A DNA stretch of 64,000 bases, from positions 1,054,001 through 1,118,000 of the forward strand of contig JABYQU010000003.1 of assembly GCA_022264855.1 (NCBI GenBank). The letters run 5' to 3'. Of the stretch, positions 1 through 64,000 are shown one piece after another; position 1 is the first letter of the stretch; each line of letters starts with the position of its first letter. Made by a program: the position numbers and the translations under genes. The notes below the pieces were generated by a model. That model was not told where the DNA came from. It worked only from the letters and a program-made list of their open reading frames with translations, and searched no databases. Source of the DNA: Lenzites betulinus. Taxonomy: Eukaryota > Basidiomycota > Agaricomycetes > Polyporales > Polyporaceae.

Positions 1-680
1 CCCTCCACTATCATCATCGAGCAATTTCGGCCCCCGGTCAACAGTCGTGTCATCGGTGCGTTAACCGCGCGCAAACTTGATTACTCCGCCTCTGAAATCA
101 TGCTACCTTGCAGAACTTCCTGCAGGCAAGCTGCATGACTGCGTTGCTACTTTTGATCTCACACAGCCACAACAGGACTGATCAACGAAGGGGAAACACC
201 TGAAGAAGCGGCCGTACGTGAGCTTGAGGAGGAAACCGGCTTCAAAGCTAGCAGCGTAGTGGAATCCTCACCGCTCCTCGTCTGTGATCCTGGTCAGTGC
301 TGTCGCGCACATGACCGTGCAGAGTGCCTGACGTTCATTCCCTACAGGCATGACAAATGCCAATATGAAACTTGTAACCGTCGATGTTCCTTTTCCTGCG
401 AAGCTCGAAATGCCGGCCCAAAAGCTGGACCCAGGGGAGTTCCTTACTGCCCGCATAGTCGAGCTGTCGAAGCTTAGGGCGGAATTCAAGGGTTCGTCCC
501 TTTCTACTCAGCTCATACATTTTATTAATATCATCGTTCGCAGAGTACGAGAAAAAGGTAAGATAGGCTGACATTGGACACGAGCCACGGCGCTAATATA
601 ACCTGTAGGGTTACACAATCGACGCCAGGCTTGACCATTTGGTATCCGGGTTCGAACTTGCCGAAAAACTCCGAAAGTAG
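1..680 (+). CDS. YSA1: ADP-ribose/ADP-sugar pyrophosphatase, Nudix family (5' partial)
   Basis: Hydrolyses ADP-ribose-type nucleoside diphosphate sugars. The 5' end lies outside the window. I read exons 1-55, 114-125, 176-292, 348-491, 544-557 and 609-680, which join in frame (414 nt). The Nudix box is complete: Gly at the end of exon 2, then [18 protein letters not shown] in exon 3 with the REXXEE core. It is followed by CDPGMTNANM, typical of the Ysa1 branch, and the protein ends near GYTIDARL with TAG at 678-680. Exons 2 and 5 are only 12 and 14 nt. The intron at 126-175 starts with GC rather than GT, and using it restores the conserved ELPAGLI stretch. Family assignment is firm; the micro-exon joins are inferred from family conservation. 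Confidence 0.85.
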
Positions 681-1176
681 ACTCCATGAACATCAGCCTG
701 CCTTTCTGACTCGAAGTGTTCATGACCCTCCATCCTGTACAAGTAATGTGTCAATACGCCTTAGGAGTATCTCGTTTGTTTCCCCACATCGAATCATACG
801 AGCAAAGTGAGGTGCGGAAGATGTAGTTTCACTAAAGAAAGCGCTCAACACAGTACACATGCTCAGGATGAAGTTCGTAGGTTCAAGCCTCAAGGCCGCG
901 CTTCTCGCTATCGGTATGTGACGTGCGCATCGTTGACAGGTGCGTGTGTATTCGATGCCGTCGCATGAGACATACGGGCTTCGGCACGGGCTCTATACTT
1001 CTCAACGACTTCCTCGTATTCTCATCGCCTCTGCGCAGCACAGGTACAAGCCTATCCCAGGAACCCAAGGACCCCCGATATCCCAAGTACGTGGCTTGAT
1101 CGGTCATAGCCCGTCCCTATATGAGATCCTCTCACCGCATGGAGCCCCTCTGGAGCCTTTCCTCCAGAGAAACGCG
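681..1176. other. Intergenic, 5' side of the paralog array
   Basis: Holds the 3' flank of the Nudix gene and the upstream region of the first array gene. An open frame in phase with that gene runs back to 940, but its first 79 codons lack the family signature, so I treat them as leader. No TATA box or repeat stands out. Confidence 0.5.
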
Positions 1177-2493
1177 ATGCCCTTCCAGGCCCCTCTTTCC
1201 AACTTACAATTCTCTCTCGATCCCTCACAGTTAGCCGGCTTCTTAGGGGCAGATGCCGCTCTAGCAGCCATGATGCTCCCCCATCTTCACGCCCAACGCA
1301 AATGGTGTGGATGGTACAATTGCCCGGGAAGCTACTACCTTGCAAAACGTTATGGTCAACTAGCGCGATTCAGGTTCTGGAGCCCCTTATATCGCCCCTC
1401 CGCTGTTCCCCGGGAACTCGCAGCTGAACTCGGGGGCGCCGTCGGGCCCTCCTTCACGTCTGCCTCCTCTGGCGCTACTCTAGCACGCACTAGCCCACTA
1501 GCCTCCCTGCTCGTAGAGGAATGTAGCGAAATCGAGGCGGTAGAGGTGAAGGGGCGCTGTTCAGACACCGTAGAGGTGGTGATCGTCTCGCTCGATCAAG
1601 CCCCACCCGAGCAACTCTTTCCTAGGGTCCCACATTCCTACTCGAAGCGGCTTGCACTCTTCCCCATCGCGGTCACGGTATCCACCGGCATCGCCTGCTG
1701 CCACTACCACGATTACTATATCGCTACCGTGATATTCCTCAGCGCCCTCTGTCATGGCATTGCCTGTCGAGTCATGGGAGACGCCCAATTCACATACCAG
1801 CACCGCATCCCGCCGCAAACACCCCGCTACGAGTCGGGCTGGCTCAGTACCCCGAGGTCCTTCATCGTCCTAAGCGGGACGGAGGCCGCCATCGCGCCGA
1901 TCAACTGGGGCCGCTTCTCCCTGGCGTTCAACCATTCCATGGAGCACTGCATGGTCACCGCATGTTCCATCCTCCTCGGAATCCAGTTTCTCCTCCAACT
2001 CCTCCTCGTCCCACAAGGCGGTTTTTTCGGACAGATCATGTTCCTCGTATCTGTCGTCGCTGCGTGGTTCTATCACCGCCTCATTCTCGCGCGTGCCAAA
2101 GAGGTGGTCGAGCGCCGTATCTTAATGGCAGACGTCCTCGGCGGACCAAGGATCCAGAAATACCGCTTCGGCACGAGGACCGCGGCGGCAGTGTTCACGG
2201 TTCTCGCGCTCCGACGCGTTATCGGTGCCGACATCCAGGCGCGACTCCAGGCCCTTCTACCCAGCGGCTCGCCGGTCTGGGAGCTTTGGCATGACAGGGT
2301 GACGCAGAAGATTCTTCATGGACTGCCTTTGCGGTTCGAGGATTGCGACTGGGAGTGGCAGAAGATGGCAGGGCTACAGACCGCAGAGAGCCTACTGATC
2401 CACCAGCTATTCGTTGACACTGAATGCGCATACGAGGCGTATGTTAGATACCAGGAAAACGTTGATTTACCACGTCCCCAACAGCGTAACTGA
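1177..2493 (+). CDS. Array copy 1: diverged member of unnamed fungal membrane-protein family
   Basis: 438-residue single-exon protein of a family I cannot name. The start at 1177 (MPFQAPLSN) lines up best with the other copies; an in-frame ATG lies upstream at 940. N-terminal family signature: RKWCGWYNCPGSY, then AKRYGQLARFRFW. Two hydrophobic hairpins follow, separated by a soluble stretch that ends in the conserved RGxFSL-like segment (here WGRFSLAFN). Then come LLLVPQGGFFGQ and a C-terminal soluble domain containing FGTRTAAAVF and a LLP...VW...W motif. With copy 2 it is the most diverged member: it lacks the GVAGFFGGD start (here LAGFLGADA) and the VDPA segment. It ends at TGA without the stop-overlapping splice donor seen in copies 3-5. 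Membrane topology is inferred from hydrophobicity only. Confidence 0.75.
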   Translation: MPFQAPLSNLQFSLDPSQLAGFLGADAALAAMMLPHLHAQRKWCGWYNCPGSYYLAKRYGQLARFRFWSPLYRPSAVPRELAAELGGAVGPSFTSASSGATLARTSPLASLLVEECSEIEAVEVKGRCSDTVEVVIVSLDQAPPEQLFPRVPHSYSKRLALFPIAVTVSTGIACCHYHDYYIATVIFLSALCHGIACRVMGDAQFTYQHRIPPQTPRYESGWLSTPRSFIVLSGTEAAIAPINWGRFSLAFNHSMEHCMVTACSILLGIQFLLQLLLVPQGGFFGQIMFLVSVVAAWFYHRLILARAKEVVERRILMADVLGGPRIQKYRFGTRTAAAVFTVLALRRVIGADIQARLQALLPSGSPVWELWHDRVTQKILHGLPLRFEDCDWEWQKMAGLQTAESLLIHQLFVDTECAYEAYVRYQENVDLPRPQQRN

Positions 2494-3027
2494 CCTTCGC
2501 GGAGCGCTCCGCTGTGTACACATCTGTAAATAGTACCGGTCTAGTTCGTTTCTTCTTTGGCGGGTGCTGTACATCGCATACAGCGTCACGTCGGGCCCTT
2601 TGCGTACAGCCTCGAACTCAGTGAACTCATGGTACTCATCTGGTGCGTAATCCGTCGCGACCAGTTCTGTTTAGTGCGTGGCAGTGAACTTATGGCCGCG
2701 CCCAGAAACACACTCGATTCCCACAGGTACATCTATGTGTCCATATCAGAAACGCTCCGTTCATTACGCTGGGGCTGGGCTCCCCAAAGACACATCGCCT
2801 CTCCTTCATGGTGGCCGGCTCTATTGATCAGCTGTCAGCACACCACTGTCCAGCCACAAACCTTGCTGAGTCCGTTGCTACATAAAAGATTCGAAGTGCC
2901 AATTTGCTGCTTTTCAACAGCCCTTTCTTATTCCTCGTCTACACACAAAGTCGTCTCCTCTTCTCAATTAGTTGTGAGTAAGACACCTCTCCTACCAGCC
3001 AGCATTCTGACACATCGTAGACACACA
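2494..3027. other. Intergenic between copies 1 and 2, with TATA-like site
   Basis: Contains the promoter and leader of copy 2. An open frame in phase with copy 2 extends back to 2557 but shows no family similarity before 3028. A TATA-like CTACATAAAAG lies at 2878-2888, followed by a pyrimidine-rich stretch up to the ATG. Confidence 0.45.
2878..2888 (+). promoter_or_regulatory. TATA-like element upstream of copy 2
   Basis: CTACATAAAAG about 140 bp before the copy 2 ATG. Copy 4 has nearly the same string (CCTACATAAAC) 62-72 bp before its ATG, and copy 3 has GTATACATAA about 90 bp before its own. Sequence match only; no expression evidence. Confidence 0.35.
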
Positions 3028-4275
3028 ATGCAAGGGCAAATGAACACACCCCTCCTCACTGCTGCCTTCTCCGGCTTTGTCGGTGGAGACGCCACTGCCT
3101 CTGCTCACACGGCCTCCTACCTCTACGGTCGTCGAAACGTGCCGAGTCTCTACAACTCCCCCGGAAGCTACGAGCTCGGGAAGCGCCTGGCTGCGGTTGC
3201 GCAATCGCGCTTCTGGGATGGCCTTCACGGTGGAGCTAACGTCGACTCCGACGCCCTCACGCGGACTTCACCCAGCACGGGTGGTCCCAAATTTGTGGCC
3301 TCGTTTTCCGGCACTACTATCGCAAATACCGGCGAAGCTGCTCAAGTTCTCCTCAATCATGTCAAGAACCTCCCCGTAGATGCTGTCGCCGAGGGTCGCG
3401 TCACTGCCCCCTTTGCTGTGACCGTCGCCGATCTCTACTATGCCCCCGCTAGCGAGATCTACCTAACGCTGAAGGTAGCTGCGCCGTTCCTCCCAATCCT
3501 CGCCAGCATCGGTGCTTCGGCTGGCTGTGCCGCCATCGGGGATTGGCACACTTTCTCGATGATCGTGCTCGGCATGGTGTGCAACGCGGCGACTTCAACC
3601 ATCCTTCGGTCGGGTGATCTCACCTTCAACCGCCCCGCTTCTACCCCCGGATCCCCTGCTGGCGACGGCTTCTTGGAGGCTGGTAACGAGATCATCGTCC
3701 TCAAGGGTCATGAAGATGCCGTCTCCGCTGTCACCCGTGGACGCTTCGCGCTCCGCTTCAAGAACGAGGCTGCCCTCGGACGACTCAGCACTGCGGCCAC
3801 TTTGGCCACTCTCCAGTGCCTGGCGCAACTCATTGTTGTTCCTCAAGGTACCGTGGTCGGACAGCTCTGCTTCCTCTTCTCCATTGCCGTCGCCTGGCTC
3901 TACAACGCGCACATGGTCTCCGTCGAGAAGAAGGCCAAGGCCAAGGTCGTCATCGACGACCTCCTCGCGTCCCCGGTCACGAGGCGCTACAGCCTGGGCA
4001 CACGCGCTGCCATGGCGGTCTTCTTGATGCAGGTCCTGAAACCGACGAACATCGAGGAGCAGCTCGCTGCCCTGATTCCGAACAACACGCGCGTCTGGGC
4101 TCTCTGGAGGAAGACGGTCGCGCGCAGGCTGCGGGACGAGAAGCTCGCCTTCGACACCGGAGTGCCCCCGGAGGCCGCAGAGTTCAACGCGCAAGAGAAC
4201 ATCCTCATCCGTACCCTTCTCGGCGACGCTCAGGCCGCTGTCAACGTTTACGTCGCTTCCCGCGGTCGTTTGTAA
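3028..4275 (+). CDS. Array copy 2: diverged member of unnamed fungal membrane-protein family
   Basis: 415 residues, single exon. The ATG at 3028 (MQGQMNT) fits the family N terminus; MNT at 3040 is an alternative. Conserved parts are SGFVGGDA, YNSPGSYELGKR, RFWDGL, GPKF, the paired hydrophobic hairpins (near 3469-3600 and 3790-3910), GDGFL, RGRFAL, VVPQGTVVGQ and LGTRAAMAVF followed by IPNNTRVWALWRK. It lacks the KWLGWYN element that is strict in copies 1, 3, 4 and 5. Its stop (TTG TAA) also contains a GT in the same phase as the predicted 3' introns of copies 3-5, but the donor (GTAATC) is weak, so I end the gene here. Function unknown. Confidence 0.8.
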   Translation: MQGQMNTPLLTAAFSGFVGGDATASAHTASYLYGRRNVPSLYNSPGSYELGKRLAAVAQSRFWDGLHGGANVDSDALTRTSPSTGGPKFVASFSGTTIANTGEAAQVLLNHVKNLPVDAVAEGRVTAPFAVTVADLYYAPASEIYLTLKVAAPFLPILASIGASAGCAAIGDWHTFSMIVLGMVCNAATSTILRSGDLTFNRPASTPGSPAGDGFLEAGNEIIVLKGHEDAVSAVTRGRFALRFKNEAALGRLSTAATLATLQCLAQLIVVPQGTVVGQLCFLFSIAVAWLYNAHMVSVEKKAKAKVVIDDLLASPVTRRYSLGTRAAMAVFLMQVLKPTNIEEQLAALIPNNTRVWALWRKTVARRLRDEKLAFDTGVPPEAAEFNAQENILIRTLLGDAQAAVNVYVASRGRL

Positions 4276-5614
4276 TCAACACGGTGCTGGGTGCACGTCG
4301 CCCTGCATATACCTGCTTCTCTCGACACACGACGCCTTCGTTACCTCCTCTCTAAAGCGATTCAAAACCCTAGTGATACCCCATGCTTCCTTACCCTTCT
4401 TGTTGTCTCAAACTTCTCTTGCACATGTCCTGTCCCCGATGCTACTCTAGACTTCATAGTACTGATACTGGTATTAGGGCGTTGTATCGTCGCTAGCTGT
4501 AACCTTCCTCGTATCTTGTATATCGCTCGACCAGTGCTCTCGCATCGTGATACCATTGCTGCTACGTGTATCCTAGTATCACCGACTCCATGGAGAAGCG
4601 TTCTGTGAATGCGAACTTGCCGCTGTTGGTATGATGCTCCATGAAGTGTATATTACCAAATCAGGCGGGCTCGAGAGAGCTTCACTGGCAAGTGCCGACG
4701 CTCCATCGACTCTGCATCAGCCACGCCACGCGTTGACTGCATTGGACGAGCATCTCAACCTCCCGGCTTTGACTTTTCACTGACCGGCATCTCGTACATG
4801 CACCTGAACCGCGGTGTCGCCTCATTGCAAGGGTAGACCGTAGCCATGCGGTCAGTACAGCATCCCGTGTGCGCTTGCTGAATTCGCCTGCAGCTGACGC
4901 GGCTTAGCATCTGACCATCCGCTGTCAGTAGCTTTGTCGACGATTGCATTGCAGAACGGAGGTTTTTTGCGCCTTCCATTACACACGGGCTATGCGCTGT
5001 CAACGTTATCAGGCGTTGCGGCAACGCGCAACCTGCGTGGTGGCCGAGGAAGTTGGAGATGTGGTAAGTCCACAGTCCGGATCACTTCTTGGACCACCAT
5101 GCTGGCAGGCTCACCCCAGGCGATAGCGTCCATGACGGCTTGCAAGTCGTGCAAACGGGCGTGTGGTCCGAGGCCATCATGAGCGTGCCTTGCGGCGACC
5201 GACTCAACGCCGCCCTTCTCCAGCCTCTTCCCAACTCGATCGTCCAAATTTGAAATCACCTTCCACCGGATAACATCGAGCGAGTACTGTTCTTTGCCAG
5301 AGTGGTCAGAAATTCCTCGTTTCTTACTTCCGCAAAGTCATCTCACGCATGTGGTTATAGTAATTAGTACTCAGGTTAGCGGTGCCAGTGCTCGATAGCC
5401 TGCATGTTCCGTCGCATGCAGCTTCAGGACATATCACTGTGCTTAAGCGTGCAGGCCTGCAGGAGGGAAGTGGATACTTGCACGCCATGCTCTCTCACCA
5501 CATCACAGAGTCAAGCAGTATACATAATGTCGCAGCAGGGTCATAGCGGCGGTTCGTCGATACACTACCTCCGAGTCCTCTGCCTATCACAAATTCAGTC
5601 TCTCAGTCTCTGCT
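4276..5614. other. Intergenic between copies 2 and 3
   Basis: About 1.3 kb. Open frames here are short and resemble no family I know. The last 100 bp hold a TATA-like GTATACATAA (5518-5527) and the leader of copy 3. No repeats or relics of a sixth copy were recognised. Confidence 0.5.
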
Positions 5615-7163
5615 ATGTCGGATACGAAGAAGAGCTTCGACCTCGACATCTCTGGCGTCGCGGGCTTCTTTGGTGGCGACGTCTCGGTTTCCGCCATGGC
5701 GACCGTCCACATCTACGAGGGGCGCAAGTGGCTGGGATGGTACAACCAGCCCGGAAGCTACGAGATCGCGAAACGGTACGGTCAGCTGAGCCGCTCACGT
5801 TTCTGGGACGCACTCTACCCCGGTGTCGACGTCGACCCGGCTATCCTCTTCGAGTTCGACGGGACGCAAGGGCCCAAGTTCATGGCTTCCCAGTCCGGGA
5901 CGGTCTTGGCGAACACCGGCCACGTCGCTCGTCTTTTCGCGGAAGAATGCAAGGATTTGAAGCCGCGTTCGCTTCCCTCCAACATACCGCCGGGGAGGAC
6001 TACGACTCCCGGATCCGTATCCGTCGCGCACCTCTCTCATGTCCCTAGCAAGGAGGAGGAGCCACATCAGGAACGAAACTCGACCAGCATTCTAGCCAGC
6101 ATCCCCATCCTCACATCGCTTGGCGCTTGTGCTGGGTGTGCAGCCATCGGCGATTGGTACTGCTTCGCCATCATTCTCTTGGGCATCATCAGTAGCGGGT
6201 TCTCCTGCTATATGATAGGAATGGGCACCCTGAAGTTCAAGCATCCCGAGGCGGCAACGGGTGCTCCGCCTGGGGACGGTGTGTTGGAGCTGAGTGGGTG
6301 TTCAGAGCTGGTCGTTTTGAAGGGGCCCGAAGGGGCTGTCACCGCGATCACACGAGGACAGTTCTCCCTCGACTACGACAGCAAGCCTGAATACCGCGGA
6401 ATTGGCGTCTGCTCGATGCTCCTCACGGTGCAATTCATCGCCCAGCTACTCCTCGTCCCGCAAGCCTCCCTCCATGGCCAACTCTTCTTCTTGGCTACGC
6501 TCGCCTGCGCGTGGGCCTACAACTCCTACCTCTCCTCCTTCGACAGGGAGAATATCCAGCGGAAGATCCTCCTAGAGCAGGTGATGAAGATGGACCGCAA
6601 GAAGTTGGAGAAGTACGAGCTAGGCACGCGTACAGCCATGGTGACGTTCGCACTCCTCCTCCTTGCTCCAGGGAAGACATCCGCCTTGAAACGCGTCCTG
6701 GACGACCTGCTCCCGAACGACACCGACGTATGGTGTACTTGGAAGGAGGAAGTCCTTGAACGCATCGAAGCTGGTTTCCGTCACAACGATCCGCCCAGCT
6801 TCAGTTTCAACTTCTCTCTGGCTCCGTTGCAACCGGACTCGAAGCTGTCCAGTGAATCGCAGAAGCTTCTGCGAGCTTTGCGGAGCGATGCAGAGGCGGC
6901 AGCCACTGTGTATGGAGTCTATCGCACGGGGCGGTAAGTGTCTGATTCCAATGGTATGCATAGTATTGCTACTCATTTGGCATGTGCGTCTTCGTAGACC
7001 TACGATCGGAGTACCCCTCGACTCGAAGGGCACGGCAACCTTCCGGCCTGACAGTACCCAATACCGTCAGGGGAGCGGCGGCCCGTGGGGATCTTTGGGC
7101 CGCAGTTCCCCGTATACACAACTTAGCAGCACCAGCTCTACCGATACCCTCGCATACAGGTAA
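5615..7163 (+). CDS. Array copy 3: unnamed fungal membrane-protein family, with predicted 3' tail exon
   Basis: The main exon 5615-6937 encodes 440 residues. Signatures are DISGVAGFFGGD (11-22), GRKWLGWYNQPGSYEIAKRY (36-55), RFWDALYPG (62-70), VDPA and GPKF. Hydrophobic segments lie near 158-178, 182-204, 263-282 and 287-305, suggesting two membrane hairpins around a polar segment with PPGDGVLEL and RGQFSLDY. A soluble C-terminal part carries LGTRTAMVTF and LDDLLPNDTDVW. The stop TAA at 6935 lies inside a strong donor (GTAAGTG). Splicing 6934-6997 (ending TTCGTAG) removes the stop and adds a 55-residue Ser/Thr/Gly-rich tail ending with TAA at 7161-7163, total 494 residues. Retaining the intron gives the 440-residue form. 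No enzyme motif is seen and the function is unknown. Closest to copy 4. Confidence 0.78.
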
Positions 7164-8435
7164 AGAACTTCTCGCTTTATATTTAACATGCGGTCCCTCT
7201 TCACTTCTCCGCCCCATCGCCCAGTATTGTCGTGTAGTACTAGTAGTATGAACCAGCAGGCTTCGTAACTTTTATTCACTTTCCGTGTTGTGTATCCCTG
7301 CCTACAACATTATATATGCCCCGGAGATCTAGAGCGTTACTATTTCAAGACCTGTACCGACGCAGAAAACTAGAAGTACTGAGTACTGAAAGTATGTACT
7401 GAGGCGTTAATTGACGTCCGCGGATCCGGATCCTCCGAGATGGGCCAATATTTAAAATAAGCGCCCTATGCTCCCAGCTGCTTGTATACTACTGTGTACA
7501 TGCGTTTGAGTCTCTTCCTCTACTACGATGTGTGGCCGCCTGTTGCTTATACTATCGCTGAGCTTTCCACTATAATGCGACGGACTCATGGGATATTAGA
7601 AGCCATGCAGCATGTAGACCTCGAATAGTCGTAAGTCGGTGAGTGAACGGTCCCGACAGTGTTAACGTTGCCTCAGTTTTGCAGAGCATCGGGTATGTAA
7701 GCGGCCTTCGCTCTTCGACTTGATGACCGTCTGTTTACATCTATACATCTCATAGCCACGCCGTGAAAAAAATTGTACCATCATGTCATGCCAGTGCAGA
7801 ACTAGCTGTCCGTCACCCTCCGTCACCCGTGGATGTCCAATGTACAACTGACCTGAACTCGCCGTTCCTTGCAGGCTACAAGGCGGTGGGCACCCGTGGT
7901 GCAGAAAGTTGCATGCATGTAGTATGCGCTGCTTGGTGGCCCGGGAAGGCCATGCATGAGCTACGTGGTGGCCCGAGAAGACCATATTTTGGTAAGTCAG
8001 ATACGTACTACAAAGGTACCAATCACCAGGTACTCGGGCTTACTAGCGCACCAAAACGCATGCGGAAAGGCGCGTGCACAGAAGGTCTCGATTTTTGTAG
8101 CTCCAGGAAGTTGCAAAACGTGCGCGGCAACGCTACTACCCGTTCCCGCCCGGTTTTGCAATCGACCTGGCATTAATACCCAACCGTAACGATACCACGC
8201 TAAGGCCTCACGCCGAAGGTCAGTGTGTCCTGTGACCTAGGAGAAGCGCAAGGAACTTCTGTGGACCTCTAACTACTCTATGCATCATGCCAGATTAGCT
8301 GCACGGCACGGGGTGGTCCAGCGTGCAGGCAATGTGTAGGCAGGACTTCCTCTAGGTCAATAACCTACATAAACGTCGGGCTTGTTGCGAGTTCGTCCAT
8401 CAACTGGCATCTCCCTCCATCGACTCGTTCAGAAA
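7164..8435. other. Intergenic between copies 3 and 4
   Basis: About 1.3 kb, relatively AT-rich. No supported gene. A TATA-like CCTACATAAAC lies at 8364-8374, 62 bp before the copy 4 start. No repeat shared with the other intergenic gaps was recognised apart from this string. Confidence 0.5.
8364..8374 (+). promoter_or_regulatory. TATA-like element upstream of copy 4
   Basis: CCTACATAAAC at a normal TATA distance from the ATG at 8436. It matches the element in front of copy 2, hinting that the array promoters share ancestry or control. Confidence 0.35.
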
Positions 8436-9866
8436 ATGTCTTCAAAACACGGATTCAATCTCGACATCTCCGGCGTAGCAGGCTTTTTCGGTGGCGACGT
8501 TTCCGTTTCCGCGATGGCGACCGTTCATATCTACCGAGGGCGGAAGTGGCTGGGATGGTACAATCAGCCCGGAAGCTACGAAATCGCGAAGCGGTACGGT
8601 CAACTCAGCCGCGCGCGCTTCTGGGATGCGCTATATCCCGGTGTCAACGTCGATCCTGCAGCCCTGTTCGGCCTCGACGGAACCGTGGGGCCCAAGTTCA
8701 TCGGCCCCAAATCCGACACTGTCCTGTCAGGGACCACCCATGTCGCCCATCTGTTCGCGAAAGAGTGCGAAAGCACGCGACCGCGGATGCTACCTCCCGG
8801 GATCCCTATGCGACTGAGGAACTCCGGCTTCGTCACCATCGCTAATCTGACATACACCCCACCATTCGACACGGTCCCTACCCAGAAACGCGATTTAACC
8901 ACTACCTTGGCCTGCTTGCCAATCTTCACGTCGATCGGCGCATGCGTGGGATGTGCAGCCATTCGCGACTGGTATTGCTTCGCGATCATCCTCCTTGGCA
9001 TCATCAGCAGCGGCCTTTCTTGTCTTGTCATAGGCATGGGCACCCTGAAGTTCTCGCATCCCACTCCCGCAAACGGCGTCCCCCCTGGAGACGGTATACT
9101 CGACTGCAAGAGCACAGACTCGTTGGTGATCTTGAAAGGGCCAGAAGGCGCAGTCAACTCGATAACCAGAGGACATTTCTCCCTCGACTACAGCAGCAAG
9201 CCCGAGTACCACACTATCGGCGTTTGCTCTTTGTTGCTCACTCTCCAGTTCGTTGTCCAGCTCATCCTTGTCCCTCAAGCCACCCTTCACGGGCAGCTCT
9301 TCTTCCTTGCTTCCCTCATTTGTGCATGGGCCTACAACTCCTACCTCTCCTCATTCGACAGAGAGAGCATCCAACGAAACATCCTCTGCGAAGAGGTCCT
9401 ACGAGTAGCGCCCGAACAACTCGAGAAGTACCATCTAGGCACTAGGACCGCCATGGTCACGTTCGCCTTGCTCCTTGTTGCACCCGCGGAAACGCATGCA
9501 CTACGAAGAGTGCTGGACGACCTCATCCCGAACAACACCGCTGTGTGGCGCCATTGGAAAAGCGAGGTTCTTCGATGCGTCGAAGAGGCGTTCGACCAGG
9601 ACGCTGTGACCTTCACGTTCGACTTTAAGCCGCCGGCCGAAGCTTTCCCTCCAGAAGCGCAGTGGCTTTTGAATACTCTGTTCCGTGATGCAGACACGGC
9701 GGCTGCCATGTATGGATTATATCAACAAGGAAGGTGAGGCCTATGCTCTTGTTCATGGGGATTTTGGATACTTACGACACACCACTGCGCTAGGAACGCA
9801 CCGGATATACCTTCGAAGGACAACACCCCGAGCTACATAGGGGATGCGGCCTTGCAATACGCCTAG
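8436..9866 (+). CDS. Array copy 4: unnamed fungal membrane-protein family, with predicted 3' tail exon
   Basis: The main exon 8436-9737 gives 433 residues starting MSSKHGFNLDISGVAGFF. An in-frame open stretch from 8382 precedes the family N terminus and is treated as leader. All copy 3 signatures are present, and by eye this is its closest relative: GRKWLGWYNQPGSYEIAKRY, RFWDALYPG, VDPA, GPKF, PPGDGIL, RGHFSLDY, LVPQATLHGQLFF, AWAYNSYLSSFDRE, LGTRTAMVTF, LDDLIPNNTAVW. The stop TGA (9735) overlaps a donor (GTGAGG). Splicing 9734-9793, with a CTTAC branch-like site and acceptor GCGCTAG, replaces the stop with a 24-residue polar tail ending at TAG 9864-9866, total 456 residues. Intron phase (2) is the same as in copies 3 and 5. 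Confidence 0.78.
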
Positions 9867-10353
9867 CAAAGTCGTAAGTTGTACCTGCGTCTTTAGTTGG
9901 AGACCAGGGCGGCGTACTGAACAAGGACATCCCCATTTTGCAGAGCCTGAGCGAAGGAGCCCTCCTAGCCATTATGCGTTCCTAGTGCTATGTATTCCTT
10001 TGTACTGTCCCAGCTGTCCCTTGCGTATCCTATGTATCTCTTGTGTGCCTTGCGAAGTGTAGCCAATTCATCGTCGGGGCGCTTGGCATCCGCTTGGGAA
10101 ATCAGTAACCTGAACGTGGCTGTGCGGCTAACATCCGTTGGTCCCGGTAATTGGTTCGCAACTTCCCATCGCTTATGTTGGACATCGTACCCATCTCGTC
10201 TTACACAGATGACCACCATGAGGCAGCCTGCCCAGCGGCAATGGTCCCGTCTCTTCTCTGGTTCCCTTCGTCGTCGGACTCTCCCCACACCTTCTTTGCA
10301 CCGTCACCCTGCACCCTAGCCCTTCAACCTTTCTGCAACAACCTGGGCATGCG
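9867..10353. other. Intergenic between copies 4 and 5
   Basis: About 490 bp, the shortest gap in the array. Ends in a pyrimidine-rich leader before the copy 5 ATG. No clear TATA box or gene. Confidence 0.5.
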
Positions 10354-11780
10354 ATGTCCCCGACGATACCCTTGAAGAACTCGCAGTTCAATCTCGACAT
10401 CTCCGGCGTCGCTGGTTTCTTCGGAGGAGATGTCGCCGTCACTGCGATGGCGACCGTCCACATCTATCAGGGGAGGAAGTGGCTGGGGTGGTACAATTCG
10501 CCGGGCAGTTACGAGATCGCCAAGCGTTACGGCCAGCTGGGGCGATCGCGATTCTGGGACGGTCTTTACCCAGGGATCAACGTCGATCCCGCTGTGCTCT
10601 TCGAGCTTGACGGCATGCCAGGGCCTAAGTATCGCGGAGTGCAGTCTGGTACCATTATCTCGAAGACGGGCCACCTCGCCCACCTATTCCTGCAGGAGTG
10701 TAAGGACACCTCGAGACATCACCCCATCCTCCGAGTACCACAGGGCCGGAAGACCACGCCCATCACCGTGACTGTCGCTGAGCTGCATCATACGCCCGAC
10801 ATTGAGGAACATCCTCGCCTCTTCCGCAACGCCACTAGCCCACTTGCCAGTCTACCTATCATGGCCTCGATTGCTACCTGCGTCGCCTGCCTGGTCTACC
10901 ACGACTGGTTCTGCTTCTCTATGATCCTCCTCGGGATGATCAGCAGCGGCGTCTCGTGCTTTGTCATCGGAACCGGCGTATTCACCTTCACCCACCCAAA
11001 CCATGCCAGCGGCGCGCCGGCGGGGGACGGCGTCCTGATCGCCGAGGACAAGATAGTCGTCCTGAAGGGAGCGGAGGGTGCTGTGACGCCAATCACGAGG
11101 GGACGCTTCTCGCTCAAGTTCACGAGCGAGCCCGAGTACCACAATATCGGGGGGTGCTCGATGCTGCTCACCGCCCAGTTCCTAGCCCAGCTGCTGCTCG
11201 TTCCTCAGGGCGAGATCTTCGGCCAGATCATGTTCCTCTGCTCCCTCGCCGTCTCTTGGGGCTACAACTCATACCTCTCCTCGCTGGATCGGGAGAGCTT
11301 TCAGCGCCGGATTCTCATGGAGCAGGTCCTGCGGAACCCTGTCAAGCGCAAGTACGAATTCGGCACTAGGACCGCGATGGCTGTCTTTGTGCTTCTTGTC
11401 CTCTCTCCGGCCGACGCGGATTCTCTGAGGAAAATCCTGGACGATCTCCTACCCAACGAGACAAAGGTCTGGAGGATTTGGAAAACGGAGGTCATCGAGA
11501 AGGTCAGCAGCTCAAAACATACGGCGGACGCCCCTCGCGACTTGAGGACGTCGCTGTTCGACTACCAGGCCGATCACAACCTGAGCAAGAACGATCTGAA
11601 GTTGCTTCACACGTTGTATGACGACGCTCGTGCAGCATTCGATCAGTACTATGAGTGAGTCAGCTCTTACAGCCTGGCATGCTTGAGCTAATTTGGTATT
11701 TGTGATGTAGTCGGTCGTTTGACGCCAGTACGTTCGAACGCAGTACTAGGCCTTCTTCCTTCAGTGTTTCCAAGGTCTAA
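10354..11780 (+). CDS. Array copy 5: unnamed fungal membrane-protein family, with predicted 3' tail exon
   Basis: The main exon 10354-11658 encodes 434 residues from MSPTIPLKN. It has DISGVAGFFGGDV, GRKWLGWYNSPGSYEIAKRY, RFWDGLYPG, VDPA and GPKY, two hydrophobic hairpins around PAGDGVL and RGRFSLKF, LLLVPQGEIFGQ, GYNSYLSSLDRE, FGTRTAMAVF and LDDLLPNETKVW. The stop TGA (11656) is embedded in a consensus donor (GTGAGT). Splicing 11655-11710, with branch-like GCTAAT and acceptor GATGTAG, gives a 23-residue Ser-rich tail ending at TAA 11778-11780, total 456 residues. The intron sits at the same relative place and phase as in copies 3 and 4. Role unknown; a multi-pass membrane protein is inferred. 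Confidence 0.78.
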
Positions 11781-12469
11781 CGTTGGTCATCTACAGTTGT
11801 CAAGGATTGATTCGGCTCTAGCGAGCTCTGCTGTGCCTTAGAGCCCTTGCATACTCTCAAGCCTTCGCCGTGAGTGGCATGCTGCTCATCTACGAGTGTC
11901 TTGTAACTCAGACGTCAGGCTTAGGTTCGGATTATCGTTGTCTTACTAACTGCATTCCTTGCTGTCCTCAGGCTCATCTCGCTATCCTGTACCTGGAACT
12001 CTAGTGGTCGAGTCGTCTCAGTCCGCCGCACCCTTCTCCACCTTACTGCTTCTCAGAAAACAGACCTAGACACATAACGATCTCATGCTACACGATCTCC
12101 TTTCTTGGAATACCTACATGTACCTACGGATCTACCACCACTGCCCCATTGTCATTGTATCCACGCACCAGTCAATCACGATCTCATGCTATCGGTGTAC
12201 TCGTACTTTCCAGCCATCAAAATTCACATACGTTTGCAAAATATAGAGAAACGGGAGTACTTATGAGCTGAAAATTTGGACCGGCTGTGTCAACTGAGCA
12301 TGCCATTCACCAAGCAGTGGTTGTTCATCAAGACACATGAGTTGAGGTCGGGGACTACAACCGTTTGAACGCGGCGCAGGTGACGCGTGCTGTCACGAAT
12401 GAATCGCGTCGCGTCAAAGAGGCGCCCAACACACTCACCTCTCGCCTGTACGACCGCCGACGCCTCACC
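11781..12469. other. Intergenic, end of array
   Basis: No supported gene. Contains the copy 5 3' flank and the promoter of the ING gene. Open frames are short and without recognisable motifs. Confidence 0.5.
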
Positions 12470-14204
12470 ATGTCCACTCGTAAACACAAACGTCGGCGCA
12501 TCGACACCGATGCGGAACGCCTTTTTGACGACATCGAAGTGTCGCCACAACAAGCTGCGAGTGAACCAGCCGAGAAGGAGCCCACACCAGCAGAGGAAGA
12601 GGAGGGATCCCAGCCGGAGGTCGAGGGAGATGCCGAGGCGTCTGCGAAGGAACGAGAAGTATGGGATGCGTTCAGGGAGGAGCATTACGAATGTGCGTGC
12701 CGGCACGCCCGCATTTACTAGCAGATGACCCATGGTACCCTCCCCTAGTGCTCGAACAGCTACCGCTGTCGCTCCACCGCGCGTTCACGCTCATCCAAGA
12801 GCTAGACCAGCAGGCGCAAAGTGAGTCCATGGTCTTTCGCTTGGCTCACGCGTGTCTTGACATATGCAAGGCAACATCATACACATCGCGCCCGCGGTGC
12901 TCAAGTATGTCTCCCTGCGCAAAGCTTTAGCCGGTGCGGCACCGGCCAAGAGTGGTCTACCACAAGACTCAAGCGCACCCGGTGTGGCTGCTAGTGGGCA
13001 GGTGAACGGAACTAGCAACGCCCCCAAGACGAACGGCAAGCCTGTGAATGGCGACGCCTCCTCGAGTGTTGCGCCAAAGCCGGCGATGCCCAATAAACGG
13101 CAGACCCCTCCCTCCGCCTCCACTTCATTGGCGTCCGTCGTGGAAAGCTCGACCTCGACTCGCGAGCTGCTCGTGCACATCGCGCAGTCTTCCGAAGGGG
13201 TAACAAGGGCATGCGCGGAGAAAGTGTATCTCGCCCAGCACGCGTACGACCTCGTACGTGTTGTGCCCTCTTCTCCGGACCCCGTTGTGCGCCCTCTGAC
13301 GATGCGCCACCCTCCAGGTCGACAGATACATTCGCGACCTCGACCGCGCGATCAAGGAGCAGGAAGCCTCCATCTCCCTCGGGCTCCGCCCCGGGACGCA
13401 CCCCGCGTCCATCATCCTTCCCGAGGTAGTCCCCCCTCAGAGCACTCGTGCGCGGGCTGTGGTGACTCCCCCTCCCGCCCTTGTAGAACCCCCCATAATA
13501 ATCTCGTCGCCCGCACCGATCCCCGTGGAGGCAGCGGAGGATCCCATGGAGGTCGTCGTGGAGCCCGACGAAGGGGTCATAGACGTAGAGGAAGTCGCCG
13601 AGGAAGAACCACAGCCTGAGGCACCCGAATCGGAGGCACCAGTCCCAGAAGAGGACCTCCCCCCTCCTAGCCCCACAAAAGACCGGAAGAAAGGCAAGAA
13701 GCGCAAGAAGGGCACCCGGCGGTCAGGACGTGTAGCTGAAGACCCGGCCGGGGAGGACCAATCGGAACCGGTGGAAGACGTCGTGGTGTCCCGCGAGCCA
13801 CCTGTGCAGCCTACCCTCACTCTGCGGATTCCCGCCCAGATGCTTGCGCAGGCTACGGTGGACGCAGACGATCTGCCGCCCGATCCGAGCGAGCCTCGGT
13901 ACTGCTTCTGCCATCAGGTCTCTTTCGGCGACGTACGTTTGACCTTGACCCAGCATCGTGAACGGCTATTGATGTATCCAACACAGATGATTGCATGCGA
14001 CAATAAAGGTTGCGTTCGTGAATGGGTCAGTGTGCAGTATTGACACATTGCCCGATTTTCACTGACGATAGACTCTCTCTCGTTCAGTTCCACATCGGTT
14101 GTGTCGGCCTCACGAGGATACCCAAGGGCAACTGGTATTGTCGGGAGTGTGCCGCTGGGCGCAAGCGGCCGAAGGCACGGAAGACACCGAAGAAGGCTCG
14201 GTAG
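12470..14204 (+). CDS. ING-family PHD-finger chromatin protein
   Basis: Reader subunit of a histone acetyltransferase or deacetylase complex; the ING PHD finger binds H3K4me3. Exons 12470-12692, 12749-12820, 12871-13253, 13318-13932, 13987-14025 and 14088-14204 join in frame to 482 residues. The ING N-terminal helix domain is clear (LLEQLPLSLHRAFTLIQELD, then AQHAYDLVDRYIRDLD). It is followed by a long acidic and Pro-rich linker with a basic KKGKKRKKG patch. The C-terminal PHD finger reads YCFCHQVSFGDMIACDN, then REWFHIGCVGL and GNWYCREC, with the full C4HC3 set. The start has a good CACCATG context. It could be the Yng2, Yng1 or Pho23 orthologue; I cannot choose between them. The 3' end is convergent with NUF2, 179 bp away. 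Confidence 0.9.
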
Positions 14205-14383
14205 TCGTTCGCTGGGTGGTCCGTACATATGGGTTTACTTCTTACGATGGTTAGCATATTTTGGTATACATGTACAACAATATGGGTATGAGCGTATAGG
14301 TATACATCAGTAATGTAACAGTAAAGTAATAGCATGAACGCATCTCCGACAGGCATCCCAGATGTTCACGAGTGCACCGGGGC

Positions 14384-16162
14384 TTACATGCTCCTCACCA
14401 CCTGCATCCCCAGTTTGTTTGCAAGTATCTCCATGTATAACTCTGTTGTCCGTCATTGTCAGCGCATACAGCCACCTACACAGGACCGCAACACACCTGT
14501 CTCGTGCCGCAGCTGCCAGTACTCCGCAAGGAGCTCGCTCAGTTCGGCCTGACTCGTTTTCATATGCTCAGCCATCTTCATGTGCCACATGCGTCAGTGT
14601 CATGTCCTCAGTGTCGCGGAGAAACAGCTATCCTACCTGGCGCTCGATGTCGTTGGCCTCCGCGCGGAGCTCCTCCACTTGACGATCGTTGTCACGCCGC
14701 TCGACGGACATCTCCTCGTACTCGCGCTGCAGCCGTTCGAGGGTCTGCTGGCTCGCGAGGCGCTTGTCTTCCGCATGCCGCTGTGCACGCTCCAGCTTTT
14801 CCTGCGCGTTCGAGTATTGCTTGTGCACGCGCTGTACGTGACACGCGGTGAGTATCTCGCGGACCCTGAACAGATGGGAAGGCGCTCACGTCGCGTCGCA
14901 TGAGTAGCTCTGCACGCTCGCCCTTCTTGCTGTCGAGCGTGTCCTTGAGGTCGGCGAGCTCTTTCTGCGCCGCGTCGAGCGTCCGCACCTCCTTCTCGAT
15001 CACCTGCAGTTGCTCCACACACGAGCGAACTTCCTGTGCACGAACGCCGTGTCAGCAGGCCTCGCAGCGCACAAATCTGGCAGTGTACCTTCTCGATGTT
15101 GAGCAGGGCGGCGATCTTCGTCTGCAGGTCGCGCGTCTTCGCCTCGTTCGTAGTCACCGCGCGCTTCTCTTCGGCCGCGGTGAGGCCCATCGTGGAGATA
15201 TTGCGCTTGATGCGTTCCGGCGACTGCACGATGCGCGAGCGGGTGCGGTTGATGTTCTCCGTGGACGTCGCCATCTCGGTGACCACTTTTTCCTGCCGCG
15301 GAGGGTGAGCGGCCGGCCGCGGGAGCGGGCCTGCGTGCGCACCTTCTCGGCAACGAGCCCGGCCTTCTGCTGCTTAGAGCTCTCGATGTCCTGCAACAGG
15401 CCCATCTGACGGTCCTTGTACGAGATGACCTGTTCCATCAGGGCCACGTTCTCGAGCCTTAGCGCCTCGCACTTAGGCTCGTCTTCCTCGCGTTTGACCC
15501 TTTCCCCGCGCGTCAGCGACGCGTAGCGCGCGATAGTAGGGGCGCAGCTTACTTGAACTCTGACATTTTCTGTTCGAGGTCTTCTGTCTCCTCAAGGACT
15601 GCCTGGCGCTCCTTGACGACCGCGGTGGACTGGTTGCGGAGACGGTGGATGAAGGCCTCGCTCTGCTCTGTGAACTTGATGAAGTTTATGAAGGCGGAGA
15701 AGACGGCGCGCGTGCGGTCGGGCTCGGGGAAGTAGAGATCTTTTGCGCTGAAGTCCTCAATCTTCGCAGCGTGCGCAAGCCTCTGACTACGCGCCAAATT
15801 AGTCGGAGGCACAATGTCGACATATACGATGCGATACACACATGTGGTACAGGAGGAGGTTGTGGGCGAGTGCCTGAGAGAACATGTCCTGTGTAAAACG
15901 TAAGGACGCGTTTAGACGCGACATCGCCACACGGTGCATGGCGTACGGGGTTCTCCATCGTGGCAAGAGCCTGTTCTAGGGGTTCTTGGAGAGTGTCGAG
16001 GGTGATGCCGGTGAGCTGTTCGAGACAGGCGCTGTATACGCCGAGGACGAAGTCGGAGGTGGGGCGGGCAACCTGTTCTGGGCTGACCGAGTAGCCCCAG
16101 CCTGTGAAGGCATCGACAACCTCTGAGACGGGCAGAGAGGGAAACCAGAACTTGCTGGTCAT
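14384..16162 (-). CDS. NUF2: Kinetochore protein Nuf2 (NDC80 complex)
   Basis: Subunit of the NDC80 complex, which links kinetochores to spindle microtubules. Nine exons: 16162-15947, 15888-15842, 15786-15553, 15499-15343, 15292-15089, 15033-14890, 14831-14637, 14575-14497 and 14442-14384. They sum to 1335 nt and 444 residues, a normal Nuf2 length. The N-terminal calponin-homology-like domain starts FWFPSLPVSEVVDAF and contains DLYFPEPDRTR and FINFIKFTEQ. The rest is Glu/Lys/Gln-rich coiled coil. The C terminus has the conserved LRHETELYMEILANKL. Exon 2 is only 47 nt. Divergent from the RecQ gene with 223 bp between the starts. Confidence 0.93.
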
Positions 16163-16385
16163 GGCGGGCGGGGACGAGGAGGGGCGGGTGGCGGGGCGGG
16201 CGTTGTTGAACGAGGCGCGGCGGTCACATGACGGGGAGCCCGGAACGCGTCGCGCGTATTGGCCACTCGCGACGAGCCGGAGTGTCTCTTGCCCTTTGGC
16301 GGACTGTCCTCTATCCATCCTCATCCCTTTCTTCTCCCGCGGGCCTCTTTCCCCAATCCACGGGCCTCTCTTTCGTCCCCCCACC

Positions 16386-19300
16386 ATGGCCGCCCGTCCC
16401 AAGAACAACCTCGACGAGCTCAAACGCGCCCGTTCCGCCATCCCCCCATTGTCCACCCCGGCGCCCTCCACCCCCCGCTCTGCTGCCGGCAAGGTTCGTC
16501 CAGTGGCTCGTTCATCGTCTTGAGCTCACACGCTCGGGTACAGTCCAAGTTCAAACCCACCGTAACAATCCCCTCCTCCACCCCGTCCACCGTCACAGGT
16601 GCGCGCTACTTCCCGCATTCTCATTAATAATGTCGTTCACCATCACCCAGTTCGCAAGCTGCCTCCTTTCTCTACCCCAAACCTCAGCAAACCAAAGACC
16701 CCGCTGTTTGCGCCCGTTAGCACCTCCACCGGCGACAACAGCTTCTCTAGTATCATCAGCATCTCTTCGACCGATACCACTCCTTTGCGCCCCTCCACCT
16801 CGAGCGTCCCTGCTAAACGCCTTTCTGCCAGCTTCCCGGACGACCTAGTGCCTGAATCCCCGCCGAAACGCCCAAAGACAACTCATTCCGTCGATAAGGA
16901 GAATCGTTTCCACTCCGATCCCTCCGGCAAAGGCAAGGGCAGGGCGCACGAAGTCACGCCCTCCGCTGCCCCCTCGACTACATCCGCGTCTGGCCTCACC
17001 GTGGTCCACAAATCTGGCCCCACTAACTCAATCAGATCGAAGGCAGGCGCCGCCGAGCTCCGTTCGTCGTTCGAAGCCTTGGCCCACGATGCCGATCTCG
17101 AAGAGGTACGTAATCTGCACGCTCTCGTTGCATCCCCACGATCTGAACGCCGCTCCCAGAAATCCGAGGAGGAGCTCCGCGGTGTCATCACCACCGCGCA
17201 AGATCTTATAGAGGGCTGTGACAGACAGGTCGGCGCTGCGCGCGCCGATGCAGGCGAGCCGCGGGACGTCGCGCTCTGCAATCTATTCAAGTAGGTGGCA
17301 TGTTGTCCTCCTTTTCAAACCCAGGCTCACGGTGCGTATAGTGACTACCTGGAGCGACGTTTGGCTAGCGCTCGAGCTTTGCTCAAAGCAATCCAGCGTG
17401 GTGAGAGACCAGCAACAGGGCGGGCCCCCAGTGTGACTAGGCAGGTAAACTCTGCCAGTCAACATGTGTTGGCCCCGATTGTGCCTACCGCACGATTACA
17501 CGTGGAGCAAGCTGGTACGGAGACAGAGGATGAGTATTGGGGGGACGATGTGCCCCTCGACGTTATCGAGGAGCCGCAACCTTCTGCTCCAGCCACCCCT
17601 CCAGCCACTCAACCGCGTGCTCTTGCAACCGTGACCGCTCGGCCCGTACCCGCTGCGCTACCTTCAGTTGCGAATCCTCTTGTGGCTGATCCGCCAGACC
17701 GTCTCACAAAGAAACCGTATTACAAACATGTCATCGACACCCTCAGGAAGGTCTTCGGACTGCAAAATTTCCGGCCACTACAACTCGAAGCCATCTGCGA
17801 TGTGATGGAAGGTCGCGATGTTTTTGTACTCTTCCCCACCGGCAGCGGCAAGAGCTTGACATACCAGCTCCCCGCCGTTTGTTTGGACGGCCTCACCGTG
17901 GTAGTGAGCCCACTCACGTCGCTCATCCACGATCAGTACCGCGCACTCACCGAGCGCGGCGTCGACGTGGAAAAGCTGCTTGGGGAGATGCCCGAGTCGA
18001 AGAAACGCGAGGTGCAGCAGCGCCTCTTCAACGGTGATCTGCCGAAACTGTTATACCTCACCCCCGAGATGCTGCAGATGAGCGGTATGATGGAGAGTAC
18101 CCTGACGAAGCTACGAAACCAGAACAAGTTGCGATGTTTCGTCATCGATGAAGCACATCTGATTACGGACTGGGGTCGATCGTTCCGCGACTCGGTACGT
18201 CTCCGAAATTCCTGTCGCCGCGCACTCGTCGCTGATATTAATCCTTCTCGCAGTACAAGCATCTCAGTCGGCTGCGAGACAACTACCCTGGGGTCCCGAT
18301 CATGGCCCTCACCGCTACCGCCAGTAAGGAGATTCAGCAAGACATCGTCCGGGAGCTCGGCATCACCGTTCGCGCGCCCTACAAGCTGCCCTTCAACAGG
18401 CCCAACTTGGATTACGAAGTCCGCGTCAAGAAGAAGGACTTTGAGAAAGAGATCGCAGCATATATCAAGGAGCATCACCCGGGCGAATCAGGTATCATCT
18501 ACTGCGGGTCACGCAATGGTTGTGAGGAGCTGGCGAAGAGACTTCGCGAGACCCATGGCATCAACGCCAAGCACTTCCATGCGTCTATGGACGCTCGGGA
18601 CAAGTGTCGCGTACAGGAGATGTGGAACGTCGGTGAATTTCAGGTCATTGTCGCAACGGTATGTTTGTATCATGCACATCCACGGACGAAGCTAACACTG
18701 CGATAGGTCGCATTTGGAATGGGCATCGACAAACCCGATGGTGCGCGAACAAGTCCAGCCTCCCTTCCAGTATACTGATCTCCACCCCAGTGCGATTTGT
18801 TATTCATCACAGCCCACCCACGGCTATAAACAGGTAGGCTGCAAGCATGTGCTTACATATTGACATAACCCACGTTTACGTTCTTGAAGGTACTACCAAG
18901 AGACGGGACGCGCAGGGCGCGACGGGAATCTCTCCCATTGTATCCTCTGTGAGTACAATCCACCAACCTGGTGCGTACATCGCCCTTATGATGCCAGATT
19001 TCAACCAGGGCGATTTCGCCAGATCCATGGATCGCATACAAAAGGACGACATCACGGAGATTCAGCGACGCGAGCAACAGGAGGAGCTCCGAGTTGTCAT
19101 GCGCTACTGCAGCAACGACGTTCGCTGCCGACGACAACAGGTGATCACCTTTTTCGGGGACGAGTTCGATCCCGCAGACTGTCACCAGCTCTGCGACAAC
19201 TGCCGCAATTCGACGCCGTACGTTACGGAGGACCACAGCACCGATGCGCAAAACACCATACGTTTGCTCGAAAACATCTCACGGCGCGACGTGCGGGTTA

Positions 19301-20425
19301 CCGCCGTACAACTCGCGTCCGCGCTCAAGGGCAGCCGGGCGAAAGACCTTGTGGAGAAAGGCATCACCGACGTCGAGTCCTATGGCGCGTGTAGCCACCT
19401 AACGAAGAACATCATCGACCGCCTCATCGACGAGATGTTCCACGCCGGCATCCTCAAATCCGAGATTGTAGTGAACCAGTTCAGCGGGTACTCCCAAGCG
19501 TACCTCGCGGTAAGTCCCCCCACAATCCGGTAAACAGCCCCAGCTGACCTCGCGCGGCGCACAGCTCGACAAGTCCCGAGCAGACCGACTCCGTACCGAG
19601 AAGTTCGAGATCACCTTCCGCGTCGCGGCAGGCTCCAAAGCCCCCGGACGCCCGCGCACGAAGCCCAGCAGCAAAGCCGCCCCCGCCGCCGCGGGCTACG
19701 ACTCGCCCAGCGCCGGCCCGTCGAAAGCCCCCGCGAGTCGAGCGCGGAACCCTCCCCGCCAGTTCGCCCCGCTCCCCATGGAGCCCGAGATCAGCCTCTA
19801 CCGCGACGAAGAGCCAGACCCCGCGTGGATCGACGACGAAATCGAAGACATCGAGGACGTCGACAGCCCCCCGCCGCCCGCACGACGCATGCCCACGCGC
19901 GCGGCACCCGCTGCCGCGCAGTCGATGACGGAGGGGTACGACTCGGACATCGAGGAGATCAACGCGCCGCCGTACCGTGTCACCCTCATCGAGCAGAAAG
20001 ACGTCTCGGGCGCGAGCCGCGCCACCGCCGTGGAGGACCTGGAGACGCAGTGCTACGAAGAGCTGGTTGCGCTGCGAGACGAGGTGCGCTTATTGCGTCA
20101 ACATCGGCCTGATTCCTCTATCACCATGGCGCGTTGCTGACTTGAGGTGTGCCTTCTAGCTCATACGGGAAGACGAGGACGGCAACAGGCTGGAAGATCT
20201 GCTCAAGGACGAGACACTCCAGCTCCTCGCCTTGATGCCGCCCAACGGTGAGTATGCCGTCATCTCGTATGCGGGCTCGTCCTGATATACGGCGGATCAC
20301 TAGACATGCAGTCTTTGCGTACTGTTCTCGAGATGGAGAACATCGACGTTGATGATCTCAAGCAGCACAAGAAGAGTGTCCTCAACGTCTGCATTCAGTA
20401 CCACATGCTCAGGCGGGGAAAGTAG
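16386..20425 (+). CDS. RecQ-family DNA helicase (BLM/Sgs1-like)
   Basis: ATP-dependent 3'-5' DNA helicase acting in recombination and replication-fork repair in the nucleus. Thirteen exons from 16386 (CACCATGG context) to TAG at 20423-20425 join in frame to 1127 residues. The N-terminal ~400 residues are low complexity and charged. The helicase core has FRPLQLEAI, Walker A FPTGSGKS, DEAH box (VIDEAHLITDWG), ALTATAS, GIIYCGSR, FGMGIDKPD and QETGRAGRDG. An RQC-type zinc part follows (RYCSNDVRCRR, then CHQLCDNC) with a winged-helix-like segment. The C terminus is acidic with a short helical end (LRTVLEMENIDVDDLKQHKK). I see no standard HRDC signature; the last helical part could be a diverged one. 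Of the RecQ subtypes, Sgs1/BLM is most likely. Confidence 0.93.
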
Positions 20426-20586
20426 ATCGCTCGAGCCCGTGCAGCAAGTTACAACACTTTCCATATATTCTGCAGGATATAATAGAACAGCTAGAAGTGT
20501 ACACACATTAAAGTTAATATGTAGGCTAATGCGAGCTCTAGATTGGTTTGCTGCATGATAGAGAAGGATTCCGTTGCTCCCGCCCA

Positions 20587-23500
20587 TCAGTCCTCCCACT
20601 TGAACGTACTATACCACCCATGGTCGCCCTCCTCCATCGTGCTCGTCCGCGAAAAGTGCGACTCGTGCGTGAGCCACGCCGAGGTCCCGAACAGCCGCCC
20701 AGTGACCTCGAGCAGCTCCTCGAGCGTGTCGACGAGGTTCTGCATCACCTCCTGCTCCGCGAACGCGTACACGAGCGACAGCCCGAGCGCGCGCGGGTCC
20801 GCCTCGCGCGCCCGGTTGATGCACTCCTGGACGTGCGCCTCGAGGTTCGCGTACGCGTGCCGCGTCGACGGCAGGAACTGGGGCAGCGGCTCGCGCGCGT
20901 GGAACGCGTGCTGGCACGCGAAGAGCGTGATGCACACGCACGACATCTAGCAGCGGCGCGCGTATGTACAATGTAAGTAAGGCCGGAGGGCACGGGAGCT
21001 TAGTGGAGAGCAGGCAGGCAGGCGACGTACGAACTCGCGGCGCTCCTTGAAGACGTTCGCGACCGTCTCCTTGCGCGGGATGTTCTCCCTGATCTTGCGC
21101 AGGCCCGTCATGAGGTCGAGCAGCTTCTGCATGGTCGTGATCACTTGGCGGTAGTGGCGCAGCGGTTTCTGCGGGCGCAATGCATATGGGCGCCACGGAG
21201 AGAGGAGGCGGCAGCGCGGGAGCACTTACCGGGAGGAGGCTGAGCTCGTCCTGCATGGTCTTCACGAGAGCCGAGAGCCGGAAGAGCGCGCTGCGGATCT
21301 GCAGCTCCAGCTTCAGGGTCTTGCGACGCTCTTCGTGCATGCGCGTGCGGTGGACGCGGAACATGTCACTAGACAGTGCCAAGCGCGCGAAATGAATGGC
21401 GAGCCTCTGGCAGACAGCACGATGTCACGCACTGGCTCAGGGTGAGGTAAAGACTACTAAGCAGCCCGAGGGTCCGGCTCGTGTCCGACAAGAAGAGGAC
21501 CTGCACCGGGAGCGCATTAGCAACGTGGATATCGTAACGCGGCGCGGTTGCAATGACCGGAGACGCACCCGACAATGTCGCGGGAAGAGGAGGCTGTTCA
21601 TGAGAAGGGCCGCGACGATGCCGGCTGCGATCATGAGCGCTCGAATGCTTGCTAGCTCTGTGGAAGGTCTGAGGGTGGCGACATTTGTATACTGTCATGG
21701 CGAGGCTCACCAAGAATGGTATGGCCTGTGTCAGGGTGAATGTATGGTGCGAGCAATATAGGCGGGAGAGCGACAGAACTACCAGCCCGCTGAGCAACCA
21801 CGCATATGTCATTGAATAATATATCACTTACCCGGGACAGGCCATCGGGGTGATGGAAGTTTTGAGGATGATCCAAGTAATAGGCACATCGAACAGCTAG
21901 GGTGATGCGTAGATTAATAAGAAAGCTCAGCTCCCGACGAAATGACAAACGCACTGTGACAAGAGCAACCAGCCCGTACGGGTTCGTGCCGCAGATTAAG
22001 AAGGCCTGAACGCGAGGTTACTGAGCAATGCGTGCGCATCGCGCGTTGAAGTGGCATGAACCTACCACATACGAGTACATCGCTCCTAGCAACGTTCCGA
22101 ACTGCCGAAGATCGTGAGCATGGTAATAAAGACACCATAACGTGCACTCACCAAACGAAGGTAGCCTGTCCTCCATGTTGCGCCCGTGTTTGTTTCAAGT
22201 ACCCATAGGTAACTACAAGTATAATCTATCAGTTCAACTTTCCCCGGCAACAAATAGAAGTCTTACCTGATGGTCATCCACTGCCCCCGGTAAGACTGAA
22301 ACCACTGTCGACCTACCGCACCGTTCAAAAAAGGTCCTTGAGCTCACAAAACGTAGAGCATACCCGTCGACTCTTCAGGCATGAAAGCCGGGAAAGTGAG
22401 TACTGCGACTCCAAGCGCATTTTTGAGGCCATGACGCCAATGGCTCGAATGCTGCACCTTGCGATACCTCTTGGCCAGCCAGACCCTGAGCCGGAGCATC
22501 CGCTCCGTCGACCAAAGCATGCCGACAAAGTCTGACCAGTACTTCCATGTCCATAACTTCGCATCCCCCATCCTCAGACTCATCCTACTTGCTGACGCAG
22601 CGTATGTTCTGTACCGCGCCGAAAGGCCACCCGCGGGGAGTGGACGCCCCTTCACGAGGGTGAACGAAAACGCACGCTCTGCGAGCCCTTGCTGCGCTTC
22701 CATGACGGTCAGTCGCTCGTCGCCCCCGACGTCTATGATATCCCCTTCGTTGACTCCGCCAGACACGGCAACAAGCTCGCCGTTGTCGTCTGGGATAAAC
22801 GGTCCTGGGGGCACTCCGAGCCACTGTAGTGAGACATGGGGGTACCATAGGCGTCCGGAGGTCTCTTCGTAGAGAGTAGCGACGTGCTCTGCGATTCGCA
22901 ACGCCCCAGCCATTTCCTGACCCATCTTTGTGCAATCGTGCTATCAGTCCGGTATATTATAAGGATGCCTGAGGGTGTCGCTGACCTGGAGTAATGCGAT
23001 GGCTGCCACGCTGCAGTCAAAGATCTCCTTCGGCAAGTGCGCCTGCTTTCCCTCCGCGCGCTGCTGCATATCCACCTGATCGAAAACATGCCTCAGCACC
23101 TCCCGCATTTGGTCCCTTGCAGCCTTCAGCTGCCTCTCCGCCGCATGCACAGCGGTCTTCTGCGACCCCGAAACCGACTGCGCGTCCTGTGGGGTCACGA
23201 CTTTCGATCGCTGGCGGAATGTGACAGAAATGAGGTCTTCTACAGTCTTCATCGCCTCCAGGATCGTGCGACCCAGAATCAGGGCGGGAGGCTCGATCGT
23301 GGACACGAAGTGGCTCTCGAGGTGACCGAAGTGAACGTGTTCGTTCAGGCTCGGCGCACCGCTGCGTGGAGACTGTGGCGTGCCCGGGATGCTGTGGGTT
23401 GGCTTGAGTGGGGCCATACCCCAGGCAAGTTCCCGGCGCAAGTGCTCGACGATACCAATGAATGGATGAATGGAGTGCACTACAATATCGTGAGGTGCGG

Positions 23501-24453
23501 GGTTTGTTCTCGTTGCCAACTAATGCACTTACAGCTAAGACGACCGATTCGTAGCTCGAAAGCTGCCTGGGAGTACGACTCGTTGATCTTGATGGATCGC
23601 TGGAGCAGCTGAGTATGAAGCTGGCGGTAGTGCGTGTAAGGCATCTTGGTCTCGCGAGCACCTACGCGGTAAAGGCTCGATGAAAGACACTGTCTAAGCA
23701 AGGCGAAGGTCGCTATTGTTTCGGACTCGAAGTTCGCGGTTGAGCCGGGGAAGACGAGCATCATGACTATGAGTGCAAACAGACATAAAACCGCGGCGGA
23801 AAGCGTGATCCATAGGAAGTTGCCCGAATCACTGAGGACGTGCTGAGTTGGATACTAGTAAGCGCTATTGCCACAATGTATGCGACTCCAAACAAACGTA
23901 CCTCGGGCAGACCGATATTATTGGTCAACAACCAGACGGAGATGAAACAGGATATGCGGGTTGAAAGCTGTAGACGAACGAGCCTACTCTTGATGATTCC
24001 AGCTACGGTGCCACCATCAGTATTATAGCGGCGGCATATGATTCAATGCATGCAACAGAGATGCTTACCGAAGAAACTGATCAGTATCAGAAAGATCGCG
24101 CAAGTGGCCCTCGCACCCAGCGTATCATGCCCCGCAAGAGAAGCTATGTATTTTGCGAACGTGGAAATCCCGATACCAGCCAGTGCACCGAGAATGTTGA
24201 GAACGGTGAGTTCAAGCTGCTGTGCCAGGTTCTCCTGGACGCCGAAGATAAGCTCCTTCAGTGCCAAGACGAGGAACGCGTATTGTCCCCCGAAGCGAGA
24301 GAAGGGCCGGATGACTATGATCACGGCGCATAGGAATGTGGAGAGCAGCCTGGCAAGCGGCCTTCTTGCTACATACTGGCTTGCGACAGAGAGTATAGAT
24401 TTCGAGACGCTACATGCCTTGGCGATGAGAGAATTGAGAGCGTTCATCGGCAT
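20587..24453 (-). CDS. Bre4-like / aromatic acid exporter-type ER membrane protein
   Basis: Large multi-exon membrane protein of the fungal group with an ArAE_2-type N-terminal 6-TM region and a DUF2421-type C-terminal half. The N terminus (start at 24453, MPMNALNS) carries hydrophobic helices (FLCAVIIVIRPFSRFGGQYAF) and the typical RLQLSTRISCFISVWLLTNN run. A soluble middle follows (FIGIVEHLRRELAWG; LPKEIFDCSVAAIALLQ). A second membrane block contains the FUSC-like WFQSYRGQWMTI...ET..G.TW..G pattern near 22250-22330, ICGTNPYG, and MIAAGIVAALLMNSLLFP. The C terminus ends STFKWED at 20587. I can follow at least a dozen exons but did not verify every join in 21400-22200. Role in brefeldin sensitivity or organic anion export is known only for distant relatives. 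Convergent with the RecQ gene. Confidence 0.82.
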
Positions 24454-27400
24454 ATAGAAGTTCGGCGAGGAAGTGTGTGATATCCGGATAGAATGCCCAT
24501 GGCGCGTGGCGGACGGACTCGGACCTGTAGGCGCGTGAGTGCGAGGCTCGAAAATTAAAGCCGCCTAACACCGCCAAGTATGTCATTTGTTTGGCCGTCC
24601 AAACAAACTTGTGTATCGGCAAGCGTGTCAGTTCTCGTATACTTCTGGCATTGCAACTGCCAATGAAGCTTGAAGAATCTCGAGGAGCGATCTTGGTCCT
24701 TTAGCGATACACAGGCTAGTACCGGGCTCTCCCATGGCTGCTTCCTTGGACGCGGAAGTACGTTTTCGACAGCACTCCTGGCACCTTCTTTAGCTGCCTA
24801 ACCTTCGAAGCATTTGTAGTATCATCCGGTCTTGCCAACTACATAGTACTACGCAGACTGGTGCTGCAGGGCCGCTTTCCAAATCAAACATCGTTGCGGC
24901 AATCCCGGAAGGCCAGAATCCATCGCTGTAAACTTCATCGGTGGGACTCACTGACTCGACACGTTGAATCATGATTCTCCCAAGAGGGTCGCGGTATCTC
25001 CTCTCCGCAGGTAGTGGTATAGGCCTTCGGAAATAATTAGCATAAGCGGATTCTGGCGCGGGAGACATAAGTTGTCACCGAATCTGTAGTCTGGTAGGAA
25101 AGAGTGATATGCACACAATGGAAAGGCTTGCCGATGCTTATTTGCAAGTGGTATCGATTCAAGCGGCAACTGGTACTCATCTGGTGGGATTGTGATGGAT
25201 GGATGATGAATGTTCTGGTAAACCCGGTGCGCACTGAGTTTGTGAGGTCGCCTGCCTTTTCGGGCGAGTCGACTCGTTGGATAACCTGTGGTGTGGCGTT
25301 CAGTAGACAACTTCCACGCCACCTTCGTACCTTTCTTCCTCAATTCCTTCGGGATCTTGCTGCTGAGAGACGACAATCGCAGGCACCCTCTATTGTGGAT
25401 CCTTCTTGACCTTGGCGTCCTCAGTCCTCAGCGCTCAGCACATGAACGAGCTCTCCGCTAAATCTGCGCAGCGAAATAGCCGCAAGAGAGCGACAGAGAG
25501 CCCTCCTTGACAAAATTCATCCGACGGCGTGTATAGTCGCAAATCCTATCGAGCGCAAGACGGTAATGAGGGGCACGAGCCCCAACACGGGAAGAGGCAA
25601 TGCGTTCGCGAGAGCGTCCAGAGCGATTCGGCTCGACATACTAGACGACATGCAGATAGCGGTAGATGCAGCCAGGTTCTAGGACGTACTGCAGGTGCGT
25701 GTTATCGTTTCCTGTAGTAGACGGCTTTGCACATGGCACACGCGCCCTGTCAGCCGGCGTCCGTGTACGCGCAACAAGAACAGAACAGCGCGATCCAGGG
25801 TCAAGACAGTGCCTACAGCAGAAAAGGCGGGGTCAAGTTGGCCGTCAACATCAGGCGAGTAGGGCGTGTTGTTACTTACCTATGTTAGCTAGGTGGCTTG
25901 CTTCTTTGGCGCGCTGCCCACGTCCTCGAGCCTTGATAGCCTCAAAAGGCAAAGCCCGAACACCGAATACAAGCACCCTCCCTTGCCCGTTTCTCCTCCC
26001 CACTCGTCTTCAGACACGCACTCGCCGCATGCACTCCCCCATAAATCCCGACGGCTCTTCACATAGGCTGTGGCGCGGACAATGCGGGGTCGTCCGGTGC
26101 CGAGCCACCCCAAAACGTGTTCGGGCGTTGGGCGGGCGGTACGGCTGGACCTCAGTGGAGCTTACGTTGTACGCGAGGGCGGCGGGCGGGGTTTACCATG
26201 CGACCACCAGAGAGGGCTATAGACGCACGTCTGGCCGGGGTACGCGTTGCCCGCTGTCGTGCCGCATCACCTTGACCTCACCTTTTTACGTCTCGGTCCG
26301 TGACCACCACTATCATCCACTCGCCCTCGTCCCCCTCGCTGCTGTCTCATCGGCCTCACCTGCACGGCAAGCGTCAGCATTCGCGGGAGTCCGATTGCCG
26401 AGACACTCATGTATAGGACCCTGTCACAGTCCAAACCGCCACCAGGCCGATGGCGTGTAGCAATATGCCCAGGCCAGAACTCGGAAGTCTTGCGTGTGTT
26501 CCTGCGCGTCTGTCACCTCGGAGGTACCCGCAAGTTCATCTTCCCACCGGTCATACTCCGACGTACTTCTCCCCTTCAAGCGATCCCGTTATCGGGGCAC
26601 AAGGTGCGTACGTTGGCAGTCAGCGCTGATGGGCGACATGAGGAGAGGGCCAGGCGGGAGAGAACACGGCATGCACTGTCGTGCCTACGCAATCGAGGAT
26701 TGCCGCTGCATTGTATGTGCGTCTTCTAGTGGCAAGCCGCAGTCAAGACTTACGTTGCCATCCGCCACAAGCCCATGGTACGTTAAGCTTCGAGTTCTGG
26801 CCGGGATGCCGGGACGGGTGGGTGTAAAGTTTGTGGAACCAACAGGTTCTATCGGTTCCATTATCAGCTGAGTGCGTGCGAGCCCTTCCTTTGTACGTAC
26901 CGTGGTTAGCCATTAAACGCACTGTGCTGACGGCTTGACAGGTCATTCCGGGTGCCGCTGCCACACGCTAGTTCCGTCCGGGAGTTGAAATATCGGTGGT
27001 CGGGATGGCTATCCTACGCAGCGGTACGACCTCCCTATCTGCGGTCGCCGCCATCTGGCCCTAGTTCTGCGTACCTCATCGTGTGGTAAAAGCCCACACG
27101 CCCATGCTGCGCCTACCGGGATGAACCCGGGCACTTCGACAGAAGCAGTGAAGGCCGGTTGTGAGCCTGACAAGCAGTGGGATCGGCAAGTCTGCAAGGG
27201 TGGAGACATGAACGTGCAGACCGGTGAGTTCATCTTGTGAAGCGGGGTGAGAAGGATGCTGACTCCTCCGCCTAGAGTTATTGTTACAAGCTCTGCGTCG
27301 AGCGGGAGTCAAAGCGTGATGACGGAGATAGCCTGACTCCACCGACTCACCTATGTTCGCTAAGCTCTGTTTTGGCCACGCCCGCGCATCAGCGTCATCG

Positions 27401-29452
27401 ATGGATCCCCGGCCCATATACACGGCAATATCCCGACGTCTTTCCCGACCCGTGCAATGTCGGAATGCGCACATGCCCCTTCCAGGGCTTGGCCACAACC
27501 ACGGAATCCAGCGCGGGCCGTATCATTGGCCACGACGAAAATACGAAACTGCCTCCGGGTCGATGATACGGTGCGAAGCGCACGTCCCGCACACCTTCTG
27601 TGACAATCCGGGGATGAAGGATGGCCACGTCGCGGAGATCCGCGGGAGCCGCCATGATCTGCTGGGACGGAAGTGAACGCGCCCCTCGCGCAGGGAAACC
27701 CACGCACCCCCGCTCGGCACGTCGGCCGCGCGAGCCAGTCTGGCACTCCGCCTGCCTCCTGTCCGCCGAAGCGTCACTTTGGCTCCTCGCTGAGTCGCCC
27801 GTCGGCAGGTCGCCTCCGCACGCGCTCAGCGACCGCGCCCCAGGGCCCCCAGACGCGGCCTGGCTGTCGCCCGGGGCAGACTCCGCGAAGATCGTGTCAT
27901 GGGCCCTGCCAGGTTCCGCGCAGAACTCTCAGAACGCCGGGAAGACCGGCGTGCGGCTCGCCGCGCTGGTCACGATCGTCGCACGCAGCGGCTCCCAGCG
28001 CGACGAAGCAGCGGCCCATGGCCGTGTCGCAGCAAGAAGGCCCCCGCGCACATCATCACCACGCACGTCCGAGGAGCAGCAGCAACAGCGCGCGAGGAGA
28101 AGCAACAGCAGCAATAGTCGCAGGAGCAGCGCGAGAACGAGCAAGCAGCATTGATCAGTCGCAGGGGCGGCGTCTCCACGGACCAGCTGAGTGTTTCGCG
28201 AGCCGCCCCCGCGTCACCTCGCGAAAGCGCGGGAGCCACTGCACAGCACGCCTGGCCAACCGCCCTCGCTCCGTCGCTCCGACAGTCGACTCCGACTCGC
28301 CGACCCAGAGAGAGGGCTCCGGCTCCAGCCCCCAGGCTCCTACGCGCACCCGCGGCGCCTCGCCTCTCCAGGTTCCCTTCGCCTCCTCTCGCCTGCGACA
28401 CTCGAAATGAACCAGGGCACAAGTGACGATATACGGGCACAGACGCGTCTGATGATGCCCCTTCCCCTCCCCCACGCCAGCAGCCGTGCGCAGGTCCGAG
28501 CTCAGGCCAGGTCATCCGATCCCCCTTGTCATTGATTATTATTGATTCCCACTCGACCCGCGCTCGGGGCGGCCCATCTGTTCATCCCCCGTTCCAGTCC
28601 ACACACGGCACCCACCCCAACGCGCCCGGCCCAGCGACGCGCGCGCGGAGTCGTATTAATCGCGCGCCGCCACCGCCCGCCAACACAGCGAACGTCCGCC
28701 GGGCCCGCCGCCTCCACAGTAAGCCACAGTCCTGATGCATGATGCCTTGCGCCGTGCCCCGGGGCCGATCGCAGCACGCACTCGCGCCCCCCGGTTGGCG
28801 CGGGGCGATCGCTTCTCCGTCGCTCTCGGCGCGAGTCGGCGCGATCACGACGCTGCTGCTGGCCCTACGGGGGTCCACAACGGGTGTGCGCGCAGGCGCC
28901 GGCGGGCGTCGATCTGCGCGGTGTCCGCCCGGGCTGTTTCAGTGTTTCACGGGGTTGTGCAGCGATGTTCATCGTTGTGTGGGTCTGGGTGGATGATGGG
29001 CGCATACATACATACATAGGCACACGGTAAATAACATATGAAGAAGTGCCGTGCCATACCGCCGGCGAGGCACCATCGGGCGACAATATATTTCGTCGGT
29101 GCTCGAATCACGCGGGGACGGGACGGGGGACACAACAACCAAGATATACATTCACACATCACACAGTATTTAGAGCCATCGAAGCAACTTTACAGAACAC
29201 AAGACGAAGCCGACAGGGTAGGGGGCGGAGCTGCTACTGTACACGGGCGCACATCCAAACGACACAACACGACAGGGGGGAGGCAGAGCAGGAGGGTAAC
29301 GGTCAAGGATTACGCGACACACAGGACGGGTTGAGGAGGGGAAAACATAGGGCTAAGAGGGGAGCATAGATGCGTGGCGCAGATCGTTCGTTCGTTCATC
29401 CATCCGTATATACTCACGCCGGCGCGGCCGGCCGGCCGCACGACCTACCCTG
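24454..29452. other. Five-kilobase stretch without a supported gene
   Basis: AT-neutral near 24.5-25.5 kb, then GC-rich up to 29 kb. Many open frames exist because of GC content, but they are rich in Arg, Pro, Ala and Ser and lack motifs. A short CAG/AGC-rich microsatellite-like run lies near 28070-28150 and a short CATA repeat near 29007-29022. The last 400 bp are probably the 3' untranslated region of the Zn2Cys6 gene. A weak candidate is listed separately at 24790-25376. Confidence 0.4.
24790..25376 (-). CDS. Doubtful hypothetical protein, two overlapping frames
   Basis: A 135-codon frame (25376-24969, starting MSSLSSKIPKELRKKG) overlaps a second frame (25068-24790) whose composition looks protein-like (ERRYRDPLGRIMIQRVE, then SDGFWPSGIAATMFDLE). 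They would need a frameshift or an unusual intron between about 25090 and 25050 to join. I recognise no family. It lies between the Bre4-like gene and a gene-free region. It may be a decayed gene or chance. Confidence 0.2.
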
Positions 29453-30431
29453 CTACTTCGCCTGGGCGCCGACCATGGCCTCGGGCATGCGCCCGTCGCG
29501 CCGCGGGTCCATCATCTGCGGGGCGCCGACCTCGTGGACGGGCCCACGCGACGGCGGCTTCGCGTATGGCTGCGGGTACGGGGCGTAGTGGTGGGCGTGG
29601 GCCATCTGCATGGGGGCGTCCGGGCGGGGGTGGGCCATCATGTACGGCGCGGCGGCGTACTGCGGGGGCGGGTAGATGAAGTGCCCGTAGAACTGGGGGT
29701 GGGGCGGGTACCCGATGGGCTCGCCGTCCTGGCCCGTGGCCTGTGGCGGCGGGGGCGGGTAGGGCGCGTAGAAGATGGGCTGGGGGTAGTACACCGGGGT
29801 CTCGCCGGGCTTGGTGGCGGCGGGGGCAGCATACTGGTGGTACATCCCCGGGGGAGCGTAGGAAACCGGTGCAACGTAGGGCATGGGGGGCGTCGGGCTG
29901 GGGACAGCCGTCGCCGGGACTGCCGGGGGGATGACCATCCCCTGTTGCACGGCAACGTCGACCTGCTGCTGGTCGACGCTGGCGGCTGCGCGATCCATTA
30001 GTGCCGAAGAAACGCGTCACCCTGCGCGCCAAGGCAATGACAAGGGCGGGGGAGCAGGGAGGGCGGGGGTACTCACTTTTTCCATCGCGCTTCTTGTAAG
30101 GCCCGCGTTTGATCCCCTTCTGGCGCTCCTTGCGCTGGGAGTCGATGCACTCCTCGGCTATGCCGTAGCGGACACAGCGGAGGCAGGGGCGGGCGTCGTC
30201 GCACTTCTTGCAGGCCTTCTGGCAGTTGGTGCAGGCGTTCTTGACCTGGCGACGCTTGGTGCGGGGCGGCTGGGCGGGGGTGACGCCGGGCGGGAGGGCG
30301 TACATGTGCATGGGCATGCTGGCGGAGTAGGTGATGGGATGCATGGTCATCTGGGGCTGCACGGAGTCAGCGGCAGGCGGGGAGGAGTGGGCGGGGGAGT
30401 GGTGGTCGGGCTCGGGGTTGGAATCTCCCAT
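29453..30431 (-). CDS. Small Zn(II)2Cys6 transcription factor
   Basis: Fungal-type nuclear regulator of 295 residues. Exons 30431-30077 and 29985-29453 (888 nt) join across a 91-bp intron whose branch site reads ACTAAT. The zinc cluster is C67-x2-C70-x6-C77-x5-C83-x2-C86-x8-C95, preceded by KRRQVKN and followed by a basic KERQKGIKRGPYKKRDG linker. One extra Cys (74) lies inside the first loop. There is no fungal-specific middle homology domain. The second exon is Pro/Tyr/Ala-rich (for example YAPYPPPPPQA), probably a flexible activation segment. The longer in-frame frame upstream of 30431 is GC-rich leader. Target genes cannot be inferred. Divergent from the Pom1-like kinase. Confidence 0.85.
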
Positions 30432-31758
30432 CGCGGGGAAAGGAGGGAGGGTGTGGGAGGCGGACGGGGGATAAGAGGGGATTGATATGGGGGGCGGGAG
30501 AGGCAGGAGGCTGGGAAGCGGGCGCGGGCTTTGGCACTGTTGGCCCTTGGGAGCCCACGTGTCGAGAAGCCTCACGGAAGGGGGCCGGGTGGTAGGCGAG
30601 CGCGGAAGCCTCGCGCGCGCAGAGAGGGGCTGGGGGCGCGGGGGACGGTGTGAGCTGCATGGGGGACGAGGGCGACGGGTTGGACGAGGGAAAACATACC
30701 GGGCGGGAGTGATGTCTCGCAGCGGGCTCGCTGAGCTCGCAGGCTCGGGGCGTCTCCGACTCAAAGCGGAGGCGGTGGCGGGGAGGGGGAATTGAAAGAC
30801 AGCGTGGACGGGCACCCGCCCTTTATCTTTCTGCCCCGGCTCCCACCGTACGTAACCATTAGCCCCCCGCGAGCCCCAGTTCGCACTCCGCCCCTCCGCC
30901 CCCCCGCGGCCGCCCATTCCCCGCCCGTTCCAGCTCCGCCGCGCTCGGCACCTCGGCTGCTGCACGCACACGTCCACCCGCAGCCACTCGCGGAACCTTG
31001 AGCTTCAGCTTCAGTACTTGCGAGGAGCTTCGGTGCGAGCTTCGACGCCGCCTCGCTACAGTCGGCCGCACGCCCTCTCGCCCTGCGCAGCCCAGCTTCC
31101 CATCACCCGTCGCGCTAGCCTCTGTGCCCTGTCATCGCCCGCCGCCGTGCCCCTGCCGCCGATAGCCCTCGTCTCCCACCATCCTGTCACCTCTTGCCGA
31201 GGCGTCACCCAGTCCGAGACGCGACTCAGCGCTCGTCCACTTGACAGATCGCCCCCACCCCGGCATGCTGCCATCTCTGCGCCCCGCACGCTCATCGTGA
31301 TGCGTCCTGCCGTACCCTATCTTTACCTTTTCCCCTCCGAGCCCCTCTTCGCGACCACGCTGCGCGCTCGGCCATACTGCTACGATACGCCTCCAGGGCA
31401 CCCTGTATATACAGCCCGTTCTTGCCCACAATATTATACCTTCTCTCCTCACTCACTCTGTGGTGGCGTCGTGCCTGCACCCACGGGCGCCTACTCGCCT
31501 GATTGGGGGACAATGGTCGAGGCCGCCACATGCCAAACAGCGCCAAATAACACGAGGCGTTTGCGGTCGACGAGGACAGGCCGAGCGACATACTCCAGCA
31601 CACTGGCATCGTCGAGCTCAACGGCCAGTCGGTATCCAGCTTCTCGCTGGCACTGAGCGTCGTCCTCCCCATTCTGTACTCGATACTCTTCTCGCTCTCG
31701 ATTCTCTGATTCTCTTCTTGTCTTTCCTTTCTTTCCTTCGCTCGTTATCCTCTCTCTC
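30432..31758. other. Long divergent promoter region, Zn2Cys6 gene / Pom1-like kinase
   Basis: About 1.3 kb, GC-rich near the regulator and CT-rich near the kinase start (31670-31758). Open frames here, such as 31018-31656, are Arg/Pro/Ser-rich and look non-coding. Probably long leaders of both genes; upstream ATGs in the kinase leader are possible. Confidence 0.45.
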
Positions 31759-34700
31759 ATGTCTGCCCCGCCCTCCCCCACCATCGGTCAAGTGGCTCAT
31801 GAAAAAGGACGCACGAAGAGGAGAGAAAGACCTCCTGCGCTCGACATTCTAGATCCCAAGGCGGCCTCGGACGGGGATGTACGATACGAGCGTGATGCCG
31901 CCAAGGACGCACGAAAGGTAGCCACGCTTTTCCTCTCGCGTTCTTCCCGATCCCACTCACCACGCTGCCGCAGCCCTTCCTGCAAGTCGTCGCTGCTGAC
32001 GATCACCACACCGACGCCGACACCGACGGCCTGCGCCCCGCGTCGGCCACGTCTTCCTTGGATCCCTACTACTTTGGTGTGCACAGCCCGTCCGAGTCCC
32101 CAATACCGCCCGTCCCCAGCCTGCCCAAGACTCCCGAGATGCTCTCCTACGCGTATCGTGATCCAGTGACTCCAGGAAGGGACCCTGCCGCCATCGACAG
32201 ACGCGGTCTGGTGGGGGTTGGGGAACTTGCTACCCCTCGCTGGGCGCGGGGAGCCCGCAATGACGACTTTGAGTTTGTGGCCCAGGAACGGGTCGAGGAG
32301 GTTAACGAGGAAGAGGAAAGGGATGAGGAAAGACTTGAAGAAGATCAGGAACGAGACCACCCTGACAGTCCTTGGACAATAGAGGCCATCGACGGAGAGC
32401 AGGAGCAGGACGAGAAGGACGAGGTAAGTGCGGTCCTCGCTGTTATATCACCATCTACTCATCTCTCACGACTTAGGTCGCCGATGTCAAGCCCATCTCT
32501 CGTCCTCTGCGCAGTCAACGGTCAGCGGCTGATGAAAGTGGTGGCGAGGAGATTCTCTATCCCCGCCAACCCCACCCACCGACTGAGGATCTGCCAGTCC
32601 CTCTGATGCCAGCAGAACTAGCATCGGAGGCTCTCGCTGCTGCGGCGCTCGACTCCCCTTCTGATACTAATACTCCTCCGAGTGCCTTCGCATCGCCAGC
32701 ACATCGCGCGAGGAAGCGGACCTCTGAGGAATTCGAACTGGACCACTCCGGTGCTCTGGTGTCGAAGCATTCCTCTTCGTCGAACGCCACGCCGCTTGCA
32801 GTCAAGGACAAGGATAAGCTGCGCAGGCACAGGAGCCTCGGTGTTGGTGTGCCAGCGCCGGTAACCCCGAAGGACAAAGTGAAGGAGCGGAGGAGAGACA
32901 CTCTGTCCCTCAGCGTGCGGCATTCACGTCAGGCATCAGGCGGCGGCGGCGGTAATTCGTCGTCATCGAGCCACGGCGAGCCCCTCCACTCCCGCCGCAT
33001 GCATAACTCCGATTTTTCTCATCTGCCACCTTCCCCGTCGTCGTCTTCTATCCAGCAATTTCTGAAGCAGGGCGGCAACACGAGCAGCTCCGCCACGTCT
33101 CCCCTCCACACGCAACCCCATTTGGCGTCCAACGTCGCGCACTCGCTTCTGCGCGGCACCCAGGAGGGTTGGTCCGATTTGGACGATCAAACGACCATGG
33201 AGGCGCTCAGGAAGCTGGATGGCCTGTCCAGCAAGACTGCACGTGCCCGCTCTAGCATCGGCGGCCACAGCAGGGTGGGTAGTTCCAGCCGACCTGGCAC
33301 CCCTGCCAAAGGAACTACCACCACTCAGTGGGAAGGCATCGAAGGCGGACGGAGCAGCAAGCGTTCCAGCATGCATGCGTCGCTCAGCGGAAAAGAGAAG
33401 TCTAGGGACAGTGCTTACCGCCCGACTGTGGGTCTTGGCTTGTCGACCGACGGTGCTGTGGACTCGGACATCGCTGTTGCTAGTGGCGAGGAGGTGCAAC
33501 ATGGCTCCCCGTTGCCGGACAAGTCGACCAAGAAGACGGGGACAGCGAGTGCTCGGTCAAGCTTCACTCCCAAGCGGGGCTCTGCTTCCTCGGGTACATA
33601 TGCCAGCACCCCCACGACCAGTTCACGCGACTCTGCCTCATTGTCCGCAGCGACCAGCGCCACCTCTGTATCTGTAGCTTCCGGCCGACAGTCTTCTGGG
33701 AAGGCCAGGAGGAACAGTGCAGGCAGCGATATCTCTGTGGGGCACTCGAGCGAGGGCACGTCTATTCGTGACCGTGCTGCTTCGTTCGCGGCCCCCATCG
33801 ACCCTGGAGAAGAAAGCCACGTCCCGCCAGTCCCCCCGCTCCCCAAAGAGCTCTCGACGTACAAGTCGCCTTTGGCCTCTCCCGGCCTTCCCCCGCCTGT
33901 CGTTGAGCATGCTGAGGTGCCGGTGCCCGACCGGAGCAGGAGAGAGACCTTCAACGACGTGACGTTCCCGTCTACTCTCGACGTGCCTCCCTTTCCAACG
34001 ACTCCGTCCAAACACAGCTCACTCCAGGTGCCCAAGTCGACCACGCCGACGAACATCCACAAGACCCCGTCCAAGAAATGGAGTTTCTCAAGCGCGCTGG
34101 GCAAGAAGCTCTCGTCCACGCCCTCCCAGTCGTCGATGCGCGATGCCGCTGCGCCGAAGTCGCCGAGCATGCCCGTGAGCCCGCGGACGATGTCGTTTGG
34201 ACAGCAGATCCGCAAGTCAATGTCGAAGGAAAAGCCTTTGTCGTCCCGGAAGACCTCCACAGAGGGGTGGTCGCCCGTGCATTCAGATGCCATGGGCTCC
34301 GCCACCTCTTTGGCCTCTTTGTCCTCCCTGGGCTCCGGCCACACCTCTCTCTCGCCCAACGCCACCGTCCCGCCGTCTATCACTACCTCCAAGACGCCGG
34401 ATCGCCTGGTGTCGAGCCGCCCTGAGACAGCGTCGAGCGCGAGCACGAACGTGCCCCCGCTGCCGCAGAACGCACCTCTCAGCCCGTCGGGCTCTGTTCG
34501 CCGCAATCCGTCGACGAAGCGGCTCACGCCATCGTCAATCCCTTTCTTCCGGCGATCGTCGTCGCAGTCGATGCAAGTGCCCGCCCCGAGCATTCCCCCG
34601 ACGTCCGTCTCGCCCACCTTCTCCACTGGCCCGCAATCCGGCACTTACCTCCGCGCCCCCAGCGCGCTTTCGCCGACAAAGGAGTCGGGGTACTCGTCTG

Positions 34701-37700
34701 CCAGCGTGCCTGGCTCGGCGAAGAAGTCCTCCGTCTTGAGTCTGGGACTGCCATCGCTGCTGAAAGGCTCGAGCTCTAGGCGCAGCTTGCACTCGGACAA
34801 GGAGAAGAGCGACGCAAAGAGCAACCGAGACACCGCGGCCTCCTCATCCGACAGGGAGAAGCACAGGAAGGACGATAAGGATCGCAGCGAGAGCAGGATC
34901 TCGGTGTTGATGGGAAGGAAGAGAGGAAAGGTGAGTAGCATTCCTCGCGTATGCGTCTCCATTCCAGGGGCTGAGCAACATTCCTGCGTTCGCGTAGACA
35001 CTCTCCTCCGCTCAGCAGTCGCCCAAGAAGGTCGAACCCGTCATGCCCCCAATGCAAATGTCGGCGCTGCCGCCCTCGACAGCCCAGCGCGTGGCCAACC
35101 TGAAGACATCCTCGCAGTCGTCCCTGGCGTCTTCGAACGGAAGTAGCGTGAGGGCAGGCTCCCGGGCTACATCCCAGACGGTGAGCTCTATGCAAAAGCA
35201 GTCCGATACTTCTCTCCGCCGGCACCAACCACTCCCCACTATTGCTGGCTCCCCCTCCGTTGGTGTCATCCAGCCTGTCGTGCGCGACGAAAAGGCTGGC
35301 CCGCCAATCGCCGCCCTGAATACCTCAACCGCGCTCCCGAAGGAGACCCCGACGAAGATTCCCAGGATCTCCAGCCGGTCGTCCGCCGCGAACTCGCCGA
35401 CGCTGAAGGCGAATGGCGGCAGCCGCCGCGCGAGCATGATCGTGGGCTCTTCGAGCGGCCTCGTGTCGTCCCGTGGAGCGTCTCCAACCGCCGGGAACGA
35501 CACGATGAACGAGTTTGGAGTGCTGGACGGCGTGGCGAATGTGAAGGCGACGCCGTCGACACAGCGTCATTCCGTCCGCGCCTCTCCGTCGACGACGACG
35601 TCCTCGCGCGTCCCGCGCCAGGTCTCCACGGCGCCCACCGCGAACGGCACGACGATCCCCCGCAAGAACCGCGAGTCGATGTCGTTCGGGCTGCGCAAGT
35701 CCTCGACGAGCTCCGTCGCGTCCACGTCCTCGATCGCGCACCACGAGGCGCCGCAGGCCCCGCAGAGCCACTCGCACCACCGCTTCTCCGCGCTGTCGCC
35801 GTCGAAGGGCCTCAAGCTGCTCAGCCCGAAGATGTCGCTCCCGACCGCGCGCTCGTCGAACTCGTCGTCGACGCCGAGCATCCAGCAGACGATCGGGACG
35901 CCCTCGGCGAGCCGGCAGTCGCTCTCGACGCCGTCGCCGGCGCCCAGCTCGGTGGACGAGGAGGAGATGCTCGGCGACGAGGAGATGATGCAGTACATCC
36001 GGCGGCAGCAGGCGAAGAAGCTCCAGACGGGCTCGAAGCAGGAGGATCTGGACGCGCTGCTCAAGTTCCCCGAGCCCATTCCGCCTGCGCCTGCTCTGTC
36101 CCCGCAAGGTATGTGCATGCTAAGTGAAGGTTTTCGTGTCTGTGTGTGCTCATTCGTTTTCTGCAGCTATCTTGAAGAGCGAGCAGGTGCGGTGGCTGTC
36201 GGAATACGAGTGCAAGGAGATCCTCGACTTCGACAACGTGTTCTACATCGGCGCGCGGAGCGACAAGAAGATGGCGACGCGGGACCACTCGACGAACAAC
36301 TACGGGTACGACGACGAGCGGGGCGACTACCAGGTCGTCAACCACGACCACCTCGCGTTCCGCTACGAGATCATCGACACGCTCGGCAAGGGCTCGTTCG
36401 GGCAGGTGCTGCACTGTCGCGACCACGGCAGCGGCGAGTCCGTCGCTATCAAGATCATCCGGAACAAGAAGCGCTTCCATCACCAGGCCCTCGTAGAGAT
36501 CAAGATCCTAGAGAACCTGCGGAAATGGGTGAGTCGGCGCCGCCGTTCGTCGCGCGTCGCCGGGGAGCGTGCTGACCGCCTGCTGCTACTAGGACGCGGA
36601 GGAGAAACACCACGTCATCAAAATGACGGAGCACTTCTACTTCCGCGGGCACTTGTGCATCGCGATGGAGCTCCTGAGCATCAACCTCTACGAGCTGATC
36701 AAGGCGAACAACTTCCACGGGTTCACGACCGCGCTCATCCGCCGCTTCACGAACCAGATGCTGCAGTCGCTCGCGCTCATGCGCCACCACCGCATCGTGC
36801 ACTGTGATCTGAAGCCTGAGGTACGCAGTCTCGTCAGGTTGTATGCGTCTCTTTGCTCACTGCGACCTGTAGAACGTCCTCCTTCGCCACCCTGCGAAGA
36901 GTGCGATCAAGGTCATCGATTTCGGTAGCAGCTGTTTCGAACACGAGAAAAGTACGTACTCATCCAGTCACTCTTGCGCGAAGGCTGCGTGCTTACGGGT
37001 AGCCACAGTCTACACGTACATCCAGAGTCGGTTCTACCGGTCGCCCGAAGTCATCCTCGGCATGAACTACCATATGGCCATCGACATGTGGAGTTTGGGC
37101 TGCATCATGGCTGAGCTGTACACCGGCTTCCCCATCTTCCCCGGTGAGAACGAGCAAGAGCAGCTTGCTTGCATCATGGAAGTGCTGGGCGTGCCGGATA
37201 AGGACTTCGTCAACCGCAGTTCGCGCAAGCGGCTCTTCTTTGGTGCGTCTCGTCCTCTCTGGGCCGCTATGTCCGTGTCCTTACCATATGAGCAGATACC
37301 ACGGGTGCCCCTCGACCTGTCGTCAACTCCAAGGGCAAGAGGCGACGTCCTGGCACCAAAACGTTGTCGCAGGCGCTGAAGAACCCGGATGACGATCTCT
37401 TCGTCGACTTCATCTCGAAGTGCCTGATCTGGGACCCCGAGCGTCGCCTGAAGCCCCAGGCGGCCTTGCGGCATCCGTACATCACCGCAGGCCGGCGATC
37501 GAAACCCTCGCCCTCGCCCAGCACGGCGAAGGCGTTGCTGCAGTCCGCGTCGTCGGGGCTCGGGAGTCGCAGCACGAAGGTGACCGAGACCCCGAAGAAG
37601 TCGATGATCAGCGCCCCCACGCCCCTCACCGCGCGCAGTGCGCGCACGTCCGGCGTGCCGACCACCCCGAGCTCGTCGTCGAACGCGCTCGGCAATACCC

Positions 37701-37870
37701 TCGGCTCCACCTCGCGCTCGTACCGGTCCTCCCAGGCGCAGTCCATCTCCTCATACCACTCCAGCCGTACCATGGTAAGTCTCGGGAGCGGACTGAAGTG
37801 GGCCGCCGCGCTGACGACCCGCGGCGACAGACCACAGCCAGATGAGCTCTCCACGCCCGGGACACCCTGA
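31759..37870 (+). CDS. Pom1-like DYRK-family protein kinase, very long N terminus
   Basis: Dual-specificity kinase of the class II DYRK group; relatives such as fission yeast Pom1 control cell polarity and size at the cortex. Nine exons: 31759-31917, 31974-32423, 32477-34930, 34998-36108, 36167-36528, 36593-36820, 36873-36951, 37009-37242 and 37296-37870. They give 1883 residues. About 1400 residues of Ser/Thr/Pro-rich, basic, probably disordered sequence precede the kinase. The DYRK-homology box is [13 protein letters not shown]. The kinase domain has [36 protein letters not shown], the activation-loop [15 protein letters not shown] and [12 protein letters not shown], all catalytic residues intact. 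The C-terminal tail is Ser-rich. The Yak1 group is excluded by the DH box and the YxQ loop type. Confidence 0.93.
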
Positions 37871-38371
37871 TCATATCCAGACCGCCGCCGCCGCTACCCT
37901 AATCGCCCGCCCGCAAACTATCCACGATATCTCTCTACTATCCTATGCTGACGAATCCCGAGCTGGTCTGTTCTAGTTGGTCCTTGCTATCCCATACCCC
38001 ATTCGGTTCCCTGTACTTTATTCCCTGACGCATCCCATCCCCCATCCCATACGTTCATCCGCCCCCGTCCGTTTCCCCCTCATCCATCCATCCACGTTGA
38101 CCCCAGGTACTCTCCCCATCCGCACGTCGCCCGCTGTTGTTATTTGTCCTTCCGCCTGTTACCCCCATTATTTTCCACGTCGCATCTCGCCATTCCGCAA
38201 TCACACGATATGGCACACGGGTGCTCTGAATCCCTCGCGCGCATGTTGGGTGTGACCGTTCTCTCGCTTCTTGGAGTATTCGTGCGCAAGTCTCGGCATT
38301 AAAATGGAGTAATGGAGTACATATCGGGCTCGGTGTTCGTCCGCTGTGCAAGTACGTGTAAATGGTAAATG
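37871..38371. other. Convergent 3' region, kinase / PDH kinase
   Basis: 500 bp of CT-rich sequence between two stops (CCCATCCC-type simple runs near 38000-38110). Presumably two 3' untranslated regions; no gene seen. Confidence 0.5.
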
Positions 38372-40113
38372 TCATATCTCGATGTCCCCGCCGTCGTCCA
38401 GGCACCGCAGCTTAATGAAGACGTCGCTCCCTGTCAGTGTGAGGAGGCGCGTCAGCGGCCGCATATCAGGTAAATATTTGAATGCGCAAGCACGCACCCC
38501 AGCCATCCAACGACTTGAAGTCAAGCGACCCCCCAAAATACCTGAGGTCGAGGGTGTGAGTACTAATCACAACAGCGTCCACGGAGCAGACAACACCGTA
38601 CCGCGCATACAGCCTGCTCATCGGCAGCCCATACCCCAGCCCCGCGATCGTGCCCATCCCCATCTGCACCCCGCGCCCCGTCATCTCCGCAAACAGGCCC
38701 GCGCCATGCCCCCACCCGAGCCCCCCGCGTCGATCGCCGCGCTGCCCCCAATATGCTGCGCAGCATACGGCCCGCCGCCCATGCCCTCGTCGTCCCAGCT
38801 CGAGCCGCCCCCGCCAGTGGCGTTGCGCTCGGCGCCGCGGCCGGCGGTGGTGAACGAGTACGAGAAGATGCGGTCCATGTTCGCGGGCGGGACGCCGCCG
38901 CCCTGGTCGCGCACGCGGATCGAGAGGTGGCGCGCGCGTGCGGGCGCGGCGGGGTGCGGGGGGTGCGGCGCGGCGATGGTGATGCGGACGGGCGGGATGG
39001 GCGCGGGGGACGCGTGCGAGTGGTGCCGCTGGTGCCACTCGACCGTCGCGCGGAACGAGTTCTTGAGGATCTCGGTGAGGATGTACTCCAGGTGCACGGG
39101 CACGTAGCTGTGCGGTATGTACGATCAGTCTTTGTGCGCGAATACGAGTACGGCACTCACGCAAAGGTCGCGTCGGCGTCCCCGTCGATGACGATCGGGG
39201 GGCTCGCGCCGAGCGTCGCCTCGCACAGGTCGCTCACGAAGGACCCGCACACGCCGATCATCTCCTTCGGCGAGCACGCCAGGTCCACCACGCCGAGGTG
39301 GCTGCCGCCCCCGCCGTCGCCGTCGCCGCGCGCGAGGTCGCGCGAGATGGCGATGTGCTGCTCCGCGATGAGGCGCACCGCGATGCGGTTGCGGATCGTG
39401 CTGTCCAGGAACTCGCTGATCTGCTCCGGGGTCAAGTACCGCGCGCATTCCTGGAACCTGTCCGCGCACAAAACCAATGTGGTGTGAGCATGCGAATAGT
39501 TCCCAGCCCAAAATATGATGCAGACCGCTGCTGCAGCAGTCTGCGGGCTGAGAGCAAGGGGACAAACTCACCCCTTCGCCATCGCGGGGATGTCGTTTGC
39601 ATGGCTCTGCACGAGCTCCGACAGCTGCTCGATGAACCGCGCGTTGTCCTCCAGCGTCGTCACGGGCGGGTGCTTGATGAGGAACTGGAACGCGCGCCGG
39701 TGCGCCTGCAGCGTGCGCGCGATGAAGGGGTTCATCCCGACGATGAACGGGAGCGACTCGAGCGAGCGCGCACGCATCGCAAGCAGCCGCGGGATCTCCG
39801 TGAAGACATACTCAACGGATTTCAGCACGGACTCGGGCGTGAGCGGGCGGGCCTGGGAGAGGAGCGTGCGGAGCGTCAGAGGCCGGGGAGGCTGTTTTGC
39901 GTGCTCCTGGATGAGACGGGATAGCTCGGTCGGGGAGAAGGCATGTTCCTCTGGGAGGTCCGCGTTGAAGTGGAAGTCTTGCTTTCGCGGGGTGGAAGTG
40001 TGTATACGGGAGGTGTGGCGAGGGTGATTGAGAACGCCCAATCGAATATCAGTTCTCACTAGAAATTGTTGTCTTCGTCGTGCAGCATGAACTACAGTCA
40101 CGGCCCTCTTCAT
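38372..40113 (-). CDS. Mitochondrial PDH/BCKDH kinase family protein, apparent frameshift
   Basis: GHKL-type protein kinase that phosphorylates pyruvate or branched-chain ketoacid dehydrogenase in the mitochondrial matrix. Exons 40113-39572, 39457-39161, 39107-38602, 38541-38498 and 38430-38372. A basic N terminus (MKRAVTVVHAARRRQQF) fits a targeting peptide. Helical domain: RPLTLRTLLS. ATPase: N-box EILKNSFRA, G1 VRDQGGGVP, G2 GLGYGLPMSRLYARYFGGS, C-terminal DGWGSDVFIKL. Within exon 3 the frame changes between AAQHIGGSAAI and FAEMTGRGVQ. The two parts are joined if one base is missing from the C6 run at 38721-38726, which also makes the total length divisible by three (482 residues). Either a homopolymer sequencing error or a true mutation. 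The ATP lid is unusually long and Gly-rich. Confidence 0.85.
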
Positions 40114-40417
40114 TCCGACGCGTATGTAGGTGTTACGAGAAGGTCGAGCGCAGTGGACCGTGGTGGATGAGAGGAGAGCAGAAGGAGGATCATGTCATAC
40201 GAGCTTGAGAGGCTTGACCCAAGGGCGGAGCTTGCTCAGACGCGTCGCAGGACTCGCTCATATGACGCGCTCCGCCTACGCGCTTTCGTTTACCGCCCGC
40301 ATCACGCTTTCAAGACGGGTGCTATGTGTTCAATAGCACACAGTGCGCGAAAGAAACGAAACCCGGAGCGTCCGATAACAAAATAGCGTAAATAGTGAAC
40401 AAAAAGGTACTACTAAT
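40114..40417. other. Short gap between PDH kinase and RPT1
   Basis: About 300 bp holding the PDH-kinase promoter and RPT1 3' region; both genes are on the minus strand. Nothing else recognised. Confidence 0.5.
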
Positions 40418-42309
<1,892 letters not shown>

Positions 42310-42410
42310 TGCGTTAGAAGTAGAGGCAAAGGGTGGTGGTAGGGAAGAGATGTGCAGACACGGTTGGTCAGAGGCGCACGTACTTACGCACTCAGAGGAC
42401 GCGTCACTCT

Positions 42411-42665
42411 CACGAGGGGCATTGGCCCATATTCCGGTCCTGAATAGGCTAGGAAGAGCTCCAGAACTGGACTCCTGTCCCCAGACTGGTTCAGGTCCGG
42501 AATCTCAGTCAATAAATTTACTTATCGCATAACAAATGAAACTAGAGTGGCGCTTTGTTCGCCATTGTCTAGGTTCCTAGCCTGTCTCCGGTCCTGAACA
42601 GGAGTCCAGTTCCGGGCATATTCCTGGCCTATTCAGGACTGGAATACGGTCCAATGCCCCTCGTG
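42411..42665. mobile_element. MITE-like inverted-repeat element between RPT1 and VMA1
   Basis: Two arms of about 70-90 bp are near-perfect reverse complements: left arm from 42411 (CACGAGGGGCATTGG...) and right arm ending at 42665 (...CCAATGCCCCTCGTG). The outer 15 bp match exactly; inner parts match with scattered differences (for example TCCTGAATAGG against CCTATTCAGGA, and GAACTGGACTCCTGT against ACAGGAGTCCAGTTC). The AT-rich middle (about 42508-42560) has no coding capacity. Possible 3-4 bp target duplication: TCT/CTCT on both sides. Total 255 bp, non-autonomous in appearance. The transposase family is unknown. It occupies nearly half of the shared promoter of two essential genes. Confidence 0.75.
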
Positions 42666-42869
42666 TCTCATTCAACGCGTAGGCGCCCTCTCTTAGCGCT
42701 AATCTCATCTATGCCCGCTTTTGGGCCTTCCAGACTCCGCCCCAGGCGATTGCCGGACTCGGTGCACTGTCGTCAGTCCGCCCTGACTGGATATCCTCAG
42801 CTATCCTTCTTGCACATCGCGAGTGTTGCGCTCCCCTTACCGCACCTCTCCTTCGTCCCATTCGCCACC

Positions 42870-45248
<2,379 letters not shown>

Positions 45249-45734
45249 AGAACGGACTGATACCCAGCCATTCGCCCTTTGTATGTCACATAGTTTCTTC
45301 CTCTTCATCCGCACAACGCAGCCCACGCGAGTTCAAGCTGTTGAGTGCTCTCGGCCGATGCCATAAATACCCTCGCTCACTCCGAGCATCGCGAGCGCGA
45401 ACTGTCGGATATGGATAACGCGAGCCTGCGGAGGATCACAGCACTGAACTCGGCGCCTGCGCCCATCTTGCACGATGGCTCGCCACTATGCTGCGGATGA
45501 CGATCGAATATTACAGCAGGCCGGGGCTCGGACTATGGCTCAGGTTCAGAGAACAAGCGCCGCCCCTTGCTGCGGTCCGAGCTCAATGACTGCGCGTCCG
45601 AGTCGGAATGAGCCACGGATGTCATCACAGAGTCTAGGACGCCCGCAGACCCTCGTAGACTACTTAAACCCGTGGGCCCTTCCGGCGAGGCCTTTGAATC
45701 CCACACCCCTGTTTCTCGCTGACCATCTCTCAAC
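45249..45734. other. Intergenic, VMA1 / fasciclin gene
   Basis: About 490 bp: VMA1 3' region and fasciclin promoter. Short open frames only, none convincing. Confidence 0.5.
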
Positions 45735-48624
45735 ATGCTGCTGTCGCACGCCGTATTCGCGGTCGTGTATGGCGGTCTGCTGGCCTCTGCGCGAGTCCCG
45801 GGACCGGGCTACTACTACGCGGACGCTGATTCTGCTGAAGCCGCCTATCCTCAGGATGGCGCCGACGAAGTCCCTCGCCAGGGCGGTTCCTGGCAGTGGG
45901 TCCAGGGCGCGTCCCAGATGGTGATGGACACACACCGTCCTGAGAGAGAATATGTCGAACCCCAAAGGCCACTCCCCGGTCCTCCTCACCGTCCAGACGG
46001 GTTCCCTCACCCCCCGCAAGGCCCTCCGCACGAATTCCCTCACCCCCTCAAGGCCCTCCGCACGAAATCCCGGCTCCGTGCCCCGGCCCGCCGCCGCGAT
46101 TCCCGGGGCAAGAACCCGAAGTCCCCCCGGGTGCCCCGCCGGACCACTCTCAACTCACAATTTATCAGTTCCTTGAGAGGCGGCCTGAGTACGTTGACCC
46201 TTACAATGCACGTCGTCCGTAGATAATTAACAACCGCTCTTTAGGTTCTCCCGTCTGTTCAAAGCGGTCAACTTCACCGAGGACGTCACCAAGCTCTTCA
46301 ACGATTCCTCGGCGAAGTCTGTAAAATCTCTACCAAGTTCACATTCGTCGAGCTAATCAAAAGCCTCTTGTGTAGCATCACGTTCTTTGCCGTTCCGAAC
46401 CATGCTCTGCCTCACCCGCCTCCTCGCCGCAACCACTCAGAGTTCGTCTCCGACGCTGAAGATTTCCTCGGAGACGACTTCCTCGATGTTCTCAATGCTG
46501 CCGAGGGCCTCGTCCAACTCACCCACGACAAGACGGATCGGAAGACCATTTTCAAGGCAATCTTGAAGGCTATTCTGACATACGAAACCCTCCCCACCGC
46601 GCTTCCCGTGTCGGAGTTGGGCAAGAACGTCACATACGCCACCTCGCTGACGTTGCCTGACGGCTCGCTGGACGGCGAGGCGCTGCGCCTCCGCATCAGC
46701 TCCAGGCCCTCCCTCCTGCCCCCCTTCTCGGGCTTGGACGTAAACGTGGTGTCTAAGATTGTATGGTCTGACATCCAGACTAAGAACGGTGCGCGTCCTA
46801 TTCATGCACGCATCACTGAACAATATAGCTGACTGCGCCGGTGACCTCTAGGTTTGATCCACGTCGTCAACAGGCCTGTCCTCCCTGCGCCGTCTATCTT
46901 CCAGATTGGCTTCCTGTTCCCAGACTCGTTCTCTACCTTCGTATGTCGCATCAGCCGCGCTCTTTGCTATCAGTGCTAATATAGATGCGCAGACAACGGC
47001 GCTGCAGCGTGTTGGCCTAAGCGATGCTGCGGAGTGGCGCGAGGTGCCGAGCTCGGACGGAAAGCACACCGTCGACGGCTCGCCTGCGGTCACCGTCTTC
47101 GCGCCCACGAACAGGGCGTTCGCGAAGCTGCCGACGAAGCTCAAGTTCTTCCTATTCTCGCCTCTGGGAGAGAGGGCGCTCAAGAAGCTGCTGCAGTTCC
47201 ACATCGTGCCCGAGCTTGTTCTCCATTCCGGTGAGCACGGCTCTCGTGCAGTCCTTTCGGCGTCGCATTTCTGACTTTGATTCCTAGATTACATTCACAA
47301 TGCTTCTGAGGCAGATGCGAAGCACACCGTCCGTCGTAGCTGGACAGACGAGTTGGCCTTGGACATCTTCCGCAGCGTAGCCCCTGCCGAAGGCGTGCTT
47401 GCCAAGCCGCACGGCCGAGTTCCCGGGGCACAACGCGTAGGTATGTGGTCGGACTCTCCTCGCCACCCGCCTGCCCATGGGGGCCCCCACGAGCCGTGGG
47501 CTCCGCATCGCGAGCATGATGGTCCTCCCCCTCACCATTTCCCCGGAGGTGGACCCCATCCGCCGCCTCCTTTCTATGAACACGAGTGGCACCATGGACC
47601 CCCTTCGTTCCCGATGGATGGGCCGCATCACCCGCCTTTCCCCGGGCAGGGACCTCACCACCCGCCTTTCCCTGAACACGAACACGGCCCGCATCACCCG
47701 CCGTTCCTCGAGCATGAACATGGACCTCATCACCCGCCATTCCCTGAACACGGACCCCACCATCCGCCGTTCGATAATGGCCCGCACCATCCGCCGTTCG
47801 AACATGGACCCCACCACCCGCCGTTCCCCGAACATGGCCCGCACCCTCCCCCGCACTCGTTCCCAGGCCACGGCCCTCTCCCTCCCCCGCCTCCTCCGTT
47901 TGAGTACGACCCTCACTTCCACCACGATGGTCCCCGCCCCCCGCGCCCGGAGATCCACTATCACTTCCACATGTCGCCCCCGCCTCCTCATTTCCCGGGA
48001 GAAGGCCCGCACCCCCACCATGCACCTCCTCCCCACCACCCTCCTTTCGAGCACTTCCCTCCTCCTCCCCATAGTCCCCCCCATCACCCTCCTTTCGAGC
48101 ACTCACCTCCTCATGGCCCCCCGCCGCCGCCGCCGCCCCACAGCGACGGTCCCCACTCCCCCTTCCCGCGCCCGAAGATCGTCTACACGCGCAACATCAC
48201 CGTGCCGACCCTGCTCGCGAACCACTCCCTGAACCTGTTCGTGGCGCAAGTCGCACACACCAGCATCGTCCCTGGACACAACCGCACGACCTACCAGACA
48301 CGGACGTTCGCGCACGGCGCATACGTCTCCATCGCGGACATCCCGACGCGTAACGGTGTGCTGCACGTCGTCGACCGCATCTTGAACCCTCTGCGGCAGT
48401 CGCATGGCCCTCACCCTCCTCACGGCCCTCCTCATGGCCCGCCACACGGTCCCCCTGACGGCCCGCCGCCGCATGAGGGACATCCTCCGCACGGCCCTCC
48501 GCCCCACGATGGACCGCCGCCGCCTCATGGACCCCATGACGACGACTTTGTCGCTCAGGAGGACACGGAGGATGAGTGGGCCGGATGGGAGGAGTGGCTC
48601 CCCCTCTGGGCGAACGAGGATTAG
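45735..48624 (+). CDS. Secreted fasciclin (FAS1) protein with long His/Pro-rich insert, apparent frameshift
   Basis: The signal peptide MLLSHAVFAVVYGGLLASA marks secretion. After a Pro-rich segment, the first FAS1 domain starts LTIYQFLERRPE and continues, after the intron 46189-46244, as FSRLFKAVNFTEDV, TFFAVPNHAL, HDKTDRKTIFKAILKAIL and GLIHVVNRPVLP. The second has FTTALQRVGL, VTVFAPTNRAFAKLP and LKKLLQFHIVPE. It is interrupted (about 47450-48170) by roughly 240 residues of GPHHPPF-like repeats. It then resumes with LLANHSLNLFVAQVAH and GVLHVVDRILNP, followed by another PHGPPHGPP-rich run and an acidic end. The exon 1 frame changes at the C5 run 46043-46047, where one base is missing compared with the preceding copy of the same PPQGPPHEF repeat. 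FAS1 proteins act in adhesion at the cell wall; the role here is unknown. Confidence 0.82.
47560..48160 (+). repeat. Degenerate coding repeats for GPHHPPF-type His/Pro units
   Basis: Many imperfect units of roughly 21-36 bp encode HHPPFPEHGP-like strings within the second FAS1 domain of the fasciclin gene. Units are nearly identical around 47630-47840 and more diverged towards 48160. This suggests recent expansion by slippage or unequal crossing-over. Confidence 0.8.
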
Positions 48625-48802
48625 AGTGTCCTATCCCGAGGCATCTGCAATATCTCTCGCCATACACGCTGTGTTTCACTTCTCTGCCCCGTGCCCGAGT
48701 ATATCGTTCCATTCCCGCTGATACGTTCGTGCGTTTTAAACCACCTATCATTTGTAAACATGTACCGTCGATCGAATCGAAGAAATCGTCGTAGCTGACG
48801 GT

Positions 48803-48850
48803 GAGCCTGAAGCCTGAACATTTGAGCCTGAAGCCTGAACATTTGAGCCT
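48803..48850. repeat. 21-bp tandem repeat between convergent genes
   Basis: Two perfect 21-bp units (GAGCCTGAAGCCTGAACATTT) plus six bases of a third, between the fasciclin and MOD5-type stop codons. Likely in a 3' untranslated region. No function suggested. Confidence 0.8.
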
Positions 48851-48909
48851 CACAATAGCGCCCCAGCGGATCGCATACCGAGTTTCAAAGTAACGACCAT
48901 AAAAATGCA

Positions 48910-50821
48910 CTACGACAATCCTGGGGCCTCAAAACTCTCGCTCTTGTTGGCACCGTCAGGTCCGTCCCTACCTCGTTGGCGTTCTGGGTAAGGCTGATGG
49001 TGTGCTTTCTTGCCTTTCCCCGTCATGTAACGATGGCTTCGGCTCCGTAGATGCGCGTCCCAAAGTCCACCGCCTACCATGAAGGGCTGCTCAGGATCCG
49101 TCGTACAGATCTCGCAGACCTTATACTGGTTAGCCGCGAGTACTGCAACCGGGCTACCGGCAATGCTGGTCAGAATACGGCGTAACAGAGGTATCAAGCC
49201 GACGCACTCCGTTGCTTTCTCGCGTATGGCGAGCAGATCCGCCGCGGTAGCAGAAAGGCTCGCAGGATCAGGAAGAGATTCCTCTTCCAGGAATCCTGTG
49301 TAGATAGTATGAGCAAAGATGTGCATGAATACCGATAGTAGCGCGTACTTGAGGTGATGCGATCCGCAGTGTCAAGCACGTTGGTCTTCCATGCGTCCCC
49401 GAGCTCTGCACGCCATCTTGTCAGTCCTCGACGCACACCGTTCGCACATAAGTGGACTAACCTGTGGCATCTAGCAGGTAAGTGGGTACGATAGGGACGC
49501 CGTTTTCCGTTTGGCTTTCGGCGTTCGCGGCGTTGACGGCGGGGAGGAGTTTGTTGCGTATCCACGTCACCTGGCGTTTCGCATACCGCCTAGTCCCTAG
49601 CTTCATCTGCTCGACAGCCCTTCTGAAAGTTGCTTCGGATGGTTCGGGGGCGCTCAAGTAGTTGTGGAACTCCTTGTATCCTACAACGACAGGTGAGTAT
49701 TATTCGAGAGAGGGCTTCAGTGTGAGGAACATTACCAATTGCTTGGTATATCCCGAGCGTGTAGTCCATATGACGTCCATCACCGGGAGGCTGGTGTTCA
49801 TTCACAGATGCAGCAGTAGAGGCAATCGTTCTCAAAGTACGTATTTCGTTGAGGAGGCCTTGCTACTGCGCCGTATTTCGTCCGTAAACAAGGGTCCGAC
49901 TCAAATCTGTGGGGTGGGGCTTACCTCAATCATCTGGTCAACTCGTTCATCCAGACGAGGCTTCAATATGTCTGGTTTCGCATACAGCCAAAAGCATAGA
50001 GTGCGGTATCTTTGACGAAGGCACAGTCACCACCACAGTCAGCTCATGCGTGCCGCATCAGACGTACCTTGGTCTTGGAGACGCTTTCGATTGCTCCTGG
50101 ATGATCTCGCTTGCAAGCTGGCCGTTTTCATGGATGATGCGCAGATTTGTGAGCACCTTCCGCGCGTCATGCCAGTGCCATCGCTGTGCCACCAGAGGGT
50201 CAATTGCTGAAAGCAGATCGTATAGCTTTTGAGCCGTGGAAGGGTCGCTATCTGCAGTAGGAGCCTGCTCAGGAAGGTTATTGAAGAGTGCAAGTAGCTC
50301 AGGCGGAAGCGCGGCAAGCGCATTGGAGAGGCCTTCTGACTGTGGGACGCAGCTTCCCGGTGTATTCGACGCCCCTCCTTGCTTGCTCAGGGAAACCATG
50401 CGCTCCGGGAAGATGAGGTGTTGGATCCAATATGAAGTTCCGCCCACTACGATTGGTAGTTGATTCATGTTGTGTGTCTCCTCGATCTGCATCGGTCCTT
50501 AGTGCTGTATTGGACTCTGTAGGCCGTAGATCTCACCACTTGCATAGCGTCCTTGATCCATTCAGGACCCGTCAGCTGCTCGCCAGGTCTTTTGTAGTCC
50601 ATGAGGAGATGATCGACGCCGGAACGCTCTTCGACCGGGACCTTGTTCGTAATGACGTCCATCCCTGCGTAGACCTGCATCGAATCTGCATTGATGATTC
50701 TTGCGCCACGGTATGGATGCTTCCCGCCGCCATGAGCCAGGGAGAGGGCGAGCTCAATACCAAGTTTTGACTTCCCCACTCCCGTAGTTCCACAGATGAC
50801 CACAACCGGCTTGACAGACAT
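48910..50821 (-). CDS. MOD5: tRNA dimethylallyltransferase (isopentenyltransferase, MiaA/Mod5 type)
   Basis: Adds dimethylallyl to A37 of tRNAs reading U-starting codons. The N terminus is MSVKPVVVICGTTGVGKSK with the P-loop, then ARIINADSMQVYAGMDVITNK and GVDHLLMDY. Next come QLPIVVGGTSYWIQHLIF, HWHDARKVLTNLRII, a catalytic tail RYAKRQVTWIRNKL and a C-terminal matrin-type C2H2 zinc finger (CEICTTD, then WDAHLRSRSHR), as in eukaryotic TRIT1/Mod5. At least six exons; the stop is at 48910. An in-frame extension to 50938 adds 39 residues rich in Arg, Ser and hydrophobics (SWISRLLRSIRP), which could be a mitochondrial presequence used from an upstream start. Confidence 0.92.
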
Positions 50822-51273
50822 CGGCCTGATTGAACGCAATAATCTGCTGATCCAGGACGTCTGTACGAGCAGCAAAATTGTGATGTCAGTGTGGTAAGGC
50901 AAACTTCGACAAGTGAAAATATCCATAATCACTGACAAATATCATGCAGTATGCGGCTAGTCACGGAACTGCCACTGTAGTACTATGTCGCCAACTTCAT
51001 GAAGGAAGTCGGCAGGAGCTAGTCGACATGTGGTACTATATCAAATTAGATCATACGTTCAAGCAGGAAGCTCAAGCTGGCGCCCGTCGAGTGCTTCAGC
51101 ACTGCAGCGATGACGTACGCATAAGTGTACTGAAAGTACTCTTGTTCGCCACAGGTCGAATATGACAATCATGCTGGAAACTGAAGATTCCAGACAGTAG
51201 ATCGACTGCACAGCACAATGCCACCAAAGTGGTGTGAACGTATACATAAAATTCGCCATGCAAGTTAGCGAGA
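50822..51273. other. Gap between MOD5-type gene and PRP38
   Basis: About 450 bp between two minus-strand genes, containing the MOD5-type promoter or leader and the PRP38 3' region. No additional gene seen. Confidence 0.5.
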
Positions 51274-52381
51274 CTAAGCAGCGGTATCCATACGGTCCGG
51301 AGAGATACTACGACTACGAGAACGGAACCGCGCAGGTGAGCCTCCCGCCGACCCGTTGGCACGATCAGGAGAGATGCTGCGACTTCGTGACCGGTACGGA
51401 GACCCGGATCGCGAACGGCTTCGACTACGAGACACATACCGGGAGCCAGGCGACGACGGCGACTTGCTTCCTCTGCTAGCGCTCCGCCCTCTGCTTGCAC
51501 TTCCTGATCGCGAACGACTCCTTGCACTGCGCGGACTCCGCGAGCGGCCGTCTCGATCGCTGCTGCGACTTCGGCTGCGACTCTTCTCGCTGCCATGCTC
51601 GCTCTTGCCCTCCATGGCGTCCAATAACCGACTTTTCCTCGGGCCAATCTCCTCGAGGTCTTCGAGGACGTCCCGTTTTGTGAGGCGTGGCAGGATCAGG
51701 TCGCAGACGCGCTCCTCGTTCAACAGTTGGTCTACGAGTTCATCCATATGTATGATCGAATAGCCGCCTGATTGACATGAGCAGTGATTGAGGAACAGAA
51801 TGCCCATACCACGCACCCATGCCTCGATATCGTAGTTTTCGATAGTCCTTGAGTAATGGTTCCAGGACTTCGTAGACGTCGGCGGGTCGAAATGTCATGC
51901 GGACATACATGGCTGCTAATGCCCGTAGATATCTCATAGCAACATGTCAGTATCCCCGGCGATGTGCAAGCGAGCATAACTTACTTGAACTCATCTGCCT
52001 GTAAGTACTCCAACAAGATCTCCTTCTCCGGCTGGATTTGCAGGAGTTTAAGTAGCAAGCAGAGAAACTCTGTGGGCTTTTGGTTGCCATAGACGCCGCC
52101 GATCGCCTTCAGCTCTATTGTCTTGTCAATGATGGTCTCCGCTGTTAGGTAGGTGTGATTCAGAAGGGCAACTCTGCACCGAAACATAGAACACATACCA
52201 GTCAGGGCGAAACAATGCTCCTTCCAGAAGGCCGCTTCATAGATGCGGTTGCGAATGACCGATTCGACTAGGTACTAAGCATTCAGTTACATATGTCTTC
52301 CTCTCACGGCAGAAAGGGGGGACATACCTGAGGATTCTGCCCATGGATAGAGGTTGCACCGCGTACAGTGGTGTTGGCCAT
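51274..52381 (-). CDS. PRP38: Pre-mRNA-splicing factor Prp38
   Basis: Component of the spliceosomal B complex. The N terminus MANTTVRGATSIHGQNPQ is encoded by exon 1 (52381-52328), followed by YLVESVIRNRIYEAAFWKEHCFAL, then KAIGGVYGNQKPTEFLCLLLKLLQIQPEKEI, YLRALAAMYVRMTF, YEVLEPLLKDYRKLR and HMDELVDQLL. These define the Prp38 domain in canonical order across several short exons. The last exon adds an RS-rich tail (SRSRSRSGS-type, roughly 100 residues), as in animal PRPF38B and basidiomycete orthologues. Stop TAG at 51276-51274. Confidence 0.94.
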
Positions 52382-52741
52382 GTCGAACGCGTTGTTTGTT
52401 GGTGTTTGTCACCTCGCGCTTCCTCTTGACCTCGCCCGAAAAGGCAGGTAGACTTGGATTCTACTGAACGCCAGCTCGCCATTGCGATCGTCGCACGACA
52501 GTAGTTTGATTACATCGCATATGGTGCAATGAAATATACTTTCATTTCATAAAGTGTATCAAAAATAATTCACATATCGTATGACTTGATGCAAGCTGTA
52601 GTTTATTCTCGTCGAAGTCGATTACTCGAATATCAAGTATTCGCATTGCATGAGCCAACTCGTTACATCGTAATAATCCCATAATATATCCAAGCAACAC
52701 GTGAGGAGCCCATTTTGCGTCAACCAAGAACACAGGTGTCA
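52382..52741. other. AT-rich gap between PRP38 and SurE-like gene
   Basis: 360 bp, notably AT-rich at 52500-52700. Contains the PRP38 promoter and the SurE-like 3' region. No gene supported. Confidence 0.5.
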
Positions 52742-54288
52742 TCACAATAAGTGGCTGGTGCGAATACTCTTCCGGAGATGCCTCTGGATGGGCCGAGCAA
52801 TGTGCTCGGGAGCATCATAATCGACCGAGAAAATACTGACTGCGGTCTCGCACTGCGCGCTGGTCGGTGTCTCACCTGTGCACCTATACATTAAAAACAA
52901 GCAAATGATCTCAGCGTAAGCGACGCACCGGGATCCTCGCGTACGCCGTTGATGTTAGCATTGATTCCGCGAGCCTCCCTATAGTATGCGCCTATGTCAG
53001 CACAGAACATCAGAGAGAGCGTCAACCTTACAAGTCGTTAGTGACGGGGAACCCTGTAGTTGGGTTCAGAGTTATCTGGTTCACAACCGCACCACCGGTC
53101 ATGCGGGTAAGAGTGAATGGAGGCTGTAGATTCGAGTCAGGAGAGTTAGGAAGTTGTGGGTGGAAATTCATGTGGTAGTGCGTACTGCAGTACAGTTGCT
53201 TCCAGGACCGAACGTGGGGATGTTGACGCTGATATGGGTCAGGAATCACTGAGGTTGAGAATAAGTTATAAGGTACTAACGTAAGTCCCACGCCAAAAGG
53301 TAACAGGCGCTCTTGTGTGACATTCACATTGTCGGATAAGGCACGTACGAGATCGGCGACGACCTGTGCGTGGCAGATGTTTAGGTTTATGATGGTAGGA
53401 TTAACAGCTGAGGAACACGTACCTGTGCGGCTAGGTTGGCGGGGTCACTCGCATCACCGGTGTTCGTGGTGAAAGACCGATGTGTACTGTTGCCAGCGGA
53501 GAAGGCAATCGCAGGAATCTATTGAGGTTCTCTGGAGATTAGCTTTTGACTTTATAGATACTAAGAATAAACACTTACGCCGCGTTCAACGGCGGTGTAC
53601 GTTGCACCAATGGTACCACTTAGCGTGTACAAGAACGGTCCGTTATTCTGGCCCTCATTCGGGCCGGATACAACCAGGTCGATAGGACTGCTGCCGAAGT
53701 GCTTGGGAGCGATGATATCGATTCCGAACACGACCTGCGTCAGCCGACAGCATCTAATCAGATAAGGGGCTCTGAAAGGCAAACGGTGATCCTTACCGAG
53801 GCCGACGGAGTACCATTGAAGTAAACTTGGAAGTTGATCAGCATATGACCAGGCTCATTGACAGCATCCGCCTAGTTGAACTCACAGAAATCGGCGTTCT
53901 GGCTATCCTGACCAAAGAACGGCGCGCCGACCGGGATCGACCCAAATTCACCGCCAGGCGCAGTTATATTGGTGGTAGGAAGAACGAATGTGCCGCCCTT
54001 CCCGGACTGCTGAACGGCGGGCCTAGGGGGCGATGAGCTACAAATTATTGAGGAGCGGCATAGTGACCTACCCCACCAACAGGACATCGTGTCCATCCGC
54101 CTTCAGAGCTGTGTAAGCAGCACTAGGTCACAGATAGTTGTAAGGGCACTGAAAAGTAGAACAGTATAAGTGATAGTACAGACGTACCGAATGTTTGCCG
54201 AAGCCCAACTATCATCATTCGTGAGCAGCACGTTCAGTGCCGACGAACACGACAGTAGCGCAAACAGGGTAACGATGCTCTTCCACAT
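52742..54288 (-). CDS. Secreted SurE-like 5'-nucleotidase / acid phosphatase
   Basis: Fungal SurE-type phosphohydrolase with signal peptide MWKSIVTLFALLSCSSALN. The metal site LLTNDDSWASANIR keeps both Asp residues but has Ser where Gly is usual. Further blocks are YTALKADGHDVLLVG, FNGTPSAS, VVSGPNEGQNNGPF (canonical SGPN motif), GTIGATYTAVERGIPAIAFSAG and NVNIPTFGPGSN. The C terminus reads GETPTSAQCETAVSIFSVDYDAP, with stop at 52744-52742. The coding sequence is broken by many short introns (seven or more); not every join was verified. Probably extracellular or vacuolar, releasing phosphate from nucleotides. Confidence 0.88.
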
Positions 54289-54360
54289 TGTTGGCGCTTT
54301 GCAAGTCGAGCGGTAGCCGTAGGATGGACGGGCCAGGATCACAGCAGCGTACAAGCTCAA

Positions 54361-54366
54361 TTTATA
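54361..54366 (-). promoter_or_regulatory. TATA box of the SurE-like gene
   Basis: TATAAA on the minus strand, about 73-78 bp before the ATG at 54288, in an otherwise mixed-composition promoter. Position and sequence fit a TATA box. Confidence 0.55.
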
Positions 54367-54385
54367 CGTTTGGTGTCTCGGCCGA

Positions 54386-54414
54386 GGTCTCAGCAAAGAT
54401 TCCCAGGGGCGCAG
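54386..54414. repeat. Dispersed 28-bp repeat, copy A
   Basis: GGTCTCAGC..AGATTCCCAGGGG.GCAG matches 57288-57315 with two substitutions and one length difference. Flanks do not match obviously. Could be a remnant of a transposon end or chance conservation. Confidence 0.5.
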
Positions 54415-55538
54415 TTCGTGTTGAGCTCAACAGCGTGCTTCATCCTGGACAACGAATGAGCGATGCCGATAGCACACACGTTGGTGGGCTTGTCGAAACG
54501 TGCTCATGCGGAAGCCGATGGCCGGTGCTGAGCGTTTGAACAACTAAATTACATGAGTGGCTGAACTGTACCGACAGGCATGCTGATGCGAACTCCAGAA
54601 TTGGTCTTAGACGGACAGTCCTGGGATCATGAGCAGAAGTTAGCGGAGTGCGCTTCGAAAACGTACGTAAGTGGGAAAGAACCTCTCACCCGATCTAATA
54701 GTATGCTTGTACATGGTCAAGTGCCCGAATGTTTACTTGACGTTCCCCCAGGCCGAAAATCCGCCGCTGATACTTCTTGTTGCTAATTATTGCTTGTGCT
54801 GGTCTTTAGGGTAGTAGCATAAGACCCCTTCTTGACGTCGGATGAGTCGGACAGATGAGTGTATCGAAAGCCATATTAGGAACTCTATGATTGCTTTCCT
54901 TTACTTTCCGGGGATGTCATTGGTCTTCTTGTGTGGCTGTCCCGGTATGTTTCAGCCGCGACAAATAGTTCCTAGATCGTACACCGGGCGCTGCGGAGGC
55001 ATGAGTAGTAGCTGGCCTACGCGAATGGTTCTACGGGGCCCGTCTTCAACTGCCCACAAGTGCAGCGTGAACAAGGCCCGACAAAGTACACAGCGTGACA
55101 GCATCGCTCTACGTCCAGTCGCAAGCGCACGCACCTACACCTGCTTTCCATGTCCTCCATCTGTTCCGCCTCACTCCGGACCATTCGGTGGAGTACGTGG
55201 CTGTGCTACCTGACAAGAGTGAACGAGCGTTATCAGAGAGCAGTAGTGATCGATGATCACCAATGGTTTGGATGGGCGAATGCCGAGTGGTCCCCTAAAC
55301 GCACTCAGACGCAAGCCCAAGAAACTCCAGCACAATGGAGAGAGGATGCAAGACAAGGCAAACTTCATCAATTTGTATGCGTACAACATATAGTGATTTT
55401 GTCCAGTTTCATCGCTCTCGATACCGGCTCGATGCGATGATGCACTCCTGGTACGGTCTAACACTCGATAATGTATCAGAGAGGTGCGCGAATGGGTCAT
55501 GTACGTTCGGGAAAGCGCTCACCATACGTCGATTAGAT

Positions 55539-56021
55539 CTACTGGGGCTGGACGAGAACGAAAGCATTCACGGGAGTGTCCTGGAGACTCAAGCATGTTT
55601 GGAGGGGGACCACGGCGGAAACGTCGCAGATCGCCGCTTCCGAGTCGGGGGGGCCCGGTGTAGAGGATTGGGATACGAGGACGTCGAATGGCAAGTCCTC
55701 CGTGGAATCCAGCACAAGCTGGGCGCTGTTGAAGACCTCGCCCAAGTTGATGAACTGGCAGAAGTTGAGCTGTATGTCAACCAGGGGGAAGTCAATGCAG
55801 CCTTGCTGGCAGCCGGAGTCGAGGCAGGCGCTGAAACGAGCGCGGCTGTTGGCCCTCGTCGACAACGCATGTAATGAAGAGTCTGCGTTGGTGGCGTTCG
55901 CATCGTTCTCGATGAAGGCTGAGAGAGACGTGGCTGCGGGGTCGTAGGCAACTTGGCTGGCCCCACATAAAATGGCTGGAGCGAGAACGGCGAGTGCAAG
56001 TGCGGCGCGGAAGGAAGACAT
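55539..56021 (-). CDS. Small secreted cysteine-containing protein
   Basis: Single-exon 160-residue protein. ATG at 56021 (MSSFRAALALAVLAPAILCGAS) gives a clear signal peptide; the frame is open upstream to 56093 but that part lacks secretory character. The mature part has six Cys (ACLDSGCQQGC, NFC, AIC and TC), a DFPLVDIQLNFCQF stretch and no known domain. A TATA box lies 85-91 bp upstream. Such proteins are common in basidiomycete secretomes, as wall proteins or effectors, but nothing here shows which. The Arg-Ala-Arg near the start of the Cys region could be a protease site. Confidence 0.72.
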   Translation of the reverse strand: MSSFRAALALAVLAPAILCGASQVAYDPAATSLSAFIENDANATNADSSLHALSTRANSRARFSACLDSGCQQGCIDFPLVDIQLNFCQFINLGEVFNSAQLVLDSTEDLPFDVLVSQSSTPGPPDSEAAICDVSAVVPLQTCLSLQDTPVNAFVLVQPQ

Positions 56022-56105
56022 CGGTGCGTAGAACGACTTGGAGAAGAGGTGTTGTCGTATGTGGCGTGGAGCTGGCTGATTCACTTCGCCCACTTCATAT
56101 TGGGC

Positions 56106-56112
56106 TTTTATA
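56106..56112 (-). promoter_or_regulatory. TATA box of the small secreted protein gene
   Basis: TATAAAA on the minus strand, 85-91 bp before the ATG at 56021. The consensus match and the spacing support both the start choice and strong regulated expression. Confidence 0.6.
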
Positions 56113-57287
56113 TCAGCAAACCCATACCCCGAAAATCATGGCATGTTCGTCCTTGGTTACTGTCTTGCAGAGTTATTCCCTCAATTTGTGTGACCTACTG
56201 TAGTCCTTGGGCCTTGGCTATGCTCGGCTACACCTCCAGTGCATGTGGAACCCTTTCGGCGGCGTATGATGGCAATTGCTTTGCACTGGCGTGCCTGACG
56301 CTGGGATATCTAGACATTGGAATACATCAGTGGATCAGCTTTGCAGAGTTGTGGTTGTTCCCTCTCGGAGGATGAAGCTTCGAGGGCCAACCACGGACGC
56401 TCGGCGCTGGTGAGTCTCTCTGATGGCAGAGAACCCGGGCGCATCCCAATCATGATGCGTTTACATGACTAGCTTGCGAGAGCGCGGGTGTTGTGAGGCA
56501 GCATCTGAGCGAACGCCGAAACATACGCGCTGCAGTAAGTACTGGTGGGGCGATGCGAGAGTCGCGCGCACCATATACACGCCTCCGCACAAGCCGGCAC
56601 CGTCCACCCGGCGTCTGTCCCGCTCGATTCGGAGTCGCAGACATGCGCTCAGTACTCTTCAGTACTCTCCCCCTACGTCTTCTTCCAATATCTTCCTACT
56701 TTCCCCAGTGTTCGCTCAGCTTCGTATTTCATTGTTTCTCTGGGGCGGGGCTGAAGTTGAGATATAGCTGTGTATCGCAGTACCCACCCACGCTGGTGTG
56801 GTCTCTTCGCCATCCATCCCACCAACCTTTCTCTGCCCACTTGTCTCATCCATCTCATGCGTCGCGACTCATCCTGTGCCCCCCTTCGGCATATGTGTCG
56901 CGCAAAGCCCCCTTGGCGAACTCTCGTTTCTCTCTGTGCTCGCGACCTGGTGCTTCAGACACTTGAACCTCCCACAGAACTGTCCATCTAGGGTGAATGT
57001 TTCGTCGAAGCTCTGTTGGATGGTGACGAACTGGGCCAGGAAGGCTTTTGGCTGGTAAGTGCTAGCCTCCGTTGCGGCCTGTTATAGATATAGATGACAT
57101 TCAGTCGATTCGTTATAACAAGTACGTGCTTGAATTCACATTGCGGGTCCTACTACGACCCATACATGACGTAGGCGTACATTGGCACATCATGAGGCTA
57201 CTGACCGTCGTACACTGCGGCTGAGAGTACCAGTGACGTTCTAGTATTACAACTCTGCCTGAGAGTAGTTGCGGTGCTAGTAAACGG

Positions 57288-57315
57288 GGTCTCAGCGCAG
57301 ATTCCCAGGGGGCAG
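57288..57315. repeat. Dispersed 28-bp repeat, copy B
   Basis: Second copy of the sequence at 54386-54414, same orientation, 2.9 kb away. The two copies bracket the small secreted protein gene. Confidence 0.5.
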
Positions 57316-58242
57316 AAGCAGGCATACCAGTTTCTTCTCAATCGCACGGCACATCAATATCAATGCCTCAGGTCGCATGCACATACGCTGTGAGTACCAA
57401 CAGTTGCGCCCATGACAACATTCTCATTCTGATCGCCATTTGGCGCCCGACAGGAGGATTATAACGACCTACTAGGTTGTTATGCGAAACAACCAAGCTG
57501 AAAGCTTTGACTTGTCATGGCTTGATGTATAAAGCTACATGCCATGGCCCACGAGACATAGTGTATGACACAAGTGTCCATACCAATATCTGGATCGCTG
57601 TTGTTTGTCGCTTCTATGTGGTGGCAAGAACGCGCTCGGTCGGTTCTCACTTGGGTGGGGCCAACCCCAACTTACTCTGCCTGCCGGACGTTATTGACTA
57701 GTGTCGAGCAAGCGGCTGCATCTACAGCTGAACGCGGGGACGATCGCCATCGCCTAGTACTATCGCGGGCGGTAGTTGAGCTTCGGTACGTTATGGCTCC
57801 TTTTCAACATCATGGGCCGCACAAGGAGAGCTTATCATGAGCACGAACAGTTACATAGATGCCTTGAATGCCGAAGGAAACAGACAAAATATCCAGAGCC
57901 GGCCGAGGCATGTTGTTGCCGCCGTGGGATGCCACTCGTTCGGACTTGGATATTTAAAATGGCATCGGGCGTGGATGCAGGACAACTTGTAGGTACATGT
58001 ACCAATGGTGAATCAATAAAGGGCACGTGTGGAGTGGAACAGTGTAAATCGTAGGATGTAGCTACGGTAGTTGAGGCAGAAAAGTAGGCGGACGGACTTT
58101 GTCGCTTGCCTCCATCATCGCCACCACCTGCATCACCGTCAGTCTCTGTAGAGTGTTCTTGGCCAGAAGGAGCGACCACTCCGTTGCGCAGTCCACCAGC
58201 TCTTGATCCCGCCTTCGCTTGCTTGTGGTTAAACTGCTTGAG

Positions 58243-61200
58243 ATGGCGTCCGTCGAGAGTCTACCCGCGTACCTGCACGGGGGAGTCTCAGTCTCGCAGC
58301 CCGCACATCTTGAAGGTGACCCGTCCCTGGCCACGGAAATCCTTCCAGGGCCGCCACCTCTAGGTTCTGTCCAGCAGGTTGGTGTACCGAGGAAAGACCA
58401 CAAAAAAACTACTGTCGCATTCTCGTATTTGCCCGCTTCCGACCCCGGAACGACATATTCGAGCCATCTCGCAGGCATCCTCCCTGCTGCCTCCATCGAC
58501 ATGGACGGATCCCGGCGGAAGCGAGCCCGTCTCGACAAAGGGTACGTCGTTACGTGTCCTAGCCTCTATATGCGGTGTGCTAATGCGCGCTGTCGACATC
58601 TTTCATCTTAACCCACACCCTTGCAATCGGAATCGTCGGGAACTGTCCCCGCTCTCTTACACACGTCGCCAGTGCCGAACGGAATAGGTCGCAACGCGTT
58701 TCCGCCCGCAATCTTTCTATCGCAGGACCGTTGTCAGATCCAATTGCGGCGCCAGACATACCAGCCTCGTCATCGCAACTTGTCCCGGACTATGACCCTC
58801 TCTCCATGCCTTTAGACTCTGACGACGCTATGGTATCTCGGGCGACAACAGCACACGCCGAAGATGCTCCTCAGGATTCCGCTCCTTCCGCTGCACTTTC
58901 AGTCAAACGTGGTCGAGGTCGTCCTACCAAAGACAACGGGAAGGGGAAGGAGAGGGAAAGGGACGCAGCGGTCAAGGTGAAGGAAGAGCCGACGCTGACG
59001 TCGCTGGGCAACGAGGCCGTGTCACTATTAGTGAGTATGTCCTCTTCACTGCATCCTGCCTGTCCTTTATCTAGCATTCAGTCCAACGAAGACCACTGCT
59101 CTGCATGCCGGTCGTTTGGATCCCTGGTCTACTGTGATGGATGTCCTCGGGCGTTCCATCTCTGGTGTTTGGACCCTCCGATGGAATCAGTGGACCTCCC
59201 AGAAGGTGAGCGGTGGTTTTGCCCCGCATGTGTGCTCGAGCAGGTGTGTTTCCATCATCTATCATGTGTATCGTGACAATTTAGCAAGATTGAATAGCGA
59301 CCGCCATCGAAGTCGCCTCCTTCCCTAAAATTCATGGGACCCCTCCTTCAAGAGCTCGGTTCGAAGATTCCCACCGAGTATCAGCTTCCACAAGACATCC
59401 GGACGTACTTCAAAGACGGTGAGTTGCACCACGCCTCATAGATGATCCCTGCTCAACATGCATATAGTGGGCAGCAGTTTAAGGGGCACATACCTGGACA
59501 CATCTGAGGTCAAGCAAGCTCGTTTGAAGTGAGATCGAAAGTTGCTTTTACGCAGTACAACCACCTAATGCATTTCCAGCCGCCACGGCCAGTTGGAAGA
59601 TCGTGATCCCTACCGTCTTAGGGATCGCAACGGCGACGCCGTTCTCTGCTTCCAATGTGGAACGTCCGCTTTGCCCCCTGACCTTGCTGCTGACTCGCCC
59701 ACCGTTAAGCGGGCGAGAAGGGTAACTGCTAGCGTTGAGAGTAACTACAATACTGGCAGAGCCATCATCTCTTGCGATTACTGCCATCTTCACTGGCACC
59801 TTGATTGCCTCGATCCGCCTTTGGTGTTCATGCCACCCTGGAATAAGAAGTGGATGTGTCCAAACCACGCCGAACGGATACTCGTTGGTTGTTCCTTCTC
59901 ATCATGCGTTGCCCATTCTCATTGCCTCACTAGCAAGCCAAGCGTCGCATTCCTCGAATGCATGCAACACCCATCGAGATAACTAAGCCTCGCCAGTGGA
60001 ACAACGGCATCATAGAAATCATCAATACCGATGCGGCACCCCTTCCAGCTGTTGTACCAGCCAAACTGAACGTGGATGAGGTTCTCATTAATGGGCGGCG
60101 GTATAGGGTCCCAGAACGGATCATCACCCTCGACTTCTGGGACAAAGTATCCAAGGACCGCTACGGGCACTCTGAAACGTAAGTTCACACCAGGTTGCAT
60201 ACACACAAATATCTTACAATATATGACAGTCAAGAGGTCGACGATTCTAGCAGATTGTCTTCGCCGCTTACATCATTGAGCTCTCTGGATGACGAGGGCG
60301 TACCATCTCTATCTTTGGAATCCTCCCTATATACTATGGACGACGTAAGATTCGCTCAGGTGAGCTCGGGAACATAACTCGATGTAGTCCTTGCCTTACG
60401 AGTACGACGTAGTTACTATGTGGTCTTCGTCTGCAGAACCCCTCGACCGCCAGTGAAGGCCGTACGGGCAGTAGCTCCGACAGCCTCCCTCGAGCAACAC
60501 CGCAGACCAGCGACGTGCCACACCATCGAGCTAAGCAAGAGAATGGTACCATTAACGTGAGCTGCACGTATTCATTCAATAGGGAGCTTTCTCAGCGCGT
60601 GTGCACAGGAGCGCGCCGGCGATTCCAGCCAGATCCCGGCAAGCGAACCGGTGGAAGGCGCCTCGGTTTCGAGCTTGTCGAGACCCCGTCGCGTCGCTGC
60701 CTCACGTACACCAGCATCATCTCGCAATAAGTCCAGAACTGGGAGACGACCCGGCAAGTCCACGGAAGAAGTGCCCATGGACCTCGATTTTCCTCAGCTC
60801 GTATTCTCCTCCGGGAAACGCCTTGATGCTCGTAGGAAGGCAGCCAGGCCCACTGCGACATTGAGCGGCCCCTCCAATTCTCTAGAATCTGCGCTCGATG
60901 CGGTCGATTCGACATCTCAAGTTGAGAAGCTACCGGAGGCGTCGGGGTCACTTTCGGCCTCCGCTCTTCCACGGACCAAGAGGAGCCGTCAAAGCCGGCG
61001 ACAGTCGCCCCCCATCCCATCTGTGCCTCATTCTCATGACAATCACTCTGCGGACACCGACCGGGATACGCGTGATCATCACAAACATGAGGCACCCCTT
61101 CCCGCCCCGAAGACACGTCCCGGTGGCTCGTCGCATGCGGGTAGACGGAAGGCCAATGGTTTAGCGCACGGTGGTCCGTCAGCTTCCCGCAGCCATGCCA

Positions 61201-61538
61201 AACCGACAACACCGCCGACGGTAAACGGACAGACCGCCCCTGCAACTGCTGGCGAACCCAAGTCAGAGGCTACTCCAACGTTGAAGATCCGTCTCCCGAG
61301 GTTGAGTGCTTTGAACACGCCATCTCTTGCCCCCCAACCCTCGGTGACGGATCCAGTGTCGAAAGGTTCGCCCTCAAAGATCACCGTTGCTTCATCAGCA
61401 TCCGCTCGCCCTCGGCGCTCGCTTCGGAGACAGCCGTCTATCCCCACGTCTATGAACTCTACCACCACAAGCGACGCAGGTTCTGGTTCCCGAGCGAACG
61501 AACCTGGGTTGTCTACTAGTCCCATTGAATCCTTTTAG
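58243..61538 (+). CDS. Rco1/PHF12-like double PHD-finger protein
   Basis: Probable subunit of a Sin3/Rpd3-small-type histone deacetylase complex. Start MASVESLPAYL (58243), first intron from 58542 (GTACGTC). After a basic, Pro-rich N terminus comes PHD1 (HCSACRSFGSLVYCDGC, then FHLWCLDPP and WFCPAC, about 59090-59240). A linker has PPSKFMGPLLQEL and PTEYQLPQDIRTYFKD. PHD2 (VLCFQCG, then ISCDYCHLHWHLDCLDPP and WMCPNH) lies near 59640-59880. RKWNNG-like segments and YRVPERIITLDFWDKV follow. This arrangement matches Rco1, Cph1 and PHF12. The long C-terminal exon (from about 60650) is Ser/Pro-rich with a conserved-looking LKIRLPRLS motif. At least eight exons; stop TAG at 61536-61538. Confidence 0.86.
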
Positions 61539-61820
61539 AATCGACTCCCGCATGTCCACGCACGACAGATCGCTTATCGTTATTCTATCGTGTCTCGCCC
61601 CCTCGGCCGTAAGGCAATGTATTACGTTTCGTTTTTGTTGCTGAACTTTCCGATGACATACGCCGACTCCGAGTCGGTCTTTCTCATACAGTAGGTCCTG
61701 TGAAATATTGCACTAAGTATGTAGACGTCGCACATACCCCGCCCTGATCCGGGGCTCTCAAGCTCACTACTGTCATATAATAACACTGGTGGTCTTATTA
61801 CTTCAATCACATCCTCTACA

Positions 61821-63603
61821 ATGGCAGGGCTTACGACGATGAGCTATGCACGTCTGGCCGTCAAACCAAAGGAATCGACGATCACGCAGGAAGCCACCTC
61901 CGTCAAGCTACCGGGATTCGAACTATGGATGAACTACGATGTGAGGCCATCTAGCCCATTCTGACAGACATACACGCTGATACTCTGTGGTAGATTACAA
62001 ATGTGTTCGTCGTTCCGGCACGCATTGACGTAGCCAGCTTTGCGAAGGCACTGTCCGAAACGTTGAGTCTGTATCCCCACGCTGCAGGTCGGCTTGTCAG
62101 GTCGGTGCAAGACGAATGGGAGGTACGGTTCAGAGCAAAACTAAACTTCCTCCCAACTTGTGGTTACTGAACGCACACAACTGTACTTCTGGTCCCACAG
62201 ATAGTGTTGTGCAACTCTGCCGTACCCGTAGAGGTGGCCCACACAGAGGGTGCTTTCGCTGGCCTTGACAGACGTTGGGTACTTCAACGAGACCTGAGTG
62301 CATTTCAGCCGACCAAAGACTTTACACAACCTACGAGTGCCGACGAGGAGTCTCGTCTTCTGCTAGTCAAGCTCACACTCTCAGAGGAGGAAACGGCCAT
62401 TGCAATTTCTTGGCATCATGTGCTAGGTGCGCCCGCCCAACTGTTGACTATAGCTTCAACCTTGATAAATCTGTATCGTCGGTAGGGGATGCTTTCGTCA
62501 TTGACGCTTTCATGCGATGCCTGTCCCAGCAATATCAAGGAGGCAACATTGCTGATTTTCCCGCCCCAGATTTCACCAAGCGCGTATTCGATTCTCCTAG
62601 CCCTTCTCTTGTCGAACGTTACTCCCCTCTGATGCCTCACTTCACAACTACCTATCCTATGTCCGAAGTTGGACAACATTATGCCAGCATGAACACGGAT
62701 ACGTCTTGGGTCAACTTCAAGATCTCCGTGACTCGGCTTCGTCAGCTCAAGGCGAGGGTTGTGGAGGTCGTCGAACATGCGAACCCGATCTCTGCGCAGG
62801 ACGTCTTGACAGCATACATTACGATCGTGCTGAACCGCTACTTGGAAACTCCCATCACTGTCATCACCAATGTGATAAGTGTATGCCGGCATATACTCCT
62901 CATCTCGTTTCTCATCTGACAAGTTTGGACAGTACCACAACGTGCCACAGGTCGTCCATAGCACACGCGTTGCGGGAAACGCTCTGTGCATTGTGAGTAA
63001 ACACATTGCTCCGTTCACGAAACGCGTCTGAACTCAGTTATTAGATACCAACTATCCCAATACAACGACAGCCGTTCTCGACCATTTCAGAGACCGCCGT
63101 TGCCGTTCGCCAGTCAATACTGATGTGCAGGGACCCGACCTTTATAGAGGAGTACATGACGGTCGCAAGCACGTTGTTGTTAGCCGCTGCCAACCGCAAT
63201 CATTCCCCATTCTTCGAAGCATTCCCTGGAAAACTAGCAGTCAACTCCCACGCAACGTACGTGTTTACTATGTCGCTCATTCCATGGTATAATATATACA
63301 CATCTGATATTCACGGTGTCTCTTAGGATCGACAGGCGCGCGGCTCATTTCGGCTTTCCTGATACTGTCCAGTTCTACGCCATCGGATTGAACGACCGCT
63401 ATGTAAGAGTCTTCAAGTCAAACCCTACACCGGGCGGACAGTCTGTAGGTGGCGACGACGGGGCCGGCGAGTGCTTGGACGTTTTTTTCGCGGTCGCGAG
63501 CAAGATCAGAGACCAGGTTATGAATACTATCGAGTATGATTTGCATGCTCTAGACTTCCCCTACAACATCAATGTAACCTCGCCTCTCGCTATGTCTAAG
63601 TAA
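61821..63603 (+). CDS. BAHD-type acyltransferase
   Basis: CoA-dependent O- or N-acyltransferase of the BAHD (PF02458-like) family. Exons 61821-61940, 61994-62122, 62201-62426, 62486-62880, 62933-62992, 63093-63256 and 63327-63603 join to 456 residues, a typical size. The catalytic HxxxD is present as HHVLGDAF, with an intron splitting the Gly codon. N-terminal features are FVVPARIDVASFAKALSETL and YPHAAGRLV. The C-terminal DFGWG-like motif is replaced by AHFGFPD. The sixth-exon acceptor (63092) is my inference, from the frame of AVRQSILMCRDP. The substrate cannot be told; fungal members act on secondary metabolites or toxins. A TATAATA lies about 40 bp before the ATG. Only 153 bp separate its stop from the next gene. 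Confidence 0.85.
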
Positions 63604-63756
63604 AAAAATCGTCTATTCATGTACATCGGATCCGTACGAAGTAGCGTCCAATCCAGCATATGTCATAGGCGCTCACGAAGAGCCTAGACCTAGCCGCCGT
63701 CGAAAGTCTTGTTTAAGAACGCTCATGAACCCAGTATAATCACAGTGTCATCAGCC

Positions 63757-64000
63757 ATGAATGCGGACTTGAAGAAACTCGTAGACGAATGGCTCCGCCT
63801 GGACCCCGTACGTCTAAACTCTCCGAAGTAGATCCAAAAGCGATGTTCTGATGGCCTGTCGATATGCAGAACGAGGATACGAGGGCAGAAATACATGCTC
63901 TCGTCAAGGATGGCAACGCTGCTGAGCTCGAGAAGCGCATGAGGTACTGTATCGACGCTTTTACTTGTAGCCTGCGCACATGTAACTGAGGGATTTGATG
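63757..64000 (+). CDS. Phosphoglucomutase / phosphopentomutase, 5' part
   Basis: Start MNADLKKLVDEWLRLDP in exon 63757-63807, then NEDTRAEIHALVKDG...ELEKRMR from 63870 to 63943, before an intron beginning GTACTG. This matches the N terminus of the PGM2-type phosphohexomutase family, which interconverts hexose-1- and 6-phosphates or pentose phosphates. The catalytic serine lies beyond the window. The next acceptor is not certain. Confidence 0.78.

Follow-up and report, generated by a model that had tools for sequence, protein, structure and literature searches.

The 64,000-nucleotide stretch of the Lenzites betulinus genome analyzed here (the window) carries at positions 1177–11780 five head-to-tail paralogs that, judged from their sequences, form an old and conserved array of intact genes, and the encoded proteins are predicted to span the membrane four times as two tight hairpins, with the soluble stretches all lying on one side. 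All five genes are on the + strand with no internal stops in any frame, and their coordinates are listed in Table 1. The unspliced frames are 415–440 aa long, each longer than any open reading frame (ORF) in resampled DNA (first 12 kb resampled at random 100 times with an order-1 model; longest ORF mean 206, maximum 300 aa). The spliced products of copies 3 and 4 are identical letter for letter to the deposited L. betulinus proteins, copy 1 is present in the databases as C2E23DRAFT_290845 with an N-terminus longer than the window frame, and the Trametes gibbosa orthologue of copy 3 ends in DSTETLAYR, compared with the copy 3 ending shown in Table 1. The splice in copy 5 is predicted from its GT/AG sites and the open frame. 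The five-gene array proposed in the initial annotation is thus confirmed by five intact + strand frames and by the deposited proteins matching copies 3 and 4.

Table 1. Features of the array, with positions in the window.
Feature	Position	Strand	Remarks
Copy 1	1177-2493	+	438 aa; intron not needed
Copy 2	3028-4275	+	415 aa; intron not needed
Copy 3, exon 1	5615-6933	+	Open frame; spliced product is P0006 (494 aa)
Copy 3, exon 2	6998-7163	+	C-terminal tail, last residues STDTLAYR; stop included
Copy 4, exon 1	8436-9733	+	Open frame; member of the copy 3/4 clade
Copy 4, exon 2	9794-9866	+	Short tail, stop included; spliced product is P0007 (456 aa)
Copy 5, exon 1	10354-11654	+	Copy used for structure prediction
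Copy 5, exon 2	11711-11780	+	Short tail, stop included; putative splice GTGAGT...TAG
Copy 5, hairpin 1	10834-10971	+	aa 161-206; from model and hydropathy
Copy 5, hairpin 2	11140-11283	+	aa 263-310; from model and hydropathy

The relationships among the copies indicate that the array is ancient. Amino acid identities to copy 3 are 33% for copy 1, 37% for copy 2, 67% for copy 4 and 58% for copy 5, in agreement with an earlier by-eye ranking of copies 3 and 4 as closest, copy 5 as intermediate and copies 1 and 2 as most diverged. In a tree of 60 rows, made up of 58 proteins selected by hand from 236 and two genome copies, each of copies 1, 2, 3 and 5 has its own orthologues in other Polyporaceae, those of T. 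gibbosa being 85% (P0049), 88%, 88% and 91% (P0008) identical, respectively. Copy 1 is the most diverged lineage of the array, and copy 2 orthologues are spread across the Polyporaceae; placement in this tree is unsure for the long rows C19 and C54, for the sisterhood of copies 1 and 2 (80/70) and for copy 4 (93/84). An earlier FastTree tree of 87 rows, flagged for joined long branches, is not the one relied on here. Among the matches listed, 19 of the 26 named copy-2 relatives have a relative of the copy-3/4/5 type on the same contig. Corrected dS is at least 1.42 in nine of the ten pairs of array copies and undefined in the tenth, such that synonymous sites are estimated to be near saturation, and every one of the ten pairs has a pN lower than its pS. 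Because of the separate orthologues, the contig linkage and the near-saturated synonymous sites, we regard the array as old and kept rather than as a recent stepwise burst, and the stepwise local duplication suggested at first is too recent a picture. The L. betulinus genome contains at least nine matches (from one protein query) and has dispersed copies besides the array.

Profile searches identified 448 relatives at E 0.01 and 551 at E 1. The named relatives among the best 120 listed come from the Polyporales, the Boletales and a single species of Agaricales, and are labeled hypothetical or uncharacterized with the exception of one Ganoderma boninense protein labeled alcohol oxidase, which we take to be a labeling error; no other named match listed has a functional name. 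The unnamed homologues in Polyporales, Boletales and Crucibulum align over nearly their whole length and belong to the same family, which among the matches listed appears in mushroom-forming fungi only. Some short contigs encode full-length relatives, and these might be transcripts; no conclusion here draws on them. No relative was found in seven bacterial or archaeal stretches matching one peptide pattern, nor in 132 stretches of viral contigs matching four patterns, both scans being limited to pattern carriers. Searches of Pfam-A with the five copies gave nothing at the curated cut-off, the sole match being DUF6832 on copy 5 (E 0.19; 11.8 bits versus 26), and with 84 diverse members at E ≤0.5 they gave 23 families, one in two members and 22 in one, with a best E of 0.0032 and curated cut-offs compared for the first member only. 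NCBIfam, a library made for prokaryotes, likewise gave no match at cut-off (PRK10378.1 on copy 5, 12.4 bits versus 297), and no paper in the open-licence PMC literature could be tied to the family by gene names or keywords. The absence of a named family, claimed in the initial annotation, therefore holds for the five copies, the 84 diverse members and the profile searches. Its further description as an undescribed system stands as far as the protein family is concerned but not for a set of associated genes, since no common partner was present among ten hand-picked ORFs beside the array and dispersed copies. Seven of these ORFs score above the Pfam cut-off (HET twice, NUDIX, SDA1, helicase C, tnp2 transposase and ABC), one has a reverse transcriptase match below it, and two have no Pfam match.

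An AlphaFold model of copy 5 built with 143 sequences (pLDDT 92.9, pTM 0.91) places the membrane helices at residues 161–181, 185–206, 263–285 and 288–310, and together with hydropathy it upholds the two hydrophobic hairpins noted earlier. The modeled hairpins are 46 and 48 residues long with 56 residues between them, and their turns are just 3 and 2 residues, so that the N-terminal, middle and C-terminal soluble stretches must lie on one side of the membrane. TM1 and TM4 each have a conserved helix face (permutation p 0.002 and 0.001), with a weaker signal in TM2 and TM3 (0.073 each). Summed K+R frequencies are 1.94, 1.08, 2.90 and 2.81 in the four soluble-side 15-residue stretches and 0.21 and 0.03 in the turns; however, the turns total five residues and the soluble flanks are also rich in acidic residues (0.80–3.08 per 15), and the positive-inside argument for a cytosolic soluble side is correspondingly thin. 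In Foldseek searches with the model, no match from the PDB or from viruses was significant.

The motifs quoted in the initial annotation are all present in array copies, although conservation across the 143 aligned sequences distributes differently from what was proposed. The N-terminal motif, described as strictly kept, does lie within the stretch of highest conservation (mean pairwise identity 0.62), but its aromatic part is lost in the clade of copy 2, which accounts for 23 of the 143 sequences: W43 and G45 are each retained in a single sequence, and position 46 has a V/L/A/F/R-type residue instead of W in nearly all (L in 12, A in 6, F in 3 and R in 1), with N48 kept in 22/23 and P50 in 23/23. 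In copy 2 itself, both the W and the GW of this motif are missing. Since the second hairpin is almost equally conserved (0.59) and this clade lacks the aromatics, conservation offers no particular pointer to an N-terminal module for specific binding, as had been suggested; the N-terminal 160 residues folded alone gave a pLDDT of 37.5, from an alignment of the five window copies that is too shallow for judging whether they form an independent module. Hairpin 2 contains the near-invariant residues Q275, Q279, P284, Q285, G290, Q291 and W302, with the four glutamines kept in 142, 141, 135 and 142 of 143 sequences, respectively. None of the three copy-1 clade sequences among the 143 retains G224 or D225, which belong to the GDG segment.

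The reading that we favor, at a probability of roughly one in three, is that these proteins act as a self-associating membrane complex. The soluble stretches would fold into a single body facing the cytosol, and hairpin 2, with its four near-invariant glutamines around an invariant proline and glycine, would provide an intramembrane contact or a polar lining; the soluble body may serve as a platform for partner binding or for gating of the assembly, and the paralogs would be retained as non-interchangeable subunits, possibly co-assembling. Glutamine and similar polar residues are described as promoting oligomerization of model membrane helices (PMC1190194). The cytosolic placement is weakened by a putative N-glycosylation site, N368-x-T/S370, kept in 134/143 sequences, a pattern that would fit a luminal or external soluble side, although T370 directly precedes helix 371–385 in the model, which offers a structural alternative. 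A broader version, in which the fold has no solved relative and arose in mushroom-forming fungi, and the linked ancient paralogs of Polyporaceae are subunits of one hetero-oligomeric membrane complex, is doubtful.

The same features of hairpin 2 could instead line a polar path in a small-solute or ion channel or transporter, a possible though not favored explanation, for which one can cite residues within TM3 and TM4 or next to them, namely the four near-invariant glutamines and the invariant P284 and G290. A structural or conduit role seems likelier than an enzyme. A new type of membrane-bound enzyme, acting for example on lipids and having its active site where the soluble body meets the membrane, is unlikely: R132, D225, E241, R249, R339 and D424 are kept in 94–99% of the 143 sequences, in or beside the GDG and GxEGAV..TRG segments, but D225 is missing from the copy-1 clade, and neither an enzyme family at cut-off nor a significant fold match was found. 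Conservation of His and Cys stays under 90% throughout the 143 sequences (the highest is C179, 0.87), which disfavors thiol, metal or His-dependent catalysis, and the earlier remark that no catalytic motif is evident holds; the 27 polar, charged or Trp/Tyr positions conserved at ≥90% leave room for an unusual enzyme.

Less likely again is membrane shaping of the reticulon/REEP type, in which the two hairpins and an oligomeric scaffold would bend the membrane. Pfam includes a reticulon family, and it is not among the matches to the five copies. The array proteins resemble the reticulon homology domain (RTN, REEP/Yop1p) in having two hairpins split by a hydrophilic stretch and termini on the same side; the stretch is comparable though not identical in length, 56 residues versus the 66 given for reticulons (PMC3918113), and Yop1p is reported to act via TM-mediated oligomers (PMC10162974). 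However, their hairpins are longer than the 30–35 residues given for reticulon homology domains (PMC10162974), they have a large folded soluble part, two regions of which are as highly conserved as the hairpins, and the helix after TM4 (313–325) lacks amphipathic character (moment 0.03, permutation p 0.986). An allorecognition or defence locus, with diversified tandem copies telling self from non-self, would accord with the presence of an array plus dispersed copies and with the two HET-domain ORFs next to the C19 copy, but is highly improbable: four of the five array copies persist as stable orthologues across species, in contrast to alleles of fast turnover, pN is the lower value in every pair of copies, and the other ORFs scanned, two next to the C68 copy, two next to the C54 copy and those next to the array, have no HET match. 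That the copies are non-expressed relics of an old duplication, a prospect raised initially, is scarcely credible and largely refuted, since all five are intact and copies 1, 2, 3 and 5 have the 85–91% identical T. gibbosa orthologues; one relic does exist elsewhere, the C54 fragment, which over 96 residues matches the end of the C68 copy at 90% identity.

Two further membrane protein families invite comparison. Tetraspanins share the four-helix plan and likewise carry conserved Gln/Glu in TM3 and TM4, but are defined by a large extracellular loop with CCG/PxxCC cysteines (PMC1190194), whereas here the TM3–TM4 turn is two residues and no Cys is conserved at 90%. SNB1 of Coprinopsis cinerea (snb1), described as having seven predicted transmembrane helices and a DUF6533 domain, is similarly from an Agaricomycete membrane family without known biochemistry and sets a precedent for a developmental role (PMC10949477). 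Membership of the array proteins in the SNB1/DUF6533 family was rejected, with four helices here versus seven (PMC10949477) and DUF6533 absent among the Pfam matches.

Many conserved families in the Agaricomycetes are unnamed, and SNB1 belongs to one that is reported to be required for fruiting-body differentiation (PMC10949477). The family described here has a model for which the searches run here yielded no significant solved counterpart and a few near-invariant residues open to mutation, and its linked old paralogs provide natural comparisons. With hundreds of homologues and a confident model, near-invariant residues and linked old paralogs, it is a practicable starting point in the search for a new membrane-protein function in mushroom-forming fungi.

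The five paralogs belong to a family that is real, intact, ancient and unnamed, and we put its identity, age and hairpin anatomy at a probability of about 0.9. The array, in a 37.4 Mb genome, is as real as the initial annotation proposed: all five + strand frames are intact with no internal stop, and the longest open reading frame in 100 random resamples keeping neighbour-base composition was at most 300 aa. Copies 1, 3 and 4 are matched by deposited Lenzites betulinus proteins; introns are unnecessary in copies 1 and 2, and splicing at 6933/6998 (copy 3) and 9733/9794 (copy 4) yields products identical to those deposited. Intron retention in copies 3, 4 and 5 gives an in-frame stop directly at the donor site, so their unspliced frames end there. 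Much of the spliced tail of copy 3 (6998–7163) is variable, and its end, S-T-D/E-T-L-A-Y-R, possibly a short binding motif, is common to the T. gibbosa orthologue. A NUDIX hydrolase exon (PF00293, E 4e-9) lies upstream of the array at window 157–477.

Features of the array and of the dispersed copies (C19, C54 and C68, other L. betulinus contigs; L010, L013 and L014, stretches around their family members)
Feature	Position	Strand	Remark
Five-gene array	1177–11780	+	head to tail
Copy 5 intron, inferred	11655–11710	+	frame continues to stop at 11780
C54 fragment, 133-aa frame	L010:1501–1704 = G000:C54:620309–620512	-	~4 kb from intact C54 copy
Two HET-domain ORFs (PF06985, heterokaryon-incompatibility)	L014:1650–4025, L014:7177–9663 (L014 = G000:C19:273501–283500)		adjoin C19 copy
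tnp2-type transposase ORF (PF02992, E 1e-24)	L013:5656–7236		~5 kb downstream of C68 copy

Profile searches, each scoring ~8000 candidates, returned 448 proteins at E ≤0.01 and 551 at E ≤1, the latter set when diverged members served as the start; copy 2 as sole query gave 55 at E ≤10. The organisms named among the matches listed, which for each profile set are the best 120, all belong to Polyporales or Boletales except Crucibulum laeve, the single Agaricales species, four placements being confirmed by look-up and the others presumed from general taxonomy. Pattern-limited scans found no relatives in 84,980 prokaryotic species or in the viral collection. The Ganoderma boninense member P0153 carries the source label 'Alcohol oxidase', apparently a mistake.

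Identities to copy 3 are 33% (copy 1), 37% (copy 2), 67% (copy 4) and 58% (copy 5). Across all ten pairs there are 0.64–0.77 synonymous and 0.22–0.48 amino-acid-changing differences per site; the corrected synonymous distance is undefined for one pair and 1.42 or more for the other nine. Synonymous sites are thus near saturation and the splits old, and dN/dS (0.16–0.43 in computable pairs), in line with constraint, is not closely readable. In a maximum-likelihood tree of 60 rows, one 40-row clade (98/94) holds all five window copies, Grifola and Polyporaceae proteins and the C19 copy, with the C68 and C54 copies outside. Inside this clade, support is 100/100 for each of three groups: copy 1 plus three relatives, copy 2 plus ten Polyporaceae proteins, and copies 3 and 4 plus seven others. 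Copy 5 clusters with six Trametes/Pilatotrama proteins (100/99), this last group joining a Ganoderma, Dichomitus, Lentinus, Fomes and Daedaleopsis set more weakly (89/70). Because the copy 2 and copy 5 groups both span Trametes and these five genera, their split predates the genera. Copies 1, 2, 3 and 5 are 85%, 88%, 88% and 91% identical to their own T. gibbosa partners, all on a contig of 393,066 nt; no T. gibbosa counterpart of copy 4 is named among the matches listed. With these orthologues and the synonymous saturation, the suggested stepwise local duplication is old and not a recent burst.

Among the matches listed, 19 of 26 named copy 2-type proteins from other records share a contig with a copy 3/4/5-type protein of the same organism; as equal size in nt serves as the proxy for a shared contig, and contig size can reach megabases, this indicates linkage, not adjacency. 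The partner is on a different contig for the second T. polyzona copy and T. cinnabarina; for T. cubensis, G. sinense, G. leucocontextum, G. boninense and the second D. squalens record, none is on the same contig among those matches, or the contig is not given. To judge by locus tags, copy 2 and copy 3/4 may be neighbours in T. sanguinea (002559/002560), copy 3/4 and copy 5 in T. versicolor (13237/13238), and copy 2 and copy 5 in G. adspersum (010766/010768). Within L. betulinus, nine matches came from a single protein query: the array copies, full-length C68, C19 and C54 copies, and a C54 fragment. This fragment, a relic of a further duplicate, aligns over 96 residues with the end of the C68 copy at 90% identity.

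The AlphaFold2 model of copy 5 (143 sequences; pLDDT 92.9, pTM 0.91, no residue below 50) has four membrane-length helices paired into two hairpins with turns of 3 and 2 residues, concordant with alignment hydropathy. Strands lie in the N-terminal (92–95, 137–144), middle (209–213, 226–229, 233–239, 251–255) and C-terminal (330–336) soluble stretches, and the model, judged without coordinates, suggests that the three build one composite body. Mean identity over 2000 random pairs is 0.62 (14–75), 0.40 (76–160), 0.48 (hairpin 1), 0.52 (middle), 0.59 (hairpin 2), 0.44 (311–386) and 0.33 (387–434). Seven columns are invariant in 143/143 (G51, G239, G250, P284, G290, F294, W373). The N-terminal motif had been called strictly kept, but its aromatic part is gone in the copy 2 clade. 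Since, besides this loss, the copy 1 clade lacks the G and D of the GDG segment between the hairpins, the copies are not simply interchangeable.

The most unusual feature of the family is the near-invariant Gln in or beside TM3/TM4 (135–142 of 143). Polar residues in membrane helices favour association (PMC1190194), and for this reason we prefer, tentatively and at less than even odds, a self-associating membrane complex in which these glutamines would act; a polar conduit comes next. In the alignment neither His nor Cys reaches 90% conservation at any position, which tells against the usual kinds of catalysis; a membrane enzyme of unusual type is a less likely reading. The soluble side is provisionally placed in the cytosol, with one tension in N368-x-T/S370, kept in 134/143; as the alignment profile has no hydrophobic stretch ahead of hairpin 1, translocation of the 160-residue N-terminus is unlikely, and the cytosolic model is therefore kept.

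The array was put forward as a candidate for an undescribed system; judged by the few neighbouring ORFs scanned, it has no partner genes that would make it recognisable as a system. We rate the family among the multi-pass membrane families of basidiomycetes that are lineage-specific and of unknown function, a class within which it stands out for combining a confident model, for which Foldseek gave no significant PDB or viral match, with old, linked paralogs.
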